Below, one piece after another: positions 1 to 59,268 of a stretch of DNA of 59,268 bases (position 1 is the first letter of the stretch; every line of letters begins with the position of its first letter). A program made the position numbers and the translations under genes. Below the pieces are notes generated by a model. The model was not told where the DNA came from, made no database searches, and was given only the letters and a program-made list of their open reading frames with translations. The stretch spans positions 1 to 59,268 of the forward strand of contig JAUNJN010000009.1 in assembly GCA_030533235.1 (NCBI GenBank), written 5' to 3'. This DNA comes from Eubacteriales bacterium. GTDB taxonomy: Bacteria > Bacillota > Clostridia > Lachnospirales > Lachnospiraceae.

Positions 1-60
1 CATCTGATTTCCAGATTTCCGGAAGTGCGATTTCATCGCACAAGAATATTCATCTTTCAA
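1..60 (-). CDS. Possible 5' end of a minus-strand gene running off the window
   Basis: Reading leftwards from a TTG at 60 the frame is open to the window edge, giving 20 residues. A strong AAGGAGGT ribosome site lies 10 bases upstream (71-78). The open frame also extends upstream to an ATG at 87, but that start has a poorer site. A perfect 7-bp hairpin (GTGCGAT/ATCGCAC, 25-41) lies inside. The product is not recognised and the fragment is too short to be sure it is coding. Confidence 0.3.
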   Translation of the reverse strand, partial: MKDEYSCAMKSHFRKSGNQM

Positions 61-142
61 GCGGAATTCCACCTCCTTCTCCTGCATGTCCTTTTTCCCA
101 TACTATGAGAATTAACTTAACGTTATACCTATCATTTTTTGT

Positions 143-180
143 AAAAAAAAGAGCTTCAAGAAATACATTAACTTCTTGAA
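143..180 (-). terminator. Intrinsic terminator of the minus-strand gene group
   Basis: On the minus strand an 8-bp stem (TTCAAGAA/TTCTTGAA) with a 10-base loop is followed closely by a run of eight U. It lies downstream of the leftward genes ending at 502. The stem is AT-rich and modest. Confidence 0.55.
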
Positions 181-237
181 ACCCTTCTTTGCATCTTAAC
201 GATAAACCGCTAAAAACTAATATTCAATTGTTTTTCG

Positions 238-278
238 TACCTTATATACCTGCCATACCTCACGTACCTGATATACCT
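238..278. repeat. Five 9-bp tandem units containing TACCT
   Basis: TACCT recurs at 238, 247, 256, 265 and 274, an exact 9-bp period. On the minus strand each unit begins GGTA, so one frame would place glycine at every third residue, but stops interrupt it. No gene is called here. Confidence 0.7.
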
Positions 279-311
279 ATATTATCCCTTTTGGTCGACG
301 AAATAGTAAAA

Positions 312-360
312 TTATCCGAATTATCCTTTTTATCCGAATTATCCCTTTTATCCGAATTAG
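312..360. repeat. Three 18-bp tandem units
   Basis: TTATCCGAATTATCC starts at 312 and 330, with a partial copy at 348, an exact 18-bp period. In the minus frame starting at an ATG at 364 this encodes NSDKRD, NSDKKD and NSDN before a stop at 260. There is no ribosome site, so this looks like the remnant of a repetitive coding region. The rest of 61-501 shows only the terminator and the TACCT repeats. Confidence 0.7.
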
Positions 361-501
361 TCATAAAATGGCCGTTTTAAACTGTCTTGCTAATTCTTCG
401 ACTTAGCAAGACACGCACTTTGTATATCACTTCGTTCATCAAAAGCAATACTTGCCAGGGTAATGCCCTAAGACCCTATCATTATTCTTCCTCACAAATT
501 A

Positions 502-1212
502 CTATTCCTTTTTTCTTAGCAACTCCTCAAGTATCACCTCACTTATATCGTCTTGTTTCTCCATAAATGATCCAACACTATTGGGATTATCATAATCATC
601 CGGATAAAACACTCCTATCATCTTATTCAAAGGACATTCAAAAATACGAAGATTGGAAATATCATCAATCAGTGTTTTTTCTTTTTCGATAATCGTAGTA
701 CATTCTCTTATCAAAGCGTCCTTATCATCAAATACCCCTAGCACTTCAACCGTATCAAAAGGATGTATTACAGATAAAACCATTACTGTTTTTTCGTTAA
801 CCGTATGTTTCTTCGCATAATCGATAAGAATATCATCCCATTTATCAATCCAAAGTTCCGAATCATTTAATTTCTTTGATATTTCTTCAAAGATTGATTT
901 TCGTATTATAATCGGAACGCCGCACTCGCTCTTTACACACTTCCAATGCTTAACCTCCTTGGAGAAATCCACTGTGTAACCATCATATGTAAAGTACCTA
1001 AGTACCGGAAACAGTTTGCTCCATTCAGTATAATAATTTAGATTATTAAGTTCCTTACCTGATAATTGCACCTCTTCTGCGTCTTCTGTAATCATTATGA
1101 CACACCCGGGGCCGATTGCATCACTTTTGCTAAAATAATATGCTATGACCTTGTTAAATAAATCCTCAGTTAAATCCTCTATAATTATATGTCTTCTATC
1201 GTCAAATTCCAT
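502..1212 (-). CDS. Hypothetical acidic protein, about 236 aa
   Basis: This intact frame has no domain I recognise. The product is soluble and acidic, with no signal peptide or membrane segment. Aromatic and charged residues dominate, with a YPDDYDNPNS stretch near the C-terminus. Two ATG codons lie two codons apart. The second (1212) sits 9 bases after AGGAG and is preferred over the one at 1218, which is only 3 bases away. It is the last gene of a leftward group of small accessory genes and is followed by repeats and a terminator. An immunity-type or phage-derived role is possible but unsupported. Confidence 0.7.
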   Translation of the reverse strand: MEFDDRRHIIIEDLTEDLFNKVIAYYFSKSDAIGPGCVIMITEDAEEVQLSGKELNNLNYYTEWSKLFPVLRYFTYDGYTVDFSKEVKHWKCVKSECGVPIIIRKSIFEEISKKLNDSELWIDKWDDILIDYAKKHTVNEKTVMVLSVIHPFDTVEVLGVFDDKDALIRECTTIIEKEKTLIDDISNLRIFECPLNKMIGVFYPDDYDNPNSVGSFMEKQDDISEVILEELLRKKE

Positions 1213-1385
1213 TTCCATTTGCTCCTATCAAATATTTCAACTTCATATTCAGATCCGTTATCATTATCATAATCATATTTATAAGTACATAAGACCTGTC
1301 TTGAGCTATCAGTATATCCTTCTTCAAAAAAGTTTTATCTATAGAATAAACGTCATTTGATAATACTTTTTTACTGCAAGAAAGC
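1185..1385 (-). pseudogene. Possible frameshifted gene remnant
   Basis: Between 1385 and 1185 on the minus strand two overlapping open frames join at a run of six T. One reads SNDVYSIDKTF and the other continues FEEGYTDSSRQVLCTYKYDY to a TAA. Restoring one T would make a single acidic protein tail. No start codon with a ribosome site was found, and the remnant overlaps the start of the next gene. The call rests only on codon-like composition. Confidence 0.3.
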
Positions 1386-1406
1386 TGTATCTATACTTTA
1401 AAATGT

Positions 1407-2120
1407 CTAATCTCGAGAATAGAACTCTTCTCCCGTCTCTAAGCATATTCCTGCCAGTCTCCCTTTATGAGAACATGCACAGCAATCAATCGCAATATGA
1501 TTATTTCCTTTAAATATGTATCCGGGTTTTGGATTACAAGATATATGCTGTGTTGGCGTGTGACCTGTAATTACTATCTTATCCTCAAAGTAAGGAATAT
1601 CATAATCTGGTCGATGCCAAACCAATTCATCAAGTGAATAATCCTCCATCGGTGTTAAATAACAGAAGTTATCACCCAAACCGGCATGAACCAAAATATA
1701 CTCCTGCCCATTTACAGTGATTTCTGCATACGTTTCAAAATCACCTATAAAATCCAAAATATCATCTTGCTCTTCTTTTGTTAGACTTTGAAACTCATCC
1801 ATTGTGGATTTCGCTCCGTTACGCATCCAATCAGGCAAATATAGCATGTCTTTTTCCTTCAATGAACTAATAAAATCTTCGGTTATTTCATTTTTTAGTA
1901 ATTTTAAGCATTTCATGGCCATAATCTCATGATTACCTATCAGACATCTACAGTTTTTTAAAGTCATGAGATATTGCAATGCCTTGATTGGATGTTTGCC
2001 CCTATCGACAACATCTCCAAGAACATATAAATAATCTTCCTCGTTAAACTTCATTTTTTTTATAAGTGTTATTAGCTGTTCGTATTCCCCATGGATATCA
2101 CCAATTACATATGTTGACAT
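1407..2120 (-). CDS. Calcineurin-like metallophosphoesterase (PrpA/ApaH-type)
   Basis: A cytoplasmic Ser/Thr-phosphatase-like metallophosphoesterase of 237 aa, the usual family length. The dinuclear metal motifs appear in order: GDIHG near residue 8, GDVVDRG near 36 and GNHE near 62. A late TGHTPTQ histidine motif and a C-terminal IAIDCCACSHKGRLAG segment follow. The family hydrolyses phosphoproteins or dinucleoside polyphosphates; which one applies here cannot be told. The start overlaps the stop of the PHP gene upstream (TAATG), so the two are translationally coupled. A decayed relative lies at 2962-3355. Confidence 0.88.
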   Translation of the reverse strand: MSTYVIGDIHGEYEQLITLIKKMKFNEEDYLYVLGDVVDRGKHPIKALQYLMTLKNCRCLIGNHEIMAMKCLKLLKNEITEDFISSLKEKDMLYLPDWMRNGAKSTMDEFQSLTKEEQDDILDFIGDFETYAEITVNGQEYILVHAGLGDNFCYLTPMEDYSLDELVWHRPDYDIPYFEDKIVITGHTPTQHISCNPKPGYIFKGNNHIAIDCCACSHKGRLAGICLETGEEFYSRD

Positions 2121-2854
2121 TAGTTTTCCTTTCTGTAAACTTTATTCCAGATTTCTTCCATTTCATCTATCGAGTGGGCATCATAACCATATAATATCCC
2201 TATTTGATTTGGAATCATCTCCCAGAAATCTTCTTTATATTGATTCTTTCGTCGCATAGAAGTATAGTTCTTTTCCAAATATATTTCTTTATTTGCAATA
2301 ACTTCCTCAACAAATTCCTTAATAATTTCCTTTTCCTCTGAATCTATCTTCTTTCTTCTTCTGAATGCTCTATCAGGATGAGCGACTACATCAAAATAAT
2401 TTGTTTTTATCCCTTCAATCATTGCTTTAAAGCAACCTGTATATTCCATTGATTTATCATCATCTGCAAAACTATATACTCCTTGCTCATGTTCATAAAA
2501 GTGTTGTCCAAGAACCATAACATCAATACCTGACATATTACTAAGTTCACCAATATAGCTATCATAACTTGGGAGATATTCGACCTCTAGACCACAAAGT
2601 ATCTCAATCTTATTAATATATTTTTCTCTTATTTCATTTACAGTATGTATGTATTCAGGCAGTTCTCCAATAGACATTCTGTTTTTAAAGATATCTCCAG
2701 GAAAAGGAGCATGATCCGTAAAGACAATTCTTTTAGCTCCTAACTCTATTGCTTTAGTAACATATGCTTCATCACGTACCTGTTCAGCGTGTTTACATCT
2801 AAAAGTATGAATATGGAATATTTCATTTTCTTCAGGTTTATACTTTATTTTCAT
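2120..2854 (-). CDS. PHP-domain phosphatase, histidinol-phosphatase-like
   Basis: A PHP-superfamily metal-dependent phosphoesterase of about 244 aa. Visible metal-ligand motifs are FHIHTFRCKHA near the N-terminus, TDHAPFPG, a GQHFYEH segment, VAHPDRAFRRR and the C-terminal YGYDAHS. This arrangement fits the HisK-type histidinol phosphatase branch. There is no histidine operon here, so the true substrate may be another small phosphomonoester. The ATG at 2854 lies 9 bases after GAGG; the frame can be extended to a TTG at 2869. It overlaps the metallophosphoesterase start by one base, suggesting a two-gene phosphatase unit. Confidence 0.82.
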   Translation of the reverse strand: MKIKYKPEENEIFHIHTFRCKHAEQVRDEAYVTKAIELGAKRIVFTDHAPFPGDIFKNRMSIGELPEYIHTVNEIREKYINKIEILCGLEVEYLPSYDSYIGELSNMSGIDVMVLGQHFYEHEQGVYSFADDDKSMEYTGCFKAMIEGIKTNYFDVVAHPDRAFRRRKKIDSEEKEIIKEFVEEVIANKEIYLEKNYTSMRRKNQYKEDFWEMIPNQIGILYGYDAHSIDEMEEIWNKVYRKEN

Positions 2855-2961
2855 CACATATTTCCTCAAAATTGTTTCTATTTATTTATAATTCATTTTT
2901 CGCTTTACTTTTTCTTACCGCTATATTAATCTCTTTGCCTCATACTATAACTATCGCATCC

Positions 2962-3355
2962 TTATGAGTAGAATCTCTCACCTGTTTCAAGGCACATACA
3001 GGCTAGTCGACCATTAGGAAGCCCACAACCAAAATCCATCATATACAGATTTCCGATCTCCATCTCGGCCTACAAAGGGAGCTTCATTAACTCTTCTGCA
3101 ATATTCAGCATATCAACCTCAGTAAGCCTTTCGTTCATCAAATCAAAAGGGTTATACCATACGATTGTAGGCTTCCTCTTTTCTTCTCAGATACTTCAAA
3201 ATACTGATATATATAATCTGCCAACAGCTGATCATGGTTACCGCGAACCCATCATAGATATTCAACACAACCGACATTTCATCCGTAAAATGATGGTCAA
3301 TATAATAAGTTTTACTAGTTGCTGTCGCTCCACTTACAAACGATAATTTCACCAT
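2962..3355 (-). pseudogene. Decayed metallophosphoesterase
   Basis: Pieces of one protein appear in shifting frames on the minus strand. A frame starts at the ATG at 3355. Then a VRGNHDQLLADYIYQYF segment carries the family GNHD motif, a KPTIVWYNPFDLMNE segment follows, and finally NGRLACMCLETGERFYS ends in a TAA at 2962. The last piece closely matches the C-terminus of the intact enzyme at 1407-2120. At least two frameshifts separate them, so the gene is dead. It was probably coupled to the gene upstream, whose in-frame tail stops 3 bases before its ATG. Confidence 0.65.
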
Positions 3356-3442
3356 ATCTCACCTCTCTAATTCTTCCCTACTTACATCTCTGAAATATTT
3401 GTCCTCCGGTATGTATTTATTCTCTGCATCTTTCTTCACGTA

Positions 3443-4300
3443 TTAGCAGATTAGCTCTTCTACCGCTTTAGCTCTATCAACGATTCCACATTTCTTTTTT
3501 TCCTTCAGCATCTGTTCTTCGGTGCAAATATCCCTATATTCCCTTGAACTCTCTATAACACGCTTTGCATATGTATTCAGATTATTCGGATTTTTTGCTT
3601 TTCTTAACCAATACTCCGAAAAACATTCCATTGCTCTTGCTTTTGCCATTGACTCAGCATTTTCGTTTTCACAAATATAGTGATCCAACTCCAAGTAAAT
3701 TGGGTTAATGTGTTCATGGTTCCATAGTCCTTGTGATGTCAAAAAAACAACCTCAACCTGAACATCAGAATAATCTACATATAAATTTTTTTCTGATATA
3801 TCACTTAAATATCTGCTCCAACTCTCCGTATCCTGCATCAACACACCTATAGAGCCATCTCGGATATCGCGCACTTGCAATCCCACCTCTCCTTCAAACG
3901 GGATTTTTATGAATTGATACTCAAACCGTTCACTTCTGTATGAATCTACAATATCCTCATCATTTTCAGACATTTCATTCGACCAAATTACTTGTATAGT
4001 ACCATCCGCCGAATAGTACACGGATGCTACCGCATCACCATTGTACTCTTGTGTCTGAATTCCTTTAGCCTCAGGAAAGTAATTCCAATTTATTCTGCCT
4101 GGGCTTTTTACCATAAGATCTTTTTCATCCGTGATAACGCGTTGCTTATCTATCTGAAAATCTTTTTCCTCATTGCGATTGACTCTATCTATACCATATC
4201 TATATGCCATCTCGTAGTCAAGGAAAAATCCGCAGGAATAACCATCCTCATCTAGCACTACATAAACATATTGACCGTTATTATTTCGCATCACTTCCAT
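3443..4300 (-). CDS. Hypothetical protein, 285 aa, possibly truncated at its C-terminus
   Basis: Soluble acidic protein of no recognised family. It starts with an NGQYVYVVLDEDGY beta-rich segment and has a charged helical C-terminal part. It ends at a TAA at 3443, but the same frame continues for another 27 codons (reading YVKKDAENKYIPEDKY and onward) to a TGA at 3359. The downstream part looks coding and reaches the next start codon, so a sense-to-stop change may have shortened the protein. The ribosome site before 4300 is weak. Neighbours are small accessory genes and pseudogenes. Confidence 0.65.
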   Translation of the reverse strand: MEVMRNNNGQYVYVVLDEDGYSCGFFLDYEMAYRYGIDRVNRNEEKDFQIDKQRVITDEKDLMVKSPGRINWNYFPEAKGIQTQEYNGDAVASVYYSADGTIQVIWSNEMSENDEDIVDSYRSERFEYQFIKIPFEGEVGLQVRDIRDGSIGVLMQDTESWSRYLSDISEKNLYVDYSDVQVEVVFLTSQGLWNHEHINPIYLELDHYICENENAESMAKARAMECFSEYWLRKAKNPNNLNTYAKRVIESSREYRDICTEEQMLKEKKKCGIVDRAKAVEELIC

Positions 4301-4316
4301 TTTTTGTTTTCATATT

Positions 4317-4511
4317 CTATACGTTGAAAAATCTGATTTTTGAGAACAACATCGTGGTACATTCTGCAAGTTCCTTCAACGCCAGTAATTTTTCATCATA
4401 CATCTTACCATACATATTCCATATTATGGTGGCTTTATTAAAATCAGTAGGATTAAAATCTAATTTTTCAAATATCCCACTTATATATTGAGATGGTATT
4501 AATTCAAACAT
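4317..4511 (-). CDS. Small hypothetical protein, 64 aa, probably a truncated N-terminus
   Basis: Begins MFELIPSQYISGIF and continues with an amphipathic helical region (FNKATIIWNMYGK, EKLLALKELAE). It ends soon after a TTCTCAAAAATCAG region that looks like the end of a shifted frame. Its start overlaps the stop of the 35-aa frame upstream, suggesting translational coupling. I believe the full protein would be longer, but this rests on the abrupt end rather than on an alignment. Confidence 0.5.
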   Translation of the reverse strand: MFELIPSQYISGIFEKLDFNPTDFNKATIIWNMYGKMYDEKLLALKELAECTTMLFSKIRFFNV

Positions 4512-4611
4512 ACAATAACCTCCCTATATCAAATGATTCTTCATAATTTCCCATTAGAGCAACCACCTTAGAAAATAATTCTTTATTCAGATGCTCGTAC
4601 CTAAAATTCAA
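4504..4611 (-). CDS. Small ORF, 35 aa, TTG start
   Basis: An AGGAGG ribosome site lies 8 bases before TTG at 4611. The frame reads NFRYEHLNKELFSKVVALMG and onward to a TGA at 4504 that overlaps the ATG of the next gene. The good ribosome site and stop-start overlap support translation, perhaps as a coupling peptide or a remnant. No family is recognised. Confidence 0.45.
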   Translation of the reverse strand: MNFRYEHLNKELFSKVVALMGNYEESFDIGRLLYV

Positions 4612-4632
4612 ACCACAACACCTCCTGATAAA

Positions 4633-5169
4633 CTACCAAAGATTATATTCTTGATTGTCAACATAGCCATTTTCCCTTAACTCCGTAAGGTATTTTATTG
4701 CATATTCTGCGTTCCATTCTCCGTTTTTCATTTTCATAAGCGGTGATAAACAATCTCTAAAATGAGCAAATGGCTTATCAAATAACTGGTCTTCCAATTC
4801 CTTCTCATATTCCAGCAGGAATTCTGGAAGGGAAGCTTCATAACAAAAGTCATCATCATTCACCCAAAATCTCCCCATCGCCGATGACAAATATAGATTT
4901 GCTGCATTTGCAAACTTGATATACGCAGGCTTTGTTATCGTTGTAATTATAACTGGATGCAAGAACATCATCAAATGAATTCGCCCTTCTGTAGCAAAGT
5001 CAATCGTCATTTGTAATTCCCAGCTAAATATTTCATTCTCTATCAGTGTAAATAAGTGAAAGTCCTCATTCAAAAAATATCCGTCTTTTTTGGTTTTAAT
5101 CTTCATGTTAAATAGTCTGGCATTTTTCATAAGAATCTTTCTTAGTTTTTCCTTTGTTGCGCTCTTCAT
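4633..5169 (-). CDS. Hypothetical protein, 178 aa
   Basis: Intact soluble protein with mixed alpha/beta composition and no motif I can assign. The central MMFLHPVIITTITKPAYIK segment is hydrophobic but too broken for a membrane helix. The ATG at 5169 lies 11 bases after GAGGAGG; a GTG four codons upstream is the alternative start. It sits 31 bases downstream of the XRE regulator gene and is probably co-transcribed with it, so it could be the effector of a regulator/effector pair. That is inference. Confidence 0.6.
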   Translation of the reverse strand: MKSATKEKLRKILMKNARLFNMKIKTKKDGYFLNEDFHLFTLIENEIFSWELQMTIDFATEGRIHLMMFLHPVIITTITKPAYIKFANAANLYLSSAMGRFWVNDDDFCYEASLPEFLLEYEKELEDQLFDKPFAHFRDCLSPLMKMKNGEWNAEYAIKYLTELRENGYVDNQEYNLW

Positions 5170-5200
5170 TCCAGAATCCACCTCCTCGATTTATGCAATA

Positions 5201-5575
5201 TCATTTATCAACTTCTGATACCCTATAAGTAATTTCATTTTGTATTTCCTCAAAGAAATATTCTTTATTATCTATTTCATATAAACTCTTTTGAGGCTTG
5301 CCTGATTTTAAAAACATTTCCGTGGTAAGCAACTTTGATTTAATTTGTAGGTCTTCTAATTGCTTAACATCCTTATCTGTCAATAAATAATCCACTGTCA
5401 CAGAGAAGAAAACCGCAAATCTTATTAATGTATCAACAGAAGGATAACTTTTAGCATTTTCAATATTCGATATAGCGATTGGCGTTAGACCTATTTCTTT
5501 TCCCAGGTCCCCTTGGGATAACCCTCTAGAAAAACGTAATTTTTCTATATTTCTTCCTATGTATTTTATATCCAT
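5201..5575 (-). CDS. XRE-family DNA-binding regulator
   Basis: A 124-aa protein with a Cro/CI-type helix-turn-helix at about residues 8-63. The recognisable core is LRFSRGLSQGDLGKEIGLT, followed by ISNIENAKSYPSVDTLIRFA and VDYLLTD. A short helical C-terminal extension follows. The ATG at 5575 is chosen because AAAGGAGG precedes it; the frame extends 21 codons upstream without a ribosome site. It is likely cytoplasmic and autoregulatory, and probably controls the 178-aa gene directly downstream. No operator is obvious. Confidence 0.85.
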   Translation of the reverse strand: MDIKYIGRNIEKLRFSRGLSQGDLGKEIGLTPIAISNIENAKSYPSVDTLIRFAVFFSVTVDYLLTDKDVKQLEDLQIKSKLLTTEMFLKSGKPQKSLYEIDNKEYFFEEIQNEITYRVSEVDK

Positions 5576-5665
5576 GGGACCTCCTTTTATTATACTTGAA
5601 ATTTTTTTGATACACTGTTTGCAAATATCAAAATCCATACACCAGTAGTGTTACTCTTTTAATTT

Positions 5666-5957
5666 CTATTCCCATTTAGGAATACAGCTTCTATCATCAA
5701 TATAAATGTCACAACTGATTTTTCTAGAATTATTGCCATACATTTCCTTTATTTCCGACAGATTGTCATTAATCGAATCCTTTACATCATTCTATTGCTT
5801 TGTGTAATGCTTCCCCCTCCCTGCATGTCCATAAAATAATCTTATTTCCTCTTCTTTGAAGTCTCAGTAATTTATCCATTAATTTCCAATTAGGTTCCCC
5901 TACATCTGGCCACTTAGCGTGACATAATGTTCCGTCAAAATCTACTCCAATTATCAT
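5666..5957 (-). pseudogene. HAD-superfamily phosphatase, inactivated
   Basis: The minus-strand ATG at 5957 opens a HAD-type protein beginning MIIGVDFDGTLCHAKWPDVG, with the DFDGT nucleophile motif, followed by NKIILWTCREG. It meets TGA after KAIE, where tryptophan would be expected. The remainder, SINDNLSEIKEMYGNN and CDIYIDDRSCIPKWE, continues in another frame to a TAG at 5666. A nonsense change plus a small deletion has killed it. An ortholog would be a short hydrolase of about 100 aa. Confidence 0.7.
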
Positions 5958-5967
5958 ATTATCACCA

Positions 5968-6708
5968 TCAAGCCGCTACACGTGCCACTATCAGACTATG
6001 GTCTGGCACCCCTATTATCCTGTGCTCTCCAAATACATCCAGATACTCCGCTTCTAACACCATCAATTTGTCTGAAGCGCACAGATGATCAATCTTCATA
6101 TATCCTCTATAACTCATTCCCTCAATAGGTGCCACCTTGATATCTTTCTCCTCAAGCGATTCTACAAACATCTGATAATTAAAAAATCTACGAGCCTGAT
6201 CGCTCCTATATCTTTCGCTAATCACTCCATGGTTAAAATCTCCTGTTATGCATAGATTTTCCTTGTTTTCAATATAATCTAAGTAATCCAATATCTTATT
6301 CCACTGTACCTTTCTATCAATATAATCCGCATCATTACTACCAGAAATCAATATTCTGACTGTGACAATATCAATTGTTTTACCCTCTTTCTCTACTTGA
6401 ATGTGTAACATATGTGGATCTTCAAACATATTTATTACCTTTACCGGATATTCCTTCCTAACCATGCACATAATGCCTCTCTGATTTAATGTATCCAACC
6501 CTTTATACGGAACATACCCAGCTATATCAAATATTTCCATGTATTTAGCATCATTGCACTCCATATATTCAACATTACAATACACATCTGCTCCTAATTT
6601 TAGTTGTTCCTCTGCCACCTCCTTTGGTAAAAGATAATCACTATTCACTCTTCCTAATTTTTTCTCTACTCTTAAATTTAATGATGTTTCGACAATTTTA
6701 ATTTCCAT
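5968..6708 (-). CDS. Endonuclease/exonuclease/phosphatase-family protein
   Basis: A 246-aa soluble protein of the EEP superfamily. The catalytic hallmarks are CITGDFNHG (metal and Asn ligands) in the middle, KIDHLCAS, and the C-terminal GVPDHSLIV, the usual D/H pair. The N-terminal metal-binding segment is less typical. Family members cleave DNA, nucleotides or phospholipids, and the substrate here is unknown. AAAGGAG precedes the ATG. A good promoter at 6873-6901 would give a leader of about 160 bases. It is followed by the dead HAD gene. Confidence 0.8.
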   Translation of the reverse strand: MEIKIVETSLNLRVEKKLGRVNSDYLLPKEVAEEQLKLGADVYCNVEYMECNDAKYMEIFDIAGYVPYKGLDTLNQRGIMCMVRKEYPVKVINMFEDPHMLHIQVEKEGKTIDIVTVRILISGSNDADYIDRKVQWNKILDYLDYIENKENLCITGDFNHGVISERYRSDQARRFFNYQMFVESLEEKDIKVAPIEGMSYRGYMKIDHLCASDKLMVLEAEYLDVFGEHRIIGVPDHSLIVARVAA

Positions 6709-6872
6709 TCTTAACGCTCCTTTGTCATTTATTGTTATATAATTTTGTCTAGATTACATATCCTCGTGCAACTGCAATCTCAAGAACTGTAAGTAATCCA
6801 TACATTCTTTACTTGTACGCTGTAGTGGTATCCCATTTCTCTTTGCAATAGGTTCATTTTTGTCTTTATTGC

Positions 6873-6901
6873 ATTTTAACGCAGCTCTTTGTTTATGTCA
6901 A
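6873..6901 (-). promoter_or_regulatory. Sigma-A-type promoter, leftward
   Basis: The minus strand reads TTGACA (6896-6901), a 17-base spacer, then TAAAAT (6873-6878). It points at the EEP-family gene, leaving a leader of about 160 bases with no feature seen in it. A 47-codon open frame without a start codon (6754-6897) overlaps it and may be a gene tail. Confidence 0.55.
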
Positions 6902-6936
6902 TAGTTAAATTCGTTATGTACTTATTCAGGATTTTA

Positions 6937-6965
6937 TTGCAAAATAATTTAGTTTGTGATATTAT
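6937..6965 (+). promoter_or_regulatory. Sigma-A-type promoter, rightward
   Basis: TTGCAA, a 17-base spacer and TATTAT lie 29 bases before the ATG of the gene at 6994. Confidence 0.65.
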
Positions 6966-6993
6966 ATAAAAAAGGTGAAAGAGAGGTTATTAT

Positions 6994-7500
6994 ATGTTTG
7001 AATATAAGTTATCTGTCAGTCTTTCTGACAATTCTACTCTTAATGATAAAATAATTGATATGATGAAAAGATCTGCAGATGAAGCAAACGCAAGAACAAA
7101 TGCATTGAGAAAAGGAAGATGTTTTAAAATAGGTGAGTTAATTGATTCTTCACATATATCAGTACAACTAATATCAGATTCTGAAGTTATTCCTTCAAGA
7201 GCTTTGACTGCATTATCAAGATCCATGATTGCTTTAGATTCCGAAAATATCCTAGAAGATCATTTTTATCGTGGATGTGTATTAAAATCAGAAATTATGA
7301 AGACTTCTAAAAATGTTAATATTATTAATATATCAGACGTCCAATTACTTACAACACTCACAGAGATGTTATTTGGTCAAGCCAACATGAATAATAGAGA
7401 CAAAAAATTGAGCAGAGAGTACACCGAAAAAATACGATCAATAATGCTCGAATATATTAATCAAAAAACGCTAAATAATAATCAGTTCAAAGTGCAATAA
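6994..7500 (+). CDS. Hypothetical protein, 168 aa
   Basis: Soluble protein with no family I recognise. It begins MFEYKLSVSLSDNSTLNDKI, has a lysine- and arginine-rich centre and a helical C-terminus ending in KTLNNNQFKVQ. A good promoter is 29 bases upstream and AGAGAGG precedes the ATG. It is the only rightward gene in this accessory block and stands alone between the EEP gene and the SpoIIID remnant. Very AT-rich codon use suggests acquired DNA. Confidence 0.65.
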   Translation: MFEYKLSVSLSDNSTLNDKIIDMMKRSADEANARTNALRKGRCFKIGELIDSSHISVQLISDSEVIPSRALTALSRSMIALDSENILEDHFYRGCVLKSEIMKTSKNVNIINISDVQLLTTLTEMLFGQANMNNRDKKLSREYTEKIRSIMLEYINQKTLNNNQFKVQ

Positions 7501-7590
7501 TTTAATCTCAAAACAGATAAATAACTCACAATATGTCCAATACTTTGTGCCATTATTTCTCTTACTCCACAACCCAAACAACCCTACCAT

Positions 7591-7731
7591 TCAACCGTTC
7601 CATTTTGTTACAACCGTATGTACGGTTGACTTAGAAATCCCAAACTTTTTCGCCGCCTGCCTGACTGTGGCACCCTCACGGGTGATATAGTTTCCGATTT
7701 CTAACGCGCGTTGTTCGATGTAGTCTCTCAC
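7591..7731 (-). pseudogene. Truncated SpoIIID-like sporulation regulator
   Basis: From the GTG at 7731 (AAGAGG 9 bases upstream) the frame reads VRDYIEQRALEIGNYI, then ATVRQAAKKFGISKSTVH, the helix-turn-helix of SpoIIID. It stops a few residues later (VTKWNG). A normal SpoIIID is about 80-95 aa and continues through VTERL and a basic C-terminal helix. Here an MERLNGRVVW piece is in another frame, so the C-terminus is lost by a frameshift. It is probably a decayed paralog, since the genome should need an intact copy elsewhere to sporulate. Confidence 0.7.
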
Positions 7732-7815
7732 TTGTACAAACCTCTTATAGCTTGTTTGTACAGTGTATGCGGGGATTAGGCCGAATATCACCTTAAGAGT
7801 TTCTTATGTTCAATA

Positions 7816-7855
7816 GAAAAACAAGGTATTATCCATTTTAATAAATAACACCTTG
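7816..7855 (-). terminator. Possible leftward terminator
   Basis: On the minus strand CAAGGTGTTAT pairs with ATAATACCTTG (10 of 11) and is followed by TTTTTC. No gene is seen directly upstream of it on that strand, so it may be a relic. Confidence 0.4.
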
Positions 7856-8183
7856 CTTATACATCAATTGTTCAACTGAATCCATCAACTATTCTATAGT
7901 TTTTACCATATACATTTGATAACATTTTTATTTATCATTCAGTTGTTTTTCTCCTTCCATTTCGCTTTCGACGGCATCTGCTGAGTATACTCTGCCTTAA
8001 GCTGGCTGTTTAGATAGATAAAAGAATATGTCTCCCAGAGCCCGGTTCCGGCGGGGCTTATTAAAGTGCCATTTCTCACAGTACTGCCTTTCTCAGCATT
8101 TCAAAAAAATGGCAGATTGGCACTTTGGGAAGCTATACTCATTTTCAGATTACAACTTACGGAAACTCAAGCGGGTGCTTAAC
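7856..8183. other. Gene-free stretch with alternative hairpins at 8063-8126
   Basis: No credible gene. AAAGTGCCA (8063-8071) can pair with TGGCACTTT (8118-8126). The overlapping TGCCATTT (8067-8074) can instead pair with AAATGGCA (8107-8114), so the two hairpins exclude each other. It lies upstream of, not within, the mapped leader of the next gene. Confidence 0.4.
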
Positions 8184-8212
8184 TTGCAAAAGCAAAACAT
8201 TTGCACTATAAT
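8184..8212 (+). promoter_or_regulatory. Promoter of the MFS-LuxR gene
   Basis: TTGCAA, a 17-base spacer and a perfect TATAAT. The spacer contains TTTGCA, the complement of TGCAAA at the -35, a small inverted repeat that could be a regulator site. Confidence 0.7.
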
Positions 8213-8255
8213 ATTGTTATTATAGAGTAGTATTTGGGTAACAGGGGTTATATCA

Positions 8256-9719
8256 ATGCTGACAGGTTGCGAAAAGTTGTGGAAGTTATTGATTGAGAAG
8301 AATATGAAAAACAGTTTGTTTATGAATAAATCTACCAAACCAATGATGATACAGGGGCTGTGTTTTTCTCTCTGTTTTTTTGCATTTCAGCTTACGGAAT
8401 TTACTGTAAATGATCGTGCTGAGATTCTGTTCGGAGCTAAATGGGTCAATACCGTTTATTCTGTCGGTATTGCCTGCACGGCTCTTGGCTTTCTCTCCTT
8501 TTCATGGCTTCGGAGATTATTTGCCGGTGAACGAAAACGAAAGGTTATCATTTGCATTGTAGGGCTGATTTCTATTTTAACCTCTGTCGCCTTATTGACT
8601 ATAAATTCAAAAGTGCTGTTTTTGCCCTGCTCCTTCTTAGCACTTCTTTCTTACGGACATATTGGCGGAAAAATATATTATAGCGTTTCCATGACTTTTT
8701 CGGGGAGCGATTACACCGGGCGTTTTATCGGTATCGGGATGGGCTGCGCCGTATTACTGCAATTTGTTGTTCAAAATCTTTTTGTAACCAACGTCGCCTT
8801 TATCGCAAGCATAGTCATTAGCGCCGCTGTTTTGGTGTATTTTGTTATAAAACCGCCAAAGGATTGGATGTTTGAAAATCCGCTTCCCTACTCCTCCGAA
8901 AACAAGACGGATAAAAAAGAGGTATCTATATTGATTATGGCGACAATACTAATGTCACTGGTGATTGGATTGATAGATGGCGTGGTGGTAGCCAAACACG
9001 CAGAAGGAAGCCTTAGTGTTTCCTCTTATGCAAGACTGTTCTATGCGCTTAGTCTGCCCGTTGCAGGATTTGTTGCTGATATCAAGAATAGAAAATATCT
9101 GTCAATCGTAACAGTATGCACCCTGTTTATATCCACTATTTCCACAGCTCTTATGTCTGCCTCGGGTACTTTTTTCTGGGCAACGGCATTTATGTATGTT
9201 TACAGCGGTTTTTATGTTATGTTTTTAACAATATCCTTTATTGACCTGGCTCCCCGGACGAAACGGCCTGAGTTGTGGGCGAGTATGGGCAGAGTCATAC
9301 GAAGTCTGACCACCGCTTTTACGGCGATTCCTGTAGTAGGGCTGTTTGAGCAATTTGGAAGCATCGCCCTGGTTGCAGGAAGTTGTATTTTATCCGTGAT
9401 GACCTTACTGGTTTTATTTCGATCCATTAGTTTTTCCATACTTCCACAGGAATCAGCAAAGGAGACTTCCGACGACGCATCCGCACCTCTTACCCGGGAG
9501 GAAGTAATACAAGCATACGCTAAACATTACGGCTTTACTCCGCGAGAATCTGAGGTCTTTGAAAAACTCATATCCACCGAGGACGGCACTCAGCAAATTG
9601 CGGACAGCCTTTACATATCCCGCCGTGTATTGCAAAGATATATTGCCGCCATCTATGAAAAGACAGATACGAAATCCCGAATCGGTTTGTTTCAGAATTT
9701 CATCGCTTTTAATAAATAG
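8256..9719 (+). CDS. MFS-like membrane protein fused to a LuxR-type HTH domain
   Basis: A 487-aa fusion. Residues about 30-405 form roughly ten to twelve hydrophobic segments resembling a major facilitator fold. A short polar linker follows, then a C-terminal LuxR/GerE helix-turn-helix (YGFTPRESEVFEKLI, QQIADSLYISRRVLQRYIAA). The role is most likely a one-component membrane sensor-regulator that responds to a small molecule; this class is known mainly from gut Actinobacteria and Firmicutes. AGGGG lies 8 bases before the ATG and a strong promoter precedes it. Two terminators follow, then the surface-protein gene, which is an attractive target. Confidence 0.85.
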   Translation: MLTGCEKLWKLLIEKNMKNSLFMNKSTKPMMIQGLCFSLCFFAFQLTEFTVNDRAEILFGAKWVNTVYSVGIACTALGFLSFSWLRRLFAGERKRKVIICIVGLISILTSVALLTINSKVLFLPCSFLALLSYGHIGGKIYYSVSMTFSGSDYTGRFIGIGMGCAVLLQFVVQNLFVTNVAFIASIVISAAVLVYFVIKPPKDWMFENPLPYSSENKTDKKEVSILIMATILMSLVIGLIDGVVVAKHAEGSLSVSSYARLFYALSLPVAGFVADIKNRKYLSIVTVCTLFISTISTALMSASGTFFWATAFMYVYSGFYVMFLTISFIDLAPRTKRPELWASMGRVIRSLTTAFTAIPVVGLFEQFGSIALVAGSCILSVMTLLVLFRSISFSILPQESAKETSDDASAPLTREEVIQAYAKHYGFTPRESEVFEKLISTEDGTQQIADSLYISRRVLQRYIAAIYEKTDTKSRIGLFQNFIAFNK

Positions 9720-9740
9720 AACATCCATTTGTAATCTGCA

Positions 9741-9776
9741 CACCGTCTTTCACTGTAAAGGCGGTGTTTTTTGTTT
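9741..9776 (+). terminator. Intrinsic terminator of the MFS-LuxR gene
   Basis: CACCGTCTTT pairs with AAAGGCGGTG (one G-U) and is followed by TTTTTTGTTTT. It lies 21 bases after the stop codon. Confidence 0.8.
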
Positions 9777-9814
9777 TATAGGAAATAAATGCTGACGCAT
9801 ACCGCTCGGGCGCG

Positions 9815-9839
9815 AAAGAGTCGCAAGCGACTCTTTTTT
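9815..9839 (+). terminator. Second intrinsic terminator
   Basis: A perfect AAAGAGTCGC/GCGACTCTTT stem with a 2-base loop and a T run. With the preceding hairpin it isolates the surface-protein gene from upstream transcription. Confidence 0.8.
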
Positions 9840-9912
9840 GGGATTTTCTTCACTTTGGCACACTTGTGACCTACAAAAATGCAAAGAAAATGCGTAAAAT
9901 TGGAATCACTAT

Positions 9913-9940
9913 TTGACATTCACACTACTCCTAATAGTAT
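9913..9940 (+). promoter_or_regulatory. Promoter of the surface-protein gene
   Basis: TTGACA, a 16-base spacer and TAGTAT, about 40 bases before the ribosome site at 9965. Confidence 0.5.
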
Positions 9941-9980
9941 GAATGAGCAAAAATTTACAGACAAAGGAGAAGAGAACAAT

Positions 9981-11303
9981 ATGATGAAAAACAAATCAAA
10001 TGTAAAATGGAAAAAGCGGGCAGCTACCATTGTAATGAGCTTATGCCTGCTGATGGGACTGATGCCAATAACGGTATTTGCAGCAGGCAGTTCTGCACAG
10101 CTTCCTGTCTACACGATTGGAGAGGCAGGCGGCGGCTATGTTGAAAGTCCTGGTGTAACGGCTACCTTTACATCAAGTACGGAATTCAATCTTGGAGCGT
10201 TTCATGATGACTACAACGATTATGGTGTGCAACTTGATTACTATAATCCTAATGTTTATGATTCGCCAGAGGAAGGCTTTGACATACTTGTGGAATGCAA
10301 CATTTCACTTCAGTTTACTAATCCTACGGGTGACAGTCCTACGGGTGACAGCATAAGTGGTGAGATAACCATCCCCCTGCCTAGTGGCTACGATGGCGCA
10401 ACGGCAAGAACTATAGATGGTGTCACGGCGATATCCTATAACGAAACCACCGTCACCTTCCCGGTAACACTAGTAGTATATAGCGGTAACGCTTTCACAC
10501 AATTATATGTGGAATACAAAGAAAAACCACAGCACACACACAGCTATGGCGACTGGCAGAAAGATGAAACGAATCATTGGCGGGAATGTGCCTGCGGCGA
10601 AAAAGCGGATTCTGCAGCGCATTCCTATGATAACGATGCAGATACAACCTGTAATGTCTGCGGCTATGTGAGAACAGTACAACCACAGCACACACACAGC
10701 TATGGCGACTGGCAGAAAGATGAAACAAATCATTGGCGGGAATGTGCCTGCGGCGAAAAAGCGGATTCTGCAGCGCATTCCTATGATAACGATGCAGATA
10801 CAACCTGTAATGTCTGCGGCTATGTGAGAACAGTAACGGCTTCGACACCGTCCATTACTGGGGGACAAAATGAAAAGTGGACACAGGGTTCCGCAAATGA
10901 ACTTGTATTTACCTCAAATGCACCACTTTCAGAATTTATCAGCGTCACCATTGACGGTCAGGTTGTTGATGAGAAAAACTATGTCAAAGAAGAGGGTAGC
11001 ACGATTATAAAACTCAAAGCTGATTATCTTTCAACGCTGTCAGCAGGAAACCATACCATCAGCATCAATTCCACAAGTGGTTCTGCAACCACGGACTTTA
11101 CCATTGAAGAGACAGCAACAACTTCATCCGGTGCGACAACAGCAGTTTCACCCGACGCGACAACAGCAGTTTCACCCGATGTAAATTCTCCAAAAACAGG
11201 AGACAACAACAACTTGTTTTTATGGACCACTATGTTGTGCATATCCGGCTTTGCAATCTTCGGTACACTTATTTACAGCAAAAAGGAAAAAAACATAAAA
11301 TAA
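9981..11303 (+). CDS. Sortase-anchored surface protein with duplicated Cys-rich repeats
   Basis: A 440-aa exported protein. It has a basic, hydrophobic signal peptide ending near VFAA, a beta-rich N-terminal domain, two copies of a 52-residue His/Cys repeat, a beta domain and a Ser/Thr/Ala stalk. The repeat has the form HTHSYGDWQKDETNHW ... CNVCGYV with paired CxC/CxxC cysteines. The C-terminus has SPKTG at about 403, a hydrophobic segment and a KKEK tail, a sortase signal with Ser in place of Leu. The ATG at 9981 follows AAAGGAG; the frame extends 34 codons upstream without a ribosome site. It is isolated by terminators on both sides and is probably controlled by the MFS-LuxR regulator upstream. 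The ligand is unknown. Confidence 0.85.
   Translation: MMKNKSNVKWKKRAATIVMSLCLLMGLMPITVFAAGSSAQLPVYTIGEAGGGYVESPGVTATFTSSTEFNLGAFHDDYNDYGVQLDYYNPNVYDSPEEGFDILVECNISLQFTNPTGDSPTGDSISGEITIPLPSGYDGATARTIDGVTAISYNETTVTFPVTLVVYSGNAFTQLYVEYKEKPQHTHSYGDWQKDETNHWRECACGEKADSAAHSYDNDADTTCNVCGYVRTVQPQHTHSYGDWQKDETNHWRECACGEKADSAAHSYDNDADTTCNVCGYVRTVTASTPSITGGQNEKWTQGSANELVFTSNAPLSEFISVTIDGQVVDEKNYVKEEGSTIIKLKADYLSTLSAGNHTISINSTSGSATTDFTIEETATTSSGATTAVSPDATTAVSPDVNSPKTGDNNNLFLWTTMLCISGFAIFGTLIYSKKEKNIK
10527..10835. repeat. 156-bp tandem duplication inside the surface-protein gene
   Basis: 10527-10682 repeats at 10683-10838 with only a couple of differences (for example ACG versus ACA for threonine). 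The near identity implies a recent in-frame duplication of one 52-residue domain, so copy number may vary between strains. Confidence 0.9.
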
Positions 11304-11331
11304 TTATACGAGCATCCAAAAGTCCTTAAAG

Positions 11332-11369
11332 AAAAAATCGCTTAGACCATGAGGTTTAAGCGATTTTTT
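11332..11369. terminator. Bidirectional intrinsic terminator
   Basis: AAAAAATCGCTTA pairs with TAAGCGATTTTTT around a 12-base loop. It serves the surface-protein gene rightwards and the polysaccharide deacetylase locus leftwards. Confidence 0.85.
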
Positions 11370-11416
11370 GGTATAATTAATTATGCGACTAACTAATATT
11401 TTTGAACTGCTGAAAT

Positions 11417-12381
11417 TTATTTTCGTTTGTATTGTATAGGTTTTAAGTTTTTATCTAATAAGCAGAATTCATATCCTTCTTCTGCCAGGATTTCCAAGAG
11501 CATTGGAATATCCTTTAAGGTTGCGTTTTTTCCAACACCATCGTGCATCAACACAACCGGTTGGTCAAAGCTACCTACATTTGTGCAGACATTTTCCAGA
11601 ATATTTTCTGTGGTAGTGAGGTTGCTACCATCTCCGGAGCTGACATTCCAATCATAGTAAATAAAGCCTCGACGCTCCATTTCAGCAATAATATCATTTA
11701 CGATAGATTTCTTGCCCTTGGTGCTGCCACCGGGGAAGCGAAACAGAGTAGGGCGTACACCGGTTTCTTCATAGACCCAGTTATAAACCTTTTCAAAATC
11801 CTCTAAAAATGCATCCACGGATTTGTAGATTTTATTGTAGTCATGGCTATAAGAGTGAAGCGCAATGGTATGACCACGGTCTACAATTTCCTTCAGATAA
11901 GAAGTGTATTCTTCGTCATCGGTATAGACAACAAAAAAGGTTACTTTTGCATCGTATTTATCTAGAAGGTCCAGGACTTCCGGAGTTAAGTCGGAAGGAC
12001 CGTCATCAAAAGTCAGATAGACTTTCAAATCAGAAGCAGTTCCATCTTCAGAGTATGTGGCTCCGGCATAAAGATCCGGATATTTTTTTCATAGTTGGAA
12101 GTATTATCGTCTTCATCATCTTCCGCTTCGTCTTCATCATTTATGGTGGTTTGACAATCAGCAAGTTGGGTTGTCAATTCATTGATATAATCTGTTTGCC
12201 CGGAAATAAAATCTTCCTTTTGCTGCAACTGTTCCTGCAAAGAAGCAATGTCGGTCTGTAAAGTTTTATTTTCAGCCTTTGTGTCAGCTTCTTTCTGCTT
12301 ATATGTAAAAAAGAAAAGTCCACCAAGAATAAGTAGGCTCACAAGTAATAGTGATAATAAAATTACTGGTAATTTTTTCAT
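11417..12381 (-). pseudogene. Membrane-anchored polysaccharide deacetylase, split by a one-base frameshift
   Basis: The N-terminal frame (12381-12025) has a transmembrane anchor, a coiled coil (LQTDIASLQEQLQQKEDF) and an acidic linker. The catalytic NodB domain (to 11417) has motifs TFDDG, HSYSHDY, RFPGG, a DWN segment and LMHDG. They join at a run of seven A on the coding strand (12083-12089). One more A would give KKYPDLYAGATYSEDG leading straight into the catalytic domain, which otherwise has no proper start. The intact protein would be about 320 aa and act on peptidoglycan or another N-acetylated glycan at the cell surface. It could be a null allele, a phase-variable tract, slippage, or a sequencing error. 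Confidence 0.85.
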
Positions 12382-12395
12382 AAGAAATCTCCTTT

Positions 12396-12433
12396 AGTTG
12401 AACGTCCCTCCAAAAATGGTGTATCGTTCAACT
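12396..12433. promoter_or_regulatory. Inverted repeat upstream of the deacetylase gene
   Basis: Perfect 9-bp arms AGTTGAACG and CGTTCAACT are separated by 20 bases, just upstream of the deacetylase ribosome site. It is either an operator or a leader hairpin. A TTGACA at 12477 on the plus strand may belong to the divergent gene at 12620. Confidence 0.45.
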
Positions 12434-12619
12434 GACATTTTCAAAATGAAAAATGAAAAATATACAAAAAAAACTCTTGACAATATAGTAAGAAATCTGT
12501 TATTCCATTTTGGTTACTCAAAAATTGTAGTAACTTTAATTATAAAATAACGAGTATTTAAAGATTTTTGAAACGTAACTCAGAGTGTATTATAAACAAA
12601 ATTTAAAGGAGGAGAAAAT

Positions 12620-13150
12620 ATGGGAAGTAAAATCAAAATCAGGGAAAAAAGATTTCTGGCTTTTTTGCTTGCTTTTGTATTTGTGCTTGTACAGATTGCA
12701 CCTACAGAAGTGAAGGCGAAGACGTATACATTGGATGATGTTACGAACTTCGGTACAGATACAGTGCAGCCGGGGGATACTCTGGTGTTTAATTCAAATT
12801 CAAGCAAAGTATCCGGTTTTTCCATATCTTATTGTGATATTGATGGCTCAACATTGTCGGCTATGTCTGCCGAAGCTGCCAGCGCTGAAGATAAGCAAGC
12901 ATCATTTACAGTAGAGAGTTATTCGGACGTGGCTTATGCTGGAACCAAAATGCCTGCAGAACAGTTTAAAGAATGGAAAATTACCAGCCTGTATTCAGTA
13001 AGCGGAGGTTATCTTCAATCAATAACACTTACGGCCGTTGGTTATACAAAATCAAATATTACATATGAATTGGATGGTGGCGAAAATGCAGCAACAAACC
13101 CTACAGAATACACATACGGAGCGTTGTACCGCGAAGCAATATCAAAATAG
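12620..13150 (+). CDS. Secreted protein with a truncated InlB-type B-repeat
   Basis: A 176-aa exported protein with a basic N-terminus, a hydrophobic signal (FLAFLLAFVFVLVQIAP) and a beta-rich mature part. It ends NITYELDGGENAATNPTEYT, the opening of a Listeria-Bacteroides (Flg_new) B-repeat, then stops after YREAISK. Such repeats normally continue for about 70 residues and are followed by anchors, so this is most likely the 5' stub of a larger surface protein. AAAGGAGGAG precedes the ATG. The next gene is convergent. Confidence 0.7.
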   Translation: MGSKIKIREKRFLAFLLAFVFVLVQIAPTEVKAKTYTLDDVTNFGTDTVQPGDTLVFNSNSSKVSGFSISYCDIDGSTLSAMSAEAASAEDKQASFTVESYSDVAYAGTKMPAEQFKEWKITSLYSVSGGYLQSITLTAVGYTKSNITYELDGGENAATNPTEYTYGALYREAISK

Positions 13151-13171
13151 GTATCAACCATAAAAAACAGC

Positions 13172-13948
13172 TCATTTTTTCATTTCCTCCTTAATACAAG
13201 TTATCGTTCTTTGAAATAAAGGATTCGAGTTGATGAATTGTGCCATGCTTTTATCTTCAGACAACACCATTTTCTCTAACTGATGTATTATATTTTTTGC
13301 ATCCAGAATCTTTTCCTTCATTTCATTCCTTGTATACATTTTATCCCACGCAGGATAAAATGTATTTATCTCTTTCAGGTTTTCTATTTTATCAAGAGAT
13401 TTTTTTGTCTTTTTTAAATCGGTAAAGATAGGTATATCACCTTTTACCGGAACCGCATCTCCAATAAAGGCAACATCATTTATACAATATGTCATCCCGT
13501 CTTTTGAATGCCCCGGAGTTCCGATTACATGCACCTCAACATCATCAGATATATTTATCTTATCTCCGTCCTTCACCGTATAATCCACAACACAAGACTT
13601 TCCCGCGATATTATAGAAATTCGGTATAGGGCGTTCTCTGTATTGTAAATCAATATCTTCTATCCATGCTTTCTCTCCTATACCTGCATAGACAGCGGCT
13701 CCGTATCTTTCACGGAAATAGCAGGCAGTCCCAATATGATCAGGGTGTGCATGAGTCAACAAAATTGCTTTAACACTTCCTATATCGTAACCATCCTCCA
13801 TAAGTACTTTTTCAATTATCTTTTCGCTTCCATAAACACCCGTATCAATCATATAACAATCCGTTTGTGTCTCAAGCAGATATACATATACATACCTTTT
13901 TATGTCTTTCGTTACATGAAAGTCAATCTTAATCCGTCTTACCTTCAT
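13172..13948 (-). CDS. MBL-fold metallo-hydrolase
   Basis: A 258-aa cytoplasmic metallo-beta-lactamase-fold protein. The zinc signature is LLTHAHPDHIG near residue 65, followed by GTPGHSKDGMTY (third histidine) and FIGDAVPVKGD (bridging Asp). The length is normal for a glyoxalase-II-like hydrolase, and its substrate cannot be read from sequence. AGGAGG precedes the ATG by 8 bases. A 32-bp palindrome directly upstream contains the same core as the operator of the TetR gene behind it, so the TetR protein very likely represses this gene. Confidence 0.87.
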   Translation of the reverse strand: MKVRRIKIDFHVTKDIKRYVYVYLLETQTDCYMIDTGVYGSEKIIEKVLMEDGYDIGSVKAILLTHAHPDHIGTACYFRERYGAAVYAGIGEKAWIEDIDLQYRERPIPNFYNIAGKSCVVDYTVKDGDKINISDDVEVHVIGTPGHSKDGMTYCINDVAFIGDAVPVKGDIPIFTDLKKTKKSLDKIENLKEINTFYPAWDKMYTRNEMKEKILDAKNIIHQLEKMVLSEDKSMAQFINSNPLFQRTITCIKEEMKK

Positions 13949-13971
13949 TTCATTTTCCTCCTGTATGATAT

Positions 13972-14003
13972 ACCCTTATGCAAGTATCCACTTGCATAAG
14001 GGT
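13972..14003. promoter_or_regulatory. TetR operator 1, upstream of the MBL gene
   Basis: Perfect 14-bp arms ACCCTTATGCAAGT and ACTTGCATAAGGGT surround ATCC. The core TGCAAGTA..(C/T)ACTTGCA is shared with the site at 14637. A weaker hairpin at 14010-14036 may terminate the TetR transcript. Confidence 0.75.
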
Positions 14004-14043
14004 TAAAATATTAACGTGCCGTTGTGCACGCTAATATCTGTTG

Positions 14044-14619
14044 CTATATTTTTATTCCGGATATAAATGTATCTACTGAACTGATAATATATTCCTTTTC
14101 CGATACACGAACCAAATTATTGCCAAAAGAAGCCTTTAAAAATGCAAACCCAAAATTCATGGCTATAAACTGTATCGAAATACTCTCCACATCACAGTCA
14201 CGCATCTTTCCTTTTTGAATCATTTCGCTAAAGTATTTTGTCAATATCTTTTTGAAAATCATAGGAACCTTCATAATTCCAGAAATCGTGACACCCTCAA
14301 GTTCAGCCGACCTGAGTCCAATTGATATCTTTACCATCTGCGGTGTAACCTTGTCCTGATAAATCTTCGAAAAAGAAATCAGGTCTTCCCGAAGGTTTTC
14401 CGAACAGGAAAAATCTTCTTCGGACAATCCCGGATTCCATTTTGGCAGTTCCATGGCAGCCAATACGATTTCCTTTTTTCCTTGGAACTTTCTGAAAATA
14501 GTACACTCATTGACTCCCGCCTGTCTGGCTATATTTTTAGTCGTTGTGCCGGAATATCCCTTATTTATAATAAGATTCATAGTCGCATCTATGATTTTTA
14601 ACTGTGTTTCATCATACAT
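14044..14619 (-). CDS. TetR/AcrR-family repressor
   Basis: About 191 aa. The N-terminal helix-turn-helix covers residues about 5-52: KIIDATMNLIINKGYSG, TTKNIARQAGVNECTIFRKF and KKEIVLAA. A helical ligand-binding domain follows. The ATG at 14619 (MYDETQ) is preferred over an in-frame ATG 21 codons upstream, which would lie inside the promoter. The promoter (14654-14682) abuts an 18-bp perfect palindrome, so the gene is autoregulated. The related palindrome before the MBL-fold gene points to that hydrolase as its partner. Confidence 0.88.
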   Translation of the reverse strand: MYDETQLKIIDATMNLIINKGYSGTTTKNIARQAGVNECTIFRKFQGKKEIVLAAMELPKWNPGLSEEDFSCSENLREDLISFSKIYQDKVTPQMVKISIGLRSAELEGVTISGIMKVPMIFKKILTKYFSEMIQKGKMRDCDVESISIQFIAMNFGFAFLKASFGNNLVRVSEKEYIISSVDTFISGIKI

Positions 14620-14636
14620 ATAGCTCTTTCTCTCTG

Positions 14637-14654
14637 TGCAAGTATTTACTTGCA
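14637..14654. promoter_or_regulatory. TetR operator 2, autoregulatory
   Basis: TGCAAGTATTTACTTGCA is a perfect 18-bp palindrome immediately downstream of the -10 hexamer of the TetR promoter, so a bound dimer would block initiation. Confidence 0.8.
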
Positions 14655-14682
14655 TAATATACCATACAAGATCTGATGTCAA
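14654..14682 (-). promoter_or_regulatory. Promoter of the TetR gene
   Basis: The minus strand shows consensus TTGACA (14677-14682), a 17-base spacer and TATTAT (14654-14659). The operator begins at the last base of the -10. Confidence 0.8.
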
Positions 14683-14866
14683 TAGCTTTAAACTTCTCTC
14701 TTATTGGACCAGGTGCATTTTTTATTCTCTACATTCAGAATCGAATTGTCAACTTGAATTAATTGTGGATAATTAATCCAAAAATGATATAATAAATATA
14801 TTATTGTTTCATAACAATCCAGGTGAAACAACAAACGAATAATTATATTCAAGGGGGATACAAGAA

Positions 14867-15592
14867 ATGAGGAATATGAACAACAAGTCCGGACTAATTC
14901 GGATGTGCATTATCATGGCGGTATATATCGGATTAAGCACGTTTATTGCCAGCAGGGACATCCGTGCGTTTAAGAGAAGTAATGGGGAGGTTGTCTATGC
15001 AACAATCAAATCGACATCTACTTATTCAGAAAGACGTGGAACCGGCAGGCACCGTCATACAAGACTTACTCAAACTGCGGAGGTTGAATATACATATAAC
15101 GGAGAAACACAAACAGCCACCGTATATAAGCCATTTGCAAAGAAGGTCGGCGACATAATAAAACTTGGAATTACAGAGAATGGACGTATTTTGGTACTCC
15201 ATATGAAGTTTAACCTTTCATTTTTGATTATAACGGCTTTTTTTATCGGATTTCTAATCGTACTTCGGATAAAAACTACAAACAAAAAAGAAAAAGCAAT
15301 AACCCACGATCCTGTACTGGATTCGTACATGCAAGGGTCTCAAGATGATTTTTTTGACAATACAAAAAGCGATTTAAGTAATATACTCAATTTAAACCAA
15401 CATGAAAATGATATGCGCGATATGGAAATAACAAAGTCCAAGTCAGAACTTCAAACAGCAGCCATGATAGCTCAGCATACAATCAACAATCAATCCAACA
15501 ACACGAAAGAGGACGTTGACGAAGTACCAAAGCTCAAATTCGAACTAAAAAAGCCTCTAAATCACACAGACACCACCGGAGAGAACAAGTGA
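14867..15592 (+). CDS. DUF3592-like membrane protein
   Basis: A 241-aa protein with two transmembrane segments (about residues 10-27 and 116-135). The loop between them (EVVYATIKSTSTYSERR ... VEYTYNGETQTATVY ... KKVGDIIKLGI) resembles the DUF3592 beta domain, known from many Firmicutes without a defined role. The C-terminal half is a charged cytoplasmic tail. A GGGGG ribosome site precedes the ATG and a TATAAT lies near 14790. It is followed by the NERD gene and probably co-transcribed with it. Confidence 0.65.
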   Translation: MRNMNNKSGLIRMCIIMAVYIGLSTFIASRDIRAFKRSNGEVVYATIKSTSTYSERRGTGRHRHTRLTQTAEVEYTYNGETQTATVYKPFAKKVGDIIKLGITENGRILVLHMKFNLSFLIITAFFIGFLIVLRIKTTNKKEKAITHDPVLDSYMQGSQDDFFDNTKSDLSNILNLNQHENDMRDMEITKSKSELQTAAMIAQHTINNQSNNTKEDVDEVPKLKFELKKPLNHTDTTGENK

Positions 15593-15626
15593 GTACCATT
15601 TTAAGCAATGAAAGATAGAGAATGTT

Positions 15627-16391
15627 ATGAATTATAAAAAAACAATTGGTAGTATAATTTTTCACAATCCGATGACAGGAATTGACAAAGGTATGTTTGG
15701 TGAGTTTAAGATTATTACCCGATTGCGCGGATTTTCGCCATACAACTATTATGTTTCAAACTGCTATGTGCCAAAGCCTGACGGAACAACATCGGAAATT
15801 GATACGGTTATGGTTCATGAAACAGGTGTGTATGTGTTTGAATCAAAGAATTACACCGGTTACATATTTGGTTCTGAAATCAATAAAAGCTGGACCGTGA
15901 CGCATTATGCGGGTGCAGGCAAGGTTAATAAATATCAGTTTTACAACCCGATTATGCAAAACAAAATGCATATGGAATACCTTCGGAATTATCTGAAAAC
16001 AGATGCACCGATGTTTTCGTATATTGTGTTTCATGAAAACTGTACATTCAAAGACATAAACTACGATACAAGCAAGGTTTGTGTTTGCAAATACGATGAA
16101 CTGTCGCGAAAAATCGGAATAGATATCAATCATCGAAAAAATGTATTATCGCAGGAGCAGATGAAACTGTTGTTTGGCGAAATCGATCAGCTTGCACACA
16201 AATCTGCAGTTGAGAAAATACGTCATATACAAGCAATCCATGAGAAGAAACAGCAAGTAAATAACCATATTTGCCCAAACTGCGGCAATGCACTTGTTAT
16301 CCGAACTGCGAAATCAGGTCCAAACACCGGCAATCAGTTCTATGGTTGCTCCAATTATCCAAAATGCAGATTTACTTCAAAAAAATTTTAA
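15627..16391 (+). CDS. NERD-domain protein with C-terminal topoisomerase-type zinc finger
   Basis: A 254-aa protein. The nuclease-related NERD domain occupies about residues 20-135, with GMFGEFKII, then PDGTTSEIDTVMVHETGVYV and FESKNYTG. These hold the E-ID-ExK residues typical of a PD-(D/E)xK-like core. The C-terminus is a C4 zinc finger, ICPNCGNALVIRTAKSG ... YGCSNYPKC, as in topoisomerase I tails. It probably binds or cleaves nucleic acid. The ribosome site is weak. Three neighbours (membrane protein, NERD, sigma factor) run in one direction. Confidence 0.85.
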   Translation: MNYKKTIGSIIFHNPMTGIDKGMFGEFKIITRLRGFSPYNYYVSNCYVPKPDGTTSEIDTVMVHETGVYVFESKNYTGYIFGSEINKSWTVTHYAGAGKVNKYQFYNPIMQNKMHMEYLRNYLKTDAPMFSYIVFHENCTFKDINYDTSKVCVCKYDELSRKIGIDINHRKNVLSQEQMKLLFGEIDQLAHKSAVEKIRHIQAIHEKKQQVNNHICPNCGNALVIRTAKSGPNTGNQFYGCSNYPKCRFTSKKF

Positions 16392-16484
16392 TAAAACCCA
16401 ATAAAAATAAAATTTATACCGTCTATATAATGAAAAGCAAAATAGGTATATCAAAGACAAAAGAATAAAGGATGGTTTTCAATT

Positions 16485-18404
16485 ATGCATAATATGAATC
16501 ATATGAAGGAATCAGTGTCACGTGTCATAAACGGCGACAAACAGGCTTTCGAAGCAATCTATCAGGCTACTTATCGACAGGTGTATTACACTTGTATGAG
16601 TTTTCTCAAGAACGAGCAAAATGCACAGGATATCATGCAGGATACCTATATCACAGCCCTTACACATATGCATCAGCTGGAAAACCCGGATCGCATTACC
16701 GCATGGTTAAATCGCATAGCGGTCAACAAATGCAGGGATTTTCTGGCAAAAAATATGCCAGAGGAGTTTCGGGAAGATATTCTTGAAACCGAAATGTTAG
16801 AAGAAAATGACAATTTCCTGCCTGAAAACTATGTAACCAATAACGAAAAAAGAAAAATAGTTTTGGAAATTATGCAGGAGGAACTCTCTGCCGTACAGTA
16901 TCAGACAATCATTCTGTATTATTACGACGAAATGAGCGTATCAGAGATTGCAGCATGCATGAACTGTCCGGAGGGAACCGTAACCTATCGGCTGTCCAGT
17001 GCACGAGGAAAAATAAAACGTGCCGTACAGGAATATGAGAATACAAGCGGCGTTAAGCTATATTCTTCCGGTGCAGTTCCTCTTCTTACAGCTATCTTTA
17101 TTGCAGAAGCGGAAAAGTTAGTCATACCAAATGTATTAAGTGGCATTTTCTCATCGATTGGAATGGGAATCGATGCACAAGCTATAGGTACCGCGGCTTC
17201 TGCTGCCACCACCACTGCATCCACAACGACCGGAGCAACAGCTGCCGTAACAAGCACTGTGGCAAAAGCAACCGGAAAAATCGGATTCAAGGGGCTCTTT
17301 CATACACTAAAGGCAAAAATCGTTACAGGTATTGTTGCGGCTGCAGTTGTCGTTGGCGGTGCAACCGGCCTTGTGCTTTTAACCAAAAATGATAAAACAC
17401 AGGAAAAAAACGAGCCGTATACAAATATAAACGCGGTAATTATTGATAATGATTATGTGACGGTTACCGTTGATAAAATCTATGATAAGGGATATATTCC
17501 TGATCCAAAAGAAACAATGCTTCCGATCAATGAAAAATTCTGGAATCGAGAGGATTGTGTCGTACAGCTTTCCTTGGAAAACAAATCTGACGAAATTGTC
17601 TATGTCGACATGAATCTCTTCACCGCAAATAATGAGAGTATGGACTCTTGTATGTATTCTAATGACACCTATATGCTTGATCCACACTCCACACAAATTT
17701 CATGTATCAATAATAACAATAACATTTTAAATCCTGACAAACAGAAATATCTAAAGGTTGATCGGAATCCTATCACATGGGCGAAGGTTGGCTATCGCGT
17801 ATATGCTATGAACGAAGACTATACAGAAGAATTTCTGATTGCGTGCAATATAACAGATATTTTTTTCTATGATGAAGATGAATTGGCACCAAATTATGAA
17901 AGAAAAAATAGTGACTCAAGAGACCAGGTTCTTGTCGACAATGAACAAGTAAAAATCACATATATAGGTACTGATATGATATACGATGAGAACTATCAAT
18001 CCCTGTGGGCCAGACCTTTCTTATATGTTGAAAACAAATCGGATCATGATATTCGAATTCACTGTTACGGCGGATATGTTAGCGACCTTTCATCTTCTTG
18101 TATTTTTGCCGGAACAAACGGTTACATCACAGATTTGAATTTTGATGACCCTGATGATCCATATAGTACGGATTCCGACCCATTAATATATGACATGATA
18201 CAAACCGAAACGCCTTTTCAATTTGATATTCACATTGCCGACTATACAGAAACAGCCGGCGGATACATCAACACCAGATACCAAGACACCGGCGTACTTC
18301 CAAACGGAATGGATGGCATTGAATATAATCAGTATCTAACGAGCTCTGAAACAATCTATCCGGTCCAGATCATTAATTTTGATTGTTTGTCAGAATCATA
18401 TTAA
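16485..18404 (+). CDS. ECF sigma factor fused to a transmembrane and extracellular domain
   Basis: A 639-aa fusion. Residues about 20-90 are sigma region 2 (AFEAIYQATYRQVYYTC, AQDIMQDTYITA) and about 130-185 are region 4 (YQTIILYYYDEMSVSEIAAC, EGTVTYRLSSARGKIKRA). An Ala/Thr-rich linker (235-270), one membrane helix (about 289-309) and a 330-residue beta-rich, acidic domain expected outside the cell follow. ECF factors are normally about 180 aa and held by a separate anti-sigma. Here the sigma appears to be tethered to its own sensor, so signalling may need release by proteolysis or action at the membrane. AGGATGG precedes the ATG. The lipoprotein gene behind is a possible partner. Confidence 0.85.
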   Translation: MHNMNHMKESVSRVINGDKQAFEAIYQATYRQVYYTCMSFLKNEQNAQDIMQDTYITALTHMHQLENPDRITAWLNRIAVNKCRDFLAKNMPEEFREDILETEMLEENDNFLPENYVTNNEKRKIVLEIMQEELSAVQYQTIILYYYDEMSVSEIAACMNCPEGTVTYRLSSARGKIKRAVQEYENTSGVKLYSSGAVPLLTAIFIAEAEKLVIPNVLSGIFSSIGMGIDAQAIGTAASAATTTASTTTGATAAVTSTVAKATGKIGFKGLFHTLKAKIVTGIVAAAVVVGGATGLVLLTKNDKTQEKNEPYTNINAVIIDNDYVTVTVDKIYDKGYIPDPKETMLPINEKFWNREDCVVQLSLENKSDEIVYVDMNLFTANNESMDSCMYSNDTYMLDPHSTQISCINNNNNILNPDKQKYLKVDRNPITWAKVGYRVYAMNEDYTEEFLIACNITDIFFYDEDELAPNYERKNSDSRDQVLVDNEQVKITYIGTDMIYDENYQSLWARPFLYVENKSDHDIRIHCYGGYVSDLSSSCIFAGTNGYITDLNFDDPDDPYSTDSDPLIYDMIQTETPFQFDIHIADYTETAGGYINTRYQDTGVLPNGMDGIEYNQYLTSSETIYPVQIINFDCLSESY

Positions 18405-18502
18405 CCGATTTGAAATTCTGTAAAAAGTGCAGCCGAACGACTTGAACGATATAATTCACATGTTTTTAAAATAATTTCAAACGATAAAGGAGAAACAAAA
18501 TT

Positions 18503-19099
18503 ATGAAAAAGAAAATGATTGCATTATTGATGAGTGTTTTACTTGTACTTGGTTTATGTGCATGTGGCAGTAAGGATGACAAAGGCAGCAATTCATCCGG
18601 AAGCACCAAAAAGGAAGATACAAGACCTGCCGATGCGGAAAAAGAGGTCCAAGAGATAAATGGAAATTTTGGACTGAGTCTTCAGGTAATTGACAGGGAA
18701 GCAGCAACTATCGTTTCATACTGGGTTTATACCGACTTAACGGAAACTGACAAAATTAAGATTCAAAAAATGCACGGCACAGTCAAAGGAATAGAGGATA
18801 GTTTTTTTCAATCCACATCTTATTCTGATGATGTAGTTTATGTAGAGCTTACACAGGAAAGATATCAGGAATATGCAAATTATTTCAATGCTAACATTGC
18901 AAAGCATTTTCCTGCAACTTCTACTACCTCCGTGAATCACATCGAACAGGATCCGATGTACAACGATTATATGCAGCTATATATTGAAATCAGTAACAGA
19001 GACACCGGCGATTCAGAAAACGGAACCGTTCTTGACTGTTATAAAACGCCTGCGTGGCTGGATGGTTTGGTTAAGATGTTCGAAGAGGACTTACAGTAA
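18503..19099 (+). CDS. Lipoprotein, function unknown
   Basis: A 198-aa lipoprotein. The signal peptide has the lipobox LGLCAC (about residue 22), then a Ser/Gly/Lys linker and an alpha/beta domain without a recognised family. AAAGGAG precedes the ATG. It lies 98 bases downstream of the sigma-anchor fusion and may be its extracytoplasmic partner or target; this is inference from position. A palindromic GGGGACG repeat begins 4 bases after the stop and may end the transcript. Confidence 0.75.
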   Translation: MKKKMIALLMSVLLVLGLCACGSKDDKGSNSSGSTKKEDTRPADAEKEVQEINGNFGLSLQVIDREAATIVSYWVYTDLTETDKIKIQKMHGTVKGIEDSFFQSTSYSDDVVYVELTQERYQEYANYFNANIAKHFPATSTTSVNHIEQDPMYNDYMQLYIEISNRDTGDSENGTVLDCYKTPAWLDGLVKMFEEDLQ

Positions 19100-19103
19100 T
19101 TTT

Positions 19104-19144
19104 GGGGACGCTCCTTTTGTCACAAGGAGCGTCCCTCTGTCCCT
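19104..19144. repeat. Palindromic GGGGACG repeat, copy A
   Basis: 12-bp arms GGGACGCTCCTT and AAGGAGCGTCCC around TTGTCAC, followed by TCTGTCC. First of five loci of the same element in 5.2 kb. Confidence 0.85.
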
Positions 19145-19167
19145 CTTCCAAAGAAACATGTAGAGTA

Positions 19168-20475
19168 TTATAGATCATTTACAACACCAAGAAATATTGG
19201 CAAACCTGTCTGTATATCAACTATGGCATATATAAACGGTCTGTCTAATACGATTTCTTCGACTTGAGTATTCTGCATACAAGTTTCTTTATCCATCTCT
19301 ACAACCGTTGCCGCAGCTGCCTTTGTTCCATTTCGATCAACTTCTATATGCGTCTTATGAAGCACGCGATTAATATATATGTTATCGCGTATTTCTCCCA
19401 TGTTCGTAAAATCCGCTTTTTCCTCATCAAATGCATCTGACATTCCAAGCGCAATAAGTGTATCATTTACCAGATAATTATAGTCATAGCTAAACTCCGG
19501 AATACCTGCCAACACATCCACATCATAATTTCTGCTGTTATAAAGCGACATAAAGCTCTCTGTTGTCATCCCAACAATATAATCCTCAACTGTTACACCT
19601 TCATTCGGTAAAATCGCCATAAATCCATACCGCCCACCCTTATAAGGCTTTATAAATGCCTTGGAATTTTCATCATACATGTAATAGGATTCATCGCTTC
19701 TAAGTATATTAACCTTTGATATGCTTCCATCCGCATTGTGAAAATCTGTATTCTCGTGGATCCGGAAATCCTTATATTGTTCTTCCCATTCTCCCTCGAA
19801 GGCAATAGCATTTATCAGATACATGATCGCATCCTCGTCTATCCTATCAAGAATATCCCTAACCATGCCATTTGTGTTATCAAAAACCCATGTATTAATT
19901 GCATCCATCGTAGACTCATCAAAGGGCTCCAAAAACGCATCTGCATTATAATATGTTTTATCTGCCTTAAGAAAACTGTCTTTTACCTTAATGCTGCCTT
20001 CGGCATCTTTTATCCACAAGGAATTAGCAACCGCAATCTCTACTTCCGCCTCATTCATCTGCTTATTCATAAGTGAAAAATTATATCGATTCAACTCATC
20101 AAGAGTAAGTCCATTGCATAGTACATTTTCCATCTGCGCAAGCGTATTGCCATTTGCACCATTTGCCGTCATAGAAAGAGCAAGCTGTATGGATTCCGGC
20201 GATATCATCACATTTTTTCCACTCCGAACCTCCGAAAGTGCACTTTCTTTAAAAAGATGGATGGCAAATTCCGTAGATGCCATTATAAATTTGTCATCCA
20301 TATCAATTTCCTCTGCACGGTCTGCCGAAATACCATCTAACAGATTACCCGACTTGTAACCGGGCGTGTCTGCTTCTTTTGTATAATTGGCTTTCGTCCC
20401 ACAGGCACTCATGCAAAATGACATGCAGACCGCAAGAAATACCGCAGTTACCTTTTTCAACCTTCGATTAACCAT
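19168..20475 (-). CDS. Serpin (serine protease inhibitor) lipoprotein
   Basis: A 435-aa serpin, full length for the family, with a lipoprotein signal (FLAVCMSFCMSAC). The fold is recognisable from SPESIQLALSMTANGANGNT, VANSLWIKD, NAIAFEGEW and the C-terminal DRPFIYAIVDIQTGLPIFLG. The reactive-loop hinge GTKAAAAT (about residues 383-390) matches the inhibitory consensus. Counting from it puts Glu at P1 and Thr at P1', in DKETCMQ. It is likely anchored on the outer face of the membrane and traps host or bacterial serine proteases. The ATG at 20475 is chosen because GGGAGGG lies 7 bases upstream; another ATG at 20481 is too close to it. Confidence 0.92.
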   Translation of the reverse strand: MVNRRLKKVTAVFLAVCMSFCMSACGTKANYTKEADTPGYKSGNLLDGISADRAEEIDMDDKFIMASTEFAIHLFKESALSEVRSGKNVMISPESIQLALSMTANGANGNTLAQMENVLCNGLTLDELNRYNFSLMNKQMNEAEVEIAVANSLWIKDAEGSIKVKDSFLKADKTYYNADAFLEPFDESTMDAINTWVFDNTNGMVRDILDRIDEDAIMYLINAIAFEGEWEEQYKDFRIHENTDFHNADGSISKVNILRSDESYYMYDENSKAFIKPYKGGRYGFMAILPNEGVTVEDYIVGMTTESFMSLYNSRNYDVDVLAGIPEFSYDYNYLVNDTLIALGMSDAFDEEKADFTNMGEIRDNIYINRVLHKTHIEVDRNGTKAAAATVVEMDKETCMQNTQVEEIVLDRPFIYAIVDIQTGLPIFLGVVNDL

Positions 20476-20542
20476 ATGCATACCCTCCCATATAAGTATT
20501 GTGACATATAAGTATATATACGAACAACATAAACATTTTTAT

Positions 20543-20645
20543 GGGGGGACGTAGCTTTTGTCACAAGGAGCGACCCTCTGTCACGAGGAGCGTCCCTCTG
20601 TCATGGAACACGGGGACGCTCCTTGTGACAAAAGCTACGTCCCTC
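20543..20645. repeat. Palindromic GGGGACG repeat, compound copy B
   Basis: Two head-to-head copies form a 100-bp palindrome. GGGACGTAGCTTTTGTCAC at the left edge is mirrored by its complement at the right edge (ending 20643), with a partial third unit between. It lies directly upstream of the PadR promoter. Confidence 0.85.
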
Positions 20646-20656
20646 ATTACAACAAA

Positions 20657-20677
20657 CTACTTGACATTACAAAGTAG
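20657..20677. promoter_or_regulatory. PadR operator 1 (imperfect)
   Basis: A 21-bp site beginning CTACTTGACATT and ending ACAAAGTAG. It matches operator 2 at 18 of 21 positions and overlaps the -35 hexamer of the PadR promoter. Confidence 0.65.
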
Positions 20678-20689
20678 TAGTGGTATTAT
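20661..20689 (+). promoter_or_regulatory. Promoter of the PadR/DUF1048 operon
   Basis: Consensus TTGACA, a 17-base spacer and TATTAT, flanked by two operators. Confidence 0.8.
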
Positions 20690-20698
20690 TATCTCAAT

Positions 20699-20719
20699 CT
20701 ACTTTGCATTGCAAAGTAG
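20699..20719. promoter_or_regulatory. PadR operator 2 (perfect palindrome)
   Basis: Arms CTACTTTGCA and TGCAAAGTAG flank a single T, just downstream of the start-site region. Its centre is 42 bases from the centre of operator 1, four helical turns. Confidence 0.75.
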
Positions 20720-20767
20720 CAAACAGTACTTAATTATCTGTTCTTCATATAGAGGTGATGAAACAAA

Positions 20768-21088
20768 ATGGAAGATACGCAATTGTTAAAAGGAATATTA
20801 GAAGGTTGTGTGTTGGCGATTATTGCCGAAAATGAAACATATGGCTATGAAATATTACAGAGGTTAGCTGAGCATGGATTTGAGGAGCTTGGGGAAGGAA
20901 CGATGTATCCGGTCTTAACCAGACTTGAAAAAAAGGGCTATATAACTTGCCGAAAAGAAAAGTCCCCCCTTGGACCGATAAGAAAATACTATTCTGTAAC
21001 AGAAACCGGACGTGAATATTTAGTAGCATTTCGAGAGAGTTATCGGCGAGTTACCGCTAGCGCGGATGAAATATTAGGAGGTAATTAA
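20768..21088 (+). CDS. PadR-family transcriptional repressor
   Basis: A 106-aa winged-helix regulator of the short PadR class. Visible are LLKGILEGCVLAIIAENETY, then GYEILQRLAEHGF, LGEGTMYPVLTRLEKKGYI and the wing GPIRKYYSVTETG. These proteins act as cytoplasmic dimers that respond to small molecules or envelope stress. It is the first gene of an operon with a DUF1048 membrane protein, 2 bases between stop and start. Its promoter is flanked by two related palindromes, consistent with tight autoregulation. Confidence 0.93.
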   Translation: MEDTQLLKGILEGCVLAIIAENETYGYEILQRLAEHGFEELGEGTMYPVLTRLEKKGYITCRKEKSPLGPIRKYYSVTETGREYLVAFRESYRRVTASADEILGGN

Positions 21089-21090
21089 AA

Positions 21091-22155
21091 ATGAAACAAG
21101 GATATATTTTATTGGAAGACAGATTACATGGAGAATACAAAGAAGCTTTTTCAAGAGTTTCATTATATAGCAATACAAATCTTATTGGGATTGATACAGA
21201 TAGCGAATTAATGATGGAATTGCTTGATAGCATGCTCATGGCACAATCTGAAGGACGTCCTGTAACAGATGTTGTCGGAACAGACATACAGGCGTTTTGT
21301 AAAAATTTCTTTAGCGAATATAAGACAAAGGATCGTTTTGTTGATTTTTTGAAAGCGATATACCGTATTTCGTGGATTTTGTTAGTATTTGGAGTGGTAG
21401 ATTGGGTATTTCCTAATGAGGAAGGCACAACATTTAGTAATATTGGAAGCGTTGTGATTGGAGCAGCTTGCGGCATTGTTTTAAACCTAATCATATATAT
21501 TTTAATCCGACCATTCGTGCAGAAAAATAACAGGATAAAACCTTCTGTATACAATGTATTTTTTGCAATTGTATTAGTTGTTTTTATAGTATTAGCCATT
21601 ATTATATCCGGCAGATACGCAATTCGTGTACCACGTTTCGTAGCTCTTTTGATTCCCGGTTTGTACATTCTTATCTTTATGATTGTGCAAGCAGGCAGAA
21701 ATTATAAGAAATATGGGAGTGTGAAACAGCCAAAGCAGGAGCGCATATCTTTTATGTCAGGCATATTTGCCAGCATTGAACATGAACTTCCCCAGGATTT
21801 ACTGAAAGAATTTATCAACGAAAACGAAAAGCGTCAAAAGAAGGGCCAGGAGCCTATGACAGAAGAAGAATTCCTCCAGAAAAGTGACGAGCAATATTGC
21901 TATAGAAAAAGGGGCTTTATCAATTCTATTCTTCTGAGCGTAGTAGCACTTGTGCCTATAGCAATAATAGGAATCACTAATGACTTTGATAATATCAGTC
22001 AGTTCTGTATATTTGTTACTATTATGTTAGTATTGGACGGATTTTTATTTTCCATTTCAAGAAAGTCTGCCAAAGTAAGTTGTCATGCATATGAAAACAT
22101 GCGGAAAACACTAAAGGAAGAAGGACTGACTCTTGAAGAATATGTGAATATGTGA
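21091..22155 (+). CDS. DUF1048-type membrane protein partnered with PadR
   Basis: A 354-aa protein. The N-terminal cytoplasmic region (LMMELLDSMLMAQSEGRPV, TDIQAFCKNF) is the DUF1048-like helical domain usually encoded beside PadR regulators. Four hydrophobic segments follow between about residues 100 and 215. A charged cytoplasmic stretch and two more membrane helices end the protein. The function is unknown; an envelope-stress or transport role is often suggested. AGGAGG precedes the ATG. Operon position makes it the target of the PadR repressor. Confidence 0.82.
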   Translation: MKQGYILLEDRLHGEYKEAFSRVSLYSNTNLIGIDTDSELMMELLDSMLMAQSEGRPVTDVVGTDIQAFCKNFFSEYKTKDRFVDFLKAIYRISWILLVFGVVDWVFPNEEGTTFSNIGSVVIGAACGIVLNLIIYILIRPFVQKNNRIKPSVYNVFFAIVLVVFIVLAIIISGRYAIRVPRFVALLIPGLYILIFMIVQAGRNYKKYGSVKQPKQERISFMSGIFASIEHELPQDLLKEFINENEKRQKKGQEPMTEEEFLQKSDEQYCYRKRGFINSILLSVVALVPIAIIGITNDFDNISQFCIFVTIMLVLDGFLFSISRKSAKVSCHAYENMRKTLKEEGLTLEEYVNM

Positions 22156-22161
22156 ACATGA

Positions 22162-22199
22162 GGGACGTAGCTTTTGTCACAAGGAGTGTCCCTCTGTCC
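22162..22199. repeat. Palindromic GGGGACG repeat, copy C
   Basis: GGGACGTAGCTTTTGTCAC then AAGGAGTGTCCCTCTGTCC, starting 7 bases after the DUF1048 stop codon. Arms are less perfect than in copy A. Confidence 0.8.
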
Positions 22200-22214
22200 T
22201 TATCGAGATATAAC

Positions 22215-22255
22215 AATAGGGTGCCAAAAGGCCAACAACCATTCGACACCCTATT
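22215..22255. terminator. Hairpin between convergent genes
   Basis: Perfect 9-bp arms AATAGGGTG and CACCCTATT enclose 23 bases between the DUF1048 gene and the leftward rubredoxin gene. There is no strong U run, so its strength as a terminator is uncertain. Confidence 0.45.
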
Positions 22256-22288
22256 CTTGTAAGAAAGCGCTTTGAACGCTTTGTTCTT

Positions 22289-22462
22289 TTAGTTGTAGTT
22301 CTCAATACAACGCTGGAACATGCTCTTATCGATACCACATAATGGGCATACCCAATCATCAGGTAAATCCTCAAATGCGGTTCCCGGTGCTATGCCATGC
22401 TCAGGATCACCTTTCTCCGGGTCATAAGTATAACCGCAAGGATTACAAAAATACTTATCCAT
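22289..22462 (-). CDS. Rubredoxin
   Basis: A 57-aa protein with the complete rubredoxin signature: [10 protein letters not shown] (first CxxCG knuckle) and WVCPLCG (second). These four cysteines bind one iron. Acidic surface residues and the AFEDLPDDW segment are typical. It carries electrons in the cytoplasm, commonly to peroxide or superoxide reductases in anaerobes. The ATG at 22462 follows AAGGAGG; the 14 codons upstream in frame are not translated. It is monocistronic. Confidence 0.96.
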
Positions 22463-22533
22463 ATTGTAACGCCTCCTTATCATTCGTATTTTTATATTGT
22501 ACAATGTCTGCCAAATTATTACAAGATTTTTTT

Positions 22534-22573
22534 GGGGACGTTCCTTTTGTCACGAGGAGCGTCCCTCTGTACC
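22534..22573. repeat. Palindromic GGGGACG repeat, copy D
   Basis: GGGGACGTTCCTTTTGTCAC then GAGGAGCGTCCCTCTGTACC, in the space between rubredoxin and the radical SAM gene. Confidence 0.8.
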
Positions 22574-22650
22574 GCTGTCATAGAAAATCAACAAGATTTA
22601 CAAATTTTACATCAGTCCCGTACTTGTTTGTCCGCACGGATTTACAGCTT

Positions 22651-23490
22651 TCATTTTGTTTTATTTGCACATGTTGTCATTTTATCAACTAATTTTCTGT
22701 GATAAAAATAATTTATTGAAGGAATCCCATTCTTATCACAATATTCCTTCATTTCGTCCGCAAGATTATCCCAGTAATCATCGCATTTTCCGATGTAGAT
22801 TTCTTTATACTGCTCCATATATTCAGCATATTTTTGAGCCACATAATCAAGAATTACTGTTTTGTAACTTCCCCTTAAGTTCAGATTTTCAAACCAATAT
22901 TCATCAATATACTCTCTGCTTGTTTCAATTATGCCCTTCCAATCCGTAATGCATGGGAAAATAGGTGACATGAACAGAATTGTATATATCCCATTCTCAT
23001 AAAGATTCTTTAATGTTTCCAGTCTTTCTTTTATTGAAACGGCATGATCCATATCTGCACGAAATGACTCATCAAGCGTATTGATTGACATTGATACTTT
23101 CAGGTTTCTGATTTGCTTTAGAATATCAAGATCTCTTAAAATAAGAGACGATTTTGTGGAAATTGACACCTCTGCCTCACACCCTGTGAGCTGGTTTAAA
23201 ATACCTTGCGTGACGCAATACTTCTTTTCATATTCATTGTAACAATCCGTTACTGATGATAAAAACACCTTTTTCCCTTTTATTTTTGAAAGATTAATCG
23301 GTTTATCGCACCGTTTTACATCCAAAAATGTTCCCCAGTTTTCATCGTGTCCCGTGAACCGTTTCATAAAGCATGCATAACAATATTTACACGCGTGTGT
23401 ACATCCAACATAGGGATTTATAACAAAGTCGGCATCCGGCAAATTGGATTTTGTTAAGTAATCCTTCACCGCAATCTCTCTTACAATCAC
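22651..23490 (-). CDS. SPL-family radical SAM protein
   Basis: A 279-aa radical SAM protein with the cluster motif GCTHACKYCYACFM (CxxxCxxC, about residue 30), as in spore-photoproduct-lyase-like proteins. It has the family's FLSSVTDCYN and STKSSLILRDLDIL segments. The lack of the full SPL C-terminus makes true photoproduct repair uncertain. The GTG at 23490 is chosen because GGAGG precedes it and it overlaps the TGA of the XRE gene upstream (GTGA). The two genes form an operon. Confidence 0.85.
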   Translation of the reverse strand: MIVREIAVKDYLTKSNLPDADFVINPYVGCTHACKYCYACFMKRFTGHDENWGTFLDVKRCDKPINLSKIKGKKVFLSSVTDCYNEYEKKYCVTQGILNQLTGCEAEVSISTKSSLILRDLDILKQIRNLKVSMSINTLDESFRADMDHAVSIKERLETLKNLYENGIYTILFMSPIFPCITDWKGIIETSREYIDEYWFENLNLRGSYKTVILDYVAQKYAEYMEQYKEIYIGKCDDYWDNLADEMKEYCDKNGIPSINYFYHRKLVDKMTTCANKTK

Positions 23491-24158
23491 TTTACTATAC
23501 CTCCGTGAAAGAAGCACTCATACACCTTTTCGCCATTGTAAAATATCTCTTCATACCCTTGAAACCAAACAAATTCGCCATCCACCTTACAATGATATGT
23601 ATACTCTCCACTCTGGTAGAATGACGGACCACGGTACGGCTTATCTTCCTGAACATGAAAAAGTGCATCCTTTAAAAAATCACCGCTAAAATCCATAGAA
23701 AGCACACGTCCACAGTAATTCATGGTCCATATAGGTTGATCTTCCTGCCATATTACTTCCTCGCCGGAAAACTGCTGACCACCAAAATAGCTGTCATAAT
23801 ATTTATAATTTCCGGATTCATACGCAAGATCATGCGAAGCGGTTCGACATGGATCAACTTCTTTTGCATGTGCCGCATAGCTGTGCTGTTTTGCTTCAAT
23901 CAAAAACTGAACAAGAGATTTGACTTTTATATGATCACCGGTAAAAAGAGCAATGTTACATTCATCGTCCTTTATCAGTCTGTCAATTGTCACATGATAC
24001 AATTCGCTTAATTTGATAAACATTCCAATCTCCGGAATTGCTTGTCCATTTTCCCATTTACCTATTGTTTGTCTTGCTACTTCAAGCTTGTCTGCAAGCT
24101 GTTCCTGGGAGTATCCATTTTTTTTGCGCAATAACAAAAGTTTTTCATCCAGTTTCAT
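23487..24158 (-). CDS. XRE regulator with C-terminal DUF5680-like domain
   Basis: A 223-aa protein. Residues about 5-60 are a Cro/CI helix-turn-helix (LLLLRKKNGYSQEQLADKLE, VARQTIGKWENGQAIPEI). Residues about 80-220 form a DUF5680-like effector domain (FLIEAKQHSYAAHAKEVDP, PIWTMNYCGRVLS, FVWFQGYEEIFYNGEKVYEC). The domain probably senses a ligand but none is known. It overlaps the radical SAM gene by four bases, which suggests regulation of that gene. An AT-rich inverted repeat (AAATAAG/CTTATTT, about 24210-24230) lies upstream. Confidence 0.85.
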   Translation of the reverse strand: MKLDEKLLLLRKKNGYSQEQLADKLEVARQTIGKWENGQAIPEIGMFIKLSELYHVTIDRLIKDDECNIALFTGDHIKVKSLVQFLIEAKQHSYAAHAKEVDPCRTASHDLAYESGNYKYYDSYFGGQQFSGEEVIWQEDQPIWTMNYCGRVLSMDFSGDFLKDALFHVQEDKPYRGPSFYQSGEYTYHCKVDGEFVWFQGYEEIFYNGEKVYECFFHGGIVK

Positions 24159-24233
24159 ACATACCGTACCTTTCTTTAAATTTTTTCAAAAATAATTTGT
24201 ATGTTATGAAATAAGATTACCTTATTTTATCCC

Positions 24234-25331
24234 TCAATACCACCATCTGCTCATGGCATTTTTGTCACCAACAAGGGACACTCCTCGTGACAAAAGGAAC
24301 GTCCCTCCGTCCCCAGTCAATATTTCTCTTATATATGCTGCCACACGTTCTCCGTCCTTCCTATGTGTAACCAAAGATGGATGCTGTGATGCCATTCCAT
24401 CCTTTTCCACATTGTGATACGGCAAACGCCTTACATAGATTCCTTCTATTTTATCCTCTCTGCATATATCGACTGCCTGATCGATCCAGCCAAACATTGT
24501 ATCACACAAGGTTCCGCATATGCATAATATTGCCGCACAAGGATAAGCGGTACGTATCCGTTTCAGAAATGCCGCATACGAATTTACAAAAAGCTCCTGA
24601 ATATCTTCTTTGTGCATATGACCGGAATCATTCGTTCCAAGATTTATAATCACAACATCCGGTATATACTCCGAAAAATCGTATTTTACCTCAGAATCTA
24701 CGAACCAGTTTGTATACGGGTAAAGCTTTGGTATATTTCCCTCCCTGTTACCGGTATATTCCACACATACGCCATATCCCGAAGCCGACACGAACCGAGC
24801 CCTCGCACCTACGATATCTGCTGCAATCTGCGCATAGCCTAAAAGTCCATCTTCTTCCCTGAGTGTGTACTCGCTCAGTGGTTCTCCGAGCACACCGTAC
24901 CCACAGGTTATGGAATCACCGATAAACTCCAGCTTAAGCTCCGGTCGCACGGGAAAAGACCGTTTCAAAAGTTCACCGTCTTCTATTTTTACTGTGACGA
25001 AGCCGGCATGGCTCATTGCGGCCTCCGTGACTTTCACAACCGTAATCAAATGTTCCCCGTCATCCGGAAGACATACCAGCTTGTACCACCCTGTAGCCTT
25101 ATCCAAAACCACTTTATTGGACGGTTCCTTTTCATCATCAACAAACACAGACAAGCCTGCCATATTTACTTCCTCTGTGATATTGCTTGTAATGTATGCC
25201 TCCACATCGGTTCCTTTTGTAAAAAAACGAATATAGCTGTTGGTATACCCCAGATAAAACACGTCATTTTTTTCCAAAATACGTCCCTCAAATTGAAACA
25301 ACATCCTGTTGTCTGCTATTTTCCACTCCAT
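24234..25331 (-). CDS. SGNH/GDSL esterase, CE2-like, with a repeat-encoded C-terminal tail
   Basis: A 365-aa protein. Residues about 1-125 form a beta-sandwich domain as in CE2 acetyl-xylan esterases. The SGNH hydrolase domain then has GDSITCGYG (nucleophile Ser140), GTNDSG (oxyanion) and a C-terminal QHPS histidine. It likely removes acetyl groups from oligosaccharides; without a signal peptide it would act in the cytoplasm. The last 27 residues ([20 protein letters not shown] and on) are encoded by a copy of the GGGGACG repeat and its flank, so the natural C-terminus has been replaced or extended. Confidence 0.85.
   Translation of the reverse strand: MEWKIADNRMLFQFEGRILEKNDVFYLGYTNSYIRFFTKGTDVEAYITSNITEEVNMAGLSVFVDDEKEPSNKVVLDKATGWYKLVCLPDDGEHLITVVKVTEAAMSHAGFVTVKIEDGELLKRSFPVRPELKLEFIGDSITCGYGVLGEPLSEYTLREEDGLLGYAQIAADIVGARARFVSASGYGVCVEYTGNREGNIPKLYPYTNWFVDSEVKYDFSEYIPDVVIINLGTNDSGHMHKEDIQELFVNSYAAFLKRIRTAYPCAAILCICGTLCDTMFGWIDQAVDICREDKIEGIYVRRLPYHNVEKDGMASQHPSLVTHRKDGERVAAYIREILTGDGGTFLLSRGVSLVGDKNAMSRWWY
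24275..24314. repeat. Palindromic GGGGACG repeat, copy E (inside the esterase gene)
   Basis: On the minus strand GGGACGTTCCTTTTGTCAC then GAGGAGTGTCCC. It reads through as codons for the tail of the esterase. Confidence 0.85.
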
Positions 25332-25440
25332 ATCATCTTACCTCGCTGTCTTTCCCACCATATCGCCATCCTTATTACCGTTCAGTAATCTCCAATCCTG
25401 CTCAATGAATCCATTCCGGAGAGCTTGATCTGCTGTATAG

Positions 25441-25482
25441 AAACAAAAACAACAGCCGACAAATCCGATTGATCTGTCGGCC
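25441..25482 (-). terminator. Intrinsic terminator of the chemoreceptor gene
   Basis: The minus strand has GCCGACA/TGTCGGC stems followed by GTTGTTTTTGTTT, 22 bases after the stop codon. Confidence 0.75.
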
Positions 25483-25503
25483 ATATTATGCAAACTTGAC
25501 GAC

Positions 25504-27474
25504 TTAGAAATTGAATTTCCTAAACGCATTCTGCATATTATCTGCCTGCTCATTTAACACGTCAGACAACGCAACACACTCCTGCGATGTCGCCTGTGTA
25601 TTTTCTGAAATTTCACCCATGCTTTCTATAGCAGTCCTAACATTCTCAACAAATTCGTTTTCAACTTCAATACAGGCGGAAACACTCTGAATCCGGTCAT
25701 TGATATCGTTGGTAAGAACCGCTACATGCTTCATCTTTTCGGATGTGATTTCAACCATCTGATTGCCCTTTTTAACAGCACTCTCTGTTTCTGCAATCAG
25801 TGCTGTTGTACGCTCCGCTGCTGTTGTAGTTTCCTCGGCGAGATTTCTTACCGAGTCTGCAACAACCGCAAAACCTCTTCCTGCCTCACCTGCCCGTGCT
25901 GCTTCAATGGATGCATTTAACGCAAGCAGATTCGTCTGCGATGCAATCTCATTGATCATGTCTATGATCGTAAGAATCGCACTTGTCCTATCGCTCACCT
26001 GATCCATTGCATCTACAAGATTATCAAGTGAATCGTTACATTCTTCAAGATAGTTGTTTGCATCTTTGGAAAGTCTACTCGCAGCACTAACAATCTCTGC
26101 ACTCTGCGTAAAGCTACTTTGCATATCGGAGATTTGGTTCTCGATGTCAGATACGATAAGGGTAACCTTTTCTACATCGTCTGCCAAAGAGTTCGCACCT
26201 CGCTGTACATTTTGCGCCGAGTCAAAAACAGAATCCGAAGACTGCGAAATAACAGAGATTGCCTCCTTCATAGAAGAAACGATATTGTTGATTGAATCTT
26301 TTAGCGGAGCAAAATCTCCTGCGTAATCTCCGGTTACCTCAACCGTCAAATCACCCTCTGCCATATCGGCAAGCTTGTTCGATATATCTTCAATGTATTC
26401 CCGGATGGTTGCATTGGACTGCTCAATTGCTCTACACAACATCCCTACCTCATCTTGATTTGCATAATTAGCTTCATAGGCAAGCTTACCCTTCTTCATA
26501 TCCTCTGTAACCTGTGATAATTCTTCCATAGGCTGAAGAGAAGCTGTGATAATCTCACGAATCTTTGTACGAACCAAGGTAAATATCACAATAATTAGTG
26601 CAATACTAATGATATAGAAAAGAATGAGTCCTCCGTAATAGCTAAAAAAGCTGATTGCAAATACAACCGTAATACCTGCCTCTTCAATGTATTCGGATAC
26701 ATATATGTAACGGGAAAATGCTTTGGTTCTTGATGATGGTGCAATCAGCTTCTTTGGAATATGAATCTCATCATAAGTCGTTGCAACCATTTCACCTTCT
26801 GCATCAACCGTTGGAACATATTTGTCCTTCTTATGGGTAAGGATCGTGCCATCCTTATCAACCAGAATCGCAAACGAGGTAGAAGATGATAACGATTCTG
26901 TCATGGCAATCAAATCGTCGACAAAAAAGTCCGCCGCAAAGACACCGACCGGCTTGCCATTTTGAACAATTGCCTTAGCTATGGTAATAACGATACGTCC
27001 GGTATCTGCATCAACATACGCAGCTGATACACAGGTTTTGTCCGGATTCTCATATGCCTCCGGATACCAGTCCCGTTCCGTCGCTCTGTAATCCTCGGGG
27101 ACCTCCCATCCATCACTAAATACACATCTGTCGTCAGGAAGCCCAAAATAATATGCATACGCAGCTTCGTTCTCCATAATACAATCTGCAAGATAGGCTT
27201 CTGATTCTGAAAATCTTGTACCAACATAATCCTCGTAGGAAAGAGTCTCAGCAATCAGATTTACACGGCTAATCTGCGCTTCAAACCACCCCGTCGCCCC
27301 CTGTACGACGGAATCCGCTGATTTATTTTTTAATTTGTTGTTCTGACAGATTATCATATAAGATGCTATCAATCCTACAACAAACGCGATTAATGCTGTT
27401 GTAATCAGAAATTTTCTGCCAAACTCATTGACAAGCTTGTTCTTGATGGTCAGTGTATTATGATTCTCTTTCAT
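25504..27474 (-). CDS. Methyl-accepting chemotaxis protein, dCache type
   Basis: A 656-aa receptor with a membrane helix at about 20-40 and a periplasm-facing dCache sensor at about 45-275 ([31 protein letters not shown]). A second helix at about 280-300, a HAMP domain and a C-terminal signalling domain follow. The conserved tip reads [20 protein letters not shown] and then [17 protein letters not shown]. It relays small-molecule binding to CheA/CheW. The promoter is TTGTAA-17-TAAAAT at 27517-27545. It is monocistronic and lies next to the pyrimidine locus, so a nutrient-sensing role there is possible but unproven. Confidence 0.95.
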
Positions 27475-27516
27475 GCCGATTCTCCTCTCTTGTATTCTTA
27501 GTAGTAATTAATAAAA

Positions 27517-27545
27517 ATTTTACTATATTTTGATTTGATTTACAA
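27517..27545 (-). promoter_or_regulatory. Promoter of the chemoreceptor gene
   Basis: The minus strand shows TTGTAA (27540-27545), 17 bases and TAAAAT (27517-27522). Directly upstream is a motif, shared with 40265-40286, that ends in the -35. Confidence 0.6.
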
Positions 27546-27559
27546 GTAATACCACGCTT
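27538..27559. repeat. 22-bp motif, copy 1
   Basis: ATTTACAA, any base, then TAATACCACGCTT. The same 22 bp with one difference recurs at 40265. Here it overlaps the -35 of the chemoreceptor promoter. Confidence 0.6.
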
Positions 27560-27591
27560 AAGAGAGTCTATTCGAACCTGGCATCATCCTA

Positions 27592-27653
27592 TAAAATAAA
27601 AAAGCCACCGCAGGATTATGCCTGATACTTCCGGCATACCACACGATGACTTT
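27592..27653 (-). terminator. Intrinsic terminator of the pyrimidine operon
   Basis: A long imperfect stem on the minus strand (about 21 bp, AAAGTCATCGTGTGGTATGCC with GGCATAATCCTGCGGTGGC) ends in CTTTTTTATTTT. It lies just after the last gene of the operon. Confidence 0.8.
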
Positions 27654-27674
27654 TTCCAGGGGCTGTCACAAATA

Positions 27675-28301
27675 CTAAATATTAAACTTTATTTTTACAT
27701 ATTCCTTAATAAGCTTCACACAATTTTCCCGTCCGATTCGGTCACTGTTAAGCACCAGATCATAATTAATCGGATTCGTCCAATCCTTACCGGACGTATA
27801 ATAGCTATAATACTTTGCACGATATTTGTCCGTTTCGTAAATCAGACGGTTTGCACGCTTTTCCGATACGTGGAGCTTCTCCATAATCGACTTCACACAT
27901 GCAGCACGGGGTGCTTCAATGTACACACTGATGACATTGTTGTAATTGCGCAAAATATCATCTGCACATTTTCCGACAATAATACAGCTTTCGGTTTCTG
28001 CCAGATTACGTATAATATCTGCCTGAATATTAAATACATTGACATCCGATACAAAATTACTGCTCGACGGTTCCACAACTCCGGTTACCGGAATTCTTCG
28101 CAACCAGTTTGCAATGCTTTTCCCTCTTAATTTTTCATCGGTTTCAACAAATACGCTTTCATCTATATTACTCTGATCAGACGCCATTGTAAGAATCTGC
28201 CTTTCGTAGCAAGGGATTCCCAATTCTTTTCCAAGCCGTGTTGCAATGTCCTTTCCCCCACTTCCAAAGCCTCTTGCAATTGTAATAATATAATTATGCA
28301 T
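27675..28301 (-). CDS. Cytidylate-kinase-like family protein
   Basis: A 208-aa cytoplasmic protein. The P-loop is ARGFGSGGKDIATRLGKELG near the N-terminus. IVGKCADDIL, the EAPRAACVKSIMEKL lid-like region and the VLNSDRIGRENCVKLI C-terminus match the family of cytidylate-kinase-like proteins. True CMP kinases phosphorylate CMP and dCMP, but this branch is not well characterised and may act on another nucleotide. The ATG at 28301 follows AAGAGGA. It is the last gene of the pyrimidine-degradation operon, 18 bases after the amidohydrolase gene, so it could adjust cytidine nucleotide pools when pyrimidines are degraded. Confidence 0.82.
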   Translation of the reverse strand: MHNYIITIARGFGSGGKDIATRLGKELGIPCYERQILTMASDQSNIDESVFVETDEKLRGKSIANWLRRIPVTGVVEPSSSNFVSDVNVFNIQADIIRNLAETESCIIVGKCADDILRNYNNVISVYIEAPRAACVKSIMEKLHVSEKRANRLIYETDKYRAKYYSYYTSGKDWTNPINYDLVLNSDRIGRENCVKLIKEYVKIKFNI

Positions 28302-28319
28302 AAGCATTCCTCTTTTCGC

Positions 28320-29582
28320 TTAATCATTATCAGCCATTAAAACTGCATTTAACATAACCGTTGCACCCTCTGTACAATGCTCCGGTGAAGAATACTCCGG
28401 CTCACAATGGGAAAGTCCGTCCTTTGACTGAACAAAAATCATTGTGGTCGGTAGCATATATGCCGCAAACTGAGCATCATGACCTGCACCGGAATGAATA
28501 TACTGATGCGATACACCGACTTCCTCTGCTGCCGCCTTCACATAACCAACAAGCTTTTTATCCCAATAAACGGTATCTCTGTTCCATGCCTTTTCCACTG
28601 TGCACGAGCAGCCTGCCCATGTCTTATCTGCACAGCTTTTTACGATAGCCAAAACCTGTTCCAATACCTTTGGATCCTCGTGACGGGCATCAAACGAGAA
28701 ATCAAAGAAATCAGGCACACAAGTATGTACACACGGATGACATACAACCTCTCCGGTCGTATAAACAAGATCCGAATAACCCAGCTTATCAATCTCTGTA
28801 TGCAAGTAACAAAGTGCTTCCGACGCTGCAAGAAATGCATCCTTTCTCTTTGGCATCGGGAATGTACCTGCATGTGTTGTCTGTCCGTAAAACTTTAATC
28901 GATAGTTGAACATACCAAGTACACAGTCAACGACACCAATGTCATTTCCGGAATCCTCAAGAATCGGGCCCTGCTCAATGTGAGTTTCAAACATATACTG
29001 ATAACGTTCCGGCGAAAGTCTGTATTTCTTGTCGCCCTTGAAGCCCGACTTTTCAAGTGCATCTCCAAATGTACAGGTTGCATCGAGAATACTCTGCGAT
29101 TTCATCATATCCTCATACTTAAACTTTACTCGAATATCCTCCGGCAAATAGTCATAACATACAATACCCGAACACATCATTGCCGGCGGATAAAGAGAGC
29201 CCTCTTCATTTGTCCAAATCATCGCTGTTAATGGATGCTTATGCGGAATCTTTTGTTCAACAACCGTCTCCAAAACCTCCATGGCTGACATAACTCCAAG
29301 AATGCCATCATAATTTCCACCATTTTTTACAGAATCACAATGAGATCCCATTACAATTCTTTTAGCATCAGTATCTGTACCCGGAATCGTCGCATATATG
29401 TTTGCGACATCATCAATCTCGATTTGTGCTCCAATGGCTTTCATTCTTTTCAGAAATTCATTTCTGGCAAGAATTGCCTCCGGTGAAAGCGAGTATCGCG
29501 TAATGCCACCGTGTCCGGCATCACCAAACTTCGAAAAGGTTTCAATTTTATCCTTCATTCTATCCAAACTGCATGTATACAT
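28320..29582 (-). CDS. N-carbamoyl-beta-alanine amidohydrolase-type M20 enzyme (beta-ureidopropionase)
   Basis: A 420-aa zinc hydrolase of the hydantoinase/carbamoylase branch of M20. Metal and catalytic residues are GSHCDSV (His81), NYDGILG (Asp92), WTNEEGS (Glu126/127), the dimerisation-domain TTHAGTFPM and HSGAGHDAQ. It would hydrolyse N-carbamoyl-beta-alanine to beta-alanine, CO2 and ammonia, the third reductive step; allantoate or an L-carbamoyl amino acid are alternatives within the family. Operon neighbours supply the first two steps. AGGAGG lies 8 bases before the ATG. The gene follows the dehydrogenase gene by 12 bases. Confidence 0.88.
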   Translation of the reverse strand: MYTCSLDRMKDKIETFSKFGDAGHGGITRYSLSPEAILARNEFLKRMKAIGAQIEIDDVANIYATIPGTDTDAKRIVMGSHCDSVKNGGNYDGILGVMSAMEVLETVVEQKIPHKHPLTAMIWTNEEGSLYPPAMMCSGIVCYDYLPEDIRVKFKYEDMMKSQSILDATCTFGDALEKSGFKGDKKYRLSPERYQYMFETHIEQGPILEDSGNDIGVVDCVLGMFNYRLKFYGQTTHAGTFPMPKRKDAFLAASEALCYLHTEIDKLGYSDLVYTTGEVVCHPCVHTCVPDFFDFSFDARHEDPKVLEQVLAIVKSCADKTWAGCSCTVEKAWNRDTVYWDKKLVGYVKAAAEEVGVSHQYIHSGAGHDAQFAAYMLPTTMIFVQSKDGLSHCEPEYSSPEHCTEGATVMLNAVLMADND

Positions 29583-29594
29583 AATCCTTACCTC

Positions 29595-31079
29595 CTATTT
29601 CTTGACTCTGGCTCCGACGCCAATTGCACCGGCCGGACAAATCAGCTTACAAAGCTGACAGCCAACACATTTCGCCGGATCCAGAATCGGTGTTTTCGTT
29701 GCCTCATCCATCCGTAGTGCCTGATGACCGCCATCATAACAAGACAAATAACATCTTCCGCATGTAACACATTTGCTTCGATCAAACTTTGGGTACTCAA
29801 TGGTTGCCCGATTAACGCTTTCTGCGTCCGTAATATTGGCATTTGCCATACCGATAAGCTCCGTAACAGACACCATACCTTTCTCTTTCAGGTAATTTTT
29901 CATCCCGTCAATCATATCCTCGATAATTCGATAACCATATTGCATAACGGCGGTTGTAACCTGCACCGTTCCGCAGCCAAGTGCCATAAACTCGGCCGCA
30001 TCCTTCCATGTCTCAATTCCGCCCATCCCACTGATTGGTACATTCCGAAGCATCGGATTCTGCTTCATATCATTGATAAAACGTAGTGCAATCGGCTTAA
30101 CCGCCTTTCCGGAATAGCCACCAACTGTTGATTTTCCGTCCACCTTTGGCTCAGAAACAAAATCATCCAAATCCACATTCATAATACTTTTAATTGTATT
30201 AATTGCTGCAATTCCATCTGCACCGGCTTTAATTGCACACTCCGCAGGCTCCACCATATCTGTAATGTTTGGCGTCATCTTTGCAAGAATCGGTAATTTC
30301 GTACCTCTTCTCGTTGCTCTTGTATAGCGCTCCACCAAATCAAGGTTGGTTCCTACATCACTTCCAAGTCCTTCCCCTACCATCTGTGGGCATGAAAAGT
30401 TACACTCAATAATATCAACACCGGCCTGCTCCATCAGCTGTGCCAGTCTCGTCCACTCCTCTTCATTTTGTCCCATAATGGAACCAATCAGGACCTTCGA
30501 TGGATAATTCTTTTTTAATTCCTTTAGAAATCCAAGGTTTTCTTCCAAAGAATGATCCGACGTCTGCTCGATATTTTTGAAGCCGACAAATGGCTGATTC
30601 TCCTTTTCCAACGCAGCAAAACGCGGTGACACCTCATCCGGTATAAAGAAACCGACCGTTTTGAATGCAACGCCTGCCCACCCCATTTCAAAAGCTTTTG
30701 TCACCATCTCATAATTACTTCCAACAACCGAAGATGATAAAAAAAATGGGTTCTCACATGTTACTTTGCAAAATTCAGTTGAAAGATCTACATCGACATT
30801 CGGCACCGTCTTATTTCCGATATTTGACATGACATACGGAATATCAATTGCCTTGTCAATAATCCCTCGGTTACAAAATGATACACATGGTGCATCACAT
30901 GTCAGACAAGGATTTCCCGGTCCTTTTTCCTTTGCAGCTCCAATCGGATTTTCAAATCGAAGCGACTGAATAATTTTACCCGGATTCACCTTTTTCGGAC
31001 ACATATTGTTACACGGTGCATCATGACATAATAAACACCTTCCGACTTCTGTTTTTATTCGAATTTCCTCATATGCCAT
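29595..31079 (-). CDS. preA: PreA-type dihydropyrimidine dehydrogenase with fused N-terminal two-cluster Fe-S domain
   Basis: A 494-aa cytoplasmic flavo-iron-sulfur enzyme expected to reduce uracil/thymine to the dihydro form. Residues about 10-75 carry eight cysteines, [13 protein letters not shown] (15,18,23,27) and CLTCDAPC...C (58,61,65,69), as in PreT or mammalian DPD. Residues about 95-390 are the FMN-binding dihydroorotate-dehydrogenase fold ([38 protein letters not shown]). The C-terminus has two more cluster motifs ([22 protein letters not shown]). E. coli PreA is about 410 aa without the N-terminal domain. The FAD/NADPH module of PreT is absent here and in the neighbourhood. The ATG at 31079 is preferred; a GTG lies three codons upstream. 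Confidence 0.88.
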
Positions 31080-31103
31080 ATAACCCACTTCCTGTCCTTT
31101 TAT

Positions 31104-32471
31104 TTATGCACGGGGACTGCGTTTTACATACTGTCCTGTACCCGGTACACCAACGTAGCTTCCATCATCATACACAAGCTTACCTCTTAAGTATGTCTGA
31201 ACCGGATAGCCATGAAGTTTCTTACCTTCCCAGATCGTATGATCATAATCCGAGTGCATATTATCTACGCTGATTGTAAAATCCTTCTCCTTATCATATA
31301 TTACGATATCTGCATCCTTACCGACTGCAATCGCACCCTTATTTTCACAACCAAATATTTTTGCGACATTTGTAGCACAAACCTCGACAACCTTCTCAAA
31401 CGGAAGCTTTCCCGCATTTGCCGCATCCAGCATGTATGGATACAAGTTCTCAACACCTGCACAACCGTTTGGAATCTTAGTAAAGTCGTCCTTGCCCCAA
31501 TCCTTCTCATAACTCTGGAATGGACAATGGTCGGTTGCTACTGTGTCAATAAATCCAGCCTTAAGTGCCTTCCATAAAGCATCCTGGCTTTCCTGTCCTT
31601 TCATTGGAGGAGAACATACAAAATTTCTACCATCCTCCCGCTTATAAACATCGCAAGTAAACTCTAAATACTGTGGACAAGTTTCCACATATATTTCATT
31701 TCCCTCTTCCTTTGCCTTGATACAAGCCTCCATACCTTCCTTATCTGCCATATGTACAATATAAACAGGCGTATTCAAATGACTTGCCCAATGTACAACT
31801 CTCTTATCTGCCTCCGCCTCAACAAACTCCGGACGACTCATGTAATGATACCAGGCAGATGTTTTTCCCTCTTTCAAATATTGTGCGGTTCGAAGGTCGA
31901 TTAAATCCGGATTTTCGGCATGGACGTTGATCAATGCACCCAATTCCTTTGCACGTAATAAAAGTGTTGCAAGCATCCCGTCATCAACCATCATTCCCTC
32001 TTTCTTATATACAAGAAAACACTTAAAGCTCGTGATTCCCTCCTCAACCGCCTTGCTCATTTCCTCAAGTATAGCGCCTTCATTCAAGTCAGTAATACAA
32101 CAATGGAATGCATAATCGCAGCATGCCTCCTTCTCAAGCACTTCCTTTTTTGAATTAACGAGTCCCAAAATTGTTTCACCCTTATGCTGGACCGGATAAT
32201 CAAAAATAGTTGTAACACCACCGCAAACAGCAGCACGTGTTCCCGAGTAATAACTATCCGCAGAAACCGTTCCGCCAAAAGGCATTGCCATATGTGTATG
32301 TGCATCAATTGCCCCCGGGAGAACCAGCTTCCCGCTTGCGTCGACAACTTCATCCGCATCCAAAGGTAAATTCTTTCCGATTGCTACGATTTTTCCATTC
32401 TCAATAGCGACATCCGCAATATAGCTTTCGGTCGCTGTTACAACTGTACCGCCCTTAATCAACAAATCCAT
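31104..32471 (-). CDS. Dihydropyrimidinase (D-hydantoinase family)
   Basis: A 455-aa cyclic amidohydrolase that opens dihydrouracil or dihydrothymine to N-carbamoyl-beta-amino acids. All binuclear-zinc residues are visible: DAHTHMAM (His58, His60), the carboxylated lysine in SFKCFLVYK (Lys150), INVHAEN (His184), YIVHMAD (His240) and VATDHCPF (Asp314). Length is normal. GAGGTG lies before the ATG at 32471; the in-frame upstream codons overlap a hairpin and are not likely translated. It is the second catabolic step, directly downstream of the importer binding protein and upstream of the dehydrogenase. Confidence 0.94.
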   Translation of the reverse strand: MDLLIKGGTVVTATESYIADVAIENGKIVAIGKNLPLDADEVVDASGKLVLPGAIDAHTHMAMPFGGTVSADSYYSGTRAAVCGGVTTIFDYPVQHKGETILGLVNSKKEVLEKEACCDYAFHCCITDLNEGAILEEMSKAVEEGITSFKCFLVYKKEGMMVDDGMLATLLLRAKELGALINVHAENPDLIDLRTAQYLKEGKTSAWYHYMSRPEFVEAEADKRVVHWASHLNTPVYIVHMADKEGMEACIKAKEEGNEIYVETCPQYLEFTCDVYKREDGRNFVCSPPMKGQESQDALWKALKAGFIDTVATDHCPFQSYEKDWGKDDFTKIPNGCAGVENLYPYMLDAANAGKLPFEKVVEVCATNVAKIFGCENKGAIAVGKDADIVIYDKEKDFTISVDNMHSDYDHTIWEGKKLHGYPVQTYLRGKLVYDDGSYVGVPGTGQYVKRSPRA

Positions 32472-32494
32472 TTCCGACACCTCATTTCTTATAA

Positions 32495-32523
32495 ACCGAC
32501 GGCCACCTCTCGCAGCCGTCGGT
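32495..32523 (-). promoter_or_regulatory. Intercistronic hairpin inside the operon
   Basis: Perfect 9-bp arms ACCGACGGC and GCCGTCGGT around 11 bases lie between the binding-protein stop and the dihydropyrimidinase start. No U run follows, so it more likely sets differential expression or mRNA stability, keeping transporter and enzyme levels distinct. Confidence 0.55.
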
Positions 32524-32540
32524 ACCAAAAAACCTATTAC

Positions 32541-33689
32541 TTAAAAGTTATCCAGCTTGTATACGAGTACAAGACCGGATCTCTGGTAAATCTGAGCAAT
32601 TTCAACAAGATCCATACCGCCGGCATCAGCGACCGCAAGGTTTGTCAACCATGTAACACCGAAATCAACGGTTCCGTTATTTACAGCGGTTGTCTCTGAG
32701 ATATCACCACCACCGGAGATGATTTCAACATCCAGACCAACTTCTTCATAATATCCCTTATCAAGTGCTACAAAGTAACCCATAAACTGTGCCTGCGGCA
32801 ACCACTTCAGCTGAATCGATACCTTACTTTTTTCAACCTCAAACTTACCGTCAGATGCAAGTGCTGTATCATAGAATGAAGTATCTCGGATATCATCCAG
32901 TGTTAAGCTCTTAAATTTCTCTGCCGCCGTTGCATCCTCCAATGTAACGTATGTCTTTGCAATATCGAGTGTCTGCTGCATGGCTGTATCATCCATCTTA
33001 CCGATTTCAGAAACAGCTGCTCCGTTCATATCTGTATAAACAAGCTTTGCCACCTCTGATGCCATGTATGACTGATGATCCGCTGATACAGACGATCCGT
33101 ACTTGTAGCATATTTCAGCAGCTTCCTCCGGATTCTGACATGCATATTCCCAACCCTTCAGGGATGCATATACGAAAGCGGCTACCGTATTTGGGTTTTC
33201 TTCGGCGAACTTCTTTGTACAGAAAATATTATCCTCTAGCATTGCGACACCCTCATCATTCATATCGATGATGTCGACGGTATCACCATATCCGTAACCA
33301 CCCTCATAGGAATTTTTTGTCAATCCCAGCTCATTATAGGTCATTGCAGATGCCAATGTTACAGAATCATCATCAAAGCCATCCATCGTGAAATCCTGAC
33401 TTAAATATTCTGTTGGCAAATTATACTTTGCGAGCAAAGCCAGAATTTCGTACTCATTTCCAAGTCCCCAGTTACCAACCTTACCTTCGGTTGCAGCCTT
33501 CTTAAGAACCTCCTCCTTTGACATCGGTGTCGCCGTTTCGCCTGAGTTTGTTGTATCCCCTGCGTCAGTTGCCTCTGCCTGTGTAGGTGCTGCAGTTTTT
33601 GTTTCCTCCTTGTCTGAACCGCAGCCTGCTAATAAAGTTGTTGACAGTGCTGCTACAGTTAATAAATGAATCCATTTTCTCTTTCTCAT
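32541..33689 (-). CDS. ABC importer substrate-binding lipoprotein, NMT1/THI5 type, apparently circularly permuted
   Basis: A 382-aa lipoprotein (lipobox LLAGC, Cys23) with a Thr/Ala-rich linker to about residue 55. The order of the family is inverted. The mature protein opens with KVGNWGLGNEYEILALLAKY (70-89), usually found after the first lobe crossing, then IIDMNDEGVAMLED and SLKGWEYACQNPEEA. The stretch that normally begins the mature protein, VSIQLKWLPQAQFMGYFVAL with GLDVEIISGGG and VDFGVTWLTNLAV, is at 290-382. The ends meet at the natural inter-lobe crossing (QRSGLVLVYK / GKVGNWG). It would capture the pyrimidine or ureide imported by the neighbouring permeases. AGGAGG precedes the ATG. 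Confidence 0.88.
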   Translation of the reverse strand: MRKRKWIHLLTVAALSTTLLAGCGSDKEETKTAAPTQAEATDAGDTTNSGETATPMSKEEVLKKAATEGKVGNWGLGNEYEILALLAKYNLPTEYLSQDFTMDGFDDDSVTLASAMTYNELGLTKNSYEGGYGYGDTVDIIDMNDEGVAMLEDNIFCTKKFAEENPNTVAAFVYASLKGWEYACQNPEEAAEICYKYGSSVSADHQSYMASEVAKLVYTDMNGAAVSEIGKMDDTAMQQTLDIAKTYVTLEDATAAEKFKSLTLDDIRDTSFYDTALASDGKFEVEKSKVSIQLKWLPQAQFMGYFVALDKGYYEEVGLDVEIISGGGDISETTAVNNGTVDFGVTWLTNLAVADAGGMDLVEIAQIYQRSGLVLVYKLDNF

Positions 33690-33738
33690 AATCGTTTCCT
33701 CCTATCATCATTTCATATTGTTTATTCAAATGAGAAGA

Positions 33739-34578
33739 CTAATGATATCTTCTCAATAGAATGCTTTGTGTAATCATAAGCACTACATACATAACAATTC
33801 CCAAAATGCATGCCATAAAAATGTATGCCCATGCGGTTGCATACTGTGCTAAAACAATACACTCCCGAATCTGTCTTCCGACCCCTGTAATGTATTCTGC
33901 AAAATATTCACTTACAATGGTTGTCATGATACTCGCGGGTACGGACACACGAAGTGCCACAAAAATATAAGGTACAGAATTTGGAAGCCGGAGCTTTGTA
34001 AAGGTTTTTAACTTTTTTGCCGCATAGGTTGCCATCAAATCTTCTGCGTAAGGCTTTAATTCTGTCAGTCCCCGATATGCATTCAGTGACATATTCGCAG
34101 CTGAAATGAGCGTTACAACAACGATTTTGGCAACCATGCTTCTTATACTGGCGTCCGATGAAATATCCTTCGTCCAGTTATTCATAACAGGTGCCAGGGC
34201 GACAACCGGAATGGAAGCAAATGCTCCAATCAGACTAAGTCCTCCTTTTCCAAGCTTTGGAAATAACGCTGCCAGCACTGCGATAAAATATCCAAAAACA
34301 CTTCCTATGAAAAGTCCAATCAATGCAACAGTCATTGTTGGCTTTACATTTTTCATGATCTTTCCAAAGTTATCACCAAATATGGTGCAGATTCGGGACG
34401 GAAGCGGTAAAGCAAATGTATCTGTATGAAACCATGTATGTAATACCTGACCCTCCCATAATCCAATCAGTACCACACCAAACATAAGCGGAAGTACGAC
34501 GGTCATGACTGCCTGAAATTTTTGATTGTTTTTCATTCTCTGATGTAATGACTGTTTTCTCTTAATTTTTTGAGCCAT
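33739..34578 (-). CDS. ABC importer permease
   Basis: A 279-aa inner-membrane permease of the SsuC/ThiX type with about six membrane helices. The EAA-like loop reads ATYAAKKLKTFTKLRLPNSV, with a downstream PYIFVALRVSVP. A short basic cytoplasmic N-terminus (KRKQSLHQRMKNNQK) precedes the first helix. AGGAGG lies before the ATG. It pairs with the second permease (13 bases apart) as a heterodimer, with the ATPase first in the operon. Such importers carry thiamine precursors, riboflavin, taurine or pyrimidines; context favours pyrimidines. Confidence 0.92.
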   Translation of the reverse strand: MAQKIKRKQSLHQRMKNNQKFQAVMTVVLPLMFGVVLIGLWEGQVLHTWFHTDTFALPLPSRICTIFGDNFGKIMKNVKPTMTVALIGLFIGSVFGYFIAVLAALFPKLGKGGLSLIGAFASIPVVALAPVMNNWTKDISSDASIRSMVAKIVVVTLISAANMSLNAYRGLTELKPYAEDLMATYAAKKLKTFTKLRLPNSVPYIFVALRVSVPASIMTTIVSEYFAEYITGVGRQIRECIVLAQYATAWAYIFMACILGIVMYVVLMITQSILLRRYH

Positions 34579-34591
34579 ACCAATCGCCTCC

Positions 34592-35407
34592 TTATCTTCT
34601 TCTTGCTGCTCTTAAATTCGGTAAAACAAGCGACTCAATCCAACCCATAAGCTTTCCGCTTAATATTCCGATAAACGCACTGAAAAATACGATAATCCAA
34701 AAAACGTAGATTGACATTGCGTGCTTTAACGACTGCGACAGCATACATCCAAGTCCGCCATCCCCCTGCAAGGTATCTACCAGAATGGATGCAGTGATTG
34801 CGATTGGTGCCGCAATCTTTAACCCCGTAAAGAAATACGGAACGGAAGATGGGATTAATACCTTTGTGTATATCACCCTTCTTGGCGCAGCATATGTATA
34901 CATCAAATCATATTTTTCTTTTTCAACGGCCTTAAACCCAGCCAACGTGTTCGCTGCGACCGGGAAAAAGCTTAAGATCGCTGCAATGACGACTCTGCTC
35001 AGATTGATATCTCCGGTGATTGCAAGAACAATCGGCGCAAGTCCCAAAACCGGAATCAACTGAATTAACATCAGATACGGGGAAAGGATCTTCTCAACTG
35101 TTCCCGAGATTTTCATAATCAATGCGAATAAGAATCCGAGAGCAGCTCCGAGTAAAAATCCAGCCAAGGCCCGAAACAATGTCTTTCCCGCACTGTGTAG
35201 TACAATTGCAATTGCCGTTTCTCCATTGGCAACCGGCTTAGAAGAACACACAGCGGAGACAATCTGCCCCAGATGCGGTAATATATTTTCGGGCGAACGC
35301 TTTGAGTGTTCGACTATATTTGCTCCGATTTCCCATGCAGCTATGAGAAGGAGCAGCCAAAGTATGAGCGATATAAAATCTTTGTTTCTTTTTCGAAAAA
35401 CTTTCAT
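34592..35407 (-). CDS. ABC importer permease
   Basis: About 271 aa with five to six membrane helices. The EAA-like loop reads YTYAAPRRVIYTKVLIPSSV, followed by PYFFTGLKIAAPIAITASI and GGLGCMLSQSL. It is the heterodimer partner of the neighbouring permease. The ATG at 35407 lies one base after the ATPase stop, with the ribosome site GGAGG inside the ATPase gene, so the two are translationally coupled. An upstream in-frame ATG would extend it by seven residues into the ATPase frame. Confidence 0.92.
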   Translation of the reverse strand: MKVFRKRNKDFISLILWLLLLIAAWEIGANIVEHSKRSPENILPHLGQIVSAVCSSKPVANGETAIAIVLHSAGKTLFRALAGFLLGAALGFLFALIMKISGTVEKILSPYLMLIQLIPVLGLAPIVLAITGDINLSRVVIAAILSFFPVAANTLAGFKAVEKEKYDLMYTYAAPRRVIYTKVLIPSSVPYFFTGLKIAAPIAITASILVDTLQGDGGLGCMLSQSLKHAMSIYVFWIIVFFSAFIGILSGKLMGWIESLVLPNLRAARRR

Positions 35408-35408
35408 A

Positions 35409-36194
35409 TTAAACACTTCCTCCCTCAAAGCTGTTTCGAACCTTCACTACAAGTTCATTGAAATGCTGTGTATCCTTAACCTCAAGTCTTCTTGGTCTTG
35501 GAATATCCACATCAACAATTGCTGACAGCCTGCCGGGATGTGGAGATAATACACAAATTCTGTCTGATAAAAATACTGCCTCCTGAATATTGTGTGTTAC
35601 GAAAATAACCGTTTTGTTTGTCTGTCTCCATATACGAAGCAAATCCTCGTGCAGTTTTTCCTTTGTAAACTCATCCAATGCCGAAAACGGCTCGTCCATA
35701 AGCAAAATCTCAGGTCTCAATGCGAAAGCTCTTGCGATATTTACTCTCTGCTGCATACCACCTGACAGCTGTTTCGGAAAATGCTTGCGAAACTCTGAAA
35801 GTCCTACCATCTCAAGCATTTCATCGGCTCGTTTTGACCGTTCCGCTTTGTCACAATACATAATCTCAAGCGGAAGCTCTACATTTTTCTTAACCGTTCT
35901 CCAGTCAAACAAAACCGGTTGCTGAAATACGAATCCAAATTTCTGTTGCAGACGAATTTCCTTTGGTGTCATACCATCGATTCGAACGGTTCCGTCAGTT
36001 GGCTCCTGCAAATCCGCAATGCATCGAAGTAATGTTGTCTTTCCGCATCCGGACGGACCAAGTAAAGAAATAAATTCTCCCTTATGAATATCCAAATTAA
36101 TTCCGGTAAGTGCCTTTACGTCATTTCCCTCATTATCCTTAAATGTCACATTTAAATCTTTTACAGCAATCTGCACTTCTCTTTCCTCTGCCAT
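35409..36194 (-). CDS. ABC importer ATP-binding protein
   Basis: A 261-aa SsuB/TauB-type ATPase with Walker A GPSGCGKTTLLR, Q-loop FQQPVLFDWRTVKKN, signature LSGGMQQRVNIARAFALRP, Walker B ILLMDEPFSALDE and switch VTHNIQEA. It powers the two permeases downstream. The ATG at 36194 is chosen because AGGAGG lies 7 bases upstream. It is the first gene of the transport-catabolism operon, which continues through eight genes to 27675. A terminator-like hairpin and a palindromic operator lie in its leader region. Confidence 0.95.
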   Translation of the reverse strand: MAEEREVQIAVKDLNVTFKDNEGNDVKALTGINLDIHKGEFISLLGPSGCGKTTLLRCIADLQEPTDGTVRIDGMTPKEIRLQQKFGFVFQQPVLFDWRTVKKNVELPLEIMYCDKAERSKRADEMLEMVGLSEFRKHFPKQLSGGMQQRVNIARAFALRPEILLMDEPFSALDEFTKEKLHEDLLRIWRQTNKTVIFVTHNIQEAVFLSDRICVLSPHPGRLSAIVDVDIPRPRRLEVKDTQHFNELVVKVRNSFEGGSV

Positions 36195-36210
36195 AAAGGT
36201 CCCTCCTAAC

Positions 36211-36253
36211 AAAAAAGACACAGCAAAAGTCTTCCTAGCGCCTTTGCTGTGTC
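36211..36253 (-). terminator. Intrinsic terminator between the dehydrogenase gene and the ABC operon
   Basis: The minus strand has perfect 11-bp arms GACACAGCAAA/TTTGCTGTGTC followed by TTTTTT. It lies 16 bases before the ATPase start codon. It may end the aminotransferase-dehydrogenase transcript or act as a leader terminator for the operon. Confidence 0.75.
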
Positions 36254-36325
36254 CTTCATCATTTATTATGTTGCCATTTTAATTTCGGGAAACAAAATTA
36301 TCTATGTTTTTTAACACAATTTGTA

Positions 36326-36341
36326 TTGTGCTTGAGCACAA
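36326..36341. promoter_or_regulatory. Putative PucR-type operator, site A
   Basis: TTGTGCTTGAGCACAA, a palindrome with 6-bp arms, upstream of the ABC operon. A possible leftward promoter follows (TTGTTT at 36290-36295 and CATAAT at 36265-36270, spacing 19, weak). The same arms occur at site B. Confidence 0.6.
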
Positions 36342-36351
36342 CATCCGGATT

Positions 36352-37509
36352 TCAGTTTTTCCGATAAGCCCTTATATAAAGTGAACTACAGTCTGCAACA
36401 GTTACCTCTCGTCTTGTGTTTCCCGGACTTCCTGAAGCAATTGCATCATTTGCCATTTTATTAACCACCGCCATGTATACCTCCTCTGAAATCCCATATG
36501 AACACAGCGTCGGTATCTCACATGACCGGCGTAATGTATCTATCACATCGATTAATTTTTCTGCTGCAGATGTATCACTCTCAGCATTATTTGCAGCGCC
36601 GATTGCCCGTGCGATATCCGCAAACCGTTCATAATGATCCTGCATCGCAAATACCATGCATTCCCGCAACAGCATCGCATTACTAAGCCCGTGCGGAACA
36701 TGAAACATGGCACCAATCGGTCTGCTCATTCCATGTACAATTGTGACACTGGAATTATTGATACAAATACCGGCTTCCAATGCGGCAATTGCCATCTGTT
36801 CCCTCGCCTGCCCATCATATCCGTTTTGATATGCAACCGGCAAATATTTCACTATCCTTTGAATCGCTGATAATGCATAACTGTCCGTCAGACACATTGC
36901 CTTTTTAGATGTGTATGCCTCGATAGCGTGTGTAAGCGCATCAAAGCCGGTCGCAGCTGTAATGGATTTCGGCATATCTATTGTATAGTCCGGATCCACA
37001 ATCGCAAGTTTCGGAATCAGCTTTTCGCCTTTCAGAAGCATTTTTATCCCTTTTTTTGAATCAGTGATTACCGTAAATTTTGTTGCCTCAGATCCGGTCC
37101 CCGCTGTTGTAGGAATCGCCACTATCGGCGGAATATTTCCCTCGATTTCCTTCCCCATGTAATCGGAAATGTTTCCTATATTTACCACCATTGCCGCGAT
37201 TGCCTTTGCAGAATCAAGTGGGCTTCCGCCACCAATCCCGATCACGTAATCACAACGGTGCTCCTGATACATCTTACAACCTCTCGTAATCATTTCATCG
37301 GTTGGTTCCCCTGTAATCTCGTCAAACACAAAGCTTTCCGCTTGAATAAATCTTAGGGCCGCAACCAGACTGTCCATCATGGGAGACTTTCCAACATGCT
37401 TTCCGGTAACAATAAGTGCCCTCTTCCCATACCGCTTCAAATATGGCAAAGCCTCTTTGATTGCACCACATCCAACTACAATGTGTTCCGGAATTGAAAA
37501 ATGTGCCAT
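36352..37509 (-). CDS. Iron-type alcohol dehydrogenase, probable malonate-semialdehyde reductase
   Basis: A 385-aa group III iron-dependent dehydrogenase. It has GGGSPLDSAKAIA (NAD(P) binding), IPTTAGTGSEATKF, the metal-site GFDALTHAIEAYTS and HGMSRPIGAMFHVPHGLSNA. The family includes reductases of sulfoacetaldehyde, propanediol and butanol pathways. Here it lies 11 bases after a class III aminotransferase gene in a pyrimidine-degradation locus, so reduction of malonate semialdehyde to 3-hydroxypropionate (and the methyl analogue from thymine) is the best inference. A sulfoacetaldehyde role cannot be excluded from the sequence. Confidence 0.85.
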   Translation of the reverse strand: MAHFSIPEHIVVGCGAIKEALPYLKRYGKRALIVTGKHVGKSPMMDSLVAALRFIQAESFVFDEITGEPTDEMITRGCKMYQEHRCDYVIGIGGGSPLDSAKAIAAMVVNIGNISDYMGKEIEGNIPPIVAIPTTAGTGSEATKFTVITDSKKGIKMLLKGEKLIPKLAIVDPDYTIDMPKSITAATGFDALTHAIEAYTSKKAMCLTDSYALSAIQRIVKYLPVAYQNGYDGQAREQMAIAALEAGICINNSSVTIVHGMSRPIGAMFHVPHGLSNAMLLRECMVFAMQDHYERFADIARAIGAANNAESDTSAAEKLIDVIDTLRRSCEIPTLCSYGISEEVYMAVVNKMANDAIASGSPGNTRREVTVADCSSLYIRAYRKN

Positions 37510-37520
37510 ATATATCCCCC

Positions 37521-38852
37521 CTAAAGCATCGTTTCATCTACAACCGACAATACTTCGGCCAGCTTTTCCATTTCTTCTTTCAACTGTTCCTCCGTAATAA
37601 TCAGAGGAGGACAGATAAATATCATATTTTCATGAGAATATGTCATAAACTGCTTTGCCTTCAGCATTCCAACAATCCTTGGCATTACCGCTTCCGGATC
37701 CTTTCCATAGCTGACAAGCGGTTCCTTAGATTCCTTGTCCTTCACTAACTCAACACAAGAGAACAATCCAATGTAACGAACGTCACCAACACACTTGAAC
37801 TTATCCTTGAAGCCTTCAAGAATGATTCCTAAAACCTTACCTACTTTATTAACATTTTCCAAAATATTCGCTTCTGAATAATAGTTCACACAGGCAACAC
37901 CGGCCGCACATGCAAGCGGATGTCCACTGTATGTCAAACCACATGATAATAAGTGATCATCAAAATATTCTGCAATCTTGCTGCTTACTGCAACACCACC
38001 AAGCTGAACATAGCCGCAGGTTACACCTTTCGCAAAAGTAACAAGATCCGGCACTACATCAAAATTCTCAAAAGCAAACATTTTACCGGTTCTGCACCAG
38101 CCCGCCATAACCTCATCACAAATCATGACGATGCCAAATTCATCACAAATCTTACGAACACCCGGAAGATAACCCTTCGGAGGAATAATAATACCATTGG
38201 AGCCTGTAATTGTTTCCATGACGATGGCTGCGACGCTGTCAGGTCCCTCATAGATAATCTGTTCACGCAGCTTTGTCAGATAATAATTCGTTGCAGCTTC
38301 CTCGGACGGAAAATCAATTGGTTCTCTGTAAATGTAAGGATCAAAAAACTTGACAAAGCCCGGAATCCCCGGCTCCAATGGATATCTTCTTGGCTCACCT
38401 GTCAGATTACCTGCACCAAAGGAAGAACCATGGTAACTTCTGTAACGACTAAATATCTTTTTTCTTCCTGTAAACATTCTCGCAATCTTGATTGCATTTT
38501 CATTCGCATCTGCGCCGGCATTTGTAAAGAAAACCTTTCCAAATGTGTCCGGAAGCAAGTCAACAATCATCTTGGCAAGCCTTGCTCTTGGTTCCGCTGC
38601 ATAAGACGGTCCTACAAAACAATAACGGTCTACCTGCTCTTTGATTGCCTCTGCAATTTTTGTATTTCCAAATCCCACATTTAAATTAACAAGCTGTGAT
38701 GACATATCCGTATATCTCGTTCCATCATAATCATAGAAATAAATACCTTCTGCCTTTTCAATCGGAATCGGATTAAGTGCACCCTGCTTACTCCATGACT
38801 GTAATACATACTGCTTTGACATTTCCTTAATTTCTTCTGCTTTATTACCCAT
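37521..38852 (-). CDS. Class III aminotransferase, probable beta-alanine aminotransferase
   Basis: A 443-aa PLP enzyme. Visible are YTDMSSQLVNLNVGFGNTKI, the cofactor segment FFTNAGADANENAIKIAR, RSYHGSSFGAGN, the Asp of MICDEVMAGWCRTG and the lysine in TFAKGVTCGYV that forms the aldimine. Context suggests transfer of the amino group of beta-alanine (or 3-aminoisobutyrate) to an oxo acid, giving malonate semialdehyde. Taurine aminotransferase is the main alternative within the family. AGGAGG lies before the ATG. It is the first gene of a two-gene unit with the iron dehydrogenase and has its own promoter. Confidence 0.88.
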   Translation of the reverse strand: MGNKAEEIKEMSKQYVLQSWSKQGALNPIPIEKAEGIYFYDYDGTRYTDMSSQLVNLNVGFGNTKIAEAIKEQVDRYCFVGPSYAAEPRARLAKMIVDLLPDTFGKVFFTNAGADANENAIKIARMFTGRKKIFSRYRSYHGSSFGAGNLTGEPRRYPLEPGIPGFVKFFDPYIYREPIDFPSEEAATNYYLTKLREQIIYEGPDSVAAIVMETITGSNGIIIPPKGYLPGVRKICDEFGIVMICDEVMAGWCRTGKMFAFENFDVVPDLVTFAKGVTCGYVQLGGVAVSSKIAEYFDDHLLSCGLTYSGHPLACAAGVACVNYYSEANILENVNKVGKVLGIILEGFKDKFKCVGDVRYIGLFSCVELVKDKESKEPLVSYGKDPEAVMPRIVGMLKAKQFMTYSHENMIFICPPLIITEEQLKEEMEKLAEVLSVVDETML

Positions 38853-38929
38853 AATATATTCCTCCTTTTAACACATCGTATTACATTATTCTTATCCTCC
38901 TGATATGTCTTGCGTTCGAGATAATCCCC

Positions 38930-38957
38930 ATTATAATTCCACAATCCTAAATAACAA
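38930..38957 (-). promoter_or_regulatory. Promoter of the aminotransferase-dehydrogenase unit
   Basis: The minus strand shows TTGTTA (38952-38957), 16 bases and TATAAT (38930-38935). The palindromic operator at 38979 is centred about 60 bases upstream of the expected start, a common activator position. Confidence 0.65.
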
Positions 38958-38978
38958 GAAGCACCGGCACAATCTGTG

Positions 38979-38994
38979 TTGTGCTATAGCACAA
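38979..38994. promoter_or_regulatory. Putative PucR-type operator, site B
   Basis: TTGTGCTATAGCACAA, a perfect palindrome in the divergent region, ending 2 bases before the -35 of the regulator promoter. A further GCACAA half-site lies 12 bases to its left. Confidence 0.65.
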
Positions 38995-38996
38995 TC

Positions 38997-39024
38997 TTGA
39001 CAGATTTTTGAAACATGATATAAT
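38997..39024 (+). promoter_or_regulatory. Promoter of the PucR-type regulator
   Basis: Consensus TTGACA, a 16-base spacer and a perfect TATAAT. Confidence 0.8.
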
Positions 39025-39037
39025 CGAGCTAACAACA

Positions 39038-39071
39038 AAGGCGTTGCAAATATGCAACGCCTTATTTTTTT
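39038..39071 (+). terminator. Intrinsic terminator in the regulator leader
   Basis: Perfect 11-bp arms AAGGCGTTGCA/TGCAACGCCTT around AATA, followed by ATTTTTTT. It lies between the promoter and the start codon at 39087, beginning about 7 bases after the expected transcription start. Confidence 0.85.
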
Positions 39072-39086
39072 GAAAGGGTTTTGGTT

Positions 39087-40250
39087 ATGGCTATTTTGTT
39101 GCGTTCACTCATAAAAGAAGTATCTAACATGGATATTACCCTCGTTGCAGGAGAATCCGGTATGAACACACCTGTAAGCTGGGTCCATATGGTGGAAACC
39201 GTAGATGCGACAAGCTTTCTGGATGGTGGAGAGGTTGCCTTTGTTACCGGAATCGGTCTAAGTAAACAAGACACCATTTTGGACCTTATATCAAACATCC
39301 ATGACAGAAATGCAGCCGGTGTATTTGTCAACCTTGGACCATTTATTGATTCCATTCCGGAAGCTGTAATTAAATACTGCAATGAGAAGGAATTTCCCTT
39401 GTTTACAGTTCCCTGGAAAATCCATCTTGCCGAAATCATCCGTAAATTCAGTTGCGAAATTACAAAAGATGATCAAAAGCATATGCAGATTTCCTCTTCT
39501 TTTATGAACGCACTATTTTTTCCCGAACAGGAACATTTATATATTACCCCACTTGCCCAATACGGCTTTCAACCAAACTGGCAGTACGCGGTCTGTATGC
39601 TGAAATTTACATTAAACGATTCCACCGATATTCCGTATATCGAGCGTTTAACCTTGCAAATGGAACGTTTTTTAAAACACTACTACAACAACTACGCCGT
39701 CTTTCGTCTGGAAGAATCTATTATCATTATAATGGCAGATTACACGGAGGACGAGGTACGTGAGCTCGTCGCCAAAATTTTTGAACGTTCTCGCACCTAT
39801 TGTTCCCCGGATGCACTTCCGTCCATCGGTTGCGGTCGCCTCACCCAAAGCCTCCGTTGCATTTACAAAAGCTTTCAGCAGGCAAAATCAATCACCAATT
39901 TGCAAGAACGAAAGAAAATTTCCAAATCAAACATATTTTATTCCGATATGGGAATTTATCGACTGCTTATGTCGGTTACCGACACTGACGCAATAAATTA
40001 TTTTTGTAACGAGACAATTATGCCTCTCGTAGACTACGATAAAACAAATAATTCCAATTTGACAGAGGTATTACGAAAGTATTTGCAAAACAACGGGAGC
40101 GTTATTGACACTGCAAACGAAATGTATGTGCATCGGAACACCATCAATTACAAGCTTAAGAAAATTGAAGAAATATTAGATGTCGATCTATCATCCTTAG
40201 ATTTCAGAATTCATGCGGCACTCGGACTTTATCTGCTCGATCTGCTGTAA
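39087..40250 (+). CDS. PucR/CdaR-family transcriptional regulator
   Basis: A 387-aa regulator. The N-terminal PucR domain (about 5-125) includes VAGESGMNTPVSWVHMVETV and GGEVAFVTGIG. A degenerate GGDEF-like middle domain follows, and the C-terminal PucR helix-turn-helix is VIDTANEMYVHRNTINYKLKK. Members of this family control purine, pyrimidine, amino-acid and sugar-acid catabolism, usually as activators sensing the substrate. It is divergent from the aminotransferase unit and adjacent to two identical-arm palindromes, so it very probably controls the whole pyrimidine locus. AAAGGG precedes the ATG; an in-frame TTG lies two codons upstream. An intrinsic terminator lies in its leader. Confidence 0.9.
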   Translation: MAILLRSLIKEVSNMDITLVAGESGMNTPVSWVHMVETVDATSFLDGGEVAFVTGIGLSKQDTILDLISNIHDRNAAGVFVNLGPFIDSIPEAVIKYCNEKEFPLFTVPWKIHLAEIIRKFSCEITKDDQKHMQISSSFMNALFFPEQEHLYITPLAQYGFQPNWQYAVCMLKFTLNDSTDIPYIERLTLQMERFLKHYYNNYAVFRLEESIIIIMADYTEDEVRELVAKIFERSRTYCSPDALPSIGCGRLTQSLRCIYKSFQQAKSITNLQERKKISKSNIFYSDMGIYRLLMSVTDTDAINYFCNETIMPLVDYDKTNNSNLTEVLRKYLQNNGSVIDTANEMYVHRNTINYKLKKIEEILDVDLSSLDFRIHAALGLYLLDLL

Positions 40251-40264
40251 AATATATTTATTCT

Positions 40265-40286
40265 ATTTACAACTAATACCACGCTT
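40265..40286. repeat. 22-bp motif, copy 2
   Basis: Matches the motif at 27538-27559 at 21 of 22 positions. It lies 15 bases after the regulator stop codon and 93 before the GGDEF gene start. On the minus strand it again contains TTGTAA, though no good -10 follows. Confidence 0.6.
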
Positions 40287-40378
40287 CTTCAACAAATACG
40301 CAATTTGAAAGTAATTGCTTTGATATGAAAACTGTAGTAAAATATAAAAAAGCGTATTTAACGGAAAGCGAATGTATT

Positions 40379-41476
40379 ATGGATAAATATTCGATAAAAA
40401 ATCTTTCAAAAGAGCAAAAAGAGCTTGTATTTCAATCGAAATATGATTACTACCGGGTATTTAATACCGGTCTTATTATTGTGTCTGTTTTTTCATACCT
40501 TTGCTTCTTTTTTACGGATTGTGGCATATTCGGACGGTTTGCATATGAAACCTTATTTTCCCGTCTCTTTATTTTGCTTCCGTTTTCCATCTTCATGATT
40601 ATGGCAATCAAAATAACAAATTACAAGGTCATGGTTATAAGCAGTTATCTGATGATTCATATCATCATTTGGTGTACAGACTGGGCAACATATTTACTGC
40701 CGGATCGACAACACGCGATTACCGGTATGGTTATCATGAATTTAATTTTTGTTTGCGCCGGCTTCTGTGCTCCATTTAAATACAGTGTAATTGCCCATTG
40801 TCTGCTCATTGTGGATATTGCCATTGCCAATCAGTTTCTACATTATGAAAACCTGCAGATGATGTATATGTTCAATCTTCCTTGTATATTTGCAATATGT
40901 GTCATGCATTATCTCATGCAACGTGTATATCTGGAGCAATATCTTACCAAGGCTAAGCTTCAGCATCTCGTCGTATTAGATCAGCTGACCGAAGTTTATA
41001 ACCGCAACAAACTTAAGGATATAAGCAATCCTGTTACCAAAGAATTTACCTTCTCTGATAATACTACCGTAAGTGTACTGCTGATGGATATTGATCACTT
41101 CAAACAGGTAAATGATAAATACGGACACGATGCCGGAGACAAAGTACTCTCCCAATTGGCTCAAATCCTAAAAGGAGTTGTTCGTTCCACTGATTACGTC
41201 ATTCGTTGGGGTGGTGAAGAATTTCTTGTTATTATGCCCGGCTGTTCAATCGAACATGCCGTCCGCGTTGCTGAAAAAATACGTTCCAAGGTCGAGGAAA
41301 GTGAAAACGGCATTTGTAAAATAACAATTTCCATCGGTGTTTCGGTGTGTGACGGAGGTGATTACCATTCTGTCATTCGAGAAGCCGACATAGCAATGTA
41401 CCAGGCAAAAAACAGTGGTAGAAACTGCGTTGTTACATATAACCCGGGAGGAAACTGCGATGAAAGACATGTCTGA
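40379..41476 (+). CDS. Membrane-bound diguanylate cyclase
   Basis: A 365-aa protein. About five to six membrane helices occupy residues 25-190 (LFILLPFSIFMIMAIKI and others). The GGDEF domain follows at about 200-355, with LDQLTEVYNRN, the metal-binding LLMDIDHFKQVND and the active-site RWGGEEFLVIMPG, so cyclic-di-GMP synthesis is expected. The ATG at 40379 follows GGAAAG; the upstream in-frame ATG lacks a ribosome site. It overlaps the following TetR gene by 17 bases. The membrane part may sense a ligand and is not a known sensor domain. Confidence 0.9.
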   Translation: MDKYSIKNLSKEQKELVFQSKYDYYRVFNTGLIIVSVFSYLCFFFTDCGIFGRFAYETLFSRLFILLPFSIFMIMAIKITNYKVMVISSYLMIHIIIWCTDWATYLLPDRQHAITGMVIMNLIFVCAGFCAPFKYSVIAHCLLIVDIAIANQFLHYENLQMMYMFNLPCIFAICVMHYLMQRVYLEQYLTKAKLQHLVVLDQLTEVYNRNKLKDISNPVTKEFTFSDNTTVSVLLMDIDHFKQVNDKYGHDAGDKVLSQLAQILKGVVRSTDYVIRWGGEEFLVIMPGCSIEHAVRVAEKIRSKVEESENGICKITISIGVSVCDGGDYHSVIREADIAMYQAKNSGRNCVVTYNPGGNCDERHV

Positions 41477-42032
41477 TAAAAAAGGAACCAAAGAAAAATT
41501 AGAAGCAAGCTTTAAAGAGCTTTTAATTAAAATGCCAATGGAAAAGATCACGATTAAGGATATTACCGATTTATCCGGTGTGATTCGTCCGACATTTTAT
41601 AACCACTTTCACGACAAATACGATGTGCTTGAATACACAATTCGAAACGATTTACTTATGCCGATAAAACCTCTTCTCGTAAACGATATGATTATCGAAG
41701 GACTGACGTTACTTTTTTCCGCAATCAAAAACGAGAAAGATTTCTATAAGCAGGCTATTAAAATTGAGGGACAGAATTCATTTGAGAGCATTGCAAGAGA
41801 ACAGGTATCTGATCTTTTATATCAGGTTATGAGCGAAAAACACACAACCTTACATACAAGATATAACTGGCTTTCAACCAAAGTCATTGCCACCTATTAT
41901 GCACAGGCGATGGTTTGTATCGCCATCGAATGGATAAAAACAGACTTCCTCATAGCTCCGAAAAAGCTATCCGAAATATATGAGTATATCAGTACCCATT
42001 CGATGATGGATATAATAAACGACTTATGCTAA
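41460..42032 (+). CDS. TetR/AcrR-family regulator, DhaS-like
   Basis: About 190 aa. The helix-turn-helix is KEKLEASFKELLIKMPMEKI, TIKDITDLSGVIRPTFYNHF and DKYDVLEYTI. The C-terminal domain resembles the DhaS-type TetR_C family (FIYKQ-like helices, STKVIATYYAQAMVC). The ATG at 41460 has GGGAGG upstream and overlaps the cyclase gene end, so the two are translationally coupled. The next genes encode an MMPL exporter and a partner; an inverted repeat before them is a candidate operator. The ligand is unknown. Confidence 0.85.
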   Translation: MKDMSDKKGTKEKLEASFKELLIKMPMEKITIKDITDLSGVIRPTFYNHFHDKYDVLEYTIRNDLLMPIKPLLVNDMIIEGLTLLFSAIKNEKDFYKQAIKIEGQNSFESIAREQVSDLLYQVMSEKHTTLHTRYNWLSTKVIATYYAQAMVCIAIEWIKTDFLIAPKKLSEIYEYISTHSMMDIINDLC

Positions 42033-42148
42033 TGTAATTAATTGTCACACGAAATCATCATTACGTTTTGCAAACAAATACATATATACCTTTATGTTGT
42101 CTTCACTAATACATATATTGTATATTATATATTTTTTTAGACATTTTA

Positions 42149-42181
42149 GGGCGATTGAATATTCTATTTATTCAATCGCCC
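42149..42181 (+). terminator. Hairpin after the TetR gene
   Basis: Perfect 12-bp arms GGGCGATTGAAT/ATTCAATCGCCC around 9 bases, followed by TTCTATTATT. It is strong as a stem, though the U run is interrupted. Confidence 0.65.
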
Positions 42182-42199
42182 TTCTATTATTGTCAATAG

Positions 42200-42224
42200 G
42201 TTATCAAATGACCAAAATGATAAC
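42200..42224. promoter_or_regulatory. Possible operator of the MMPL operon
   Basis: 7-bp arms GTTATCA/TGATAAC with an 11-base gap, about 40 bases before the exporter start. It could be the site of the TetR protein encoded just upstream. Confidence 0.4.
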
Positions 42225-42263
42225 AAAAAACAAACACCTATTTTAGAGAAAGAAGGGACTTCA

Positions 42264-44369
42264 ATGATTGATTTTGGAAAATGGGTTGTAAAGCACAGAG
42301 TGATAATATTTGTTATCAGTGTTCTGTTGTTAATCCCATCGTCTATCGGTTTTATTAAGACGAGAATTAATTATGATATCCTCACATACCTGCCGGAGGA
42401 TATCGAAACGATGGAAGGTCAGGATATCCTGGTCAACAATTTCGGCGTTGGGGCATTCTCCGTGTGTATTGTAGAAGGAATGCCTGATAAGGACATCAGT
42501 GCCATGCGCAAAGAGATGTGCAAGGTTGAAAATGTAAAGGATGTTCTTTGGTATGACTCCTTTGTCGATGTAGCAATCCCAAAAGAGCTGCTTCCGGAAA
42601 GTCTGTTACATGCTTTCACAAACATCGATGCAGACTCAACGATTATGTTTGTCCTGTATCCGACTTCGATGTCCTCCGATGAAACCATGCAGGCCATCGA
42701 GGATTTACGGGAGATCCTAAGCGACAGTTCCTATCTCTCCGGTATGTCGGCAGTTGTAACAGACATCCGAAACCTTTGCAATCAGGAAATTCCGATTTAC
42801 GTAATTATTGCAGTCGTGCTTGCTCTTTTGATTCTGGCAGTTTCCATGGATTCCGTACTGGCACCGGTATTTTTCCTGCTTAGTATCGGAATGGCAATCA
42901 TCTACAATATGGGAACCAATGTAATCAAGGGAGAAATCTCGTACGTAACCATGGCACTTGCAGCCGTTTTGCAGCTCGGTGTTACGATGGATTATTCAAT
43001 TTTCCTCTGGCACAGCTACGAGGAAAATCAAACAAGATTCCCGAATGACAAGCCACGAGCAATGGCACATGCCATATCCAACACGATTTCCTCCGTTGTC
43101 GGAAGCTCCATCACAACGGTTGCGGGCTTCATCGCACTGTGTTTTATGAGCTTCACACTTGGTATGGATCTCGGTATTGTTATGGCAAAGGGTGTCATAC
43201 TTGGCGTAATAAGCTGCGTAACGATTCTCCCTTCCATGCTGTTAATATTTGATAAGGTGATTGAAAAAACAAAACACAGGGTATTCTTGCCGGACATCGG
43301 CAAAATCGGTGGCTTCGTTGCCAAGAGATTTTATATTTTCATCGCATTGTTTATTATCATATTGATTCCGGCAATATACGGATATACACACACGTCCGTG
43401 TATTATGATTTGGCAGGTACGCTTCCGAAATCCTTAGAAAGCGTAACCGCACAGGAAAAGCTTGACGAACAGTATCACATGGGGGCGACCCACATGGTTT
43501 TGGTAAGCAGCTCACTTTCGGATAAAGACACTGCCAAAATGACAGATGAAATCAATAAAATCGATGGAGTAAAAGCCGCACTCGGACTCGATATTATTAC
43601 AAACGGTATGTTACCGAAATCCATGATTCCGGCAAAAATACTTTCTGTATTTGAGACCGAGAATTATAAAATGCTTCTCATATCGACAGAGTACCGGGTG
43701 GCATCCGATGAGGTCAATGAACAATGTGTAAAAATAAACAATATCATCAAACAATATGATGAAACCGCAATGCTTGTCGGTGAAGCACCTTGTACAAAGG
43801 ATCTGATCGAGATTACCGATAAGGATTTCAAAACAGTAAGTGCCGTATCCATCGGTGTCATCTTTCTCATCATTGCATTTGTATTTAAATCCATATCGTT
43901 GCCGGTCATACTTGTAGCCGTTATTGAATTTGCAATCTTCATTAACCTGGGCATTCCGGCTTATACCGGTACGGTTCTTCCGTTTATCGCATCCATCGTA
44001 ATCGGAACCATTCAGCTTGGCGCAACCGTCGATTATGCGATTCTTATGACAAACAAATACAAGCGAGAAAGAAACCACGGTCTCGCAAAGGTCGAAGCCG
44101 TTACTGAGGCAATGAACAGCTCCGTACAATCCATTCTGGTCAGTGCACTTAGCTTCTTTGCAGCAACCTTTGGTGTCGGGATGTATTCTCAGATTGATAT
44201 GATCAGTTCTCTTTGCACATTGATGGCAAGAGGTGCATTAATCAGTATGGTCGTTGTTATACTTGTGCTTCCGTCCATGTATATGGTATTTGATAAGCTC
44301 ATTTGCGCGACAAGCGCAGGCTTCAAACCAAAGCAAGTGAACGCACCATCCAATGCAGAAAATGTATAA
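42264..44369 (+). CDS. MMPL/RND-type exporter
   Basis: A 701-aa membrane protein with about twelve helices and two large extracytoplasmic loops, arranged as two repeats of a 1+5 helix unit, as in MMPL lipid or drug exporters. GVTMDYSIFLWHSYEENQT and its repeat GATVDYAILMTNKYKRERN carry the paired charged residues used in proton coupling. Gram-positive members export lipids, siderophores or drugs; the substrate here is not known. GAAGGGA precedes the ATG. It forms a unit with the heptad-repeat protein behind it. Confidence 0.93.
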   Translation: MIDFGKWVVKHRVIIFVISVLLLIPSSIGFIKTRINYDILTYLPEDIETMEGQDILVNNFGVGAFSVCIVEGMPDKDISAMRKEMCKVENVKDVLWYDSFVDVAIPKELLPESLLHAFTNIDADSTIMFVLYPTSMSSDETMQAIEDLREILSDSSYLSGMSAVVTDIRNLCNQEIPIYVIIAVVLALLILAVSMDSVLAPVFFLLSIGMAIIYNMGTNVIKGEISYVTMALAAVLQLGVTMDYSIFLWHSYEENQTRFPNDKPRAMAHAISNTISSVVGSSITTVAGFIALCFMSFTLGMDLGIVMAKGVILGVISCVTILPSMLLIFDKVIEKTKHRVFLPDIGKIGGFVAKRFYIFIALFIIILIPAIYGYTHTSVYYDLAGTLPKSLESVTAQEKLDEQYHMGATHMVLVSSSLSDKDTAKMTDEINKIDGVKAALGLDIITNGMLPKSMIPAKILSVFETENYKMLLISTEYRVASDEVNEQCVKINNIIKQYDETAMLVGEAPCTKDLIEITDKDFKTVSAVSIGVIFLIIAFVFKSISLPVILVAVIEFAIFINLGIPAYTGTVLPFIASIVIGTIQLGATVDYAILMTNKYKRERNHGLAKVEAVTEAMNSSVQSILVSALSFFAATFGVGMYSQIDMISSLCTLMARGALISMVVVILVLPSMYMVFDKLICATSAGFKPKQVNAPSNAENV

Positions 44370-44386
44370 GATATGGAGGTCTTAAT

Positions 44387-46594
44387 ATGAAGAAAAAAAT
44401 ATCCGGAAATAAAAAACATCTCACAGGCAGTGTTGCAGCCGTTGCCATGTCTGTCGTCGCCTGCAGTGCAGGAACCACAGCAAGACAATCCAAAGAATAT
44501 ATAGTTGAAACCCCAAAATACAATACAGATGTGACGGCAAATGAGGACGAAGTCCAGGAGGTCGAACCAACAGAAAACGTTTCCGAAGAAGAACTTGTAG
44601 ACAAACTCACATCTTCCGTGAACATTTCAGCAAAAGAAATCGACAAGGATGAAACCGTTTATGTCTTTGCAGACGCAAACGGAAATACAACCGATATCTT
44701 AGTAAATGAAGTTCTGAAAAATCCGGAAGGTAAATCGGTACTGAATGATAAAACTAACCTTACAGACATTGTAAATGTGAAGGGAGACGAAGCCTATACC
44801 ATCGATGGAGATACCATCACCTGGCAGGCAAACGGAAATGACATTACATATCAGGGAACATGCGATAAGGAGCTTCCTGTCAACGTCAAGGTAACCTACA
44901 CATTAGACGGGAAAGAAATCAAGCCACAGGACTTAGCCGGAAAAACCGGTCATGTAAAAATTCGATTTGATTACGAAAATGAAACAACTGTCGTAAAGTC
45001 TATTAACGGAAGAGACGAGGATATCCATGTTCCTTTTGTTGCAATTACAGGCATGGTTCTTGGCGATAACTTCACCAATATCTCTGTTACAAACGGTCGA
45101 AGTGTTGCACAGGGTGATTCGAAAGTCGTTGTCGGCTTTGGCATGCCGGGGCTCATGGACAGTATCAAGGCCTCAAACGAAGATTTTACGGAAGCTGTAA
45201 ATGTACCGGACTATTTTGAAATAGAAGCCGATGTTGTTGACTTTTCTCTTGACATGACAGCAACAGTCGTTGTGGACGGTTCTGCAATGAATATTTCCGG
45301 TGAAATCGATTTAAAGGAAATGGATGCCCTTATGACTGAGCTTTCCAATGCAACTACCCAGCTTGTTACAGGCTCCGGAGATTTGTCCGACGGTGTCGCA
45401 ACTCTTCTTGAAAAAATGGGAGAATTTGATACCGGAATCGGCAAATTAAAAGCAGGCATCGATTCTCTGTCTGCAAATTCCAATACCTTGATTAACGGAA
45501 TCGGAACCATCGATGCAAGTGCACAATCCATCAGCATAGCAATCACAACGTTAGATACAGCCCTCAACACGCCAATGAGCGATGAGCTAAAACAGGCAAC
45601 CTACGATACAGCATATGCGACAGCCTCTGCTGCAGCCGGCGATGCCGCAGGAAATATGGTTTCTTCCCTAATGAGCGAAGGAACCGATCAGTACAACGCA
45701 ATCAAAGGTCAGGCAAGTCAACAATTTTACGGCATGCTTACAGATGCAGATACGCAAGCAGCCGCTGTGACAAAAGTAAATACTGCTATCACTTCGGATC
45801 CGGAAGTCGCAGCCCAAATCTCACAGCTTGCTACTGCACTTACACCGGGTGTATATCAGCAGATGCTTGCGGCCGTAGCCGCACAGTATGGTGTCGACCC
45901 AAGCTTACTTGATGACGCAACCAAGGCAACAGTTATGGAACAAGCACAGACGCAGGCAAGCGCCATCGCACAGCAGACTATTATTTCCGTTGCATCCAAA
46001 ACAACAACAAGCGTTATGAATACAATTGCTGCCGAATATTCAGATACAATCGGAAGCAGTGTTGCAGATGCATGTAAAGAGGCGGCCGTCAAAGCCTCCT
46101 CTCTGGCATCCTCACAAGCGTCCGGTCAGGCGGCCGGTCAGGCAGCCATCCAGGGTGCCGAATCTGCCAAAAGTCAGATTGCCGCACAGATTGAAGCCGT
46201 TCAGGCAAATGGCTACAGTCTTGTAACCGGCGCAAAAGCATTAGCCGAAGGAACCACCTCTATGAACAATGCAGTTCCGACACTTTCACAAGGTATCTCC
46301 GCTTTAAAGGATGGCGCAACAAGCTTATCGCAAGGCTCCGGTTTATTGCTCGATGGTGTGTCCACATTAAACGAGGGCGCCACAGCATTAAAGGATGGTA
46401 TGCAAACCTACGATACTGAAGCAATCAGCAGGATCGTGAATTCCTACAACGGGGATATCAAATCACTTATAGAAAGACTTTCAGCAGTTGCATCCGCTTC
46501 TGCTGAATATGATATCTTTACAATGAAAGCGGATGATATGAATTCGACAACCAAATTCATTATCAAAACAGAAGGAATTAAAGCTACTAAATAA
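44387..46594 (+). CDS. Large exported protein with heptad repeats, partner of the MMPL exporter
   Basis: About 735 aa. The N-terminal signal ends near VVACSAG, possibly a lipoprotein cysteine. Residues about 60-330 form a beta-rich domain. Residues about 340-700 contain the ladder-like repeats seen in YhgE/Pip-type X-heptad proteins (GSGDLSDGVATLLEKMGEFD, GIGKLKAGIDSLSANSN, LSQGISALKDGATSLSQG). A long Ala/Gln-rich helical stretch lies between. Such proteins often accompany MMPL exporters and may extend through the peptidoglycan. TGGAGG lies before the ATG at 44387. No C-terminal membrane helix is evident. Confidence 0.8.
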   Translation: MKKKISGNKKHLTGSVAAVAMSVVACSAGTTARQSKEYIVETPKYNTDVTANEDEVQEVEPTENVSEEELVDKLTSSVNISAKEIDKDETVYVFADANGNTTDILVNEVLKNPEGKSVLNDKTNLTDIVNVKGDEAYTIDGDTITWQANGNDITYQGTCDKELPVNVKVTYTLDGKEIKPQDLAGKTGHVKIRFDYENETTVVKSINGRDEDIHVPFVAITGMVLGDNFTNISVTNGRSVAQGDSKVVVGFGMPGLMDSIKASNEDFTEAVNVPDYFEIEADVVDFSLDMTATVVVDGSAMNISGEIDLKEMDALMTELSNATTQLVTGSGDLSDGVATLLEKMGEFDTGIGKLKAGIDSLSANSNTLINGIGTIDASAQSISIAITTLDTALNTPMSDELKQATYDTAYATASAAAGDAAGNMVSSLMSEGTDQYNAIKGQASQQFYGMLTDADTQAAAVTKVNTAITSDPEVAAQISQLATALTPGVYQQMLAAVAAQYGVDPSLLDDATKATVMEQAQTQASAIAQQTIISVASKTTTSVMNTIAAEYSDTIGSSVADACKEAAVKASSLASSQASGQAAGQAAIQGAESAKSQIAAQIEAVQANGYSLVTGAKALAEGTTSMNNAVPTLSQGISALKDGATSLSQGSGLLLDGVSTLNEGATALKDGMQTYDTEAISRIVNSYNGDIKSLIERLSAVASASAEYDIFTMKADDMNSTTKFIIKTEGIKATK

Positions 46595-46612
46595 TTAGCA
46601 CTAAATTATAAT

Positions 46613-46736
46613 GATTCGGGTGTCAAAAGTTTCGTGTTCCGTTTTGTCCCGGCAGATTGCACAAGTACAAACGTCTTCATTCCGTTGTGCAATCTGCCGA
46701 GGCAATGTTTCAACTTGGACTTTTAACACCCGAATC
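46613..46736. mobile_element. 124-bp palindromic element, copy 1
   Basis: Ends GATTCGGGTGTCAAAAG and CTTTTAACACCCGAATC are 17-bp inverted repeats (one mismatch). An inner perfect stem GGCAGATTGCACAA/TTGTGCAATCTGCC surrounds a 20-base loop. The same length and design recur at 58452. It has no coding capacity. It abuts the stop codon of the esterase gene. Confidence 0.8.
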
Positions 46737-47675
46737 TTATTTTTGTGTGTCCAGAAATTCCAGTATCAATTGATTTGTTTGAACACCTGTAATTTGTTCA
46801 CTCGGCCAGGAATGTCTTCCATCCGGAATCCAAAGATGCCAAACCTGACATGTTGATACCTGTCCATCGTTGTCATTTGATAATGCATATGTTGTCAGGA
46901 TCGATTTTTTACCGACATTTGCCGTTTCCGTAAGCGTCAGACCATTTGACGCCGCCCAGTATTCCATAACGTCCTCAATAGCCGGTGCCTTCGAAAATCG
47001 GGCGCTGCCGTCACTGTTTTTTGGAACAACATCATCCTTTTCTCCGGTAATCTGAAACACACCAACCTGATTTTTGTCATTCCGCTTCTCCCATACACCT
47101 TCTGACATCATGCCTGCCACACTTACAACCGCAGCAAAAGTATCTTGTCCTTCCATCGCAAGACGATGCGCCATAAACGCACCATTGCTGAATCCGACAG
47201 CAAACACACGCGAAGCATCCAGATCGCATTGTTCACATACGCATCGTGCAAGCTCACATAAAAATTCGACATCACGATTTCCGTTTTCCAACCCTTCAAA
47301 ATTCCATCCGGTAGCTGATGTCGAATCATTCGGATTCGGCGCACCTGTTACATAAAGCACCGCATATCCTTTTTCATTTGCATCCTTTTCAAATGCTGTG
47401 TCACTCCGAAAGCTTTCCGCATTTCCCCCATATCCATGCAGCATTACAACAAGCGGTGCACCTTTTGCATCTTCCGGAATATCCAAAATTAATTCATGTT
47501 CTTTCCCCTCAAACCTACAGGAATAAGTTCCGCTTTCCGGCTTCATTGACAACTCAAAATCAATTGCTTCCTCCGTCTGCTCTTCTGATTGCGATTTTGT
47601 ATTCCGGGTTCCGCACCCGACAGACAACAACATAACCAAGAACAAGCAAATCACGCCAATAGATCTTTTTTTCAT
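46737..47675 (-). CDS. Extracellular PHB-depolymerase-like (LpqC) esterase lipoprotein
   Basis: A 312-aa alpha/beta hydrolase with a lipoprotein signal (VMLLSVGCGT). Visible are LVVMLHGYGGNAESF (oxyanion), GFSNGAFMAH (nucleophile Ser), FQITGEKDDVVP (Asp) and PDGRHSWP (His). Relatives include feruloyl esterases and LpqC. It is probably anchored outside the membrane and hydrolyses a plant or polyester ester. The ATG at 47675 directly follows the stop of the EamA gene, suggesting a shared transcript. Its stop codon touches the palindromic element. Confidence 0.9.
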   Translation of the reverse strand: MKKRSIGVICLFLVMLLSVGCGTRNTKSQSEEQTEEAIDFELSMKPESGTYSCRFEGKEHELILDIPEDAKGAPLVVMLHGYGGNAESFRSDTAFEKDANEKGYAVLYVTGAPNPNDSTSATGWNFEGLENGNRDVEFLCELARCVCEQCDLDASRVFAVGFSNGAFMAHRLAMEGQDTFAAVVSVAGMMSEGVWEKRNDKNQVGVFQITGEKDDVVPKNSDGSARFSKAPAIEDVMEYWAASNGLTLTETANVGKKSILTTYALSNDNDGQVSTCQVWHLWIPDGRHSWPSEQITGVQTNQLILEFLDTQK

Positions 47676-48623
47676 TTACGTTCGACCATCCCTCTGTCTG
47701 TTCATATTCGGCTTGTTAATCAACCAGATTCCAAGAACGATAATAACAATAGATATCAAATATTTCAAGTAAAATGCCTCCTTCAAAAACAAGCATGAAA
47801 GAAGCGTTCCGGAAGCAGGAATAAGTGCATTGAATATCGCAATATCCGCCACCGGATTATACTTAAGCAAGGTATTATACAAAATGAATGCCACCGTGGA
47901 AATCATAACAAGTCCTGCCAAAAGCATAACCCCCTTCGCGGTAATCGTATCGATTGTTCCGCCGGACAAAACGCCTCCAAGCATGAGCATAATTCCTCCG
48001 GTTGCCAGACTGTATCCGGTTGCAACGATTGTGTTAACCTTCTTTGTAACAACGCGGGTCAAGATTCCTCCGAACGCCGAACATACCGCATTTGCTATAA
48101 TCATTCCCTCTCCCGCAATCCTAAATCCCTCCATTGCTTTCCCGCCGAGATTGGCAATGAGAATTCCGACAAATCCAAGCATACAGCCAATAACTTTGTT
48201 ACCGGTCATTCTTTCATGAAAAAGAATACTTCCAAAAATAATTAACAGAAACGTCCCCATCGAATTCATCACAGATGCTTTGCTTCCCTCACAATTGGCA
48301 AGTCCGACATAAAAGCACAAATAGTGAAGACCCGTGTTTACCAATCCGAATACAAGCAGGAGACAAACATTTCCCTTTGCCTCCCGAACAATATTCTGCT
48401 TCTTAAATTTTGCCACCGCCAAAGTAATAAAACCGGCAATCGTAAACCGTATCCCGGCAAACAGCATTTTACCTGCCACATCATCCTGACTGATTTGAAA
48501 TTCCGACAGACCGAGCTTGATAAACGGATACGCAAGCCCCCACAGCAAAACAGCTGTCATCGCAAACAGAATGATAAATGGTGTCCTTGTAAAAACATTT
48601 CGATTGTTATCGTTTCTCATCAT
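47676..48623 (-). CDS. EamA/DMT-family transporter
   Basis: A 315-aa membrane protein with about ten helices in two EamA repeats (TAVLLWGLAYPFIKLGLS; AVCSAFGGILTRVVTKKVNT). Members export amino acids, nucleosides or drugs, and the substrate is not predictable. The ribosome site is weak. It lies between the 2-hydroxyacyl-CoA-dehydratase-like gene, 12 bases upstream, and the esterase gene, which starts at its stop codon. These appear to be one leftward operon. Confidence 0.93.
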   Translation of the reverse strand: MMRNDNNRNVFTRTPFIILFAMTAVLLWGLAYPFIKLGLSEFQISQDDVAGKMLFAGIRFTIAGFITLAVAKFKKQNIVREAKGNVCLLLVFGLVNTGLHYLCFYVGLANCEGSKASVMNSMGTFLLIIFGSILFHERMTGNKVIGCMLGFVGILIANLGGKAMEGFRIAGEGMIIANAVCSAFGGILTRVVTKKVNTIVATGYSLATGGIMLMLGGVLSGGTIDTITAKGVMLLAGLVMISTVAFILYNTLLKYNPVADIAIFNALIPASGTLLSCLFLKEAFYLKYLISIVIIVLGIWLINKPNMNRQRDGRT

Positions 48624-48635
48624 ATTTTGTCCGCC

Positions 48636-49841
48636 TTAACTGATAGCAAGCAGCAATCTGCTCTCCCGAAGTGTTTTTGACTGATCGTAGTCATACTCAA
48701 TCGATGTAATCCGCGCATCAGGATATTTGTCCTTTATGGCCTTGATTACCCCTCTGCCACCTACATGACTAACCAGACACCCAAACGGATGCACAATCAA
48801 AATCTTGTTGTAGCCTTGATGAATTAAATCGATTGCCTCTGCTGCCATCAACCATCCATCGCCAATATTATAATATTCACTCAGGATTTCCTCTTTGATT
48901 TTGGTCATTTCACCAAACGTTCCGTCGCTCTTCATCCCATGCACGCGCAAAGCATGCGTCACACCCTTTTGAATGTTACAAAGAAAATCAATCACCTTCT
49001 GATATGCAGCAAGCTCGATTTTTTTGTTACGAAGCAGCTCCTTATTTTTCATATCACTGTACACAACATAAATGCAGTAATTAAGAAATCCGCCCTGCCG
49101 ATAGTCACAGTCCCGTTTTCGAAGGAAATCCTCCAAATGGCAGTTGCCGATCGGCGAATATTTTATGTAGATTTCACCGACGATTCCAACCTTGGAAAGT
49201 TCTTTTTTCTCGGTCTTAATCTTCTGAAAATCCCGAATAATATGGTCGTAAATTTTCTTTCTGCCAATTATTTTTTTTCCATGCGCGATTGCATCCGAAA
49301 GACGCGCAATCCATTTCTCACGCAGCCGGTCCGCCTCTCCCGCATTACACTCATATGGTCGAATCTGCTCGACCAACGTCATAAGTAAATCACTGTAACA
49401 CACAGCCGCGACTGCCGCCATAAGCATTCTTGCGTTGATACGAAAACCATTATGCTTTTCTTTTCCCTGGTAATTCAAGCTGATAACCGGAATGTGATCA
49501 TATCCGATTTTGTGCAAGCATTCAATAATCAGATTATAATAATTTCCTGCTCTGCATGCGCCGCCTGCCTGTGGCTCCAAAAAAGCGACCTTATCCGGAT
49601 CACACGCTGCATCCTTTAAGAAGCACAAAATATTACCGATAATTCCGGTCGCGCACGTGCAATAATCCTTGTTTATAAGGCTTGCTGTTTCATTCTCGTG
49701 ATGCGGATACTCCGGCACAACCTTTAATTTATACCCCCCAAAGGCAAATGCAGCACAAAGTAAATCATTGTGATAGTAAAGCATTTGCGGCATATAAATT
49801 GTATGCGTTTTTCTCATGCTTTTCGTAAACTCTGCTTGCAT
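48636..49841 (-). CDS. 2-hydroxyacyl-CoA dehydratase-like protein (activase-associated type)
   Basis: A 401-aa protein resembling the second half of the large 2-hydroxyglutaryl-CoA dehydratase activase-type proteins. Signatures are KVVPEYPHHENE, CTCATGIIGNILCFL, EPQAGGACRAGNYYNLI and the C-terminal VHPFGCLVSHVGGRGVIK followed by ITSIEYDYDQS. Cysteines in the CTCAT and GGACR segments likely bind a 4Fe-4S cluster. The ATPase activator half is missing and no partner lies nearby. The start is one base beyond the stop of the GGDEF gene upstream; AAGGAAGG precedes it. Confidence 0.78.
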   Translation of the reverse strand: MQAEFTKSMRKTHTIYMPQMLYYHNDLLCAAFAFGGYKLKVVPEYPHHENETASLINKDYCTCATGIIGNILCFLKDAACDPDKVAFLEPQAGGACRAGNYYNLIIECLHKIGYDHIPVISLNYQGKEKHNGFRINARMLMAAVAAVCYSDLLMTLVEQIRPYECNAGEADRLREKWIARLSDAIAHGKKIIGRKKIYDHIIRDFQKIKTEKKELSKVGIVGEIYIKYSPIGNCHLEDFLRKRDCDYRQGGFLNYCIYVVYSDMKNKELLRNKKIELAAYQKVIDFLCNIQKGVTHALRVHGMKSDGTFGEMTKIKEEILSEYYNIGDGWLMAAEAIDLIHQGYNKILIVHPFGCLVSHVGGRGVIKAIKDKYPDARITSIEYDYDQSKTLRESRLLLAIS

Positions 49842-49842
49842 T

Positions 49843-51102
49843 TCACAAATTACCTTCCTTGCATGTCGTAACTGTCATTTTGTCACGTCCGTTATTTTTT
49901 GATATATAGAGCTGTAGGTCCGCATTTTTTATCCTATCCTCCAGGACAAAGGACTCGTTGTACGGCGATATATCCGCACCAAGGCTTAAGGTTACATACT
50001 CATGTACCGCTCCTACGCCGGATTTTAATTTGAGTTCACAGATATTCGTTCTTATATTCTGATACATAACCGCAAGCCTCTCATAAAGCTCATCTCCCGC
50101 AAGCAAAATCAAAAACTCTTCACCACCAAAGCGGATAAGCTCTCCAAATGTTCCATCCTTCGGAAATGCATTTTTTATGGCCTCTGTAATTTTGACCAGA
50201 CATTCATCGCCCTTAAGATGGGAATATGTATCATTATAATTTTTGAAATTATCAACATCACACATCACAAGGCATATTTCGCTTTTTTCTTCCATCCACT
50301 GTTGCTTGTTTGTCTCAAAAATCCGATACAGTCTTGTACGGTTTCCCACCTTGGTGAGTGGATCTGTAATAGCACTCTCCCCAAGCTCCTTATTCACTCT
50401 CTCAAGCTCATCCTGCGTCAGTCGGAACCGAAGATATATAACACGATTAAAAGAGAAAAACAATCCACAGCCAATTGTAGTCAGGATTTCCGCGGTTTCC
50501 AGAGTATGTATAACACCCTGGGTGATAAGTGCCGGCAAAAACACCGCCGCATAGCAAAAGAAAAACAGTCCGAGAGGCATCGTGGTAACTGTTCCAAAGT
50601 AGATAACAAAAAATAGTGGCACGATACTTCTCTGCCCGCGCAGGCTTTCCGAAACATATCCCAGCCCGCTTCCGATAGCAGCACAGGAACAAAAGATAGT
50701 ATGCAGGGCAATCTTCATTTTGGAAGATAGCTGATACTTTTTTAATTTGCAGATAATGCCAATCAAAAGCACAGTCATTCCCACTACGATATAGAGCCCT
50801 TCGTAGAACATATTTAATATCGAAACCGGAAACTCTTTGCAATAGAAATTTGATACGATATCACTCAGGAAAAACGCAAATGCAAAAAGCACTCCAAAGA
50901 TAATCATCACAAACATACGGCTGTAATTTTCATCAGCAAATTTACGGCTTATATTGGATATATCCTTCTGTTCGTTGCTCGTTGACAAAGATTTCTTTAA
51001 CGAGAACATACCACTCCATGAATCCATCAATTTTAACAGGTTATCCTTTTGTAACACAACTTCATCCTCCGGCAAAAGCCTTCCAATCCATTTAACTGTC
51101 AA
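49843..51102 (-). CDS. Membrane diguanylate cyclase
   Basis: A 419-aa protein. A cytoplasmic N-terminus is followed by about six helices between residues 60 and 230, then a GGDEF domain at about 240-410. Motifs are ITDPLTKVGNRTRLYRIF, VMCDVDNFKNYNDTYSHLKG and RFGGEEFLILLAG, consistent with an active cyclase. The TTG at 51102 overlaps the stop of the upstream metallophosphoesterase gene (TTGA); the next in-frame Met is at residue 26. This is the window's second membrane cyclase and it lacks a recognisable named sensor. Confidence 0.87.
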   Translation of the reverse strand: MTVKWIGRLLPEDEVVLQKDNLLKLMDSWSGMFSLKKSLSTSNEQKDISNISRKFADENYSRMFVMIIFGVLFAFAFFLSDIVSNFYCKEFPVSILNMFYEGLYIVVGMTVLLIGIICKLKKYQLSSKMKIALHTIFCSCAAIGSGLGYVSESLRGQRSIVPLFFVIYFGTVTTMPLGLFFFCYAAVFLPALITQGVIHTLETAEILTTIGCGLFFSFNRVIYLRFRLTQDELERVNKELGESAITDPLTKVGNRTRLYRIFETNKQQWMEEKSEICLVMCDVDNFKNYNDTYSHLKGDECLVKITEAIKNAFPKDGTFGELIRFGGEEFLILLAGDELYERLAVMYQNIRTNICELKLKSGVGAVHEYVTLSLGADISPYNESFVLEDRIKNADLQLYISKNNGRDKMTVTTCKEGNL

Positions 51103-52109
51103 ATCCCTACATCAACTACAACAACCTCCGGATAATTAAACAACCGTACCGGAACAATACTGTTTCCGATTCCGGCACTGACAATCATATGCGTATTTCC
51201 GCATATGTATTCTCCTTTTGCAAACTCCGGACGAAACCCTTGCTGTGGTGCCACCAAAGGTCCAATCCCCGGCAATACAAACTGTCCTCCATGTGCATGC
51301 CCCGAAAAAACCAAATCGACACCCTCCCTTGCATAATCCTCCAAATACTGCGGTTCATGTGCAAGTAAAACCTTGAAGCAATGTCCCTGCTCTGCATCAA
51401 TCCGGTTCGTCACATCCTCCAAAGCACTCCCCTGTAAGGACGTATCCTCTATGCCAATTAAGGCAAACGGTTTTCCATAATCGGAAACCATGACATAGTC
51501 ATCCTGTAAAACAATTACCCCGGCATCCTGAAGCTTTGCAAGTAGCGTTTCCTGTTTTGCATCCGATAATAAAAATTCATGGTTACCGGTCACATAGTAT
51601 GTATCCGCAATCTGTGCAAGCCCTTTTACCTGACGGACCGCTTTGTCTATATTTGTATGATTGCTGTCTACCAGATCTCCCGTAATGACAATCATATCAG
51701 GTTGCTCCTTTAAAACCGCATCTACGATATAATCCTCATCAAACCACAAATATGCATTGTGAAGATCTGAAATCTGTACAATACGACAATCTACGTTTTC
51801 CGCCTCGTATGTATATCTGCTTACAACCAAATGATTATTTTGATACGCGACAAATACGGTAAGCCCTATGTGAACCAAAATCCAAATCGGCACTGCGACC
51901 GTAAACTTTTTCTTCTTTGTCTTATGGTGAAACAGATACATCGCAAGGACTGCTCCGACACCACCGCCGACTGCGGCAAGTAACAGTAAACGCCGCTCAA
52001 AAATCCGCCTTGTCCCGGCTATCGCTTTCCTTTTGTCTGTATAATACACCACCATTGTAACAACATTTATGAAGCTGTAATATAGTATCACATACCAAAA
52101 GAATTCCAT
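51099..52109 (-). CDS. DUF1294 membrane domain fused to a metallophosphoesterase
   Basis: About 336 aa. Residues 1-100 match the DUF1294 membrane domain (YYTDKRKAIAGTRRIFERRL, LAAVGGGVGAVLAMYLFHHK). An extracytoplasmic calcineurin-like phosphoesterase follows, with IVQISDLHNA, ITGDLVDSNH, VTGNHEFL, LLAHEPQYL and FSGHAHGGQF. This fits a YaeI/lipid A- or UDP-type membrane phosphodiesterase acting at the outer face. DUF1294 is usually a separate small protein, so the fusion is unusual. The ATG at 52109 is chosen; a GTG five codons earlier is possible. Confidence 0.85.
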   Translation of the reverse strand: MEFFWYVILYYSFINVVTMVVYYTDKRKAIAGTRRIFERRLLLLAAVGGGVGAVLAMYLFHHKTKKKKFTVAVPIWILVHIGLTVFVAYQNNHLVVSRYTYEAENVDCRIVQISDLHNAYLWFDEDYIVDAVLKEQPDMIVITGDLVDSNHTNIDKAVRQVKGLAQIADTYYVTGNHEFLLSDAKQETLLAKLQDAGVIVLQDDYVMVSDYGKPFALIGIEDTSLQGSALEDVTNRIDAEQGHCFKVLLAHEPQYLEDYAREGVDLVFSGHAHGGQFVLPGIGPLVAPQQGFRPEFAKGEYICGNTHMIVSAGIGNSIVPVRLFNYPEVVVVDVGI

Positions 52110-52146
52110 ATCTCTTATTCCCACTTTATGTCATTTTCTTCACTCA

Positions 52147-53139
52147 TCACTGCGAATCCTTCGTATAATCCCAGAGCAAAATATCCGGGTCACCAGTTAC
52201 TCCATGCATATATACGTCGCTCGAATAGCTATTCGTATATAGTTCCATTATCTGAATAGAATAATAGCCTAATTTTGACTCATCTTCATCGGATTCTTGG
52301 TAATAGATAATGCGCATGCAATATGTCTTTCCGTCTACAACAAAATCATAAGATGGAGTCAATATATTTGTTATTTTTCCATGATTCGACCAACGTTCAA
52401 ACGTATCACTTAATTCATATTCTTCATTCCATCCCGGAAATTCTTCGATGAAACGGTCAATCTTTCCATCCAAATCTTCAATATGTTCCACGGCATATGG
52501 CGAAAATTTGTCCTTAATGGCCCGCGCATCCTTTCTTTCTATCGCATCCACCAGAAATGCAACCTCTTCTTCTGCACTTCGACACCATACTTGGCAAGGA
52601 ATGCCTCCCACAACTCCGGATTATCCGAAAAATCGATACTTCCGATAACCGTCAAATCGCCAGCGTCAACATCCTGATGAGACGGATCAAATCCGGTAAT
52701 CCACCATTGGTAATCCTCTGGTGCATATGTAAATATTTCATTTCCATCTCCATCAAGCAGAGTAAGTGACATATGCATCATACCCATACTGTCGCAATAC
52801 TTCCTCATCCTTTTGAACCTCAACTAACCGGTTCATTCTGTCATATTCATATTGATAATTTCCACTTTGCTCAGGTATATCGCGACGAAATCTATTAATT
52901 CCAATCGTATTTCCAACCGCGTCATACTCGTACTTTGCAGAATCAAGTACTCCTTCCGCATCGTAGTGTATATAATTACCAACTCTACCGGACTTCAAAT
53001 AGTCAATTACAGACTTTGTTCCATTCGGATAAATCTGCTCAATAACACGCCCAGATGCATCGTAAAGATTTCTTAAGCTACATATATTTCTTGCATTGAT
53101 TGTTGCTGACAAAAAACCGTCTTCATCGTACACAAACAC
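52147..53139 (-). pseudogene. Decayed RHS/YD-repeat protein tail with DUF4474- and DUF5104-like segments
   Basis: Three overlapping minus-strand frames read as one broken protein. 53139-52753 holds YD repeats (NLYDASGRVIEQIYPNGT, YEYDAVGNTIGINRF, YEYDRMNRLVEVQ). 52823-52539 holds a DUF4474-like core (EDYQWWITGFDPSHQDVDAG, VIGSIDFSDNPELWEAFL). 52611-52147 holds a DUF5104-like domain (AEEEVAFLVDAIERKDARAI, EHIEDLDGKIDRFIEEF). Frameshifts separate them and no start with a ribosome site precedes the first. It may be the tail of a polymorphic toxin locus, with the last piece resembling an immunity-type gene. The last frame alone might still be translated. Confidence 0.65.
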
Positions 53140-53287
53140 AAACGGACTGTGACATTATTGTCTGCTCTGCCTTTTCATATTATGCAATTGACTGACGCAA
53201 CACATCTGCCAATTGCGTTGAAGCAACAGCCTTCTTCTCTGCAGAATTCTTCAAGATTCAATCATCAGCAAAACATACTCTCTCCTA

Positions 53288-53920
53288 TTACTTCCATTTT
53301 TTGCGTAACGCCCTAAACTGTTCTTTTTCCTCCGTTGTAAACCGATACGAATCACAAATTTTCTGAATCGCCTTTCCCATAATGTTGTAATCCATCTTTG
53401 ACTTTTCCGTAAATTTTAGAACTTCCTTAACGTTAAATACCGCCAAATCGCATAGGAGCCACGCTTCTGCCATCTGCACATAATATGCGTCATCATCCTT
53501 CATCAAGGAAAGAATATCCTTTGTATGGGATGCATCCTTTTGCAATCCCGTAAGAAACAATACATACCCCCATCTTCTAAGAAACGGCTTTTCGGATACA
53601 ACATATTCCTTTGCCTTCGCAAATGCAAAATCAAAATCAACCGGTTTTTTAATAAATTGCACCAGCTGGTCGACGTGCCACCAATCCTGTAATAAATCAC
53701 AGTTTTCTTCGATAAACGCAAACTGCTCCGCATACGTTTTACACTGTCCCATAGAAACTTGAAAATACGTTCTGTGTACACTTTGATCCTTTAATACATA
53801 GTCCTTTAAATCACTGACATCGGCATGCTCCTTCAGAAGCCTTTTATTATATTTATCCACATCCTTTGTTTTACAATTTTCAATACTATGTAAATCATTT
53901 GCAATTTCCTGATACCCCAT
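53288..53920 (-). CDS. DNA alkylation repair protein, AlkD-like
   Basis: A 210-aa all-helical HEAT-like repeat protein, normal for the AlkD family. It has FIEENCDLLQDWWHVDQLVQ, FLRRWGYVLFLTGL and DDAYYVQMAEAWLLCDLAVF, the aromatic and acidic residues used by AlkD-type glycosylases to excise N3- or N7-alkylpurines. AGGAGG precedes the ATG. It stands alone between the decayed RHS gene and a membrane protein. Confidence 0.87.
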   Translation of the reverse strand: MGYQEIANDLHSIENCKTKDVDKYNKRLLKEHADVSDLKDYVLKDQSVHRTYFQVSMGQCKTYAEQFAFIEENCDLLQDWWHVDQLVQFIKKPVDFDFAFAKAKEYVVSEKPFLRRWGYVLFLTGLQKDASHTKDILSLMKDDDAYYVQMAEAWLLCDLAVFNVKEVLKFTEKSKMDYNIMGKAIQKICDSYRFTTEEKEQFRALRKKWK

Positions 53921-54004
53921 ATACCTCCTCCTTTTTTTACATCCGGTCGATACCTTTTAACTAAAATGCATTTGGAAACTTAAAATATGACACACAAAAG
54001 AACC

Positions 54005-54023
54005 GGTTGCGAGTAACGCAACC
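54005..54023 (-). terminator. Intrinsic terminator
   Basis: Minus-strand stem GGTTGCG/CGCAACC with a 5-base loop, followed by GGTTCTTTTG. It lies after the small membrane-protein gene at 54069. Confidence 0.6.
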
Positions 54024-54068
54024 GAATGAAAGAAACGTGAAATCTATCAAATTTTCCCCCTCTTCATA

Positions 54069-54575
54069 TCATTCTCCCTGACTCTGTATCAACATACGGG
54101 CACGTACAACCAGAACTTCCATTACACAAAGCAATACGCCTGCAATTCCAAATCCGACATTCGCATCCCAAATCAATACCCATATAACCAACACCAGACA
54201 CAGTGTGTTATATATAAGCTTTGTCGATATATTTTTACGAAGGCAAGCGATATCTCCGGTACTTTTAAAAAGCTTTCTTCTGGACCACGCCCGCCATATG
54301 GTAACCAACAATATAAGCGCAATGCTTCCCCACATAACAGAAGCTATAAACATAGCTAACCCCGTCATTCCGGCAAAACCGGCGGCAACCAGATGTCCGA
54401 GCGCTTCAATTCCGGCTGCCGAATCGTCCGACGGCATGGAACCAAGGCTATTTCCCGCCTCATCAAAAAACAGATTCCCACCGGAACAGCAAATCGCAAC
54501 CAACAAGATTGCAACCAAAAACAAAACAATATAAAAAACCGTAAGGATATCATCCAATTTATGCGCAAATTTCAT
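54069..54575 (-). CDS. Four-helix membrane protein, unknown function
   Basis: About 168 aa. Hydrophobic segments appear near residues 14-35, 60-90 and 120-150. A Gly/Asp-rich loop (FFDEAGNSLGSMPSDDSAAG) lies after the first helix and a basic stretch (WRAWSRRKLFKS) is cytoplasmic. No named domain is recognised; it loosely resembles the small DUF2975-type membrane proteins. The ATG at 54575 follows GGGGGAG; an upstream frame is longer but overlaps the TPR gene end. Confidence 0.65.
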   Translation of the reverse strand: MKFAHKLDDILTVFYIVLFLVAILLVAICCSGGNLFFDEAGNSLGSMPSDDSAAGIEALGHLVAAGFAGMTGLAMFIASVMWGSIALILLVTIWRAWSRRKLFKSTGDIACLRKNISTKLIYNTLCLVLVIWVLIWDANVGFGIAGVLLCVMEVLVVRARMLIQSQGE

Positions 54576-54600
54576 AAGCTCCCCCAAATAATATACCGAC

Positions 54601-56205
54601 TTAATCGAACCAATTGGATGCCCGGATGACGGAGCCCTCCGGAATGGACAAGTACCATACAGCATCCGATTCGTCACTCATTAGAACCGAATATAAGGTA
54701 CGCCCCTCCGCAATATTAAATTCATATTCTGGATACTGGTCCCTTACATCATCAACCACACCCATATCGGCTGTCCATTCTCCATATACCGTATATCCGC
54801 TTTCGCTCTCAATCGTCGTTGTAAATGTGCCATTCGCATACCCATCCACATACTGTCCAACCTCGTAGGTGGAAATATATTCATCCGCATTCCATTCGTG
54901 ATATGTGCCGCTGACTCCGTTTCCGTTTGGCATATCGTTACTCCACTTTCCGTCATACATTTCATATGTATCAAAATCACTGTCCTTCAGCATAAACGTA
55001 ACGCCACTGCCGGAACGCACTCCATCCACATAATCCCCATAATAGAAATAATAGATATAGCTTCCCTTATACAAACCGGCTGCTTTTCCTGTATATCCGT
55101 CTGTAAATCCATCCGGTGCATACAGATAACAATCCGTGGAAATCATATCCGCGAAATCCTCTGCCTCCGCAGATCCATCAATCTCGCACATCCGGGCGTA
55201 ATCACCTGCCGCCATCGCATCATATACCTTTGCCATCAGCTTAGCTCCCGCCTCTGCTGTCATACGAATATCTGCAACCCGCGTCTCAAGGTCCACAAAA
55301 TTGATATCCGTAATTTTATCACGATAGGTTGAAATAAGCGCGTCAGCCTGCTCATATCCTCCGATGGAAATGTAATACTCGATTGCACCACGCACACACT
55401 CAGTACGTCCCGCAAGAGCATCTGCATAATCCGGCTGATAATCTAAAATTAAATCATAGCTTGCAGCTGCTTCCTCCAGGCTTATCTCACGAAGTGCATC
55501 TGCCTCTGCCATACGAATTGTCACCCATGTATCAAGCAAACGTGCATCATCAACAAGCGTCATCGCAAGCTCAAGCTCCGAACAAATTGCGTCATTATCA
55601 TCTGCATAAACCTCTGTGCAGTATAGAAAAATGTCAGCAATTTCTTCCTCATGTCCGGCAAATTCTTTTGCATCCATATTTGAAATACGACTCGTAAACG
55701 TTACATAATTATCCGCAAGTGTACCTTGGTTTCCCAATGCAAAATCCACCTGTAACATGCCATACATGGCATCAATATTATCCTCCTCCAAAGAGAGTGC
55801 CTTTTCATACTGCTCCATGGCTAAGCTGTAATCTGCATCCTCGAATGCAGCGTTTGCCTTATCAAGTGCACGTTCAAAACGCTTCTCCGGAGTAAACATC
55901 AGTAAATAGGTTGTCAGCCCACCTGCTGCAAGCACAAGGAAAATTGAGAGGAGTGCAATTACAAGCTTTTTGTGAGAGCGTTTTTCCTTTGTCTGCGTAG
56001 TCGATCCATACTGCTGCGGCTGACCGTACTGCTGCGTGGACGGACCATATTGCATTTGCCCCTGCATCATCATATTCTGCTGGATTTGCTGCGCATACTG
56101 TTCTGTATTCGGGATATTTGCATGAAAACTTGACGCATCCCCATTAAACGGAAGATTACCGTTTCCCATATAATTATTATAATTTTGATTTTGATTGTTA
56201 TCCAA
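54601..56205 (-). CDS. Membrane-anchored TPR protein with MORN-like C-terminus
   Basis: About 534 aa. The Gln/Asn-rich cytoplasmic N-terminus (QYGPSTQQYGQPQQYGST) precedes one membrane helix (near residue 85-105). A TPR region follows (FEDADYSLAMEQYEKALSLE and repeats to about 300). MORN-like strands come next (YYFYYGDYVDGVRSGSGV, YDGKWSNDMPNGNGVSG, GQYVDGYANGTF), then a small beta tail. It is probably a surface or envelope scaffold. The TTG at 56205 (AGGAGG 7 bases upstream) is preferred to the TTG at 56229, whose frame contains that ribosome site. Confidence 0.8.
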   Translation of the reverse strand: MDNNQNQNYNNYMGNGNLPFNGDASSFHANIPNTEQYAQQIQQNMMMQGQMQYGPSTQQYGQPQQYGSTTQTKEKRSHKKLVIALLSIFLVLAAGGLTTYLLMFTPEKRFERALDKANAAFEDADYSLAMEQYEKALSLEEDNIDAMYGMLQVDFALGNQGTLADNYVTFTSRISNMDAKEFAGHEEEIADIFLYCTEVYADDNDAICSELELAMTLVDDARLLDTWVTIRMAEADALREISLEEAAASYDLILDYQPDYADALAGRTECVRGAIEYYISIGGYEQADALISTYRDKITDINFVDLETRVADIRMTAEAGAKLMAKVYDAMAAGDYARMCEIDGSAEAEDFADMISTDCYLYAPDGFTDGYTGKAAGLYKGSYIYYFYYGDYVDGVRSGSGVTFMLKDSDFDTYEMYDGKWSNDMPNGNGVSGTYHEWNADEYISTYEVGQYVDGYANGTFTTTIESESGYTVYGEWTADMGVVDDVRDQYPEYEFNIAEGRTLYSVLMSDESDAVWYLSIPEGSVIRASNWFD

Positions 56206-56313
56206 GGGTATTTCCTCCTCATAAATCAACTTTATGATTGTTTACAATTACGTTACATGTTAATGTAATAATAGCATATATATACAAAAGACAGCAAGGA
56301 GATTCCGTATCAA

Positions 56314-57006
56314 ATGACACAAAATTATCAGTCACGCGTTCGTCGTGTTCCTAACAAAAGAAAAAAAAGGACCAATCCGTCCCTCATACATATCGCTTTT
56401 CTCTTAACGGGGATCTTAATCGGCATAATCATAAGCCTGTTTCTCCGTAATAACTTCTCCAAAAAAACGCCTTACATGCAAAGCTCGACCGATGAACGCC
56501 TGAAGGCTCTTTGCGCTGCCAAAATACCGGACTATGTGGATAAACAACTGATTCCGGTTGACGGTAATTCCAGAAACGGCGTTGCACTTGGTGGCATGAA
56601 CGATATCGTCATTCACTACATCGGAAACCCGGGTACCACCGCACAGCAAAACCATGACTACTACGCAAGCCCTGAATCCGATGTAAGTTCTCATTTTATC
56701 ATAGGTTTAGACGGTGAAATCATCCAATGTATCCCTCTTAGCGAGATGTCCGCTGCAAGCAATTGGCGAAATAGAGATACTATTTCCATCGAAGTCTGCC
56801 ATCCGGATGCAAGCGGAAAATTCACCCAGGCCACCTACGAATCACTCGTAAAGCTTACAGCCTGGCTTGTTGACGCAAGCATGCTAGACACCGATCATGT
56901 CATTCGCCATTACGACATTACCGGCAAGGACTGTCCGCTATATTATGTGAAGCACGAAGATGCCTGGTCAAGGTTTATAAAGGATGTCAACGATTATCGA
57001 CCGTAA
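56314..57006 (+). CDS. N-acetylmuramoyl-L-alanine amidase (amidase_2) with membrane anchor
   Basis: A 230-aa protein with a basic N-terminus (RRVPNKRKKR), one membrane helix at about 27-45 and a T7-lysozyme-like amidase domain. Visible zinc ligands and features are DIVIHYIGNPGTTAQQ (first His), SSHFIIGLDGEIIQCIPLSE, DTISIEVCHPDASGKF and VIRHYDITGKDCP (His and Cys). It cleaves the amide between muramic acid and the peptide stem outside the membrane. AAGGAG precedes the ATG. The 3' end overlaps the convergent FapA gene by 20 bases. Confidence 0.93.
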   Translation: MTQNYQSRVRRVPNKRKKRTNPSLIHIAFLLTGILIGIIISLFLRNNFSKKTPYMQSSTDERLKALCAAKIPDYVDKQLIPVDGNSRNGVALGGMNDIVIHYIGNPGTTAQQNHDYYASPESDVSSHFIIGLDGEIIQCIPLSEMSAASNWRNRDTISIEVCHPDASGKFTQATYESLVKLTAWLVDASMLDTDHVIRHYDITGKDCPLYYVKHEDAWSRFIKDVNDYRP

Positions 57007-58405
57007 TCTTGCATTCCTCACCCGGTACCATCGCAAGCTGTCCGTTCGCGCGCAGAATAAACCCGACATCTCTGCAGGCTTCCTTAAGTTCAAACCAGGA
57101 TTTGCCGATATTTACACGGAGTCCTGCATAAGATACACCAAATACTCTCACAACTCCGGTATCACGAATCAGACGAAGCTCCTCATTTGCACGCTCTAAT
57201 TCTTCCTCAATTCTTTTTTGTTCGGTTACCTTTTGTATTTTTGCGTTCAGAAGCTTCTTTCGTACAGACTCCGTTTCTTCCGTACGTTTACTTTCCCCAA
57301 CAGAATTATAAACGGTAAGATTTCGCTCTATTAGTGAAACCTGTTCATTTACTTTATGCTTACCGGCGACAAGCTCCGCCACGCGGGCAATCAGCTCCTC
57401 CGAAAATCCGGACTGCAGAATCGTATCGGTTTCCGCCTCATTTCCGACAGTCTTTGCAATCACCCCTCGACTACCTAAAATACGTCCTCCAACAATCTGA
57501 CCCTTTCGCGAATTAACAATCACCTGTTTTCTCGCTGTTACTTCACTCGTCATAATCGAATCTGCATATATATTTCCTTGCGCATGTATCACGCAGCGTT
57601 CCACAAAGCTGCATACTACATTTCCACCGGCAGAAATGGTGCATTTCTCACGTCCCTGCACACCCTTACGAATCGTAACGTCCTTTCCCGCGCACAAGGT
57701 ACACCCACCGACATGTCCATGGATATAAATGCTGCCCGTCGTCTCAATCGTAAGTCCGCTTCGGACATCTCCTTTTATTTCAACATCCCCGTTGAATTTT
57801 ATATTTCCCTGCGCGGTATCCAAGTCCCCTTTTACGGTATAGACCGGATCAATGATAAGCTTTCCGTTATCATTTTCATGAATATGTCCGGACACATCCG
57901 CATAATACGAGATGCCATCCTCACCCGGTGATATACCCTGCCCCTTTAGCTTTGGCATTTCTCTGCCCTTAAGCGGGGCAATCGGCTCCCCAAATATATT
58001 ACAGCCTGCTTCACCCTCCGATGCCGGAATATAAACAGCAATCAGGTCACCCTTTTCAACCATGGCAAGCGTCAACGAGTTCAAATAGTCAACGGAACCA
58101 TCCGGATTCACAATCGGCTTCTTTTTATCATCCTCGATTTCCACCTTGTACTCATAATGTCCGTCAATGCCTTTTCCCGGTTGTGTGCCTTCCGCAACGA
58201 CAACCTCCTGACCCACCTTTGCATATTGCAAAAACACTCCTAAGACATCACGTTTTATACCTGAAACAACACCGTGCTCTGCAAGAAACCGTTCCGCTTC
58301 CTCCATTGATATCAGTGCTTGATTGTCACCCTCCGGACAGTACATGGTAAGTGTTGCGCACATCTTCTTTTCATCGATGCGTAAATCCAGCATTTCATTT
58401 TCCAT
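56987..58405 (-). CDS. FapA-family (DUF342) protein
   Basis: A 472-aa protein. An N-terminal part of alternating strands and helices (LAMVEKGDLIAVYIPASEGE, IFGEPIAPLKGREMPKLKGQ) is followed by a right-handed beta-helix core (DVEIKGDVRSGLTIETTGSI, GKDVTIRKGVQGREKCTISA, GNVVCSFVERCVIHAQGNIY). A C-terminal coiled coil (KRIEEELERANEELRLI) ends with a small basic tail. FapA/DUF342 proteins are polymer-binding scaffolds in Firmicutes without a settled function. The ATG at 58405 follows GGAGG by 7 bases. It overlaps the convergent amidase gene. Confidence 0.88.
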   Translation of the reverse strand: MENEMLDLRIDEKKMCATLTMYCPEGDNQALISMEEAERFLAEHGVVSGIKRDVLGVFLQYAKVGQEVVVAEGTQPGKGIDGHYEYKVEIEDDKKKPIVNPDGSVDYLNSLTLAMVEKGDLIAVYIPASEGEAGCNIFGEPIAPLKGREMPKLKGQGISPGEDGISYYADVSGHIHENDNGKLIIDPVYTVKGDLDTAQGNIKFNGDVEIKGDVRSGLTIETTGSIYIHGHVGGCTLCAGKDVTIRKGVQGREKCTISAGGNVVCSFVERCVIHAQGNIYADSIMTSEVTARKQVIVNSRKGQIVGGRILGSRGVIAKTVGNEAETDTILQSGFSEELIARVAELVAGKHKVNEQVSLIERNLTVYNSVGESKRTEETESVRKKLLNAKIQKVTEQKRIEEELERANEELRLIRDTGVVRVFGVSYAGLRVNIGKSWFELKEACRDVGFILRANGQLAMVPGEECKITVDNR

Positions 58406-58451
58406 AAGCACACCTCCATGTAATCATAATATAATACTTATTTTTCATAAA

Positions 58452-58575
58452 GATTTGTGTGTCAAAAGCTCCGTGTTCAATTTTGCTCCTGCAGATTGCA
58501 CAAAGGAATGAAGACGTTTGTATTTGTGTAATCTGAAAAGACAATGTTTCAACAGGAGCTTTTGATACCCAAATC
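58452..58575. mobile_element. 124-bp palindromic element, copy 2
   Basis: Same length and terminal repeats as the copy at 46613 (ends GATTTGTGTGTCAAAAG and CTTTTGATACCCAAATC), with the central 20-base loop in the opposite orientation. It lies between the FapA gene and the terminator of the next gene. Confidence 0.8.
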
Positions 58576-58588
58576 TCATAAAGAACAA

Positions 58589-58618
58589 TGCCGCATCCCG
58601 GACAGACGAGATGCGGCA
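58589..58618 (-). terminator. Intrinsic terminator of the gene at the right edge
   Basis: Minus-strand arms TGCCGCATC/GATGCGGCA with 12 bases between, followed by TTGTTCTTT. It lies a few bases after the stop codon. Confidence 0.75.
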
Positions 58619-58624
58619 CATTAA

Positions 58625-59268
58625 TTAGTCTACATATACATAAATAACGATTTCCTCATCATTTACATCATTTGAAATTGTAATTTTTGTATTGCCGGAA
58701 CCAACCGGTGAAATGTACAGGCTTGCAACATTGTCCTCAAAGCTGTCTGACCACTGGCAGGAAACAACGCTGGAGTCGTCGCAAGTATAAAGAACATTTC
58801 CTTGATGTGCGAAATAAAGCTTTACTGCAACCTCTCCACCTGTCAGATGAATCACTGTGTCACTGGCAAAGAAATCTGTGTATCCCTGTCCGATAGAGCT
58901 GTCCGCAAACTGAATCAGGTTGTCGTATGCAGCATACTCGCTTGTTGACTGCGCATAATTATTGAGCTGCTCCTCATAATCCGTACATAAATTCTGTAAG
59001 CTTTCCACATTATCCTCGAGTACGGTAATCTCGTCGTCCTTGTTTTCAACCGACATCTCCAGACCATCAATCGTACTCTCGTGATCTGCAACCTGAATCT
59101 CAAGTTCCTTTTTATCCTTCTTTAGGTCATCTATCTGCTTCGTGTATGTAAGGAACCCCCATATTCCGACACCGGTTAATGCAAGAATCAACACAATGGA
59201 AATAATGATATACACCTTGGCTCCCGTTTTCATCTTGCCGGAAGCTTCCTTCGGTGCTTTTGGCTGTT
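58625..59268 (-). CDS. Membrane protein with extracytoplasmic coiled coil, 5' part outside the window
   Basis: The frame is open to the window edge, with QPKAPKEASGK before the first internal Met, so the start lies beyond 59268. The visible part has one membrane helix (VYIIISIVLILALTGVGIW), a long coiled coil (IDDLKKDKKELEIQVADHES, NKDDEITVLEDNVESLQNL) and a C-terminal beta domain with two cysteines (about residues 150 and 158 from the internal Met). The layout suggests a small envelope protein that binds or spaces peptidoglycan. No family is recognised. Confidence 0.75.
   Translation of the reverse strand, partial: QPKAPKEASGKMKTGAKVYIIISIVLILALTGVGIWGFLTYTKQIDDLKKDKKELEIQVADHESTIDGLEMSVENKDDEITVLEDNVESLQNLCTDYEEQLNNYAQSTSEYAAYDNLIQFADSSIGQGYTDFFASDTVIHLTGGEVAVKLYFAHQGNVLYTCDDSSVVSCQWSDSFEDNVASLYISPVGSGNTKITISNDVNDEEIVIYVYVD

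Follow-up and report, generated by a model that had tools for sequence, protein, structure and literature searches.

A Circularly Permuted NMT1/THI5-Like Binding Lipoprotein Encoded with a Probable Pyrimidine Importer of Clostridia

Introduction

How does the binding lipoprotein of an ABC importer come to carry the two halves of its chain in swapped order, and what would such an order mean for its anchoring? The question arises from one gene in a stretch of 59,268 nt, hereafter the window, from an Eubacteriales bacterium of the Lachnospiraceae (GCA_030533235.1, contig JAUNJN010000009.1), which a preliminary description had taken to encode a circularly permuted protein. We are confident of the overall answer developed below: the gene encodes a permuted, lipid-anchored binding protein of a likely pyrimidine importer, its permutation has a single origin and its tether would now enter lobe II.

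The Gene and Its Operon

The reading frame of the binding protein starts with ATG and runs for 382 codons with no interruption. Its gene closes a group of four for the importer and is followed by those for dihydropyrimidinase, a PreA-type protein and an M20-type amidohydrolase, while the genes for an iron-containing alcohol dehydrogenase and a class III aminotransferase lie upstream of the ATPase gene:

37521..38852, minus strand: class III aminotransferase, possibly for beta-alanine (PF00202)
36352..37509, minus strand: iron-containing alcohol dehydrogenase, possibly acting on malonate semialdehyde (PF00465)
35409..36221, minus strand: ABC ATPase (PF00005)
34592..35428, minus strand: ABC permease 1 (PF00528)
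33739..34578, minus strand: ABC permease 2 (PF00528)
33698..33703, minus strand: AGGAGG, likely ribosome-binding site before the binding-protein ATG (sequence)
32541..33689, minus strand: circularly permuted NMT1/THI5-like substrate-binding lipoprotein, 382 residues (profile matches, rotation test)
31104..32528, minus strand: dihydropyrimidinase (TIGR02033, 498.7 bits, cut-off 393.25)
29595..31088, minus strand: PreA-type dihydropyrimidine dehydrogenase subunit (PRK08318, 576.5 bits, cut-off 335)
28320..29582, minus strand: M20-type amidohydrolase, possibly N-carbamoyl-beta-alanine amidase (TIGR01879, 324.9 bits, cut-off 204; PF01546)

This set of genes fits a reductive pathway that takes pyrimidines to beta-alanine and beyond, in which the substrates of the last three enzymes are presumed. 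In the window, therefore, the binding protein is coded together with an importer ATPase, two permeases and enzymes of pyrimidine breakdown, and the same company is found among 46 related loci of other genomes, the flanks of which are often cut: dihydropyrimidinase and permease 2 in 43 each, PreA in 41 and the ATPase in 40. Judging from these neighbours, the ligand of the importer would most likely be pyrimidines (uracil, thymine or their reduced forms), and the gene product would act as the lipid-anchored binder of an ABC importer feeding pyrimidines to the breakdown enzymes of its own operon. Another ligand, for example allantoin, hydantoin or a thiamine precursor, seems unlikely to us, even if some names point that way: the nearest solved relatives, 3ix1 and 4h65, take their names from pyrimidines of the thiamine pathway, the amidohydrolase scores best in NCBIfam as allantoate amidohydrolase (435.1 bits, cut-off 399), and allantoinase matches the dihydropyrimidinase with 319 bits, below the cut-off of 358. 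Against this stand the dihydropyrimidinase and PreA, which pass their cut-offs and accompany the binding protein so regularly, as well as the binding proteins themselves: permuted and unpermuted relatives have 44 positions in common, 27 of which occur in under 35% of 13 other NMT1 rows and separate the group from them.

Some further features of the operon deserve a record. A PucR-type regulator, perhaps that of the operon, is coded divergently at 39081-40250 (plus strand) and adjoins the aminotransferase end. After the operon comes a cytidylate-kinase-like protein (PF13189; 27675-28307, minus strand), which also accompanies the binding protein at close range in 21 of the 46 loci. Ahead of the flavin body of the PreA-type protein lies about half a Fer4_20 domain (residues 6-53, profile 12-59 of 113, barely above the cut-off), and the FAD/NADPH part of PreT is absent from this frame; BLAST alignments of the protein start at residues 1-11 for 14 other copies and at 98-101 for six copies of the group f56. 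Its electron donor may differ from NADPH. At locus L121 (7293-8125, minus strand), permease 2 is split into two overlapping frames of 158 and 141 residues, possibly by a frameshift or a sequencing error.

Two Halves in Swapped Order

Against the Pfam profile NMT1 (PF09084), the window protein scores 102.5 bits (cut-off 20.5) in two stretches, which follow each other along the chain in an order that is not that of an ordinary member. The best of them joins residues 300-379 to profile positions 2-81; the C-terminal piece alone gives the same profile range with 66.2 bits, and the N-terminal piece alone matches positions 104-216 with 43.8 bits. Only after rotation does the protein match in a single stretch, covering positions 2-216 of the 216. 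The claims that the mature protein opens with a part that is later in canonical proteins, and that the canonical opening block forms the last 93 residues, are thus borne out: the former part begins with KVGNWGLGNEYE at residue 70, the latter with KVSIQLKW at residue 289, its VSIQLKW portion comprising residues 290-382.

The preliminary description had proposed comparing the bit scores of native and rotated proteins. For whole proteins these barely differ, because HMMER sums stretches: with NMT1 they are 103.4 for the trimmed native and 104.7 for the rotated protein, and with the best PDB match, 4nmy, 73.3 (native, full length) and 70.9 (rotated), even if the native match to 4nmy consists of two stretches (43.6 and 29.6 bits) and the rotated match of one (69.2 bits, chain 7-256). 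The discriminating measure is the score of the best single stretch against a profile built from 13 unpermuted relatives, which rises from 176.3 bits in the native to 294.1 in the rotated window protein. When residues 50-382 were rotated to every possible start, starts from 250 to 286 gave 297-300 bits and the native start 176; this plateau, at about 250-288, is the tail and linker separating the two halves and, with the alignments, bears out the short linker that had been placed near residue 285. Rotation raised the score by 99.5 to 125.0 bits in all 44 permuted proteins so treated (the window protein and those of 43 loci), which are 44 of the 45 complete ones; L016 lacked the motif used, and the fragments L040 and L048 were left out. 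Conversely, rotating the unpermuted protein of L112, itself in the profile, lowered its score from 561.4 to 331.9 bits, a loss of about 230, and 200 shuffles of the rotated window protein reached at most 7.5 bits. In profile-profile comparison of the native order, the alignment is confined to residues 69-279, which pair with the C-terminal portion of the profile of unpermuted relatives.

No other family intrudes: at E values up to 0.001 the Pfam matches are NMT1 and NMT1_2 only, and at E values up to 0.01 there are six PDB matches, all to NMT1/THI5-type proteins. The best of the latter by sequence (4nmy, 3ix1 and 4h65) have halves homologous to those of the window protein but in canonical order. 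By the order of its profile stretches, the window protein is a circularly permuted derivative of NMT1/THI5-like proteins, not an ordinary member.

Unpermuted Relatives

The 13 unpermuted relatives (L109-L115, L149, L151-L153, L158 and L159) align with the rotated window protein in one piece, at 35-48% identity (BLASTP), and with the native protein in two. Genes for the importer ATPase and permeases adjoin all 13, if only as a piece of permease 2 at the contig end in L152. Dihydropyrimidinase and PreA are also present in ten of these loci: in L112, L114 and L115 the genes run dihydropyrimidinase, PreA, ATPase, permease, permease, binding protein; the two enzymes are coded some kilobases off in L109-L111, L113, L158 and L159, and on the opposite strand in L151. 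Neither enzyme appears in the stretch read of L149, L152 and L153, the last two being short contigs. These proteins therefore resemble the window protein in their partners, an ATPase and two permeases, and in their lipobox (by a loose pattern in all 13, as in 44 of the 46 loci, where the exceptions are the fragments L040 and L048), and differ from it in the canonical order of their halves.

The position of the cut can be read from the same comparison. The unpermuted protein of L110 runs across it as LVLVSKKDAGISGPADLKGKKVGNW, whereas permuted proteins end one to seven residues after LVYK and, after their tether, start with sequences such as SKEEVLKKAATEGKVGNW. Fifteen of 44 permuted proteins, that of the window among them, end a single residue after LVYK, and K378 is the last invariant residue in a 36-sequence alignment.

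One genome, G829, has both forms: a permuted operon with pyrimidine genes (L150) and a separate, unpermuted one (L149), which has no dihydropyrimidinase in the stretch read.

Lobes, Hinges, and the Tether

We placed the cut in the fold with the help of TauA of Escherichia coli, whose domain borders are known from the literature (PMC6906117): domain I comprises residues 23-104 and 202-319 and domain II residues 105-201, with hinges at 103-106 and 200-202. TauA is of class II like the window protein, though it has the canonical order, binds taurine (PMC6906117) and is a remote relative, with 20% identity and a probability of 88 in a forced global profile alignment. When the two proteins are aligned, hinge 2 falls at residues 151-153 of the window protein and hinge 1 at 370-373, the latter differing by one residue in a second alignment, based on profiles. 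The parts of the window protein are, with this mapping:

33624..33689, minus strand: lipoprotein signal peptide, residues 1-22 (sequence)
33621..33623, minus strand: lipobox cysteine C23 (invariant in the 36-sequence alignment)
33483..33620, minus strand: residues 24-69, tether and the piece SKEEVLKKAATEG, at the place of SPADLKGK in unpermuted proteins (alignment)
33237..33482, minus strand: residues 70-151, putative lobe II body, now N-terminal (TauA mapping)
33231..33239, minus strand: residues 151-153, putative hinge 2 (TauA mapping)
32853..33236, minus strand: residues 152-279, putative lobe I, canonical C-terminal part (alignments including the TauA mapping)
32823..32852, minus strand: residues 280-289, linker between the former C- and N-termini, with approximate limits (alignments, rotation plateau)
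32583..32822, minus strand: residues 290-369, putative lobe I, canonical N-terminal part (profile, alignments, TauA mapping)
32571..32582, minus strand: residues 370-373, putative hinge 1 (TauA mapping)
32544..32570, minus strand: residues 374-382, remainder of the LVLVYK stretch (putative last lobe II strand) and C-terminus

The chain would thus end one lobe II strand past hinge 1, which places the cut in a loop of lobe II and leaves both crossings in place. The preliminary description had the two ends abutting at the inter-lobe crossing and the hinge itself permuted, with closing dynamics that could be altered; by the TauA mapping, neither the abutment nor the permuted hinge is favored, since what would change is the lobe that bears the anchor and not the hinge. 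The idea of a single remaining covalent crossing was also considered and dropped, because the mapping places the C-terminal strand past the crossing. The predicted path leads from the tether through lobe II, hinge 2, the second part of lobe I, the linker, the first part of lobe I and hinge 1 to the last lobe II strand. The fold would remain a two-lobed one of type II with two crossings, both of which probably survive, while the lipid anchor probably moves from lobe I to lobe II; both chain ends would lie in lobe II, whereas in ordinary proteins both lie in lobe I. Mechanistically, we envisage that the old C-terminus became joined to the old N-terminus through about ten residues and that new ends opened in the lobe II loop directly past the first inter-lobe strand. 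The resulting protein would keep the type II clamp and a similar pocket, and would work as an ordinary Venus-flytrap binder. Its main difference from the unpermuted relatives, the tether of which enters the lobe I half, would be a tether through lobe II.

Natural permutation of a type I binding protein is already known. TpMglB-2 (Tp0684) of Treponema pallidum, a lipid-anchored type I sugar binder, has been found by crystallography to be naturally permuted, and its description proposes a Type Ic, or cluster Bc, for such proteins in treponemes and Gram-positive gut bacteria; the permutation there creates a fourth crossing, and an adaptation in anchoring was suggested (PMC4990184). What the two share is that an ABC binding protein with a lipid anchor has been circularly permuted in nature. 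The window protein differs in being a type II protein of the NMT1 kind, which by our mapping on TauA would gain no new crossing, and probably also in the class of its ligand; no type I (cluster B) fold like that of TpMglB-2 appears among its Pfam and PDB matches, which are of NMT1 type only. Among the open-access titles searched, the matches listed include no report of a permuted binding protein of NMT1 type or type II.

Has the new order been selected? It is doubtful, if somewhat conceivable, that we face a second independent permutation of a lipid-anchored ABC binder, now of type II and, like the first, present in spirochaetes and Gram-positive anaerobes, which was selected because a tether on lobe II alters the presentation of the protein to heteromeric permeases. 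We likewise consider it unlikely, and slightly more so, that such a tether was favored for altering the docking on two different permeases or for sparing the binding site from strain. The parallel of TpMglB-2, from another lipid-anchored family, speaks for adaptation (PMC4990184), and so does the length of the tether, which seems to be kept: the median distance from the cysteine to the first block is 42.5 residues in 44 permuted proteins, about 14 of which are lobe II sequence, and 27 in 12 of the 13 unpermuted ones. But all 13 unpermuted relatives show a lipobox by the loose pattern, and G829 maintains the two forms in separate operons. Anchoring therefore neither requires the permutation nor explains it alone, and no benefit of the swapped order is evident; the adaptive proposal for TpMglB-2 is weakened in its simplest form because unpermuted relatives look like lipoproteins, too.

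Origin of the Permutation

A branch with SH-aLRT 98 sets all 51 permuted rows apart in a protein tree of 78 rows. Removing L154, an extreme long branch, together with L050 and 11 permuted rows that were close or redundant, left a more careful tree of 65 rows, in which the 40 permuted rows group together (97/98, the bootstrap not settled); the unpermuted group is weak there (75/36) and splits in the tree of the short half. L016 and L119, in which the motif was missed, were left out of the trees, even if BLAST shows the permuted order in both. The importer partners tell the same story, since in a 31-row tree of the ATPase and both permeases the 19 permuted operons part from the 12 unpermuted ones (SH-aLRT 100). 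With a single permuted group in the trees of the protein, its halves and its partners, one origin is the simplest reading: the permutation would have arisen once, probably in an ancestor among Clostridia.

Swapped stretches would also result if halves of two different NMT1-like genes had been fused, instead of one gene being permuted; the linker carries no diagnostic sequence, and the trees of the halves are short and partly unresolved. We nevertheless regard fusion as very improbable. Both halves match one and the same unpermuted protein, that of L112, with 45% identity over residues 70-250 of the window protein and 49% over 274-378. In separate trees of the two halves (65 rows each, 40 of them permuted), the permuted group has a support of 99 for the canonical N-terminal half and a weak 74 for the C-terminal one, and in each tree it falls with the pyrimidine-operon proteins, split at 100 from 12 other NMT1 rows. 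The importer partners of permuted and unpermuted proteins are related, too.

As to how the single permutation came about, tandem duplication followed by trimming is the likeliest route. The duplication with partial deletion that had been proposed fits the order of the halves, but no duplicate intermediate has been seen: no second copy lies beside the gene among the same-strand frames of the 46 loci, nor on either strand in 27 loci. Three comparisons point to purifying selection on both halves (dN 0.08-0.16; dS 0.97-3.2, partly saturated). Moreover, L038 and L045, of spirochaete titles, nest within rows of Bacillota titles in both the protein tree and the partner tree, which suggests horizontal transfer.

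Occurrence of the Permuted Form

Other Lachnospiraceae do have the native order of the window protein, as the preliminary description had proposed to check: 44 of the 46 loci of other genomes match it collinearly along most or all of the chain. The remaining two lie at contig ends, L040 matching over residues 115-382 and L048 being a fragment. The titles of the carriers include Lachnospiraceae, other Clostridia, Treponema sp. CETP13 and Pleomorphochaeta. Six of the collinear loci come from named strains rather than metagenome bins: Agathobacter ruminis JK623, Eubacterium cellulosolvens LD2006, Acetitomaculum ruminis DSM 5522, Eubacterium oxidoreducens DSM 3217, Defluviitalea phaphyphila Alg1 and Clostridium sp. 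KNHs205, the last on a contig of 4.7 Mb.

Pfam stretches in swapped order occur in at least seven of 96 genomes of the order, six of which were read at the locus level, the seventh being that of the window. The native protein finds matches in nine of 150 genomes of the family, the window genome included, and the rotated one, at 1e-20, in 11 of 391 genomes of the class. Six of these 11 (G000, G041, G093, G605, G704 and G829) have the permuted form over both halves; G649 has a single half, coded in a short frame, unpermuted proteins occur in G761, G654 and G845 and additionally in G829, and the match in G804 is remote. In the class of G117, 12 of 151 genomes have relatives, all 12 with their pieces in canonical order. 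The genome sets partly overlap (L120 with L011, L121 with L028, L156 with L027), so that these counts are not additive. The permuted order is an inherited rearrangement that has been kept in dozens of genomes. An assembly chimera wrongly joining two half genes, for which one could cite only that the window genome is a draft of 67 contigs and 87% completeness, is refuted, because independent genomes, named strains among them, have the same order in a conserved operon.

Implications

Permuted binding proteins of this kind show up in domain searches as two partial matches. Together with their unpermuted relatives they form a natural pair that has the same importer partners, both members being present in G829, and with which one may ask whether the order of the chain and the lobe that is anchored matter to an ABC importer.
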